This document shows positions 1 to 30,621 of a DNA stretch of 30,621 nucleotides, piece after piece. The notes beneath the pieces are model-generated. The model did no database searches, was not told where the DNA came from, and saw only the letters and a program-made list of their open reading frames with translations. The stretch comes from a virus: IMG/VR virus record IMGVR_UViG_3300044825_000829, positions 1 through 30,621 of that record; one strand, written 5' to 3'. How positions within the stretch are numbered: position 1 is the first letter of the stretch; each line of letters begins with the position of its first letter. A program made the position numbers and the translations under genes.

Positions 1-93
1 CAATCCCGCACAGAATCTCAGAATTTCATGTTTGGGATTTATGTGTTATTTGTGATTTTTTATAACAACAAAAACAAAAAGGAAAAATTGGAC
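1..93 (+). promoter_or_regulatory. AT-rich leader of the late operon
   Basis: The first 93 bases have no credible gene. The A/T-rich part (35-80) contains TTTTTTATAAC and could hold a promoter for the late genes, with TATAAC as -10, but I find no matching -35 at normal spacing. Possibly also part of a packaging site. Confidence 0.35.
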
Positions 94-558
94 ATGCCCG
101 CAGGAAGACCACCGAAGCCGCTAGAACAAAAGCGCAAAACGGGCAGAACGCCGAACACCGATTCGGGTGGGCGCAAACTTCCAGAGATTGCAACAGTCAC
201 AGTTTTGCCAATGGCAACTGCGGTTCCCGAACCGCCAACTGATCTTGGCCTTGAAGGTCGTGACCTTTGGGAAAAAACTTGGAACACCGCGATCACATGG
301 CTTTCACCAATCAGTGACATGAAGCAAGTGGAAAGCACTTGCCGATTGGCTGATGATGTGGCGCTCGCTCGACAGGTTTATCGAACCACGCGAGATGTTG
401 CAGATGGAAAATTGCTTGTATCCTTATCTGATGCATTGCAGAAATCGCTTGCAGTTTTGGGCTTCAATCCTGTGAGCAGATCGCAACTGGGGGTTGCAGA
501 AGTACGGCGGGCAACAGCACTTGAAGAACTCATCCGGCAAAAAGAAAGTCGCCAATAA
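94..558 (+). CDS. terS: Terminase small subunit (P27-like)
   Basis: A 154-residue protein, probably the DNA-recognition subunit of the packaging motor. It opens with MPAGRPPKPLEQKRKTGR, a basic Gly/Arg/Pro-rich lead typical of P27-family small terminases, followed by a largely helical body. It lies directly before the large terminase. I start at the ATG at 94 because an AAAGGA ribosome site (78-83) sits about ten bases upstream; an in-frame opening from 28 would add an unlikely hydrophobic, then Lys/Asn-rich, extension read from the AT-rich leader. The assignment rests on the N-terminal signature and position, since this family is poorly conserved. The last 65 bases overlap the start of the next gene in another frame, indicating translational coupling. 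Confidence 0.8.
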   Translation: MPAGRPPKPLEQKRKTGRTPNTDSGGRKLPEIATVTVLPMATAVPEPPTDLGLEGRDLWEKTWNTAITWLSPISDMKQVESTCRLADDVALARQVYRTTRDVADGKLLVSLSDALQKSLAVLGFNPVSRSQLGVAEVRRATALEELIRQKESRQ

Positions 559-2074
559 AACTTGGCCACCAAGATGGCTCACGCCAGTTTCGGCGGCTGA
601 CCGCAAACGCGGTGATGGTGAGTTATATTCGGCTTTCATTGAAACTGTTTGCCGCGTGACCAAAGATTCGATTGCAGCACCAGCCGGCGAACTGCTTCAA
701 CTGCGCCCATTCCAAACCGAATTGCTGTCGCACTTGTTGGCACGCAGAAGCGATGGAAGATTCAAACATCGCGCCGCCCTTGTTGGGATGGCACGCAAGA
801 ATGGCAAGTCGCAATTGGCAGCCGGTGTTGGTCTTGCTGGTCTAACGCTAGGCGGTCAAGGTTCGGAAATCCTTTCCTGTGCCGCAGATCGTGACCAAGC
901 ACGCATTGTTTTTGGAACAGCCCGCCGCATGGTTGAACTTGATGAAGAACTTTCGCGGATGTTCAAGTTGTATCGGGATGCCATTGAGTTCCCCGAAAAA
1001 GGTTCGGTCTATCGCGTTCTATCCGCTGAGGCTTACACCAAAGAAGGTTTGAACCCTTCGCCCGTCATCATCTTTGATGAAGTTCACGCACAACCAACGC
1101 GGGAACTTTGGGATGTTATGTCGCTCGCAGGTGGCGCTCGCGCCGATTCCCTACTTTTCGGAATTACAACTGCCGGCGTGAAGACAGCCGCCAGCGGTCA
1201 AGATTCGCTTTGTTATTCGTTGTACGAATACGGCAAACGAATTGTCAATGGCGAAATTGATGACCCGTCATTCTTCTTCGCATGGTGGGAACCGGCGAGC
1301 GCCGATGCCAACTTCAAAGACCCACTGGCGTGGGCGGAAGCCAACCCCGGATTCGATGACATCGTGGATGCAGAAGATTTTCACAGCGCAGTTCTGCGAA
1401 CGCCAGAAGCAGAATTCAAAACCAAGCGCATGAACATGTTCGTCAGCACTTCAACTGCTTGGCTTCCAGATGGCGCATGGCAGTCACTTGCCGATCCTTA
1501 TCGGGAACCAGTTCCCGGCGAACAAGTGGTGATGGCATTTGATGGCGCATTCAGCAACGATTCAACGGCGCTGGTTGCATGGATGTTGGGCGGCGAGAAA
1601 CCGCACCTGATGGTTGTTGGATTGTGGGAGCGACCAGAGGATGCCGACAACACATGGCATGTTCCCATTGCTGAAGTCGAACAGACCATCATCAACACAG
1701 CAAGAGATTCACGATTTTCTGTTCGTGAAATAGTCTTTGATCCGGCACGCTGGCAAAGAACCATGATGCTGTTGGATGAAGATGGATTGCCGGTGGTCAG
1801 TTATCCCAACAACGCAGAACGCATGGTTCCGGCAACACAGAAGTTTTTTGAAGCAGTTATGAATCAATCATTCACACATGATGGTGATGAAAGACTTGCG
1901 CGGCACATCGGAAACTGTGTGACAAAGCAATCTTCTCGCGGTGTGATGGTTGCAAAGGCATCTTCCAAACGCAAGGTGGATGCTGCTGTCGCAGCAATCT
2001 TTGGATATGACAGAGCAACACAACCGCAAGAAAAAGCAAAACCCGTTGCAAGATATTTCTCTGTGAGGACATAA
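494..2074 (+). CDS. terL: Terminase large subunit
   Basis: The 526-residue packaging ATPase and nuclease. Visible motifs: Walker A-like GMARKNGKS (residues 98-106), Walker B VIIFDE (191-196) with catalytic Glu196, coupling motif GITTAG (223-228), and the RuvC-like nuclease acidic residues Asp350 (VMAFDG), Asp416 (VFDP) and Asp496 near the C-terminus. These are the hallmarks of the Terminase_1 family, and the length is normal. The start is uncertain: there is no ATG, only TTG at 494 or TTG at 521, both inside the small terminase gene; the conserved domain begins after the TWPPRWL segment, so either would work. The stop overlaps the next gene's ATG (TAATG). Confidence 0.95.
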   Translation: MQKYGGQQHLKNSSGKKKVANKTWPPRWLTPVSAADRKRGDGELYSAFIETVCRVTKDSIAAPAGELLQLRPFQTELLSHLLARRSDGRFKHRAALVGMARKNGKSQLAAGVGLAGLTLGGQGSEILSCAADRDQARIVFGTARRMVELDEELSRMFKLYRDAIEFPEKGSVYRVLSAEAYTKEGLNPSPVIIFDEVHAQPTRELWDVMSLAGGARADSLLFGITTAGVKTAASGQDSLCYSLYEYGKRIVNGEIDDPSFFFAWWEPASADANFKDPLAWAEANPGFDDIVDAEDFHSAVLRTPEAEFKTKRMNMFVSTSTAWLPDGAWQSLADPYREPVPGEQVVMAFDGAFSNDSTALVAWMLGGEKPHLMVVGLWERPEDADNTWHVPIAEVEQTIINTARDSRFSVREIVFDPARWQRTMMLLDEDGLPVVSYPNNAERMVPATQKFFEAVMNQSFTHDGDERLARHIGNCVTKQSSRGVMVAKASSKRKVDAAVAAIFGYDRATQPQEKAKPVARYFSVRT

Positions 2075-2217
2075 TGAAGAAAAGTTGGATTCTCATCGGT
2101 GTTGAAGTGATCGGCCTAGCAATCGCCGGCGCTGGCTTGTTGATGGTTTCGGTTCCTGTTGCCCTCATTGGTCTTGGTGGCTTCATCGTATGGATTGCAG
2201 AAAGAGCAAGTGAATGA
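2074..2217 (+). CDS. 47-residue two-helix membrane peptide
   Basis: A small gene nested between the terminase and portal genes: its ATG overlaps the terminase stop (TAATG) and its TGA overlaps the portal ATG (ATGA), so it is translationally coupled on both sides. The peptide begins MKKSWILIGVEVIG and consists of two hydrophobic stretches (about residues 5-24 and 27-41) separated by a Pro-containing turn, ending in a charged ERASE-type tail. Two-helix hairpin peptides of this size are often holin-like or membrane-anchoring, but the position inside the packaging module is unusual for a holin. Function unknown. The tight overlaps and clean reading frame make it a credible gene. Confidence 0.7.
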   Translation: MKKSWILIGVEVIGLAIAGAGLLMVSVPVALIGLGGFIVWIAERASE

Positions 2218-3884
2218 GCATCTCAAAGTCATTGCGCAAATTAGAAAAGCGCCAAATGAGCGCAAACACCCAATATGTCGAACCGCTGATTCCGGGTCGC
2301 CCTGCTTACACCACGCCAGCCGGCGTTGAAGTCACACCCGACACCGCACTTCGCATGTCGGCGGTGTATGCATGCGTTCGTTTGCTTGGTGACACAATTT
2401 CCTCACTTCCTCTTGGTGCGTATGTTCGGCGTGGTCGCAATCGCATTTCCTATGCAGCCGCCTTTGGCGAACAACCTGTTTGGATAAATAGACCAAACCC
2501 TGAATCAACCCGCTTGGAATTCATTGAGCAAATCATCACATCGCTCAATCTTCATGGCAACGCCTTCATCTTGACTGTTCGGGATGACATGGGCGAAGTG
2601 GTCGAACTTTATGTTCTTCATCCTGATGATGTGACCATCCATCGCAACCTTGATGGTTTGCCGCTGACTTATCTTGTGCGCAATTCATACACCAAAGTTT
2701 CTGAAATCCTTACGCCCAACGACATCTTGCACATCCCAATGTTCCGTCTTCCCGGTCATCTTCTTGGTCTTTCACCAATCGGTGCAGCCCGCATGAGCGT
2801 TGGCGGTGCGATGGCTGCTGAGATATATGCCGCTTCATACTTTGGCAACGCAGCCAATCCCGGCGGTGTCATTGTTTCGCCGAATGAATTGACTGAAGAA
2901 CAAGCAAAAGAGATTGTCACCAACTGGCAGATTGACCACGCTTCGCCATATCGTGCCGGCAAGGTTGGCATTCTCTCTGGCGGCGCTGACTTCCGGCCAT
3001 TGACTATCAATGCACAGGATGCTCAGATGCTTGAAGCCCGCCGATTCGGTGTGGAAGAAATCGCCCGGTTGTTCCGCGTGCCAATTTCACTTCTTGGTCA
3101 TCCCGTTGCTGGTGCGATGTCATTTGCTTCTGTCGAAGCGCAGAACCTTTCTTTTGTTCAGCACTCATTGCGCCCACTACTTGAAAGACTAGAACAAGCA
3201 CTTTCGACTTTGCTTCCTGAACCCGATGGATTCGTGAAGTTCAATCTTGATGCACTATTGCGTGGAACGACCTTGGAGCGTTATGAAGCCTATACAAAAG
3301 GCTTGCGTGAAGGATTCCTTTCGCTCAATGATGTGCGTTCAGTCGAAGACCTTTCACCAATCGGTGAAGCGGGCGATCAATACCGCGTTCCGTTGCAGAA
3401 CATTGATGCATCGGATGCACGCGATGTCGGATTCAATCTTCGGTCTGAGATTGCTGCGCGACTTGTGCAAGTTGGCTATGAGCCAAGCGAAGTTCTTTCT
3501 GCTGTTGGCATTGAGCCAATCAAGCACACAGGAATCCCATCCACACAACTTCAACAGGTTGCGCAGATTGATCCTGCTGACCCTGCTTCAGTTTATGAAG
3601 TCAAGAGCGAGCGCAGCGCACCAAATGTTGATGTTCATGCACCTGAAACCATCATCAACATCCCGAACACCGAAGTTCGGGTGGATGCGCCAGTTCTCAA
3701 TGTAGATGCGCCGGTTCTCAATATGGAAGCACCGCAAGTTCACATGGATGCACCGCAATTCACAGTTGAAGTGGAACCAAATATCGTTCTTCAACAGCCA
3801 TCACCGCGAAAGGTGATTCGCACAGTTGAGCGCGATGAACACAATCGAATTGTTCGAATCATTGAAGAAGAAGTGGAAGGATAA
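2214..3884 (+). CDS. Portal protein (HK97 family)
   Basis: A 556-residue portal protein that forms the dodecameric ring through which DNA enters and leaves the head. The segments TPAGVEVTPDTALRMSAVYACVRLLGDTISSLPLG, PNPESTRLEF, HGNAFILTVRDDMG and RRFGVEEIARLFRVPISLLG are characteristic of phage_portal (PF04860) proteins (parts abbreviated here to their diagnostic cores). The order terminase-portal-protease-capsid supports this. The first ~410 residues cover the portal core. The C-terminal tail is unusual: residues about 467-523 carry beta-type heptad repeats of the form [V/M][D/E]AP plus three residues, encoded by 21-bp units at 3681-3764. The start ATG overlaps the stop of the upstream membrane peptide. 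Confidence 0.95.
   Translation: MSISKSLRKLEKRQMSANTQYVEPLIPGRPAYTTPAGVEVTPDTALRMSAVYACVRLLGDTISSLPLGAYVRRGRNRISYAAAFGEQPVWINRPNPESTRLEFIEQIITSLNLHGNAFILTVRDDMGEVVELYVLHPDDVTIHRNLDGLPLTYLVRNSYTKVSEILTPNDILHIPMFRLPGHLLGLSPIGAARMSVGGAMAAEIYAASYFGNAANPGGVIVSPNELTEEQAKEIVTNWQIDHASPYRAGKVGILSGGADFRPLTINAQDAQMLEARRFGVEEIARLFRVPISLLGHPVAGAMSFASVEAQNLSFVQHSLRPLLERLEQALSTLLPEPDGFVKFNLDALLRGTTLERYEAYTKGLREGFLSLNDVRSVEDLSPIGEAGDQYRVPLQNIDASDARDVGFNLRSEIAARLVQVGYEPSEVLSAVGIEPIKHTGIPSTQLQQVAQIDPADPASVYEVKSERSAPNVDVHAPETIINIPNTEVRVDAPVLNVDAPVLNMEAPQVHMDAPQFTVEVEPNIVLQQPSPRKVIRTVERDEHNRIVRIIEEEVEG
3681..3764 (+). repeat. 21-bp tandem repeat in portal tail
   Basis: Four consecutive in-frame 21-bp units starting at 3681, 3702, 3723 and 3744. 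The first two differ by very few bases; the last two are more diverged. They encode VDAPVLN, VDAPVLN, MEAPQVH and MDAPQFT, with weaker versions upstream. The alternating hydrophobic pattern suggests a beta-strand or beta-helix extension of the portal protein. Confidence 0.85.
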
Positions 3885-3886
3885 AC

Positions 3887-4270
3887 ATGGCAACAGGATT
3901 GAGCGCCTACCTTGCAAACGCGCTTCTTGATTCAGTTGGAAATGCAACAAGTTTTTCCGTTGCAAATGTATATGTGAAACTGCATGTCGGTGATCCCGGC
4001 GCAAATGGCACAGCAAATGCCGCAACAGAAACGACACGAAAGGCTTGCACTTTTGCTGCCGCATCCGGGGGTTCGATTTCATCGGATGCCGATGTGAGTT
4101 GGACAAACATCGCTGGAAGTCAGGATGCCACATTCTTCACCGCTTGGGATAACGCAAGCGCCGGCAATTTCTTGTTCTCAGGAACAATGACTGGCAATGC
4201 CTACACCGCAGGGGATACCTTCACCATTCCATCTGGATCGCTGACCGCATCTTTGACTGTTGCCAGTTAG
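3887..4270 (+). CDS. Small structural protein (head/tail accessory)
   Basis: A 127-residue protein starting MATGLSAYLANALLDSVG and continuing with NVYVKLHVGDPGANGTANA. This pattern (short helix, then a strand with VKLHxGDPGxxGT, then an Ala/Ser/Thr/Gly-rich beta region) recurs in small proteins of the structural modules of many siphophages, variously named tail fibre-like or minor structural protein. It follows the portal gene by two bases and precedes the protease. The role is inferred from the family pattern and location only; it might be a head decoration, head fibre or minor tail component. Confidence 0.6.
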   Translation: MATGLSAYLANALLDSVGNATSFSVANVYVKLHVGDPGANGTANAATETTRKACTFAAASGGSISSDADVSWTNIAGSQDATFFTAWDNASAGNFLFSGTMTGNAYTAGDTFTIPSGSLTASLTVAS

Positions 4271-4279
4271 CAGAAAAGC

Positions 4280-4810
4280 ATGGCTGAATTTCTTCGGTTC
4301 ACGCTTGATGTTTCACCACTTGATTCCACAAGTTATGGACTAGACGGCAATTTTGCTTTCACCGAAGAAGGCGTTGGCACAAGCACTTCCGCGCTGACAG
4401 CAACGGCGAGCGCGATTCGACAGACATTCGCAACAGCCGAAGCATCAGCAAGTTTCACTGCAACAGCCACAGCCACAATCATCAATCCAGAAACCGCAAC
4501 CGCAGTTCTTGGTGGATTGAGTGTGGCGGCAACTTCAATCACCAGCATCACCGCATCAGCCGATGCAATCCTTGGTGGATTGACAGCATCAGCAAATGTT
4601 CTTCCACCGCCAGCACCAAACACCGATGTTCAAACTGGTTTCGTTCAATTCGTTCAACCAAACAAACTGGTTTCACAACAGGAAGTCGAAAAGCCCGTCA
4701 ATGTTGTGACTGCTTCTGCACTTTCCTTCAATGTGTTCAATTCGACATCAACAAGTGTGATTGAATTTTCTATCCTAGAAGAAGACAACGAACTTCTTCT
4801 TCTTATGTAA
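4280..4810 (+). CDS. Ala/Thr-rich low-complexity structural protein
   Basis: A 176-residue protein with no family that I recognise. The N-terminus (MAEFLRFTLDVSPLDSTSYG) is ordered-looking; residues about 35-115 are highly enriched in Ala, Thr and Ser with two imperfect copies of a unit (TAVLGGLSVAATSI and DAILGGLTASANV), then a Pro-rich hinge (PPPAPN) and a C-terminal segment with polar and acidic character ending EEDNELLLLM. It lies between a small structural gene and the capsid protease, ten bases after the former. The composition suits a beta-rich virion surface or scaffold component. The ribosome site (GAAAAG) is weak. Function unknown. Confidence 0.6.
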   Translation: MAEFLRFTLDVSPLDSTSYGLDGNFAFTEEGVGTSTSALTATASAIRQTFATAEASASFTATATATIINPETATAVLGGLSVAATSITSITASADAILGGLTASANVLPPPAPNTDVQTGFVQFVQPNKLVSQQEVEKPVNVVTASALSFNVFNSTSTSVIEFSILEEDNELLLLM

Positions 4811-4820
4811 GGGAAGGTCA

Positions 4821-6368
4821 ATGCCATATTTCATCAGCGACAAGCAAAGTGATTGCAGCGGATGGGCGACTGTCAAAGAAGAATCTGATGGTTCATACAC
4901 AACCATTGGATGTCATGAGAACAAGCAAGATGCGATTGACCAAATGGTTGCAGTTTCTATTGCTGAAGATATGGAACCCGGTGGCGAAGTAAGCAAGCGC
5001 CAAGTGGATTTGACTGTTCCGACCTATATTCGCCAGAACGCACAACGCGGATTGGAATGGGTTCGTGAAGGTTTCGGGGGCGATGGTCTAACCGAAAAGA
5101 CCAAGCGCGAAGCGCGAGAGATGGCAGATGGTTCGGTGAGTGAGAGCAAAGCACGCCGCATGGCTGCATGGTTTGCCCGTCACATGGTTGATCTTGATTC
5201 GCCAGAAGTAGGCGATGAATCAAAGCCAACACCGGGAATGGTTGCGCATGCACTTTGGGGCGGCTACCCAAAGAGCGAGAGCGACAGAGCAATGAAATGG
5301 GCGCAACGCAAGGTTGCCGAATTAGATGCAGAAGCCGCAGATTCAAGGAGCAAACAAGTGGCAAAGAAGATTGAACGCCGCACATTCGCGGTGCAGAACA
5401 TCGAAGCAAGAGCAGCAGAAGATGGAACAATGCGGCTTTCAGGATATGCCGCAGTTTTCAACAACCCATCCGTTCCGCTTCCATTCGTTGAGAAAATCGC
5501 ACCGGGCGCATTTCGCAAAACACTCTCTGAAATGCCAGATGTGCGCTTGCTCATCAATCATGAAGGTCTTCCATTGGCTCGCACCAAAAATGGAACACTC
5601 ACGCTTGAAGAAGATTCGGTTGGTCTTCGCTTTGATGCGATAATCGCCAACACCACAGAGGGGCGCGATTTGTACGCACTTGTTGAGCGTGGCGACCTTG
5701 ATCAAATGAGTTTTGCATTTCGCGTGATTCGTCAAGCATGGAACTCTGATCGCAGCGAGCGAACACTCAAAGAAGTTTCCCTTGCCGATGGCGATGTTTC
5801 TGTCGTCACTTATCCTGCATACCCTGCAACATCGGTGGAAGCCCGCGAACATTTACGCAATGCAATCAAGGCCATGAAGGAAGGTCGAGAAATCACCGGC
5901 GAATCCTTGCTGGTTCTTGAATCAATTTTCAAAGATTTGTCAGAAGGTCATGACTACATCATGAAATCTGTTGAAGTGATGTCACAACTTCTTCAGATGG
6001 ATGCAATGGAAGAAATTGAAGACATCGAAGACATCGAGGAAGAAGATTCCAGAGCAGTTGATGTTGTTGGCGATTTCGTAGAATGGGATTCATCTGGTGG
6101 AACTGCGCGTGGTCGCATTGAGCATGTGATGCGCGAAGGTGTTCTTGGAATCCCAAATTCTGACTTTTCTATCACCGCAGAGGAAGATGACCCCGCAATC
6201 CTGATTCGCGTTTATGAGGAATACAATGGCGGCTGGCGAGCAACAGAAACACTTGTTGGTCACAAGTCATCGGAACTGCGCCCAATTGATCCACTACCTG
6301 AACCAAGCGAAGAAGCATCTCGCAAGATTTCCCTTCGCTACGCGAAAGCCCTACGAAACAAAATCTAG
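4821..6368 (+). CDS. Multidomain capsid maturation protease
   Basis: A 515-residue protein whose centre (about residues 185-345) is an HK97-type prohead protease (PF04586): LSGYAAVFNNPS, IAPGAF, the catalytic-His region LLINHEG (His247) and the catalytic-Ser region DQMSFAF (Ser297). Upstream are two added parts: residues 1-50 (CSGWATVKEE...GCHENKQDAI), resembling a short module common at the N-terminus of phage structural polyproteins, and residues 65-170 with a helical WAxxxA-type domain (ARRMAAWFARH, TPGMVAHALWGG). Downstream, a helical and acidic linker (345-410) leads to a C-terminal domain (415-490: GDFVEWDSSGGTARGRIEHV) resembling a Tudor/SH3-like fold of the hypervirulence-associated (Hva1) type. 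It cleaves capsid protein or scaffold during head maturation; the extra domains may serve as scaffold. Confidence 0.9.
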   Translation: MPYFISDKQSDCSGWATVKEESDGSYTTIGCHENKQDAIDQMVAVSIAEDMEPGGEVSKRQVDLTVPTYIRQNAQRGLEWVREGFGGDGLTEKTKREAREMADGSVSESKARRMAAWFARHMVDLDSPEVGDESKPTPGMVAHALWGGYPKSESDRAMKWAQRKVAELDAEAADSRSKQVAKKIERRTFAVQNIEARAAEDGTMRLSGYAAVFNNPSVPLPFVEKIAPGAFRKTLSEMPDVRLLINHEGLPLARTKNGTLTLEEDSVGLRFDAIIANTTEGRDLYALVERGDLDQMSFAFRVIRQAWNSDRSERTLKEVSLADGDVSVVTYPAYPATSVEAREHLRNAIKAMKEGREITGESLLVLESIFKDLSEGHDYIMKSVEVMSQLLQMDAMEEIEDIEDIEEEDSRAVDVVGDFVEWDSSGGTARGRIEHVMREGVLGIPNSDFSITAEEDDPAILIRVYEEYNGGWRATETLVGHKSSELRPIDPLPEPSEEASRKISLRYAKALRNKI

Positions 6369-6370
6369 TT

Positions 6371-6386
6371 TTCGGCACAAGCCGAA
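6371..6386 (+). promoter_or_regulatory. Small hairpin in capsid gene leader
   Basis: Perfect 6-bp inverted repeat TTCGGC-ACAA-GCCGAA three bases after the protease stop. No T-run follows, so it does not look like an intrinsic terminator; it may be an mRNA processing or stability element in the 106-base gap before the major capsid gene. I see no convincing promoter in the rest of that gap. Confidence 0.45.
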
Positions 6387-6474
6387 TTGAAGCCGGTTGC
6401 TTCCCTGCACCCTTTACGCGCCGCAGGTTGTCGTTGCCACCACTTCATCAAACAATCAATCACAGGAGAAATGA

Positions 6475-7818
6475 ATGTCTTACATCAACAAAGTGATTGA
6501 GCGCCGCGATGCTGTCAAGGCTGAGATGGATGCAATTCTCGATGCAGTTGCAACTGAGAACCGCACCGATCTCACCGCAGACGAAACCGCCAAGTATGAT
6601 GCTTTGGTGGAAGAATCACGCTCGCTCGATTCCAAGATCGAAACCCTGAAGGCACAGGCAGATGCAGATGCAAAGGCTGCTGAAGCCCGCGCCGCTGTTG
6701 CATCCGTTGTGATGCCATCCGCACCTGCTCGCGTAACCCGCGAAGCACGCACCTACACACCACAAGCAACCCATTCATTCGTGAAGGATGCATTCAACGC
6801 TCAATTCCGCAGCGACTTCGCAGCACAAGAGCGCCTTGCACGCCACATGCGTGAGGAATCAATTGAGCGCCGCGATGTCGGAACTGCTCAATTCGAAGGT
6901 CTTGTTGTTCCGCAATATCTCACAGACCTAGCAGCAAGCCTTTCCCGCGCTGGCCGCCCGTTTGCAGATTTCGGAACCACCAAGCACTCACTTCCACCAG
7001 CAGGAATGACCTTGAACATCAGCCGCATGACGACTGGTTCTTCAACTGCTGTTCAGGTAACACAGAACGATGCGGTTTCTGAAACCGATGTTGATGACAC
7101 ACTTTTGACCATCAATGTTCGCACCATCGCAGGTCAGCAGGATATTTCCCGTCAAGCAATTGAGCGCGGAACCGGCATTGACCAATTCGTTGTGAATGAC
7201 CTCATTCGCTCATGGCACACCACTCTCGACAACCAAATCCTCAATGGCGCTGGCACAGCCGGAACCATCAAGGGTCTTCGTTCGTCTGGTGGAAATGCTG
7301 TCACCTTCACCAGCACCGCACCAACAGTTGCGTTGTTGTATCCAAAACTTGCTGATGCATTTCAGCAAATTGAGAGCAACACCTTTGCTCGCCCAACGCA
7401 TGTTGTCATGCACCCACGCCGCCTTGCATTCTTGCTTGCGGCAACTGATACTGCTGGCCGACCACTTGTTGTTCCAGCAGCAAACGGCGCAATGAACGCA
7501 GTTGGAGTTGGAAATGGCGCTGCCGATTACGGAAACAGCGGATACCAACTTCTTGGCCTTCCAATCATCACTGATGCGAATGTTGGAACCACCTATGGAA
7601 CCACCACAAATCAGGATGAAATTTATGTCATTGATGCCCGCGAGAATCACCTCTGGGAGCAACCTGGCTCACCATTCGCATTGACTTTCGATGCAACTGG
7701 CGCTGGTTCCTTGACAATCAAAACTGTCGTTTATGGTTTCGCCGCCTACACCGGCGAGCGTTATCCATTGGCAAACTCAATCATCTCAGGTTCAGGTCTT
7801 TCAGCCCCAACCTTCTAA
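6475..7818 (+). CDS. Major capsid protein (HK97 fold)
   Basis: A 447-residue HK97-type capsid protein (phage_capsid, PF05065). Residues 1-80 form a strongly helical, charged coiled-coil region (KVIERRDAVKAEMDAILDAV, EESRSLDSKIETLKAQ), the delta/scaffold domain normally removed by the protease encoded just upstream. The mature part follows with signature segments GTAQFEGLVVPQYL, DVDDTLLTINVRTIAGQQDISRQAIERG, the THVVMHPRRLAFLL stretch and a C-terminal GFAAYTGERYP. The start is decided by an AGGAG site (6464-6468) six bases before the ATG at 6475; the nearby ATG at 6471 is in another frame. Probably the most abundant virion protein. Confidence 0.95.
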   Translation: MSYINKVIERRDAVKAEMDAILDAVATENRTDLTADETAKYDALVEESRSLDSKIETLKAQADADAKAAEARAAVASVVMPSAPARVTREARTYTPQATHSFVKDAFNAQFRSDFAAQERLARHMREESIERRDVGTAQFEGLVVPQYLTDLAASLSRAGRPFADFGTTKHSLPPAGMTLNISRMTTGSSTAVQVTQNDAVSETDVDDTLLTINVRTIAGQQDISRQAIERGTGIDQFVVNDLIRSWHTTLDNQILNGAGTAGTIKGLRSSGGNAVTFTSTAPTVALLYPKLADAFQQIESNTFARPTHVVMHPRRLAFLLAATDTAGRPLVVPAANGAMNAVGVGNGAADYGNSGYQLLGLPIITDANVGTTYGTTTNQDEIYVIDARENHLWEQPGSPFALTFDATGAGSLTIKTVVYGFAAYTGERYPLANSIISGSGLSAPTF

Positions 7819-7856
7819 TGATTGATAAACTTCTGGCTTCATAGTCAGAAAAAATC

Positions 7857-7900
7857 GGCAAGAGAAGTGACAGATTCCCCCGGCTGTTGCTTCTCTTGCC
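7857..7900 (+). terminator. Strong hairpin after capsid gene
   Basis: A perfect 11-bp inverted repeat, GGCAAGAGAAG (7857-7867) and CTTCTCTTGCC (7890-7900), with a 22-base loop that can itself form an ACAG/CTGT pair. It lies between the capsid and glycosyltransferase genes. The stem is very stable but is followed by CCAAATAATTC rather than a T-run, so it may be a Rho-type or weak terminator, or a 3'-end stabiliser that keeps capsid mRNA in excess. Confidence 0.7.
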
Positions 7901-7920
7901 CCAAATAATTCGGGGGAATT

Positions 7921-8661
7921 ATGAAATCAAATCACAAAGTTTCCATTGGCACTTGCGATCCCGGAATGGTTTCAGGTTCCTTCGCATTTGCCATGATGCA
8001 ATTGAGTGCAGCAAGAGCAAATCGCCTTGGTTCGCACATCCGTATCAAAGGTTCTGGTCTGCTTTCCAAGCAACGCAATCGTGTCGTCAAGCATTTTTTG
8101 GATACAACAGATTCCGACTGGCTTCTGATGATTGATTCAGATGAACAGTTGAGCATTGAGAATTTTGACAAACTGATTGAAACAGCGCATCACATCGAAA
8201 GACCTATTGTGGCCGGCCTTGTCTTTGCCGCCTTCGATGTTGGTTGGATATATCCCCAACCATTGCCAGCAATCTTCATGGAGCAGGAAGATGGTTTTCT
8301 TCCTCTTTACAAATACGACAAAAATTCAATCTTTGAGATTGATGCCGCAGGAACCGGATGTCTTTTGGTACATCGTTCCGTTCTGGAAAAAATGCGTGAA
8401 GTTGCCACAGAACATCAAGGTCAAGATTGGTGTTGGTTTTGGGATGGCGCAATCAACGGACAATGGATTGGTGAAGACCTTCTTTTTTGTAAGCGTGCAA
8501 AACAGTTGGGGTTTTCCATTTGGGCGAACACCGGCGTGGTTCTTCCGCACTTGAAGACATACTGGGTTCAAGAAGCCCATCATGATTTTTGGCAGAACAA
8601 TGTTGCACCAGCGTTGAAAGGTAGAAATGCGCAAGATTCAACTATTCAGCCTGATGCGTAA
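7921..8661 (+). CDS. Glycosyltransferase (GT-A fold), capsid-adjacent
   Basis: A 246-residue protein of the GT-A glycosyltransferase type. It begins KVSIGTCDPGMVSGSFAFAM, has the nucleotide-sugar and metal site WLLMIDSDE (DSD at 72-74), a mid-domain AAGTGCLLVHRSVLEKM, an ED pair in GEDLLFCKRAKQLGF (185-186) and a late His210 in VLPHLKTYW; this arrangement matches glycosyltransferases that often follow the capsid gene in actinobacteriophages. It probably transfers a sugar to a virion protein, most likely capsid or tail protein; the acceptor is inference. A GGGGG ribosome site lies just before the ATG. It sits behind the strong hairpin at 7857-7900. Confidence 0.8.
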   Translation: MKSNHKVSIGTCDPGMVSGSFAFAMMQLSAARANRLGSHIRIKGSGLLSKQRNRVVKHFLDTTDSDWLLMIDSDEQLSIENFDKLIETAHHIERPIVAGLVFAAFDVGWIYPQPLPAIFMEQEDGFLPLYKYDKNSIFEIDAAGTGCLLVHRSVLEKMREVATEHQGQDWCWFWDGAINGQWIGEDLLFCKRAKQLGFSIWANTGVVLPHLKTYWVQEAHHDFWQNNVAPALKGRNAQDSTIQPDA

Positions 8662-8761
8662 AATATCAAAACCGCAAGAAACAGCAAGCATTCAACCGGA
8701 ATTGGAAAAAGCAATGACCGGAAAAAAAGAAAGAAAGGTCATCAAGCGTGGCAATCACTAA
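8654..8761 (+). CDS. Possible 35-residue basic peptide
   Basis: An open frame with ATG at 8654, overlapping the end of the glycosyltransferase gene by eight bases and ending 14 bases inside the next gene. The peptide is Lys-rich (MRKISKPQETASIQPELEKA, then a KKERK-type basic tail). It fills an otherwise empty 86-base gap, but I see no good ribosome site. Possibly a real coupled small gene, possibly chance. Confidence 0.35.
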   Translation: MRKISKPQETASIQPELEKAMTGKKERKVIKRGNH

Positions 8762-9362
8762 CGGATACTGCACACTTGCAGAATTGAAGGCAGCACTTGC
8801 AATTGATACTGGTGACACAGTTGATGATGCAGCACTTGAACTTGCCATCGAAAGTTCCAGCCGAATGATTGATGATTATTGTGATCGCTTCTTCTATCAA
8901 GACGGAACTGCACAATCACCTGTTTCTCGATATTACACACCAATTGATATGTATTATGTTCAAATTGATGACATTGTAACGATCACAGAGATTGCCACCG
9001 ATGAAGACCTTTCCTTCTCTTGGGATACTGTGTGGAGTACCACAGATTTCATGGTGGAACCAATCAACAATCCACGCAAGGGTTGGCCATACAACAAACT
9101 TCTTGCAGTTGGCGCATATATTTTCACCGCTGCGTTGCCGCAAAGTCTTCGCGTGAAAGGCATTTGGGGTTGGTCAGCAATTCCCAAAGAAATCAAAACT
9201 GCGTGTTTGATACAATCTTCCAGAATGTTCTTGCGCCGCCAATCCCCATTTGGAATCGCTGGATCGCCAGAGTTGGGAACTGTCAGATTGCTTGCAAAAC
9301 TTGATGCCGATGTGGAAGCACTCATCAAGCCATTGCGCAGATTTGCCGGGATGGTCAAATGA
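8748..9362 (+). CDS. Head-tail connector (gp6-like)
   Basis: A 204-residue, mainly helical protein beginning with the pattern NGYCTLAELKAALAID...DDAALELAIESSSRMIDDYCDRFF, which matches head-tail connector proteins of the gp6/Phage_connect_1 type that dock onto the portal. The C-terminal part (KTACLIQSSRMFLRRQSPFGIAG) is also typical. The start is GTG at 8748 with an AGAAAGG site about ten bases upstream. It overlaps the next gene by four bases (ATGA), and lies at the expected head-to-tail boundary of the operon. Confidence 0.85.
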   Translation: MAITNGYCTLAELKAALAIDTGDTVDDAALELAIESSSRMIDDYCDRFFYQDGTAQSPVSRYYTPIDMYYVQIDDIVTITEIATDEDLSFSWDTVWSTTDFMVEPINNPRKGWPYNKLLAVGAYIFTAALPQSLRVKGIWGWSAIPKEIKTACLIQSSRMFLRRQSPFGIAGSPELGTVRLLAKLDADVEALIKPLRRFAGMVK

Positions 9363-9757
9363 TTCCTTCACAAGTTCGTGATGGATTGAAGACAAGACTT
9401 CAAACAATTTCTGGACTGCGTTGCTATGACCTAGTACCAGATCAAGTGAACCCACCAGCAGCAGTTGTGGGGCAATTAGATTTCACATTCGACATTGACA
9501 ATGCGCGAGGGTTAGACCAAGCGAATGTTGATGTCATTGTGATTGTTCAGCGATTTTCGGAACGCGCTGGTCAGAATCGGCTTGATGCATATCTTGCCGG
9601 TTCCGGCGTGGGTTCGATAAAAGCAGCAATTGAAGGTGACAGAACTTTGGGTGGCGCATGCCAAACATTGCGTGTCACCGCAGCGGAATCTGGGTCGTAT
9701 GAATCCAATGGAAACATCTTCATCAGTTACCGATACCGAATCACAATCTACGGATAA
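9359..9757 (+). CDS. Tail terminator protein
   Basis: A 132-residue alpha/beta protein. The opening PSQVRDGLKTRLQTISGLRCYDLVPDQVNPPAAVVG is typical of the tail terminator (gpU-like) proteins of actinobacteriophages, which cap the tail tube and join it to the head. The middle (VDVIVIVQRFSERAGQNRLDAYLAG) and the final beta strand (ISYRYRITIYG) agree. It sits between the connector and the major tail protein, as expected, with ATGA overlap to the gene before. A tail-completion protein of another class is the main alternative. Confidence 0.75.
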   Translation: MIPSQVRDGLKTRLQTISGLRCYDLVPDQVNPPAAVVGQLDFTFDIDNARGLDQANVDVIVIVQRFSERAGQNRLDAYLAGSGVGSIKAAIEGDRTLGGACQTLRVTAAESGSYESNGNIFISYRYRITIYG

Positions 9758-9772
9758 GCCGGAAGGAAAGAA

Positions 9773-10183
9773 ATGGCAAGAATCGTTCTCACCGATGTGC
9801 AGGTTCTCATCAACACATCAACAGACATCTCTGACCATGTTGCTTCAGTAACTCTGAACAGCACAGTCAATGAAGTTCAAACAACCGCTATGGGAAACAC
9901 CGCAATCACCCGCGTTGGTGGCCTTCTCGACAATAGCGTGACACTTGAATTTCATCAGGATTTCGCAACAAGCAGCATTGAATCAATCATCTATCCTTTG
10001 ATTGGTACAGTTACAACAATGAAAATCAAGCCAACATCATCTGCAACAAGCGCTGGAAATCCGCAATACATATTTTCCGCGCTGTGTTCAGAGTGGTCAC
10101 CAATTTCCGGCGCTGTCGGTGAATTGAGTACGGCATCCGTAACTTGGCCAATCAGCGGAACAATTACAAAAACAACCGCGTAA
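9773..10183 (+). CDS. Major tail protein
   Basis: A 136-residue, all-beta protein: MARIVLTDVQVLINTSTDIS, then SDHVASVTLN, TTAMGNTAITRVGGLLDNSVTLEFHQDF and SASVTWPISGT-like ending. The pattern is that of the compact tail-tube subunit common in siphophages, with the expected place just before the tail assembly chaperones. GGAAGGAAAG immediately upstream is the best ribosome site in the neighbourhood, consistent with high expression. The tube subunit polymerises around the tape measure. Confidence 0.85.
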   Translation: MARIVLTDVQVLINTSTDISDHVASVTLNSTVNEVQTTAMGNTAITRVGGLLDNSVTLEFHQDFATSSIESIIYPLIGTVTTMKIKPTSSATSAGNPQYIFSALCSEWSPISGAVGELSTASVTWPISGTITKTTA

Positions 10184-10205
10184 CAAATAGAAATGGGGGG
10201 TCATC

Positions 10206-10478
10206 ATGGATGGCTTACAAATTCAAGTGAACCGAAAGACCAAAAGCGATTCCTATCCTCTAAGCCCAAGGGTGATTGTGGCTTGCGAACAAAAGTTCGG
10301 AATGGGGATAGGAAAAGCCCTTGAAAGTCAGCGCATGGAAATCTTGTATTTCCTTGCTTATGAAGCAGTAAAGCGAAGCGGTGAAGTTCTCAAACCTTAT
10401 GGTGATGAATTTCTTGATTCGCTTGTTTCTGTGGAGTTGATCTCTGACGATTCTTTCGAATCCACCGCGAAAGCCTAA
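10206..10478 (+). CDS. Tail assembly chaperone, short form
   Basis: A 90-residue protein located between the major tail protein and the tape measure, the usual place for the gpG-like tail assembly chaperone. It contains a helical core (VIVACEQKFGMGIGKALE, MEILYFLAYEAVKRSG) and an acidic C-terminus (VSVELISDDSFES). A GGGGGG ribosome site precedes the ATG. An open frame in the -1 register (10448-10606) overlaps its end without its own ATG, so a fraction of ribosomes probably shift to make the longer form needed for tail assembly. Confidence 0.8.
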   Translation: MDGLQIQVNRKTKSDSYPLSPRVIVACEQKFGMGIGKALESQRMEILYFLAYEAVKRSGEVLKPYGDEFLDSLVSVELISDDSFESTAKA

Positions 10479-10606
10479 CATTTACGATTGCGGCAATCGC
10501 GGCTGAAACAGGAATTGATCCGGTGTCACTATTAGATGCACCACCGGGAATTTTTGAAGCAATCGTGGCATATTTGAAAGACAGAGCGAGAAGGCAAGGT
10601 GGCTGA
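10448..10606 (+). CDS. Tail assembly chaperone, frameshift extension
   Basis: This -1 frame is open from 10448, right after a stop at 10445-10447, to the TGA at 10604-10606. It encodes a conserved-looking domain, LTFTIAAIAAETGIDPVSLL, followed by DAPPGIFEAIVAYLKDRARR, which resembles the gpT-like half of phage tail chaperone fusions. There is no ATG or TTG start in a sensible place (only a GTG far into the domain), so it is best read as the C-terminal part of a fusion with the 10206 gene. The shift must occur in the 30-base overlap 10448-10478. The next gene starts on this stop (TGATG). Confidence 0.75.
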   Translation, partial: RFFRIHRESLTFTIAAIAAETGIDPVSLLDAPPGIFEAIVAYLKDRARRQGG

Positions 10607-11175
10607 TGGCAGCAGATGGATTGCACGCAACAGTCACAGTCGAAGGTTTTGCGAAGACAATCGCTGAACTCAAAAAATTCGATGCAAAAGCCTATCGCCG
10701 CATGAATTCATCCATCCGGCAAGAAATGGGTGTGCTGGAACAAACCGCCAAAGGATTCATTTCCAACGCTGGAAGAAGTTATCGGGGAACACCTCTCAGC
10801 GGTTGGCGGGATGTTCCAGCACGCAATGGAAGGGTTCGTGGTGGTGCTGGTTGGCCAGCATGGAATGAGGGTGAGATCAAGGCTGGCATTTCACGCACAA
10901 CCGCACAAGGTCGTGTTGATGCAAACTATCGAACCAACTTGTATGGTTTGAAAAATAAATCAGCAGCGGGTGTCATCTTTGAAATTGCTGGTCGAAACAA
11001 TAAACTTTCGCCATTCAATCAAAAGATTTCTAATATGTTCCGCGCATCGCGGCGTGTTGTTTGGCGTGCTGTGTGGGAAGACCGGGGCGACATACAACGC
11101 AAGATTGTCAAAATTATGCAGGATACAATCAAAGAAACAAACCAAGGATTGCGTGGGTTCAAAATAGATGGCTAA
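10606..11175 (+). CDS. HK97 gp10-like protein
   Basis: A 189-residue protein: VTVEGFAKTIAELKKFDAKAYRRMNSSIRQEMGVLEQTAKGF (core parts) is the helical opening typical of HK97_gp10-like proteins, which act in head-tail joining or tail completion. The middle is rich in Gly/Arg (RGTPLSGW, GRVRGGAGWPAW) and the end is helical and basic. Unusually it comes after the chaperones rather than between the connector and the major tail protein; this order is seen in some actinobacteriophages and may point to a minor tail role. TGATG coupling links it to the chaperone frame; it overlaps the tape measure start by eight bases. Confidence 0.65.
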   Translation: MAADGLHATVTVEGFAKTIAELKKFDAKAYRRMNSSIRQEMGVLEQTAKGFISNAGRSYRGTPLSGWRDVPARNGRVRGGAGWPAWNEGEIKAGISRTTAQGRVDANYRTNLYGLKNKSAAGVIFEIAGRNNKLSPFNQKISNMFRASRRVVWRAVWEDRGDIQRKIVKIMQDTIKETNQGLRGFKIDG

Positions 11176-13291
11176 TGTCGGCGCAGTAATTGCACGAATC
11201 ATCACCCAATACAGCGACAAAGGAAGCAAGGCTGCACAACGGGATGCAAGGAAACTTGAAAAAAGTTTTGAAACATTTTCCAAGCGTGCCAAACTTGCAT
11301 TTGCTGGCGCTGCTGCCGGTGCTGGTTATTTCGCGCAACGATTAGCCAAAGAAGGCGTGCGGGCTGCCGCCGAAGAAGATCGTGCGCTCGCATCACTAGG
11401 TCGAACACTTGAAAATGTCGGTCAAGCATTCGCCATCCCACAGGTGAATGAATTCATTTCTGCACAACAAGCCGCACTTGGCGTTTCTGAAGACCAATTG
11501 CGACCAGCATTTCAACGCCTTGTCACAGTTCTTGGCGATGCTGGATTGGCGCAGGAACAACTTTCTCTTGCTCTTGATGTCAGCGCCGGAACAGGAAAAT
11601 CACTTGACCAAGTAGTGATGGCGTTATCTCGCGCATATTCAGGAAACACCGCTGGCCTTTCTCGACTTGGTGCAGGATTAGACAAAACACTTTTGAAGTC
11701 TGGTGATTTGGTTGCCATCACCGGCGAACTCAACAAGAAATTTGGTGGTCAGGCGGCAGTTGCCGCTGCATCCTTCGGTGGATCACTCAACAAAATCAAG
11801 ATTGCAGCAGATGAAGCCAAGGAATCCATCGGTCAAGCAATCATCAATGCCATCATTGGTCAAGGTGGAGATGCGCAAAATCAAGTTGAGGGATTGACTA
11901 GGGGCATCGCTCAATTTGGTGACATGGTTGCCACCGCATTCACTTTTGTGATTCCTCTTGTCAAAGAATTCTTTGGATTCCTCAAAAAAATCTTCACCAC
12001 GCTCAACAATATGCGACCAGTCATCAGCGCAGTTGCCGGTCTATTGGCAGGAATTTTTGTCGCTGGAAAAGTGATTGCTTTTGTTTCAGCCTTGCAAAAA
12101 GTTGTGAAGGTAATGAAGGCAATCCGTTCTGCTGGATTGGCAGCGAGCGTTGCCACAGCATTTGCAACTGGTGGTGTCAGCGTTGCTGCCGGTGCTGCTG
12201 GCGCTGCGGCGGCTGTGGCTGCGATGGGTCTTTCCATTACTGCTGCAAATAAATTGTTCAATGGATTGGACAAGGCATCGGCTAAGGTCGCAAAAAATAG
12301 CAAAGCAACCAGCACCGAAACTGGTGGAGTTCTCAAACCAACCAAAACGCTTGCTGACCTTTACAAAGATATTGAAACAAAAAGCGGAAAGACTGCTGCA
12401 AATGCTAAGGCACTCACCGCTGAACAAAAGACCCAAGCCGCAGTTTTGAAGTTTGCACAAAGCGCAGGGATTGATCCAACAAAAGATTTTGAAACTGTCA
12501 ATCTTTTTGCTGCCGCCGTTCGTAAGGTCGGCGCAGATGCTACTGAGGAACAAAAGAAAACCGCGCTTGTTGCGTTACAAACAGCAGGAAATACTGCACA
12601 GGAATCGGTCAGTCTTCTAGCATCTGCAATTCGTGAAGTGACCAACAAAACTGTTGGCAGTTTTGGTGATGCTGCTAGTGCTGCCGCTGCTTACAATGAA
12701 GCCATCAAAGCCGGCATTCAATCAATGGTGGATGCAGGAATCACCGATGTTGATTTGCTGAAGACAGCATTTGGATCGCTGAACACAGAGTTGTTGAATT
12801 ACATTGGAAATCTTACGGCAGCCAAAAATGCCGAACTTACCGGAACCGGCGGTGGCAAGGTCGCCACAACTGGCGCACCGACAGCGCCAAGCGCCTCTCA
12901 ACAAGCAAGAGCAGCATTCGATGCAGCAGTTATTGTTGGCGATGCTGTTGCAAAGATTCCCGTTGGAACCACCGCAGCCGAAATCAAGGTTGGTCAAACT
13001 GCTGTGAACAAGGCGATGGACAATCTTTTGGAGCAAGGCCGAAACATTTTGAGTTCAATCACTGGTGGCAAGTACGGAACACCAATCCCAAGCGCAGCGC
13101 CACCACCATCCATGCCATCAACATACATTCCGGTTGCAGGTGTTTCGCAGACAATGGCTTCAAATGCACCACAAATCAACATCAATGCGCCTGTTTATGG
13201 CATCGCTGACTTGCAACGATTGATTATTGATTCAGTCAATCAAGCACAGAAGAACGGAACAACGACAGTTCTTCCGAACGGCGGGCGCTAA
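11168..13291 (+). CDS. Tape measure protein
   Basis: The longest gene, 707 residues, setting tail length. At about 1.5 angstrom per residue this predicts a tail near 105 nm (a rule of thumb). Residues 1-50 are basic and helical (SKAAQRDARKLEKSFETFSKRAKLA); residues about 50-240 form the conserved TMP-type region (RALASLGRTLENVG, ALDVSAGTGKSLDQVVMALSRAYSG); hydrophobic segments lie at about 248-275, 285-309 and 325-360, as in other tape measure proteins that enter the host membrane. A long Ala-rich helical part follows, then a Pro-rich hinge and a conserved tail (QININAPVYGIADLQRLI). No lysozyme or peptidase motif is apparent. Confidence 0.95.
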   Translation: MANVGAVIARIITQYSDKGSKAAQRDARKLEKSFETFSKRAKLAFAGAAAGAGYFAQRLAKEGVRAAAEEDRALASLGRTLENVGQAFAIPQVNEFISAQQAALGVSEDQLRPAFQRLVTVLGDAGLAQEQLSLALDVSAGTGKSLDQVVMALSRAYSGNTAGLSRLGAGLDKTLLKSGDLVAITGELNKKFGGQAAVAAASFGGSLNKIKIAADEAKESIGQAIINAIIGQGGDAQNQVEGLTRGIAQFGDMVATAFTFVIPLVKEFFGFLKKIFTTLNNMRPVISAVAGLLAGIFVAGKVIAFVSALQKVVKVMKAIRSAGLAASVATAFATGGVSVAAGAAGAAAAVAAMGLSITAANKLFNGLDKASAKVAKNSKATSTETGGVLKPTKTLADLYKDIETKSGKTAANAKALTAEQKTQAAVLKFAQSAGIDPTKDFETVNLFAAAVRKVGADATEEQKKTALVALQTAGNTAQESVSLLASAIREVTNKTVGSFGDAASAAAAYNEAIKAGIQSMVDAGITDVDLLKTAFGSLNTELLNYIGNLTAAKNAELTGTGGGKVATTGAPTAPSASQQARAAFDAAVIVGDAVAKIPVGTTAAEIKVGQTAVNKAMDNLLEQGRNILSSITGGKYGTPIPSAAPPPSMPSTYIPVAGVSQTMASNAPQININAPVYGIADLQRLIIDSVNQAQKNGTTTVLPNGGR

Positions 13292-14538
13292 TGGCAACAC
13301 CGGCAACCCTTGGTGTGGAAATAAACTTCTCCAATGGCGCATCCTTCGGAACTGTTCTTTTGCTTGATGACCCATCAACACCATTGGACACCGGCGTTCT
13401 TGGTGATGCTGTAACTGTGATTGCTGATGTTTCCAATCAAACGCAATCAGTTCAAATTCGGCGCGGATACAATCGCATTGCTGACAACTTCAGCACTGGA
13501 ACTGCAAGCGTGGTCATCATTGATGCCACAGGTGACTTCAACCCCGACAACACTTCATCGCCCTATTATGGACTTTTGACACCCTTGCGAAAAATTCGCA
13601 TTTCTGGAACTTACAATTCAACAAAGTATTATGTATTCAGCGGATACATTCAGTCATTCCGGTATCAAGCACCAAACGGAACAGAACTTGCCCGCGTGTT
13701 CATTGATGCGGTGGATGGTCAAGCACTCTTGAATCTTTCGACTGTCACAACAATTGCCAGTTCAGGTGTTCAAGATAGTGGAACGCGCATCAATCGAATT
13801 CTTGATGCAATCGGCTGGCCATCATCCATGCGTGAGATTCAAACGGGCGCAAGCACACTTCAGGCTGATCCCGGCGGGAACCGGAGCGCCCTTGATGCCA
13901 TCCTCACAGTTGATGACAGCGAATTGGGCGCATTCTATTTTGATGAATTAGGTCAAGCCACCTTCATCAATCGCACCAACCTTTCCACAGCAATCACTGG
14001 CGTTCCCACCATTTTCACCGATGATGGATTAGGAACAGATATTGCATATCAGGATGTTCAATTCAATCTTGATGACACCCAGTTGGTGAATTATGTATCG
14101 GTACAACGGGTCAATGGAACTGCGCAGATTGCTTTCGACCAAACATCCATTGATGCATATTTCCAGCGAACACGACTTCGCCAAAATCTTTTGATGCAGA
14201 CGGATGAAGAAGCGTTCGACCAAGCAAACACTTTCTTGTTCAGTCGCAAGGATTCAGAGATGCGCGTGGATGCAATCGTTCTGGATTGTTCGGACAACAC
14301 CGAAACAGAGCGCATCCAAGCAGCACTTTCCATTGATTTCTTTGCACCAATTCAAGTCACCCGCGAACTTCCCGGCGGGGCAGTCACACGCAAATTGCTG
14401 GTGCAGGGAATCCAGCACAACATCACGCAATTCTCATGGGTGACGACCCTTGAAACTGCACTTCCGCAGATTTCGAATGTCTTCATCTTGGATTCTCCCG
14501 ACTATGGCGTTCTTGACCAAAACGCTCTGTCGTACTGA
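13291..14538 (+). CDS. Minor tail protein / tail hub
   Basis: A 415-residue, mainly beta protein directly after the tape measure, the position of the distal tail or hub protein. Segments such as VQIRRGYNRIADNFSTGTASVVIIDATGDFNPDN, YYGLLTPLRKIRI and the mid-region QTDEEAFDQANTFLFSRK are typical of minor tail proteins in which an N-terminal tube-like domain precedes a hub domain. No enzymatic motif is seen. The start ATG overlaps the tape measure stop (TAATG). A distal tail/Tal-like fusion is a fair reading; the exact structural slot is inference. Confidence 0.75.
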   Translation: MATPATLGVEINFSNGASFGTVLLLDDPSTPLDTGVLGDAVTVIADVSNQTQSVQIRRGYNRIADNFSTGTASVVIIDATGDFNPDNTSSPYYGLLTPLRKIRISGTYNSTKYYVFSGYIQSFRYQAPNGTELARVFIDAVDGQALLNLSTVTTIASSGVQDSGTRINRILDAIGWPSSMREIQTGASTLQADPGGNRSALDAILTVDDSELGAFYFDELGQATFINRTNLSTAITGVPTIFTDDGLGTDIAYQDVQFNLDDTQLVNYVSVQRVNGTAQIAFDQTSIDAYFQRTRLRQNLLMQTDEEAFDQANTFLFSRKDSEMRVDAIVLDCSDNTETERIQAALSIDFFAPIQVTRELPGGAVTRKLLVQGIQHNITQFSWVTTLETALPQISNVFILDSPDYGVLDQNALSY

Positions 14539-14544
14539 TTCGGC

Positions 14545-14550
14545 TACAAT
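14545..14550 (+). promoter_or_regulatory. Candidate -10 box upstream of fibre gene
   Basis: TACAAT within GGCTACAATT, seven bases after the hub stop and 26 bases before the fibre ATG. A similar GCTACAATT occurs at 29501-29509. I see no convincing -35 box at 16-18 bases, so this would be a weak promoter; it could raise fibre gene expression late. Confidence 0.35.
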
Positions 14551-14575
14551 TCTCACAAGATAAGGAAGAAGGAAC

Positions 14576-15820
14576 ATGGCAGCACCACTTGGCTACAAAG
14601 ATTTTGTTGCGGGCGATCCGCTAACAGCCGCACAGGTTGATGGTTATCTCATGGCGCAATCCGTCATGACATTTGCAAGTTCAGCAGCAAGAACTTCAGC
14701 ATATCCATCACCAAGCGAAGGAAATCTTTCCTATCTTGCAGACACCAATTCATTTGAAATTTATGATGGGGCAGCATGGGTTGCCTATGGATCGGGCGAC
14801 ATCACAGGTGTGACTGCCGGAACTGGAATTTCTGGTGGGGGAACATCTGGTGCAGTAACAATCACAAATTCAATGGCAACCGCTATTGATGCAAAAGGTG
14901 ATTTGATTGTTGGAACTGGCGCAGATGCTTTCAGCAGATTGGCTGTTGGAACGAATGGTCAAGTTTTGAAGGCAGATTCTTCAACTGCAACAGGATTGGT
15001 TTGGGGAACAGATGGTGGTGCTGGCAATCTTGCATCACAAGATTTCACATCTTCTGGAACATGGACAAAACCTAGTGGTGTCACCAAAGCATTGGTTTTG
15101 CTTGTTGGCGGTGGCGGTGCTGGTGGCGGTAGTGCTTCGGGTTCAAGAATTGCTGGCGGTGGCGGCGGCGGTGGAATTGTAAAATTTGAAATTGTTGATG
15201 TTTCTGCTGTTTCAACTGTTTCTGTCACAATTGGTTCAGGTGGAACTGGTGGAACAACCTATCCAGCCGCAGATGGTGGAGATTCTACCTTTGGCGCTTT
15301 ATTGACTGCTAAAGGTGGCAAAGGTGCATACAGAAGCACAGGAACAGTTGCCGACCAAAATGCTGGTGCATATTCATCAGATGGAACCTATGTTGGAAGT
15401 GGCGGCGGTGGTGGTTCAGGTGGAGCCGGTCAAGATGCAAATTTTGGCATAAATTCTTCAACATTTTCTGCCGGGTATCAAGAAAAATACGGAGTGGCAA
15501 CTGGCATTGGAAATTCCGCAGGTAGTAGTTGGAAATTCACATCCACATCAAATGCAACCCTATACAACAACGGGGGCAATGGGGGTGCTGGCTCATTGGG
15601 CTATGGCGGCGGCGGTGGTGGTGCAACTAACAACAACAATGGCGCTGGATTTGGCGGGGCTGGTTCTTCTGGCGGCGGATATGGTGGAACTACTGGAACA
15701 AATGGTGGGAACGCCAATGCTAATTCAGGAAGCGGTGGTGGCGGTGCTGGTGGCGATACTGTCGCACGAACTGGCGGCAATGGTGGTTCAGGTTTTTGTC
15801 GTGTGATTTGGAGTGCATAA
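14576..15820 (+). CDS. Glycine-rich tail fibre / adhesin
   Basis: A 414-residue probable receptor-binding protein. Residues 1-80 (GYKDFVAGDPLTAAQVDGYL, EGNLSYLADTNSFEIYDGAAW) form a virion-attachment region, followed by a repeat often seen in fibres (KGDLIVGTGADAFSRLAVGTN). Residues about 165-414 are extremely Gly-rich (VLLVGGGGAGGG, GYGGGGGG, GGYGGTTGTNGGN) and end GGSGFCRVIWSA. This is the glycine-rich domain family whose known members pack polyglycine-II helices, as in the adhesins of T-even-like phage S16. It probably decides host range. The GAAGGAAG ribosome site is strong. Confidence 0.8.
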   Translation: MAAPLGYKDFVAGDPLTAAQVDGYLMAQSVMTFASSAARTSAYPSPSEGNLSYLADTNSFEIYDGAAWVAYGSGDITGVTAGTGISGGGTSGAVTITNSMATAIDAKGDLIVGTGADAFSRLAVGTNGQVLKADSSTATGLVWGTDGGAGNLASQDFTSSGTWTKPSGVTKALVLLVGGGGAGGGSASGSRIAGGGGGGGIVKFEIVDVSAVSTVSVTIGSGGTGGTTYPAADGGDSTFGALLTAKGGKGAYRSTGTVADQNAGAYSSDGTYVGSGGGGGSGGAGQDANFGINSSTFSAGYQEKYGVATGIGNSAGSSWKFTSTSNATLYNNGGNGGAGSLGYGGGGGGATNNNNGAGFGGAGSSGGGYGGTTGTNGGNANANSGSGGGGAGGDTVARTGGNGGSGFCRVIWSA

Positions 15821-15822
15821 AA

Positions 15823-16146
15823 ATGGCAAAATATGCAATTATTGAAAATGGATTTGTAAAAAATATCATCGAAGCAAATGAAGAATTTGTTCAAAATTTT
15901 GATGGTGTTATTGTTGAAGAAAATGAAAAAACTGGAATTGCTTTCATCGGTGGAAAATATGAAAAACAAAAATTTTCACCCAAAGAAATGACACAAGAAG
16001 AAATTGAAGAACATGAAAAACATCTTCAAAAAGTTGCACAAATGGAAGCACAAATTCTTGAAGAAGAAAAAGCGAAAGCATCGGCGCTGGCAAAGTTGGC
16101 TGCACTTGGTTTGACCGCAGAAGAAGCGGCAGCCATCGCCGGCTGA
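15823..16146 (+). CDS. Fibre-associated coiled-coil protein
   Basis: A 107-residue protein beginning MAKYAIIENGFVKNIIEANE, a pattern of short proteins encoded after tail fibre genes. Residues 1-55 are predicted beta/turn, 55-95 a long charged helix likely to form a coiled coil (EEIEEHEKHLQKVAQMEAQI), and the end is LAALGLTAEEAAAIAG, a motif that recurs at the C-terminus of phage tail accessory proteins. It starts three bases after the fibre stop. It may be a fibre chaperone or virion part. An in-frame start at 15796 lies inside the fibre gene and is less likely. Its base composition is more A-rich than that of its neighbours. Confidence 0.7.
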   Translation: MAKYAIIENGFVKNIIEANEEFVQNFDGVIVEENEKTGIAFIGGKYEKQKFSPKEMTQEEIEEHEKHLQKVAQMEAQILEEEKAKASALAKLAALGLTAEEAAAIAG

Positions 16147-16271
16147 TGTCGGTTCTCACCGGGGATTGCACCACCGAATCCATTCCCACTTGGGAAGATT
16201 ACGCCGACCCCCTAGGAGATGACAGATGGCACAAGCCGGACAGGTCACAATCACCACCACAGCAACCTTGA
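16146..16271 (+). CDS. Possible 41-residue peptide
   Basis: An ATG at 16146 overlaps the previous stop (TGATG) and opens a frame encoding MSVLTGDCTTESIPTWEDYA and a Pro/Gln-rich tail. It ends 46 bases inside the next gene. The TGATG coupling and ordered-looking sequence favour it; the lack of a Shine-Dalgarno site and the long overlap count against it. Confidence 0.35.
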   Translation: MSVLTGDCTTESIPTWEDYADPLGDDRWHKPDRSQSPPQQP

Positions 16272-16480
16272 TCGCTGATATTGGAACGACATATCGTGAG
16301 ATTCACATTCATGGTGCATCCGGTGCTTTCTATATCGGCGGCAGCAATGTCACCGATTCCACTGGATTCAAGATTGACAATGGCGAGAAGATTGTTTTCA
16401 TGCTCACACCAACTGAAAAAATGTATGGAATCACTTCATCAGGTTCAGCAACCTGTGGGTATTTCATCTCTAACAGGTAA
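16226..16480 (+). CDS. Small beta-rich virion-associated protein
   Basis: An 84-residue, all-beta protein: AGQVTITTTATLIADIG, then IHIHGASGAFYIGGSNVTDSTGFKIDNGEK and a final LTPTEKMYGITSSGSATCGYF. The pattern (quasi-repeating beta strands, Gly/Ser/Thr-rich, one Cys near the end) resembles small proteins encoded among tail genes that bind or decorate virions. An AGGAG site at 16215-16219 precedes the ATG. I cannot name the family confidently; it is probably structural, perhaps a fibre accessory or a head decoration, and is unlikely to be an enzyme. Confidence 0.65.
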   Translation: MAQAGQVTITTTATLIADIGTTYREIHIHGASGAFYIGGSNVTDSTGFKIDNGEKIVFMLTPTEKMYGITSSGSATCGYFISNR

Positions 16481-16491
16481 GGAATAAGGGA

Positions 16492-16689
16492 ATGACCCCT
16501 GCTGATTGGGCTGGCTTGATCGTCAGCGTGATTTCTGTTGCCGGCGCATTCATCGCAGCAATTCGATGGCTGGTCAAACACTATCTGAACGAACTTCGCC
16601 CGAATGGTGGATCAAGTTTGAAGGATTCCGTCACGCGACTTGAAGGCCAAGTCAATGAAATCATGCGCATTCTGATGGAGCGCAAATGA
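16492..16689 (+). CDS. Membrane/coiled-coil protein of the lysis cassette
   Basis: A 65-residue protein with one transmembrane helix (about residues 6-28, WAGLIVSVISVAGAFIAAIRW) followed by a basic stretch and a C-terminal coiled coil (SLKDSVTRLEGQVNEIMRIL). Proteins with this plan often lie next to endolysin and holin in actinobacteriophages and may act as a second holin-type or pinholin-like partner. The stop overlaps the endolysin ATG (ATGA). The lysis role is inferred from position and topology. Confidence 0.7.
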   Translation: MTPADWAGLIVSVISVAGAFIAAIRWLVKHYLNELRPNGGSSLKDSVTRLEGQVNEIMRILMERK

Positions 16690-17156
16690 AATCACAGAAT
16701 GGTTGGCCGGCATCTCCCGATCCGAAGGCCATCAAAATCAAGTCATACAAAATCCCCGGAACTGACATCAAAGTTCGGGTGGCAGAAGCGGTTGCACCTT
16801 TGCTTGTTCATTTCGCAGCAGAATTCCATGAGCGTGTGGAGAAGATTGATGCTGGAACTCTCGATGACTGGGGATTTGCGTTTCGGCTAGTACGCGGCAG
16901 CGAAGATTCACTTTCGAATCATAGTTCGGGAACGGCGCTCGACCTGAACGCAAAAATTCATCCGCTTGGAAAACGCGACACCTTCACACCAGAGCAAAGG
17001 GAAATCCTTGATGAACTCTGCAAGAAGTATCTTTTGCGCGGTGGGTACACCTACAAGAACCGACCCGATGACATGCATTTTGAGATCAATGCAACACCCA
17101 AAGAAGTGAAAGAACGCATCAAGGCACTTGGCCTTGGGAAGTTGGAGAGCAAATGA
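16686..17156 (+). CDS. Endolysin, M15-type peptidase
   Basis: A 156-residue zinc peptidase of the VanY/L-alanyl-D-glutamate endopeptidase type (peptidase M15). The metal and catalytic signature is complete: SNHSSGTALDLN (His79, Asp86) and DDMHFEIN (Glu or Asp before His131). It would cut peptide cross-links in the cell wall at lysis. It is a compact single-domain enzyme with no visible cell wall-binding domain or signal peptide, so it would need the adjacent holin for release. It overlaps both neighbouring lysis genes by four bases. Confidence 0.9.
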   Translation: MKSQNGWPASPDPKAIKIKSYKIPGTDIKVRVAEAVAPLLVHFAAEFHERVEKIDAGTLDDWGFAFRLVRGSEDSLSNHSSGTALDLNAKIHPLGKRDTFTPEQREILDELCKKYLLRGGYTYKNRPDDMHFEINATPKEVKERIKALGLGKLESK

Positions 17157-17371
17157 AGTTGAATCCAAAGTTGAGCGCAGCAGCGGGAACTTACTTCCGC
17201 GCATTGCTGGTGCTTGTCATCACCTTGATGGCAACTGTCGGCAAGTCACCTTGGGATTTCTCTGCCGATGATTGGAGAATGGTGGCCAACGGCGTGTGGG
17301 CTTCCTTCTTGCCAGTTATCATGAGAGCGTTGAATCCGAAGGATGCCACCTACGGCAACATAAAGGAGTAA
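17153..17371 (+). CDS. Holin
   Basis: A 72-residue protein with two hydrophobic segments (about residues 15-29 and 41-60) and a typical late motif, VWASFLPVIMRALNPKDATYG. This tail matches holins of actinobacteriophages that follow the endolysin gene. It probably forms the membrane pore that releases the endolysin and times lysis. It overlaps the endolysin stop (ATGA) and is the last gene of the lysis cassette; the next gene starts four bases later. Confidence 0.8.
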   Translation: MKLNPKLSAAAGTYFRALLVLVITLMATVGKSPWDFSADDWRMVANGVWASFLPVIMRALNPKDATYGNIKE

Positions 17372-17375
17372 ATAA

Positions 17376-17639
17376 ATGAACCGGGGGAAGATACTTGATG
17401 AAGCCAAACGGCTGATTCATACCGACAGGCAGAAAGACTACGGCCACCCACGCATCAATCATCAACGGATTGCATCGCTGTGGTCAGTTATTCTTGAAAC
17501 AGAAGTGACACCAGCGCAAGCAGCCTTGTGCATGGCGATGGTCAAAGCAGCAAGACTTGTGCAGACACCCGATCATGAGGATTCCTACATTGACGGCGCT
17601 GCATATTTTGCGATTGCTGGTGAACTCAGCCATGAGTGA
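17376..17639 (+). CDS. DUF6378-like protein
   Basis: An 87-residue helical protein: RGKILDEAKRLIHTDRQKDYGHP, then FxS-type linker, ETEVTPAQAALCMAMVKAARL and DSYIDGAAYFAIAGEL. The HTDRQKDYGHP and the final YIDGAAYxAIA are characteristic of a small phage family (DUF6378) of unknown function found in many dsDNA phages. An AAGGAG site precedes it. It lies between the holin and the glycan genes and overlaps the following gene by eight bases, so it may be expressed late with them. Confidence 0.7.
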   Translation: MNRGKILDEAKRLIHTDRQKDYGHPRINHQRIASLWSVILETEVTPAQAALCMAMVKAARLVQTPDHEDSYIDGAAYFAIAGELSHE

Positions 17640-18309
17640 TTTGGCCATCATCACACCAAGCCGCAGCAGACCACAGAACATTGAAGCACTTTTGCAATCG
17701 TTTGAAGATACCGATGCCAAATGCAAATTGGTTGTTGTCGTAGATGATGACGATCCTGAACTTGAAAAATATAAAGCCATCAAGATTCCCCTCTTGATTC
17801 AATTGCCCCGCGAAGGAAAAGGCATGGCGCGACCACTCAATCGCGCAGCCCAAATCCTGCGGGGCGAATTTTCGTTTTTCGGCTTCCTTGGAGATGATCA
17901 CCGCCCACGCACAAAGAACTGGGATGAAATCATCATCAGCGAACTGGAAGACATGCCCGTTGGATTGGTTTATGCAAACGACCTTCTGCAAGGTCATCGC
18001 CTTCCCACGCAAGTTTTCATGACCGCAAACATTGTGGATGCGTTGGGTGGGATGGTTCCGCATGGCTTTGAACATTTGTTCTTGGACAACTTCTGGCTGA
18101 AGTTGGGGCAAGACCTGCAAGCCATCCGATATTTGGGTGATGTCATCATCGAACACATGCATCCCTTCGCCGGCAAAGGTCAGATGGATGCGTTGTATCA
18201 GGAAGTGAATAACCCTAACCTTTCCAATCGTGACCAAATGAGATTTGCCGAATACATCAAGTCAGTTGATTATCAAGAACTTTTGGATGTGCTTGCATGT
18301 ATGAAGTGA
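17632..18309 (+). CDS. Glycosyltransferase, GT-A type
   Basis: A 225-residue protein with the opening LAIITPSRSRPQNIEALLQS, common to GT-A glycosyltransferases, a first acidic nucleotide-binding site VVVVDDDDPE (residues 34-43) and a second metal-like motif FFGFLGDDHRPRT (83-94, GDD). The helical C-terminus includes HGFEHLFLDNFWLKLGQ and a conserved late His in IIEHMHPF. I start at the ATG at 17632, eight bases inside the previous gene; an in-frame opening at 17557 would extend far into that gene. First of three likely sugar genes; the acceptor is unknown but virion glycosylation is likely. Confidence 0.75.
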   Translation: MSDLAIITPSRSRPQNIEALLQSFEDTDAKCKLVVVVDDDDPELEKYKAIKIPLLIQLPREGKGMARPLNRAAQILRGEFSFFGFLGDDHRPRTKNWDEIIISELEDMPVGLVYANDLLQGHRLPTQVFMTANIVDALGGMVPHGFEHLFLDNFWLKLGQDLQAIRYLGDVIIEHMHPFAGKGQMDALYQEVNNPNLSNRDQMRFAEYIKSVDYQELLDVLACMK

Positions 18310-19019
18310 TTTCATATTCGTTGTATGGCACAAATGAGCGATACACCATCGGCGCAATCAAGAATGCACTATTGGCACAAGAATTCTTTCCCAATGCGCA
18401 GGTGTGGTTCTATGTCGGCCAATCAGTTCCATTGCCTATCAAGCAGACCTTGGAATTGATGATGAATGTGCGTGTCAAAGAAGTGGATGAACCCGAAGAC
18501 AACTTCGCCCGGTTATGGCGATATTACGCCTTCAGCGATGAGAAGGCTTCCCTTGTTCTCTGTCGAGATGTGGATCCCCGGTTAGGCCAGCGGGAAAGTG
18601 TGGCACACGCACACTTCAAGAAGTCACTCTTTGATGCTCACATCCTCAAAGATCATCCATCAGGTCACAACTATCTGATCAGCGCCGGGATGTTTTCGGC
18701 ATACACAAAGAACTTGCGGGATATGAAGGAATGGATCACCGACTACCGGAAGACCGCCCGCGATTACTACATGACCGACCAAGACTTCCTTGCTTCCATC
18801 ATTTATCCGCGCATCAAAGAGAAAGTGCTGGTGCATGATGACTACTATCAAACGCCGGTGGAAGGAAAGAGCGAACGGCGCAACTTCCCCATCCCACGCA
18901 TCAGCACCTTCAATCACATCGGCGCGGCGCTCAATGCTGATGACACATTCTTTTTCACCGATGATGCCAAAAGACATTTTGCAGAAACAGGTTCGCACTA
19001 TTATGAAACGGGGCAATGA
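18297..19019 (+). CDS. Glycosyltransferase-like protein
   Basis: A 240-residue protein that opens EVISYSLYGTNERYTIGAIKNA, followed by a hydrophobic strand VWFYVG, the nucleotide-sugar motif LVLCRDVDPRL (DVD at 91-93) with the RE pair that follows it, and HAHFKKSLFDAHILKDHPSGH. This is the signature of a small glycosyltransferase family encoded near O-antigen or glycan genes and in phages. It probably transfers a hexose; the partner could be the other gene products of this cassette. It starts at ATG 18297, 13 bases inside the preceding gene, and its stop overlaps the next start. Confidence 0.7.
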   Translation: MYEVISYSLYGTNERYTIGAIKNALLAQEFFPNAQVWFYVGQSVPLPIKQTLELMMNVRVKEVDEPEDNFARLWRYYAFSDEKASLVLCRDVDPRLGQRESVAHAHFKKSLFDAHILKDHPSGHNYLISAGMFSAYTKNLRDMKEWITDYRKTARDYYMTDQDFLASIIYPRIKEKVLVHDDYYQTPVEGKSERRNFPIPRISTFNHIGAALNADDTFFFTDDAKRHFAETGSHYYETGQ

Positions 19020-19897
19020 TGGACATCCTTATCACCGGCAGCGAAGGTTTTGTTGGCCGCGCATTCCAGCGACATTTTGAGAAAGACAGAAACAACCATG
19101 TGATGCGCATTGACATCAACAAATCATCACATGCGATGGATGCCAGACATTTCTTTTCGTACAACAAACATCAATTTGATTTGATCATCCATCTGGCGGC
19201 GATAGTCGGTGGCCGCGCCACCATCGAAGGTCAGCCGATGGCGGTGGCATCTGACCTTGCCATTGATAGCGACTTCTTTCAGTGGGCTTTGAAAACCAAA
19301 CCCAAGCGGATTGTATATTTCTCATCATCAGCGGCATATCCAACTTTTCTGCAAGAGCAACCCGGAACGCAATTGCAAGAACGCGACATTGATTTGGCAA
19401 ACATCAAGAATCCAGATTTGACCTATGGATGGGTGAAACTCACTGGTGAAATGCTGGCAAATTATGTGCGCAAAGAAGGATTGAAAGTTTCCATCTTCCG
19501 ACCATTTAGCGGATATGGAACTGATCAAGATGCGGCCTACCCATTCCGCGCCTTCATCGAGCGTGCCAAAGACTTCACCAATCCTTTTGAAATCTGGGGC
19601 GATGGAACGCAGACCCGCGACTTCATCCACATCGAAGATGTCGTGCGGGCAACCTTGGCCGGCATCGAAGCCGATGTGGAAGTTGCCAACCTTTGCACCG
19701 GGCGGGCAACCGACTTCAACACGCTGGCTCAAATGGTGGCGGCTGAAGCCGGCTATCAACCGGCCTTCAGACGGCTTCAGGATGCCCCTAGGGGCGTTTC
19801 CTACCGGGTGGGCGACCCCACCTTCATGAACACCTTCTACACCCCTCAAATCGCCTTAGAAGAAGGAATTGCTAGGGCGCTGGCGGGGGTCATTTAG
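19016..19897 (+). CDS. NAD-dependent epimerase/dehydratase (extended SDR)
   Basis: A 293-residue extended short-chain dehydrogenase/reductase acting on nucleotide sugars. Visible features: Rossmann motif GSEGFVG (8-14), acid after strand 2 (RIDIN), LIIHLAA (57-62), the Ser site YFSSSAAY (101-108), catalytic YGWVK (Tyr137, Lys141), FRPFSGYG and the WGDGTQTRDFIHIEDV segment typical of UDP-glucose epimerase/GDP-fucose synthase relatives. It could epimerise or reduce an activated sugar for the two glycosyltransferases upstream. The exact substrate cannot be read from sequence. A second ATG follows immediately (19019). Last gene before the strong terminator. Confidence 0.85.
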   Translation: MMDILITGSEGFVGRAFQRHFEKDRNNHVMRIDINKSSHAMDARHFFSYNKHQFDLIIHLAAIVGGRATIEGQPMAVASDLAIDSDFFQWALKTKPKRIVYFSSSAAYPTFLQEQPGTQLQERDIDLANIKNPDLTYGWVKLTGEMLANYVRKEGLKVSIFRPFSGYGTDQDAAYPFRAFIERAKDFTNPFEIWGDGTQTRDFIHIEDVVRATLAGIEADVEVANLCTGRATDFNTLAQMVAAEAGYQPAFRRLQDAPRGVSYRVGDPTFMNTFYTPQIALEEGIARALAGVI

Positions 19898-19924
19898 ACG
19901 AATCGGACATTTGCCACCTGCCCC

Positions 19925-19953
19925 TGCCCCTGCCGGCGGGGGCAATTTTTTTT
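19925..19953 (+). terminator. Intrinsic terminator of late genes
   Basis: The 20-base segment 19925-19944 folds completely on itself (TGCCCC...GGGGCA outer pairs, one T-G wobble, GCC/GGC inner pairs) and is followed two bases later by eight Ts (19946-19953). This is the clearest Rho-independent terminator in the window; it closes the late block after the epimerase gene, 28 bases past its stop. Confidence 0.9.
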
Positions 19954-19996
19954 GCCCAAAACCGGGTTTTGACTTGCGCGATCCTTGCCAATGGCT

Positions 19997-20045
19997 TTAT
20001 TGTATATACATGAAGCCAAGGTGGTTTCAGAAAAGGGGCAACAAA
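19997..20045 (+). promoter_or_regulatory. Promoter-leader repeat, copy 1
   Basis: A segment with TATTGTATATACATG, then a 6-bp hairpin GAAGCC/GGTTTC (20012-20017 and 20023-20028), then AGAAAAGGGG as ribosome site seven bases before GTG 20046. A closely similar segment starts at 20926. TATACA or TATATA could serve as the -10 box; I do not see a good -35 box. TGTATATACA (20001-20010) is a perfect palindrome and a possible operator. Confidence 0.6.
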
Positions 20046-20222
20046 GTGAAAATCACAAAGACAGCACAGCGAGCAGTTTTGAAAGACATCCGCAATCAAT
20101 TGAAGTGGGTCGAACAAGCCATCAAAGATGGCGATCAAAACTGGATTGATGTTTATTCTGATCAACTATCAGCAACAGCAATGGAATTGCACTCTGAAGT
20201 CATGAAGCAAAAGGGGGAATAA
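20046..20222 (+). CDS. Small helical protein of the first early unit
   Basis: A 58-residue, charged, helical protein of unknown function (KITKTAQRAVLKDIRNQLK, then EQAIKDGDQNWIDVYSDQLS). I choose GTG 20046 rather than the in-frame ATG at 20010 because the segment 19997-20038 is repeated at 20926-20967, where the corresponding sequence is a non-coding leader: there it reads into a stop after ten codons. The AAAAGGGG site lies seven bases before the GTG. It is the first gene after the late terminator and probably heads an early operon. Two bases separate it from the next gene. Confidence 0.65.
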   Translation: MKITKTAQRAVLKDIRNQLKWVEQAIKDGDQNWIDVYSDQLSATAMELHSEVMKQKGE

Positions 20223-20224
20223 CA

Positions 20225-20566
20225 ATGGCAATCATGATGGGAAGAAATTACAAAACAGAAGAAGAATATCGTGCATTTGAAACAGACAATTTGTTTGGTG
20301 AAAAGTATTACGAAAAACAAAACAACAGACGCGGGCATTCATTTTTGTCTTGTGCTTTTTGTGGTCGAGATACATCAAAGCAAGGAAAATCAAATGGTGT
20401 GATGGTTGGTGCTGGTGGTGCGCTGATTGTTCATCCAGATGACTATGAAAAAGCGCGTGATGGTGGAGATATGGGCTGGTTTCCAGTTGGTACTGAATGC
20501 ATCAAAGAAGTGCCAGCCGAATTTCGTATGGCAAATCCTTATGACGACAAAGTGAATGGGGTGTGA
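20225..20566 (+). CDS. Zinc-ribbon-like protein, paralogue A
   Basis: A 113-residue protein with a zinc-binding half CAFCGRDTSKQG (CxxC) and a second Cys in MGWFPVGTECIKEVP. The same arrangement (CxxCGR...GGxxMGWxPVGxECxK) is seen in the protein encoded at 20977, so the two are paralogues. Between the Cys elements is a Gly-rich stretch VMVGAGGALIVHPDDY. I do not know the function; such small single-ribbon proteins in early phage genes often bind host proteins or nucleic acid. The N-terminus has a charged helix (KTEEEYRAFE). An A-rich segment with GGGGGAA precedes the ATG. Confidence 0.7.
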   Translation: MAIMMGRNYKTEEEYRAFETDNLFGEKYYEKQNNRRGHSFLSCAFCGRDTSKQGKSNGVMVGAGGALIVHPDDYEKARDGGDMGWFPVGTECIKEVPAEFRMANPYDDKVNGV

Positions 20567-20820
20567 TGATGATTCAAACCAAAAATGGCATTTTCTATTC
20601 GCCAAGCAGCATCATCGAAGCGCATCAAATCCTTGCTGCCAATCATGGCAAGCGGATGGACATTCTTGTTTTTCATGGCGCTGACAATCATTTGATTTCT
20701 GATGTGTATGCCCGGCCATCGGTGGATGGCTTGGGGATCGTCTGCCGAAAGTACCGGGGAAGGAACTGGTGGCACGCCGCATCCCTTGAATCGGTCTTCA
20801 CCATCCGGGTGCGGGCGTAG
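20566..20820 (+). CDS. Hypothetical 84-residue early protein
   Basis: An alpha/beta protein of unknown family: QTKNGIFYSPSSIIEAHQIL, then RMDILVFHGADNH, VDGLGIVCRKYRGRNWW and a final strand. The start overlaps the previous stop (ATGA, two adjacent ATGs at 20566 and 20569; an in-frame GTG at 20563 is also possible). A GGGG site lies a few bases upstream. Its C-terminus runs into the GC-rich hairpin region at 20830-20881. No motif assigned. Confidence 0.6.
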   Translation: MMIQTKNGIFYSPSSIIEAHQILAANHGKRMDILVFHGADNHLISDVYARPSVDGLGIVCRKYRGRNWWHAASLESVFTIRVRA

Positions 20821-20829
20821 GGGCTGGCC

Positions 20830-20859
20830 GACCCCCGGATTTGGCGGGTTCCGGGGGTC
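20830..20859 (+). terminator. GC-rich hairpin, terminator-like
   Basis: Perfect 9-bp stem GACCCCCGG (20830-20838) / CCGGGGGTC (20851-20859) with a 12-base loop, ten bases after the stop of the 20566 gene. It is followed by AAAAACG, not Ts. It overlaps a second possible hairpin, GGTCAAAA (20856-20863) / TTTTGACC (20874-20881), so only one of the two can form. Probably an end or attenuator of the first early unit. Confidence 0.6.
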
Positions 20860-20920
20860 AAAAACGATGACCATTTTGACCGAACTATTTTTGGCCAAAT
20901 GTTGAGCATCAGCCGCCGGG

Positions 20921-20976
20921 TACGATATCGTATATACATGGAGCCGGGGGGCTTCAAAGAAAAGGGGTAAGGCAAG
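20921..20976 (+). promoter_or_regulatory. Promoter-leader repeat, copy 2
   Basis: Second copy of the segment at 19997: TATCGTATATACATG, hairpin GGAGCC/GGCTTC (20940-20945 and 20950-20955), AGAAAAGGGG, then ATG at 20977. It contains a perfect 12-bp palindrome TACGATATCGTA (20921-20932). Relative to copy 1 the hairpin changes keep pairing (A-T to G-T and G-T to G-C), which supports a selected RNA structure. Candidate -10 TATATA or TATACA; no clear -35. Confidence 0.6.
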
Positions 20977-21243
20977 ATGACAACAACAGCAAAAATTCAA
21001 GCAGGGGAACAACCTAACTTTGCAGAACCAAAAGCAAATGTTGGTTGGTCTGATCAATTTTGTGTGCAATGTGGTCGCAAGACTGGCAACAATCCTTGGA
21101 TGGTCGAAGTTGTTTTCGGTGGAGAAATTCGTTTGCAAGATGGAACTGAAGCAGACATTGATGATCCCGGTTATATGGGATGGTGGCCAGTAGGCAATGA
21201 GTGTGCAAAAGCATTTGCACCAAATCTTTTGAAGAAAATCTGA
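20977..21243 (+). CDS. Zinc-ribbon-like protein, paralogue B
   Basis: An 88-residue protein paralogous to the one at 20225: CVQCGRKTGNNPWMVEV matches the CAFCGRDT part, and YMGWWPVGNECAKAFAP matches MGWFPVGTECIKEVP. The Cys pairs probably bind one zinc ion. It sits directly behind the second copy of the promoter-leader repeat, whereas paralogue A is the second gene behind copy 1, so the unit was probably duplicated. Function unknown; small host-directed or nucleic acid-binding roles are possible. The ribosome site is AAAAGGGG. Confidence 0.7.
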   Translation: MTTTAKIQAGEQPNFAEPKANVGWSDQFCVQCGRKTGNNPWMVEVVFGGEIRLQDGTEADIDDPGYMGWWPVGNECAKAFAPNLLKKI

Positions 21244-21257
21244 AAGCAGCGTACTTT

Positions 21258-21298
21258 CCCCGGCGCAAGCCGGGGATGGTGCGAAGTCGTCAGACTTC
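21258..21298 (+). promoter_or_regulatory. Two tandem tetraloop hairpins
   Basis: CCCCGGC-GCAA-GCCGGGG (21258-21275; 7-bp stem with a GNRA-type loop) and GAAGTC-GTCA-GACTTC (21283-21298; 6-bp stem), seven bases apart, in the 80-base gap between two early genes. No T-run follows. They may stabilise the mRNA or mark a processing site. Confidence 0.6.
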
Positions 21299-21323
21299 AC
21301 AACAACAAAAAGGGAGAATGAAA

Positions 21324-21524
21324 ATGCCAAAGTTCAACAAAGGTGATCGTGTTATTTATCAAGATCGCGTTGCCATCATTGAAGATGTTCATTTCTACTT
21401 GCCAAAAGCAGATGGCAGCCGCAAGAAAATGATTTGGTATTCAGTCAGATTTGATGGAATGAATTCATCATACGCAGTTGCACAAAAAACAAATTCACTT
21501 CAAAAAATAAAGGCAGGTGCATGA
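21324..21524 (+). CDS. SH3-like small protein
   Basis: A 66-residue protein, MPKFNKGDRVIYQDRVAIIE, followed by a hairpin (FYLPKADGSRKKMIWYSVRFDG) and a short helix. The KGDRV start and alternating strands suggest an SH3/KOW-like barrel, a common fold of small phage proteins that touch RNA polymerase or nucleic acid; this is inference. The start is ATG 21324 with GGGAGA six bases upstream; an in-frame ATG at 21318 is too near the ribosome site. ATGA coupling to the next gene. Confidence 0.65.
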   Translation: MPKFNKGDRVIYQDRVAIIEDVHFYLPKADGSRKKMIWYSVRFDGMNSSYAVAQKTNSLQKIKAGA

Positions 21525-21679
21525 TGTCGCGCAAACAATGGTTTGAGGTTTTGATAGTTACAGAAAAAACAGTTCGCATCTTTGCCGAAGATGAGGATGA
21601 TGCCAAAGAAAAAGCAAGCCATAAATATGAACCGCTGTGGACTGTTGAAAATGCATGGCCGCAATCAAGGGGGGAATAA
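21521..21679 (+). CDS. Acidic 52-residue early protein
   Basis: A small gene whose first ATG overlaps the previous stop (ATGATG). The peptide SRKQWFEVLIVTEKTVRIFA has a beta strand pair, followed by a strongly acidic turn (EDEDDAKEKA) and a C-terminus YEPLWTVENAWPQSRGE. No family recognised. Coupling at both ends (a GGGGGG site at its end serves the next gene) makes it a credible gene although it is short. Confidence 0.6.
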   Translation: MMSRKQWFEVLIVTEKTVRIFAEDEDDAKEKASHKYEPLWTVENAWPQSRGE

Positions 21680-21681
21680 CA

Positions 21682-21852
21682 ATGGGCGCATACAAAAACA
21701 TTGCCATCGAATATCAGGAGATGTTCAATCAGGTTGCCAGCAACTTCCAGATGGCAGCGGAAATCCCTGACACCGAATTGTGGGAAGCGGTGTTGGTGAA
21801 CACCATCGCCATGCTTCCTTCATGGCTTGAAGGATTGCAGGAACTCAAATGA
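21682..21852 (+). CDS. Helical 56-residue early protein
   Basis: A short, helical, slightly acidic protein (GAYKNIAIEYQEMFNQVASN, then AEIPDTELWEAVLVNTIAML and PSWLEGLQELK). The start at ATG 21682 has a GGGGGG ribosome site eight bases upstream. ATGA overlap with the next gene. No family or motif recognised; a small protein-binding early product is possible. Confidence 0.6.
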   Translation: MGAYKNIAIEYQEMFNQVASNFQMAAEIPDTELWEAVLVNTIAMLPSWLEGLQELK

Positions 21853-21983
21853 GGGATTGGTTCATCGCCGGATTGATGTGGGGATTGTCGGTCTATTTTT
21901 TCCGATATGCCTACAAATCCGGCAAGAAGAAATTGGAGTTCGAAGAAGGCTTGAAAAAAATACTAGATGAAGGGGGAAGGTAA
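21849..21983 (+). CDS. One-helix membrane peptide, 44 residues
   Basis: Not long enough for ordinary gene calling, but flanked by an ATGA overlap before and a TAATG overlap after. It opens with a hydrophobic helix (WFIAGLMWGLSVYFFRYAYK), then a charged C-terminal helix (GKKKLEFEEGLKKILDEGGR). This is a single transmembrane segment with a cytoplasmic helical tail. Function unknown. GAAGGGGGAAGG at its end also serves as ribosome site for the following gene. Confidence 0.65.
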   Translation: MRDWFIAGLMWGLSVYFFRYAYKSGKKKLEFEEGLKKILDEGGR

Positions 21984-22174
21984 TGGTCAAGAGAATCCGG
22001 GCATTCCGAATCGAGGATGAACTGTGGAATCGCGCAGTCAGCCAAAGTCAGCGTGATGGGATCACAGTCAGCGAGATTCTGCGTGATTGTCTTGTGAACT
22101 ATGTCGGCGTGTCGAAGAAGGGGAAGCGCAAGGGTGTCAATACACTTGTGCATACGAAAAGGGGGCAAGCATGA
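21983..22174 (+). CDS. Ribbon-helix-helix DNA-binding protein
   Basis: A 63-residue protein with the plan of a CopG/Arc-type repressor: a basic strand (VKRIRAFRIEDELW), helix one (RAVSQSQRDG), the turn, helix two (TVSEILRDCLVNYV) and a basic tail. Such proteins dimerise and contact DNA through the strand. It could regulate the early genes, and the palindromes TGTATATACA (20001) and TACGATATCGTA (20921) are possible targets; both are inferences. The start uses ATG overlapping the previous stop (TAATG). Confidence 0.75.
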   Translation: MVKRIRAFRIEDELWNRAVSQSQRDGITVSEILRDCLVNYVGVSKKGKRKGVNTLVHTKRGQA

Positions 22175-22329
22175 GTGTTTGGTATATCGTCATTTGGGTA
22201 GGCATTGCAGCAACCCTTGGTTGGCTTGCGATGTATCAGCCCAATGACATCATCGAAGAAACAATGAAACAAGAAATCAACGAACATCAGCGCCAAATGG
22301 ATGCGCTGAAGAAAGCGGTGAGCAAATGA
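22171..22329 (+). CDS. One-helix membrane peptide, 52 residues
   Basis: Begins MSVWYIVIWVGIAATLGWLAMYQP, a single transmembrane helix, followed by a charged coiled-coil-like tail (EETMKQEINEHQRQMDALKKA). GGGGGCAAG ribosome site; ATGA overlaps before and after. Function unknown. It is one of three membrane peptides in this small-gene cluster, and could be an early membrane-acting factor such as a superinfection-exclusion or host-takeover peptide. Confidence 0.65.
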   Translation: MSVWYIVIWVGIAATLGWLAMYQPNDIIEETMKQEINEHQRQMDALKKAVSK

Positions 22330-22526
22330 GCAAGGGGGCATTTCCACAAGTCGGGGATGAAGTGTTGATTTCGTTCACCGGCAAAGTTTCAGCAATCTTC
22401 ACCAGCGTTTTTGGCATTGACATCATCACAGTTGATTCAGGTGAGGGTGAAGATAAATGCCGGAACACCTTTTGGCCAGCCAATCAGAATGTGGCAATCA
22501 GCATCATCGAGAGGGCAAACCCATGA
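22326..22526 (+). CDS. Small SH3-like protein
   Basis: A 66-residue protein: GAFPQVGDEVLISFTGKVSAI, FGIDIITVDSGEGEDK, and a final beta strand NVAISII. The VGDEVxISFTGKV opening is typical of SH3/KOW-like barrels. No family assigned. Two genes with this fold type (see 21324) occur in the same cluster. ATGA overlaps on both sides show it is in the same operon. Confidence 0.6.
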   Translation: MSKGAFPQVGDEVLISFTGKVSAIFTSVFGIDIITVDSGEGEDKCRNTFWPANQNVAISIIERANP

Positions 22527-22768
22527 TCGTGATGTTCAAGATTGAAACCTTCATTGCACTTTCAATCTTCCTGACATTCTTCTGCTTCCTGTGTGGTCTT
22601 TACGGGTACGCCAAAGCAGAAATCAAATATGAGCAACAACTGAAGAAGGTCTTCGAGGAAAATGAAGATTTGTATTCGGTCATTCATAGTTTTCGGGCGG
22701 GAATCAGCAGCGCGGGGGCTGCTCATCCGTCAGGTTCCCGCCCGGACTACTTGAAGCCGGTATCATGA
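22523..22768 (+). CDS. One-helix membrane protein with a structured coding end
   Basis: An 81-residue protein with one transmembrane segment (about residues 10-28, FIALSIFLTFFCFLCGLYG) and a charged helix (KYEQQLKKVFEENEDLY). Its last 23 codons are GC-rich and overlap a long hairpin (22694-22744), so the amino acid sequence there (FRAGISSAGAAHPSG) may be a by-product of RNA structure. I start at ATG 22523, overlapping the previous stop; an in-frame opening at 22457 would overlap the previous gene more. Function unknown. Confidence 0.6.
   Translation: MIVMFKIETFIALSIFLTFFCFLCGLYGYAKAEIKYEQQLKKVFEENEDLYSVIHSFRAGISSAGAAHPSGSRPDYLKPVS
22694..22744 (+). promoter_or_regulatory. Long GC-rich stem-loop inside a coding end
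   Basis: Perfect 10-bp outer stem CGGGCGGGAA (22694-22703) / TTCCCGCCCG (22735-22744), with an inner 6-bp stem AGCAGC (22706-22711) / GCTGCT (22718-22723). The 51 bases are clearly richer in GC than the flanks. Not followed by a T-run. Could be an RNA element or an acquired insertion. Confidence 0.7.
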
Positions 22769-22974
22769 TGCAATGGGAAACCAAAGCAGAATTGGTGGCG
22801 CTAATAGAAGATGAATTCTATTCATGCAGCAACATCGAAGATGGGAAATGTTCGATCTGGTGGCGACATCCCGAATGCGAAGTTGTTCGGCAGATTCTTT
22901 TTGCCATCACCAAAGAACCCATCTATCTGCGCGAGCGTGAACACATCTGGATGGAGTTCCTGAAAACCTTATGA
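22765..22974 (+). CDS. Cys-containing small early protein
   Basis: A 69-residue protein, QWETKAELVALIEDEFYSCS, followed by EDGKCSIWWRHPECEVVRQILFAI and a final helix. Three Cys within 20 residues could bind a metal, but the spacing is not a standard ribbon. No family recognised. Starts at ATG 22765 in the overlap ATGATG with the previous stop; the next gene begins in its last codons (ATGA). Confidence 0.6.
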   Translation: MMQWETKAELVALIEDEFYSCSNIEDGKCSIWWRHPECEVVRQILFAITKEPIYLREREHIWMEFLKTL

Positions 22975-23306
22975 CACAACATCGCAAGCATCGGGGCTAC
23001 GCCACACAGCGGATGGTGCAGGATTTCCTCAAAGAGAATGGATTTCCCTACGCCACCAGCGCCGGCGCAGGTTCCCAAGGCAGCGACATCATCAACATCA
23101 AAGATGTGGATTTTGAAGTCAAAGCCCGCAGGGGATTTCCGATTGCTGAAGCGATGAAACAACTGAAAGAGCGTTCGAAGGATGACCACCTAGGTGTGGC
23201 AGTTCTTCGATTGGATGGAACCGGCTCGAAAACCATCGAGCAATGGCCAGCCATCCTGACATTTGGGGCATTGGTTGAACTGCTGAAAAAAGCGGGATAC
23301 CGATGA
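22971..23306 (+). CDS. PD-(D/E)XK nuclease, resolvase-like
   Basis: A 111-residue protein with the pattern of small Holliday-junction resolvase/RecB-like nucleases: basic N-terminus (QHRKHRGYATQRMVQDFLKE), GSDIINIK (the catalytic Asp), then FEVKARRG (the E-x-K pair) and a helix KQLKERSKDD. These fit the metal site. The role would be processing branched or single-strand-gapped DNA in replication and packaging. It follows the small-gene cluster with ATGA overlap and precedes the WhiB gene with another; a host-DNA-degrading role is the main alternative. Confidence 0.7.
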   Translation: MTQHRKHRGYATQRMVQDFLKENGFPYATSAGAGSQGSDIINIKDVDFEVKARRGFPIAEAMKQLKERSKDDHLGVAVLRLDGTGSKTIEQWPAILTFGALVELLKKAGYR

Positions 23307-23770
23307 ATCAGATTGCCATATTCGTTCGCACACTTCCACGATTTCCATTCGCGGAATGTGCAAAGAACGGCATTGATCCTGACATGTTCTTCCCGGATAA
23401 CAAGCAGGAAACTGCTGAAGTGATCCATGCATTGCGGAAGATATGTGGTCAATGCGTACACAGAAAGGAGTGCTTCACCTACGCCATACGGGAAGGCATC
23501 AATCATGGGGTTTGGGCTGGTTCGTTACCAGAGGAACGCGCATTTCTTGCCGGTCTGACTGAACACAAACCAGACATTGAGAACCTTGTGCAGCGCATCG
23601 AAAGATTCGAAGCCAAAGGATTGATGCAACACCAGATTGCAAGGGAAATGGGATTCAGCGAACTAGAAATCGCCACAATCCTGACCCTTGCTGGAAGAAA
23701 GGAAGCATCATCAAAGAAAGAAGAATCTTCGCCATCCGTTTCCTCTCAATCATTGCCATCGGTTCTCTGA
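23303..23770 (+). CDS. WhiB-like iron-sulfur regulator with HTH tail
   Basis: A 155-residue protein with four Cys at 19, 48, 51 and 57 (C...CxxC-x5-C) and the following GVWAG turn (residues 69-73), the complete WhiB signature, normally binding a [4Fe-4S] cluster. WhiB proteins are restricted to actinobacteria and their phages, where they bind the sigma factor and alter transcription. Here the domain is followed by residues 90-130 (IERFEAKGLMQHQIAREMGF, SELEIATILTLAGRK), which look like a helix-turn-helix, and a Ser-rich tail. It may reprogram host transcription. The Ser-rich tail is coded over the probable signal-peptide region of the next gene. Confidence 0.85.
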   Translation: MNQIAIFVRTLPRFPFAECAKNGIDPDMFFPDNKQETAEVIHALRKICGQCVHRKECFTYAIREGINHGVWAGSLPEERAFLAGLTEHKPDIENLVQRIERFEAKGLMQHQIAREMGFSELEIATILTLAGRKEASSKKEESSPSVSSQSLPSVL

Positions 23771-24141
23771 TGTCAGTGCTAGTGAATACAGTTGGCGCAA
23801 AAACCGCATCACCTGCGGAAGTCAAAATCATCACCAAAGTGGTGAGGGTTGATGAACCACATCCGAAGGTGTTGGCCAAAAGATTGCTGACCAAAAAGCA
23901 ATTTCAATGCTTGGACAAACTACTGACCGCCGAAAGTCGGTGGACAGTCACAAGCAAGAATCCCAAGTCTTCGGCGAAGGGAATCGGGCAACTGCTTGAT
24001 GCCACCCGCAGAAATCTAGGGATGGAACCAAAGAAGAAAGATGGAACGGCGCAGTTGGTTGCAACTTTGTCGTACATCCACAGAAGACATCTCAACCCAT
24101 GCGGCGCTTGGAAATTTTTTCAAGCAAACCGCTTCTACTGA
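23770..24141 (+). CDS. Secreted lysozyme/transglycosylase-like protein
   Basis: A 123-residue form counted from ATG 23770. The domain QFQCLDKLLTAESRW, SKNPKSSAKGIGQLLDATRR and the end HLNPCGAWKFFQANRFY match the transglycosylase-like domains of actinobacterial phages and Rpf-type cell wall enzymes; the Glu in TAESRW is the likely catalytic acid. The ATG lies inside the codons for a hydrophobic core, and the open frame continues upstream to 23581 without ATG, GTG or TTG. Read from ATC 23710 (AGGA at 23700-23703) it gives a basic KERR start and IFAIRFLSIIAIGSLMSVLV, a convincing signal peptide with an AxA-type cleavage region. The true start is therefore open. Confidence 0.75.
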   Translation: MSVLVNTVGAKTASPAEVKIITKVVRVDEPHPKVLAKRLLTKKQFQCLDKLLTAESRWTVTSKNPKSSAKGIGQLLDATRRNLGMEPKKKDGTAQLVATLSYIHRRHLNPCGAWKFFQANRFY

Positions 24142-24154
24142 AAGGAACCGGGGG

Positions 24155-24466
24155 ATGACACAACAAACCGCAGTTGGCGTTGTTGATCTTGATGACAACA
24201 CTGCATCGTGGCTTGAACAGTATCGGAACGCCCTTGCGCGGATCAAGGAATGGCAGGAAGCAGCAGATGTTGCCCGCAGCCATCTTGAATCCGCGCTAGG
24301 TGAGAATGAAGTTGCGATGTACCGAAACAAGCCCGTCATTCGCTTCACGCGATACGAACAAACACGCTTTGATGTCAAACATGCCAAAGAGATTCTGCCG
24401 CCGCAGATTCTTGATGTTCTCAATGTCAAAAGCACAGTTCGCCGATTCACATTGGTTGATGAATGA
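24155..24466 (+). CDS. Small protein of the recombination module
   Basis: A 103-residue protein with a helical N-terminus (TASWLEQYRNALARIKEWQE, ADVARSHLESAL) and a beta-containing C-terminus (FTRYEQTRFDVKHAKEILPP, LNVKSTVRRFTLVDE). In actinobacteriophages small genes like this lie just before the Cas4/RecB-like nuclease gene and are assumed to assist it; I know no defined activity. An AAAGGAACCGGGGG ribosome region precedes the ATG. ATGA overlap with the following small gene. Confidence 0.6.
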   Translation: MTQQTAVGVVDLDDNTASWLEQYRNALARIKEWQEAADVARSHLESALGENEVAMYRNKPVIRFTRYEQTRFDVKHAKEILPPQILDVLNVKSTVRRFTLVDE

Positions 24467-24567
24467 CCATCATTCCAAACTGGGAACCACCCGTCACGCC
24501 ATTACATGTTCCACCAACAATTGAACCCGATGATGATGACTTTGAAGATGAGGAATGGGAGATGTGA
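24463..24567 (+). CDS. Acidic 34-residue linker peptide
   Basis: A peptide MTIIPNWEPPVTPLHVPPTI followed by a very acidic tail (EPDDDDFEDEEWEM). It begins on the previous stop (ATGA) and ends on the next start (TGATG), i.e. perfectly coupled. Short acidic peptides at this place may act as nuclease partners or DNA mimics, but this is inference. Confidence 0.55.
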   Translation: MTIIPNWEPPVTPLHVPPTIEPDDDDFEDEEWEM

Positions 24568-25316
24568 TGTTTGAAGCATTGCACGACACACCAAAACAAG
24601 AGATATATCTTGAACTGATTGAAACAATCCGCAAAGCATCAACCTTTGCACCACGCAGCCAACAGGTTGCCATTGGTGCAAGTGAGATTGGTGTGGAGTG
24701 CATTCGCCGCCTTTCTTACAAGATGCTCAATTGGCCGAAAGTCAATGACAGCAGCGAAGTTTGGCCAGCAGCAGTTGGCACAGCCATTCACGCACATTTG
24801 GCAGAAATCTTCGCCAAAGATGAAAACTATGAAGTCGAACAGCGTGTGCAGATTCGCGGTGGGATATATGGAACTGTGGATTTGTACGACAAGCGGCGCG
24901 GGATTGTTCTTGATTGGAAGACAACGGGAACTTCCGGCCTAGAAAAGAGGAAGCGAAGTGGTGGAACCACCCAACACATCACGCAGGTTCAGTTGTACGG
25001 ATACGGCAAAGAAAATCAGGGCGCACCTGTTTCCTTTGTGGGATTGGTTTATCTTCCCACTTCGGGTTCTTTGGCTGACATGGTGGTTGATTTGCATCCA
25101 TATAACCGCGAAGAAGCGGAACGCTCGCTGCAAAGAATAGATGACATCCAAATGATGCTCGCTGCATTGGATGTCGAAAAGAATCCGCACCTATGGCAAA
25201 ACATCCCTGCACAACAGGATCGCTTGTGCATGTATTGCCCGTACTTCCGACCTTATTCGGAAGACTTATCAGCCGGCTGCCCCGGCGACACGAAATTTGG
25301 AAATCCCAAACTATAA
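24567..25316 (+). CDS. Cas4/RecB-like exonuclease
   Basis: A 249-residue PD-(D/E)XK nuclease with an iron-sulfur signature. Seen: Cys45 (ASEIGVECIRR), His75 (VGTAIHAHLAEI), Asp105 (GTVDLYD), the catalytic LDWKT (Asp116, Lys118), Gln140/142 (TQVQLYGYG) and the terminal Cys group CMYC...GCPG (Cys221, 224, 238). This is the full Cas4/AddB-type set. It probably works as a 5'-3' exonuclease in phage recombination, paired with the downstream ssDNA-binding protein. No CRISPR array is present here. I start at ATG 24567 on the previous stop, not at 24555. Confidence 0.85.
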   Translation: MFEALHDTPKQEIYLELIETIRKASTFAPRSQQVAIGASEIGVECIRRLSYKMLNWPKVNDSSEVWPAAVGTAIHAHLAEIFAKDENYEVEQRVQIRGGIYGTVDLYDKRRGIVLDWKTTGTSGLEKRKRSGGTTQHITQVQLYGYGKENQGAPVSFVGLVYLPTSGSLADMVVDLHPYNREEAERSLQRIDDIQMMLAALDVEKNPHLWQNIPAQQDRLCMYCPYFRPYSEDLSAGCPGDTKFGNPKL

Positions 25317-25337
25317 AAAAAGAAAGGAAGGCTGAAC

Positions 25338-25793
25338 ATGTCATTTGAAATGTTTTCAGCACCAAGCACACCAACAAGCGGTGTCAAAGTCGCTGACCTT
25401 GAAGGCAAACTTCTGGTCATTGAACCCACCGCATACAAAGAAGGAATCACCACAGTTCATGGGGTCGCCGATGCGATTCAGGTGAACATTCTTGATGTAG
25501 ATAGCGGCGAACGACATGCAGATGTGTTGTTCTTCAATGTCGCACTCAAATCTGCATTGAAACCAAAAATCGGACAGAAGGTTCTGGCAAGGGTCGGCAA
25601 AGGTATCGCCAAACCCGGAAAAAGCGCACCTTGGATTCTCAATGATGCATCCGGCGAAGCCGGTGCAATCGCCAAGGCACAAGCAGCGATGGGGGCATCG
25701 CAACCGGCAGCGCCGGCGGCTGCGCCCACCGATGTGAACAGCCCTGAGATTCAGGAACTACTGAAAAAATTGGGTGCAACGCCCATCAAGTAA
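25338..25793 (+). CDS. Probable ssDNA-binding protein (OB-fold)
   Basis: A 151-residue protein: VKVADLEGKLLVIEPTAYKE, then DAIQVNILDVDSG, DVLFFNVALKSALKPKIGQKVLARVGKG and an Ala/Pro-rich hinge (PAAPAAAPTD) with a short C-terminal helix. The beta-strand pattern fits the small OB-fold proteins that follow Cas4/RecB-like nucleases in actinobacteriophage replication modules. It would coat ssDNA in replication or recombination. An AAAGGAAGG ribosome site lies upstream; no classical acidic SSB tail tip is visible, so assignment is moderate. Confidence 0.65.
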   Translation: MSFEMFSAPSTPTSGVKVADLEGKLLVIEPTAYKEGITTVHGVADAIQVNILDVDSGERHADVLFFNVALKSALKPKIGQKVLARVGKGIAKPGKSAPWILNDASGEAGAIAKAQAAMGASQPAAPAAAPTDVNSPEIQELLKKLGATPIK

Positions 25794-25799
25794 TATCAC

Positions 25800-25827
25800 C
25801 CGCCATCGCAGAAGATTGTGATGGCGG
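25800..25827 (+). promoter_or_regulatory. Hairpin before the tRNA-like element
   Basis: CCGCCATC (25800-25807) pairs with GATGGCGG (25820-25827), extended inward by G-T, C-G and A-T pairs to an 11-bp stem with a six-base loop. It begins six bases after the ssDNA-binding protein gene. No T-run; perhaps an RNA 3'-end or the first arm of the structured RNA that follows. Confidence 0.65.
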
Positions 25828-25831
25828 CCTT

Positions 25832-25894
25832 GGCGGTGGATGGTCAGCGGGTTTCTACCCTTTTTCCCGCGCAGGTTCGATTCCTGCCACCGCA
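25832..25894 (+). ncRNA. tRNA-like RNA element lacking a D-arm
   Basis: The segment folds as three perfect helices: acceptor GCGGTG (25833-25838) / CACCGC (25888-25893; the flanking G-A pair is a mismatch), a 5-bp arm GCGGG (25847-25851) / CCCGC (25866-25870) with a 14-base loop, and a canonical T-arm GCAGG-TTCGATT-CCTGC (25871-25887) whose loop matches the tRNA TTCRA consensus. There is no room for a D-arm and no plausible anticodon loop, and no CCA follows. It could be a degenerate tRNA, an attachment-site remnant or a tRNA-like regulator. It overlaps the hairpin at 25891-25919. Confidence 0.55.
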
Positions 25895-25919
25895 CGCAAG
25901 AAAGAGATTGGAGCGTGCG
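25891..25919 (+). promoter_or_regulatory. Hairpin covering the start of the next gene
   Basis: Perfect 7-bp pairing CGCACGC (25891-25897) / GCGTGCG (25913-25919). Its right arm includes the last G of the GGAG ribosome site and the first base of GTG 25919. Its left arm shares bases 25891-25894 with the acceptor strand of the tRNA-like element, so the two folds exclude each other. Confidence 0.6.
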
Positions 25920-26119
25920 TGAAAGATTTTGGAGCGCTGGCGTTGGCACTGTGGGAAGAATATCGTGATGAACTTCCTGATTCGCCGGGAAGAATGACGG
26001 CGCGATTGCTGAAGAATTTGCGAGCGCGTGGCTTTGATTTGATTGACCACAAATTCCACGATGACAATCCATCGCGGGCTTATGAGCGAGAGAGTGACTA
26101 CAAAGGGAGAAATTTGTGA
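25919..26119 (+). CDS. Small helical protein before the primase
   Basis: A 66-residue protein of unknown function: KDFGALALALWEEYRDELPD, then GRMTARLLKNLRARGFDLID and a charged tail. The start GTG 25919 follows GGAG (25910-25913) by five bases. The gene lies between the tRNA-like element and the primase-helicase and overlaps the latter by four bases, suggesting a replication-related role; helical, Arg-rich character is compatible with DNA or protein binding. Confidence 0.6.
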   Translation: MKDFGALALALWEEYRDELPDSPGRMTARLLKNLRARGFDLIDHKFHDDNPSRAYERESDYKGRNL

Positions 26120-28179
26120 CACAGGAAATCTTGACCCAAGCGTTGAAGTTCGCAACGGCGGGAATCTCTGTTGTTCCGGTGGCGAATGATGGCAGCAAAA
26201 GACCGGGCATCGAAAGTTGGAAGAAATATCAAGAACGAATGCCGGATGTTTCGGATTTGATGCGATGGTTCGGCAAACCGCAAGATGGCCTTGGTTTGAT
26301 TTGCGGGAAGGTCAGCGGCAATTTGGAAATGCTCGAACTGGAAGGTCGGGCAGTTGCCGAAGGAATCCATGAGCAAGCAGCAGAGATCGCCAATGCATCA
26401 GGATTGGGTGACATCTGGAAGACCATCAATGAAGGATATTCCGAAGTAACGCCATCGGGCGGCATCCATTGGCTTTATCGCATCAGCGATTGGGAAGTTC
26501 CCGGAAACAGCAAAATTGCCCGCCGACCCGGTGAGAACGGCGGCGTGGAAGTGTTGGTCGAAACACGCGGCGAAGGTGGCTTTGTGATTGTTGCACCATC
26601 GGGCGGGAATGCCCACCCATCGGGCGGCAACTGGAAGATTCTTTCGGGAACACCGGAATCCATTCCCTCTTTGACATTCGCCGAACGCGAAGCGTTGCAT
26701 GCCATCTTTCAAGCATTCGATTCGATGCCCCAACCTGAAGCCATCAAACATGAGATTGCGCCATCAGTAGAAGGAACGCTGACACCGGGAGATGATTACA
26801 ACCAGCGGATTCAATGGGATCAGATTCTCGAACCGCTAGGGTGGAAGAAAGTGTTCACCGCCAAGGGAACAACCTATTGGCGCAGACCGGGCAAGGAAAC
26901 AGGCATCAGCGCCACCACAGGGCGCAATGGGGGCGACAACTTGTTCGTCTTCACTACTTCCACCACCTTTGATGCAGAACGCCCCTATTCCAAATTTGCG
27001 GCCTTCACGCACCTTCAACACAATGGCGACTTCCGGGCGGCGGCCAGAGAACTGCGGAAAATGGGATATGGCGGAATCAGTGTTGCCACACCAGTTCTTT
27101 CCTCTCCTGCTTTGATTACACCATTGGATGATGAAGGCCAACCCAAACCAGAATCCAGTTGGATTCCGCAGAACATCGAATGGGAAGATGATGGAACCGA
27201 CATTCAGCCAACTATCTTCAAGCGGGCAGATGGCAACTGTGTCTTCTATCCGGGGAAAATCAATGCACTCTTTGGCGAAAGTGAATCGGGCAAAACTTGG
27301 GTGGCGCTCGCCGCAGTCGTTGAGCAATTGATGGAAGGCAATGAAGTCTTCTATTTGGATTTTGAAGACAGCAGACATGGGATCAGAAGCCGATTGAAGG
27401 CATTGGGTATCGAGCAGGAACACCTGCACCATTTCCGCTATTCGAACCCGGATGATGCCTTCGATGTGGCGGTTCGGGATTTCCTGCAAGTTGCATTGGA
27501 AGAATCCAAACCTTCCTTGGTTGTGGTGGATGGCGTAAATGCAGCGATGAATTTGATGGGGTTGGACTTAGAAAAGAACAAGGATGCGACCTTTTTCAGT
27601 CAGATGGTGCTGCGCCCGTTGCGCAACTTCGGTGCGGCTGTCGTCACGATTGATCATGTGACCAAATCCAAAGATTCACGCGGCAACTACGCCATCGGCG
27701 CACAAGCCAAGCGTGCTGACATTGACGGCTGCGCAATTGCGGTGGAGATGGTGATGCCCTTTGGTCGCGGCGGTTCTGGTGAATTGCGATTGAAAGTCAC
27801 GAAAGACCGCCCCGGCTTTGTGCGTGCCATCTGCCTTGAAGCAACGCAATTGGGAACAGTTCATCTTGCCAGCAATGGTTCGGGCGTAGGCATTCACTTC
27901 ACCGGGGCAACCCCCGAAGCGATGCCCGACAAACGCGATGTGGTGCGATCAGCAGTCTTGAAGTTTATGAAAAGTCATCGGACAGAGATGAGCCAACACC
28001 AGATTCTCATGAGCGAGGAAATCCCGCACCGAAGCGATGCAGTGAAGACCGCGTTGATGTCGCTCGCCCACGATGGATTGCTTGGCTATCGAGAGAAAGG
28101 TCGCGCAAAATTGTTCACATGGCTGCGAGATGAAGTGGGTGATGAACCTTGGGAACCACTCAATTCGGTTTCGATTTAG
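26116..28179 (+). CDS. DNA primase/polymerase-helicase
   Basis: A 687-residue replication protein. The first ~190 residues are a bifunctional primase-polymerase (prim-pol) domain: TAGISVVPVANDGSKRPGI, GLGLICGKVSGNLEMLELEG (acidic metal site, E-x-E rather than D-x-D), the conserved GGIHWLY (His118) and VETRGEGGFVIVAPSG. After a linker comes a RecA-fold helicase of the RepA/DnaB type with Walker A GESESGKT (about 386-393), Walker B SLVVVDGV (near 466-473), the VVTIDHVTK motif and the GAQAKRADIDG region. A winged-helix-like C-terminal part follows. It would prime and unwind DNA at the phage origin. Start is GTG 26116. Confidence 0.9.
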   Translation: MTQEILTQALKFATAGISVVPVANDGSKRPGIESWKKYQERMPDVSDLMRWFGKPQDGLGLICGKVSGNLEMLELEGRAVAEGIHEQAAEIANASGLGDIWKTINEGYSEVTPSGGIHWLYRISDWEVPGNSKIARRPGENGGVEVLVETRGEGGFVIVAPSGGNAHPSGGNWKILSGTPESIPSLTFAEREALHAIFQAFDSMPQPEAIKHEIAPSVEGTLTPGDDYNQRIQWDQILEPLGWKKVFTAKGTTYWRRPGKETGISATTGRNGGDNLFVFTTSTTFDAERPYSKFAAFTHLQHNGDFRAAARELRKMGYGGISVATPVLSSPALITPLDDEGQPKPESSWIPQNIEWEDDGTDIQPTIFKRADGNCVFYPGKINALFGESESGKTWVALAAVVEQLMEGNEVFYLDFEDSRHGIRSRLKALGIEQEHLHHFRYSNPDDAFDVAVRDFLQVALEESKPSLVVVDGVNAAMNLMGLDLEKNKDATFFSQMVLRPLRNFGAAVVTIDHVTKSKDSRGNYAIGAQAKRADIDGCAIAVEMVMPFGRGGSGELRLKVTKDRPGFVRAICLEATQLGTVHLASNGSGVGIHFTGATPEAMPDKRDVVRSAVLKFMKSHRTEMSQHQILMSEEIPHRSDAVKTALMSLAHDGLLGYREKGRAKLFTWLRDEVGDEPWEPLNSVSI

Positions 28180-28180
28180 C

Positions 28181-28291
28181 ATTGACCCCGATTGTGGGTC
28201 AATGGGTCAATAGCGGGTCAATAAAGTGGCAAGGCGTAGGGGTTTCTATTGACCCATCATTCCCCCCCCTATGGGGGGAATGTGGGTCAAT
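28181..28291 (+). repeat. Six-box iteron array with nested hairpin
   Basis: The 8-mer GGGTCAAT occurs at 28196-28203, 28204-28211, 28215-28222 and 28284-28291, and its complement ATTGACCC at 28181-28188 and 28248-28255. Between the last two lies a perfect 9-bp stem ATTCCCCCC (28259-28267) / GGGGGGAAT (28273-28281), so 28248-28291 forms one large stem with a small interior loop. This fills most of the 141-base gap between the primase and next gene. Candidate replication origin or operator. Confidence 0.9.
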
Positions 28292-28320
28292 ACCCGAAGC
28301 GGCGGATTTGGCTGAATCTC

Positions 28321-28695
28321 ATGGATGACATCTTCCAGTCTTCTTGGTGTAAAAGTTGCCGCGCCGCAACTTGGTCGGGGTATGTTCGCGGGAGAATCCC
28401 GATTGAACTTGATGCGAAGTCGCTCAACTATTTTGAGGAAGCCAAGGCGATTGAAGAAGGATGTTCGACCTACCTTTGCCAACCGGAATCCAATGGTCAG
28501 TTCTGGGTGTCGGTTCGAGATGCATTCGGCGTGAGTTGGTGGCACAAGAAGGTCATCAACAAATCTGCTGGCGCATTCGTAGTGCTGGCAACCCATCAAT
28601 GCCACAGCCAACGGGCGCTGGCATCGCATGAATTTTTCTTTGGCAAGCGCCAGCAGCCAACCGGCGATGGCGGGGATGAAAGGATTCCGTTCTGA
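28321..28695 (+). CDS. Cys-containing protein next to the iteron array
   Basis: A 124-residue protein of unknown family: DDIFQSSWCKSCRAATWSGY (a CxxC pair at the N-terminus), YLCQPESNGQFWVSVRDAFG, then FVVLATHQCHSQRALASHEF. A Cys/His zinc site is possible. It directly follows the iteron array and so is a candidate binder or regulated gene. The ribosome site before ATG 28321 is weak. An in-frame TTG at 28249 would read through the repeats and is unlikely. The stop overlaps the next start (TGATG). Confidence 0.6.
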   Translation: MDDIFQSSWCKSCRAATWSGYVRGRIPIELDAKSLNYFEEAKAIEEGCSTYLCQPESNGQFWVSVRDAFGVSWWHKKVINKSAGAFVVLATHQCHSQRALASHEFFFGKRQQPTGDGGDERIPF

Positions 28696-29468
28696 TGGAA
28701 TGTCAAAAGTGCAAGCGCAACACCAGCCAAGAGAAGGTCTATCTTTGTGAAGGCTGCCGATACAAGTTGCGCTGTTTCATCAAAGACTTGCCCGATCTGC
28801 ACCATGAATCGGGGAAGTTCATCCAGCCGGTTCGCACCGGCAAGGGTGGCCGGCCTTCCGAACGCTCGATTGGCGTGAATGTCACAGCGTTGGATTTCAG
28901 TATGGCCACCGAACTATTGCAAATCATGTGGTCATGGGAAGCGATGATTCGTGAGGAATGCGGATTGACCAAACCCGGATTGCTGCCGCGATACCGGATT
29001 GAGATGGAAGTTCGGCAGACCTGCACCTTCCATCTGAGTTTCTTGAATTATTCGGTCAAACAAGAATGGATCGGGGATTTCTTCGATGAAGTCAAAGCCA
29101 TCCACAGTCGGGGGATGGTGGCAGCCCGCCGATATGTGGAAACCCAACGGCGCATCCAATGCCCTGCTGAGATTGATGAAGGTGAACAATGTGGGGAGCG
29201 ATTGGTGATTGAAGCCGAAGACCTTGAATTGGGGATTGATTGCCAGAAGTGTGGAACCTATTGGTCGGTGATTCGATTGATTGCGGTGATGGCCACCGAT
29301 AGAAGCCGGCCATTCATGTTGGACATCCAAGCCATCTGCATCTGGTTGGGAATTAGTAGGCGGCAGGTATATCGAATTGTTCGCAAACATGGGATCGAGA
29401 AGGTCAATGGGAAGTTCAATGTGCATCAGATTATGGATGCGCGGAAGAAGGAATTGCTTCCATCATGA
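28695..29468 (+). CDS. HTH DNA-binding protein with zinc ribbons
   Basis: A 257-residue protein with an N-terminal ribbon (CQKCKRNTS and LCEGC: four Cys), a helical middle, a second Cys set (CPAEIDEGEQC, DCQKC) and a C-terminal helix-turn-helix (DIQAICIWLGISRRQVYRIV). Proteins with this plan occur beside replication genes in many actinobacteriophages and are annotated as HTH proteins. It could act on the neighbouring iteron array or on phage promoters. Overlaps the next gene's outer frame by four bases. Confidence 0.8.
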   Translation: MECQKCKRNTSQEKVYLCEGCRYKLRCFIKDLPDLHHESGKFIQPVRTGKGGRPSERSIGVNVTALDFSMATELLQIMWSWEAMIREECGLTKPGLLPRYRIEMEVRQTCTFHLSFLNYSVKQEWIGDFFDEVKAIHSRGMVAARRYVETQRRIQCPAEIDEGEQCGERLVIEAEDLELGIDCQKCGTYWSVIRLIAVMATDRSRPFMLDIQAICIWLGISRRQVYRIVRKHGIEKVNGKFNVHQIMDARKKELLPS

Positions 29469-29502
29469 TTCATCCAAACGCTGTGATGTCACACCTTTCT
29501 GC

Positions 29503-29508
29503 TACAAT
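29503..29508 (+). promoter_or_regulatory. Candidate -10 box before small genes
   Basis: TACAAT in TGCTACAATTG, an extended -10 type sequence in the non-coding stretch after the HTH gene, 50 bases before ATG 29558. It resembles the box at 14545. No clear -35. It might drive the last four genes separately from the replication operon. Confidence 0.4.
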
Positions 29509-29557
29509 TGCAGCGCTTAGGGTGTATCTATCACCGAAACATTTCTTGGGGTTTCTC

Positions 29558-29722
29558 ATGATTCAGCAACAACCACCAATTTCCATTGAAGAAGTTGATG
29601 AAGCGTTGAATCATGCAACAACGGCGAAACTCTTTCTTGATTTCACAGAACATGAAAAACAAATCATCAATCAATTCATTGATGGATTACTGGATGCAAG
29701 ATTGGAGTTGAGCGCCAAATGA
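29558..29722 (+). CDS. Small helical protein
   Basis: A 54-residue protein, IQQQPPISIEEVDEALNHAT, followed by LFLDFTEHEKQIINQFIDGL. Helical, no family. I start at ATG 29558 with a GGGG site eight bases upstream, rather than at ATG 29465, because the latter would code through the TACAAT promoter-like segment. ATGA overlap with the next gene. Confidence 0.55.
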   Translation: MIQQQPPISIEEVDEALNHATTAKLFLDFTEHEKQIINQFIDGLLDARLELSAK

Positions 29723-29907
29723 TTTCGATTGCTGTAACAATTGCCGATGTCACAACAGAACTTGAAACAGATAATGTTCTGTCGTTTGATGCCATCGAAA
29801 GTCTTTTGTCGCGTGCGGTGCAATCAACTCTTGCAGCCTATGCAGCGATGCCAGATGTTCCAGACAAAGATGATGACGAACTTGAAGACAAGGAAAATGA
29901 CTTCTGA
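29719..29907 (+). CDS. Small acidic protein
   Basis: A 62-residue protein: ISIAVTIADVTTELETDNVL, FDAIESLLSRAVQSTLAAYA, and an acidic tail (DKDDDELEDKEN). No family recognised; possibly a partner of the endonuclease encoded next, whose start overlaps its last codons by 11 bases. Coupled to the gene before by ATGA. Confidence 0.55.
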   Translation: MISIAVTIADVTTELETDNVLSFDAIESLLSRAVQSTLAAYAAMPDVPDKDDDELEDKENDF

Positions 29908-30259
29908 ACATAAGTGTTCACATTGTCAGGAAATAAAAAACGCAGATAGGTTCTACATCTCCAAAGAGAAATCTGGTGAGAGAAGAATGCGCATGTGTTT
30001 GGAATGCAGGAAGAATTATCGCAAGAAGTCTGATGATTACTATCAGCGCGTAATTGCAGAACAAAATGGATTGTGCGCAATCTGTGGTGTTGCTGAAGTA
30101 GAACATGGCAGACGATTCAACATTGACCATGATCATTCAACGGGAAAGTATCGTGGCCTTCTTTGCGTTCGATGCAATTTTGGAATTGGATATTTCAAAG
30201 ACAATCCAAATCATCTAAGCAAAGCCATTGAGTACCTTACTGCCAACAAAGACAAATGA
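29897..30259 (+). CDS. Endonuclease VII-like recombination endonuclease
   Basis: A 120-residue protein with the endonuclease VII signature (PF02945): zinc Cys pairs CSHC and CLEC in the N-terminal part, then GLCAICG, the catalytic FNIDHDHSTGKYRGLLC, CNFGIGYFKDN. This family resolves branched DNA before packaging. The start is ATG 29897 with AAGGAA immediately upstream; the in-frame opening at 29741 lies inside the previous gene. The stop overlaps the next start (ATGA). Confidence 0.9.
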   Translation: MTSEHKCSHCQEIKNADRFYISKEKSGERRMRMCLECRKNYRKKSDDYYQRVIAEQNGLCAICGVAEVEHGRRFNIDHDHSTGKYRGLLCVRCNFGIGYFKDNPNHLSKAIEYLTANKDK

Positions 30260-30546
30260 AACTGAATCGCCCCTGTGTGGATTGCCAAACGCTCACGCGA
30301 TCAACAAGATGCATTGAGTGTCAGCGAATCAAGGAACGCAATCGCCCATCATCAACACAGCGCGGCTATGGGTATGCATGGCAGAAGTTGTCGAAACAAA
30401 TGATTGCAATGCACCCGTACTGCGAGATGTGTGGAACCAACAAAGACCTAACCACTGACCACATCATTCCTCTCTCTGAGAATGGCCTTTCTGTTGAATC
30501 CAATTTGCGCGTTTTGTGTCGCAAGCACAATTCGGGCAGAAGGTAA
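30256..30546 (+). CDS. HNH endonuclease
   Basis: A 96-residue HNH endonuclease: N-terminal Cys pairs CVDC and CIEC, a helical middle (GYGYAWQKLSKQMIAMHPYC), CEMCG, then TDHIIPLSENG and ESNLRVLCRKHNSGRR, which supply the catalytic His/Asn/His. In phages such an enzyme typically lies just upstream of the terminase and helps cut DNA at packaging. The terminase begins at the other end of this window, so the contig ends probably adjoin. Confidence 0.9.
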   Translation: MKLNRPCVDCQTLTRSTRCIECQRIKERNRPSSTQRGYGYAWQKLSKQMIAMHPYCEMCGTNKDLTTDHIIPLSENGLSVESNLRVLCRKHNSGRR

Positions 30547-30549
30547 AAA

Positions 30550-30568
30550 TAGGGGCAACTACCCCCTA
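30550..30568 (+). other. Hairpin at the HNH-terminase junction
   Basis: TAGGGG (30550-30555) pairs with CCCCTA (30563-30568), loop of seven bases, just after the HNH stop. The C-rich stretch that follows, to about 30600, and the AT-rich leader at 1-93 before the terminase are where a cos or pac site would be expected. No cleavage site can be read off the sequence. Confidence 0.45.
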
Positions 30569-30621
30569 CCGGCAGACCCCCCGTACCCCGCCATTTCTGC
30601 GGGTTGTTGAACGACAAAGAC

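Follow-up and report, generated by a model that had tools for sequence, protein, structure and literature searches.

A candidate replication origin behind a phage primase-helicase gene, with a constant hairpin nested in exchangeable boxes

Introduction

The P4 α protein unites a primase, a helicase and a winged helix in one polypeptide; it binds origin repeats through the winged helix and then unwinds and primes (PMC4234260). ORF904 of pRN1 combines a Prim-Pol domain, a helicase and a C-terminal winged helix, and a stem-loop directly downstream of its gene is needed for replication (PMC4234260). In RSF1010, with RepA, RepB′ and RepC, the iterons of oriV serve the initiator, RepA is the helicase and the primase works at short ssi stem-loops (PMC4234260). 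SaPI Rep and Cch2 are helicases whose C-terminal domain recognizes short repeats directly 3′ of the respective gene (PMC7581432), and RepA of the PLE satellites of Vibrio cholerae has a DNA-binding domain that varies together with the iterons, the two having been exchanged as a module on more than one occasion (PMC8263062).

Here, we analyze a locus in a viral DNA of 30,621 nucleotides (IMG/VR record IMGVR_UViG_3300044825_000829, positions 1 to 30,621; hereafter the window). An earlier inspection of the letters, made without database searches (the sequence-only reading), had proposed an origin at 28181–28291 with a hairpin for recognition or priming, and had named two downstream proteins as possible binders. 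In our best reading, which draws on analogy, the element would work like the origins of P4 α, SaPI Rep and pRN1/RSF1010.

Results

Six boxes and a nested hairpin follow the primase-helicase gene

The gene at 26116–28179 (forward strand) encodes a protein of 687 residues with a Prim-Pol domain (residues 9–176; PF09250, 2e-13), a RecA-like AAA_25 helicase domain (residues 380–519; PF13481, 1e-14) and a predicted C-terminal winged helix (residues ~606–669). In the PDB, a full-protein model best matches pRN1 ORF904 at its prim/pol domain (9aam, 1rni), followed by KaiC-type RecA folds; confidence in this model is low between domains. Directly behind the gene, an exact 8-mer (GGGTCAAT/ATTGACCC) occurs six times within 111 nt (28181–28291). 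Box 1 (28181–28188, reverse strand) and box 2 (28196–28203, forward) form an inverted pair spaced by 7 nt, box 3 (28204–28211, forward) adjoins box 2, box 4 (28215–28222, forward) follows, and box 5 (28248–28255, reverse) and box 6 (28284–28291, forward) are the 5′ and 3′ arms of an outer inverted pair. The region is non-coding, with the stop codon of the primase-helicase gene at 28177–28179 and the next ATG at 28321. The number of the boxes, their pairings, the non-coding setting and the lone further copy at 14108 are all as the sequence-only reading had described them. The comparison with shuffled controls that it had proposed gave seven copies in the whole window against 1.5 expected. Among 300 Markov genomes as long as the window, none had an 8-mer with more than three non-overlapping copies per 120 nt, as against six in the array, and the best cluster elsewhere in the window by this measure holds three.

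The outer boxes enclose a hairpin of a C-run and a G-run (28258–28282) with a loop of 5 nt (CATTCCCCCC-CCTAT-GGGGGGAATG); its perfect stem, first taken to be 9 bp long, measures 10 bp. The strand carrying the hairpin and outer boxes folds at −24 kcal/mol (z −7.6). An intrinsic terminator, that is, a GC stem followed by a U-run, was considered and set aside, as no U-run stands behind the stem. The sole match in an Rfam search with the element was a microRNA family that scored far under the gathering threshold, which we take as chance, and a literature search on the hairpin letters gave nothing relevant among the matches listed.

The layout is kept in relatives and the box sequence changes as a set

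Relatives were drawn from viral contigs, as 17 loci and then two overlapping lists of 80; 104 distinct loci were used, and 102 were given a box class. Their comparison establishes that the array layout behind the same primase-helicase gene is kept in about 100 distinct loci. The 102 classified loci fall into nine box classes: TTGACCC, CCGTTCC, CTGTTTCCC, CCGAACC, CTGTTCC, CCGATCC, CCGATAC, TTGACCG and ACCGCGC. Box copies within one phage agree bar minor variants, and between phages all change together. The sequence-only reading had expected conserved boxes, and this holds for the close relatives L003 and L020: their non-coding arrays match that of the window at 91% identity, with every box, including boxes 1 to 4, unchanged, and third codon positions of the gene beside it are just 58% identical. 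Distant relatives instead keep the layout while the box sequence switches as a set.

A hairpin of the C-run/G-run type is present in 101 of the 102 relative loci scored; in the remaining one (L136), it lies slightly further on. A forward box on its 5′ side and an inverted box on its 3′ side, the arrangement made by boxes 5 and 6 in the window, recur in 100 of 101 relatives scored. The hairpin tip has two main types, CTCTTTAGAG and CCTATAAGG/CCTTATAGG, independently of box class, since classes B, E and F are found with both. In three loci (L044, L053 and L067), the reading frame runs past the usual site of the stop codon, and array and hairpin become a translated C-terminal tail (LTDLTD...FAPPYKGGRSVKSV); that the boxes and hairpin are kept even as codons fits a DNA element.

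A WhiB-like regulator encoded at 23303–23770 of the window points to an actinobacterial host, and the cultured phages closest by primase are those of Arthrobacter. In Arthrobacter phage Peas, the next gene contains AGTGACA repeats, without a hairpin of the window type, and no convincing array was found in Arthrobacter phage Shambre1. A search of a genome collection returned distant Prim-Pol relatives only and no close prophage. Three consecutive ORFs in the late region of the window (17557–19897) resemble glycosyltransferases and a nucleotide-sugar epimerase in sequence and possibly serve surface or DNA glycosylation.

The predicted winged helix co-varies with the boxes

The last ~85 residues of the primase-helicase are modeled as a winged helix, with helices at 606–620, 622–627 and 641–652 and wing strands at 656–661 and 664–669 in the full model. 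The domain modeled alone with AlphaFold has a moderate mean pLDDT of 72. The best fold matches include the Hop2 winged helix (Z 9.5) as well as Zalpha and Fur-type winged helices; the P4 α origin-binding domain is absent among the matches listed, which does not exclude likeness. A search of the PDB with the domain sequence gave weak winged-helix matches only (best E 0.013).

We compared 322 pairs of proteins at least 90% identical over residues 1–590, of which 264 share a box class and 58 differ in it. Identity at residues 622–648 is 93% in same-box pairs versus 50% in different-box pairs, percentages that are descriptive and not significance levels, as the pairs are not all independent. Box class makes a clear difference only past residue ~600: averaged per column, it amounts to 0.002 across residues 1–590 and 0.38 across residues 600–672. 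No part of the protein other than the winged helix co-varies with box class, and we infer that this domain (codons 27931–28122, forward strand) reads the boxes, with residues 641–652 (28036–28071, forward strand) as the predicted recognition helix. Where box position 2 is T, residue 629 (codon 28000–28002) is nearly always Gln; where it is C, most phages have Glu or Asp. This resembles a DNA-recognition code but is only a lead, because the data are structured by descent and exceptions exist: two CCGTTCC phages have Gln, and one CTGTTCC phage and three with the consensus CTGAACC have Asp or Glu.

The domain and the array move as one cassette

Genome comparison shows that the winged helix and the array are one cassette exchanged between phages. 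In L079 and L160, the enzyme core is 99.5% identical, the C terminus is 45% identical and the boxes are different; three further pairs (L008/L009, L005/L006 and L027/L031) have a core common to both and differ in C terminus and box. The reverse swap is seen in L005 and L011, with a core identity of 87.6%, a C-terminal identity of 98.8% and the same box. The DNA identity of L008 and L009 drops from about 0.9–0.99 to about 0.5 between ~−265 and +128 around the stop codon and returns to 0.97 beyond. The exchanged piece, with sharp breakpoints at about −265 and +128, is therefore a cassette of ~390 nt that holds the C-terminal domain and the array. Box class requires 19 changes on the tree of the core versus 12 on that of the C terminus.

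Linkage of the adjacent C-terminal codons and array could by itself mimic such co-variation. No different-box pair has C termini more than 84% identical, and the pairs at 84% belong to classes one or two box bases apart; this account counts for less because a near-identical C terminus never occurs with another box class.

The first gene beyond the array (28321–28695, forward strand) encodes a Cys-rich, zinc-ribbon-like protein that is a conserved neighbor and whose identity can reach 100% between phages with unlike boxes, and an HTH protein starts at 28695. L008 and L009, whose boxes differ, encode the Cys-rich protein with 100% identity, and their DNA matches at 93–100% in nearly all 100-nt blocks between +128 and about +2100. 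The Cys-rich protein is therefore not the determinant of box type, and the downstream identity speaks against both neighbors, suggested earlier as box binders, as readers of the boxes.

The hairpin is associated with AAA_25 helicases beyond the family

A scan of viral contigs for CCCCTCTTTAGAGGGG, which used DNA only and no protein information, gave at least 112 new usable loci, with 38 of the window family and 74 others among those listed. At these 74, an AAA_25-like helicase ORF ends nearby in 35 and a repeat array with inverted flanks is present in 49. Ten upstream ORFs at hairpin loci, picked for their helicase-like look, all matched AAA_25 in Pfam, with a Toprim, a Prim-Pol or no recognized primase domain; some other hairpin phages combine Toprim_3 with AAA_25. 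The AAA_25 count for CCCCTCTTTAGAGGGG (TTTA) is not fully independent, because the profile was built from nine of these ten ORFs and the window protein. A scan for CCCCCTATAAGGGGG gave 120 loci, 24 of them in the family; of the other 96, 64 have arrays and 19 have AAA_25 nearby. A complete control scan, in which the stem was kept and one base of the loop altered (ATTA), gave 70 matches, with no family member, one array and one AAA_25. These sequence scans demonstrate an association of hairpin and helicase, in which AAA_25 helicase genes of unrelated primase type mostly end about 80 nt away from the hairpin, beside arrays of other boxes.

Several cultured phages, among them Alteromonas phage PB15, Idiomarinaceae phage 1N2-2, Salicola phage CGphi29, Microcystis phage MinS1 and Streptomyces phage Dagobah, have arrays behind the helicase with a hairpin nested in inverted boxes. 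In Dagobah (6090–6290), nine AACCGGT-type boxes lie inside the 3′ end of a RadB-like gene, and a CTCTTTAGAG hairpin tip follows. Roseobacter phage CRP-406 and Verrucomicrobia phage P8625 also have arrays behind the helicase, the P8625 record without the hairpin. A scan with the Dagobah helicase found no relatives, and one with the P8625 helicase found only two, near-identical.

In some marine-type phages, the hairpin and box layout adjoins the gene for the terminase small subunit. In L308, L314, L299 and L347, the hairpin is CCCCCTATAAGGGGG and the arrays are of the types TACGTCA/TTACGTCA, TAGGCAA and TAACGTA; arrays of the ACTTACC type also occur in this position. An AAA_25-type helicase lies some kb away or is not seen in the piece; in the related pieces L378, L322 and L402, a match to one is elsewhere in the contig. 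This placement weakens a strict link of hairpin and helicase, and in these phages the element may serve packaging or be an origin located away from its initiator.

Comparison with described initiators and origins

Primase and helicase share one polypeptide in the window (Prim-Pol PF09250, AAA_25 PF13481), as they do in P4 α. The primase is of the Prim-Pol (AEP) kind, unlike the Toprim primase of P4 α (PMC4234260). A C-terminal winged helix is a further likeness, predicted from the AlphaFold model and its PDB matches. The P4 α helicase belongs to SF3, whereas that of the window protein is RecA-like AAA_25, and, to our knowledge, the P4 origin has no constant C/G hairpin between paired inverted boxes. 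Binding to iterons at an origin is a putative trait here, with indirect support from co-variation. As in the SaPI rep-ori, the window iterons lie immediately 3′ of the putative initiator gene; the SaPI origin has two iteron sets flanking an AT-rich region, whereas the inverted boxes of the window flank a C/G hairpin. The helicase families also differ from those of SaPI Rep and Cch2, for which the available part of the source describes no fixed hairpin of the window kind.

The Prim-Pol domain, with prim/pol as best structural match, and the stem-loop directly downstream of the gene, here within the outer box pair, are shared with pRN1. ORF904 instead has an SF3 helicase, and the 100-nt stem-loop of pRN1 is without iterons. 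Unlike RSF1010, with its three separate proteins, the window has one polypeptide and a hairpin inside the iteron array. As in PLE RepA and its ori, the initiator domain and boxes of the window family co-vary and are swapped together; the RepA_N domain is unrelated, its ori lies in a separate intergenic region and only two specificity groups are described (PMC8263062).

Discussion

We consider it likely, from sequence comparison, structure models and analogy, that the array is a replication origin 3′ of its initiator gene, with boxes read by the primase-helicase's own winged helix and a hairpin for helicase loading or priming. Layout, co-variation and precedents make an iteron/hairpin origin the best-supported reading, in line with the sequence-only proposal; GC skew does not add to it, as it climbs through the right half of the window without inflecting at 28.2 kb, in a record that is linear and possibly incomplete. 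In the proposed mechanism, the winged helix would bind the repeated boxes and so gather a RecA-type helicase ring at the array, and the duplex would open at the C/G hairpin, whose short loop is T/A, or next to it. The single-stranded hairpin, or the dyad, may then position helicase loading and the first primer from the Prim-Pol domain, which would give the nested hairpin the recognition or priming role first suggested for it. Exchange of the winged helix and boxes as a cassette would confer a new origin specificity on a constant core and hairpin, and this change of specificity may be its purpose.

The element might instead be an autoregulatory operator, in which the primase-helicase or another regulator binds the boxes and thereby governs transcription of the genes downstream, with the hairpin acting as terminator or attenuator. 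An array between two co-directional genes, with a strong stem, would suit such a role, but a scan of 28050–28450 matched neither a U-run terminator nor a sigma-70 promoter. The array also lies 3′ of the gene for the binding protein and can sit inside a coding frame, and across unrelated phages its position is near-constant relative to the helicase gene, not to any one downstream gene. We regard an operator as unlikely. A packaging site of the cos/pac type, bound by the terminase small subunit, seems quite unlikely: the marine-type phages carry hairpin and arrays directly beside the gene for that subunit, and the window terminase would be as close as about 2.4 kb were the genome circular or permuted, but box type tracks the C terminus of the primase-helicase, and the spacing between the element and the helicase stop is near-fixed, mostly some 55–90 nt, across the window family and many other AAA_25 phages. 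An origin whose boxes are read by another protein, whether a host factor, the HTH protein or the Cys-rich one, a conserved neighbor with zinc-ribbon-like cysteines, is very improbable given phages with different boxes whose Cys-rich proteins are 100% identical and whose DNA is near-identical for about 2 kb downstream.

Beyond the replication origin proposed for the window, a fixed-tip hairpin (CTCTTTAGAG or CCTATAAGG-like) in inverted hypervariable iterons may mark an undescribed, widespread class of phage origins that works with RecA-type AAA_25 helicases whatever the primase or host, and through a sequence-specific loop; we see the case for this wider proposal as evenly balanced. Its many box specificity groups, exchanged with the winged helix, would be comparable to incompatibility or immunity groups, and might, as speculation, let phages escape interference by origin decoys, satellites or origin-directed nucleases. 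In PLE satellites, ori modules are swapped under nuclease attack (PMC8263062), and in lambda, one report deals with the arrest of phage proliferation by ectopic copies of the cognate origin (PMC4488673).

As a sequence rule, a fixed hairpin inside inverted variable boxes points to probable origins in many uncultured phages. The matched winged helices and boxes form a natural library, a source for a DNA-recognition code and for rules of origin compatibility. They also make it testable whether phages diversify their origins against co-infecting relatives, satellites and origin decoys.
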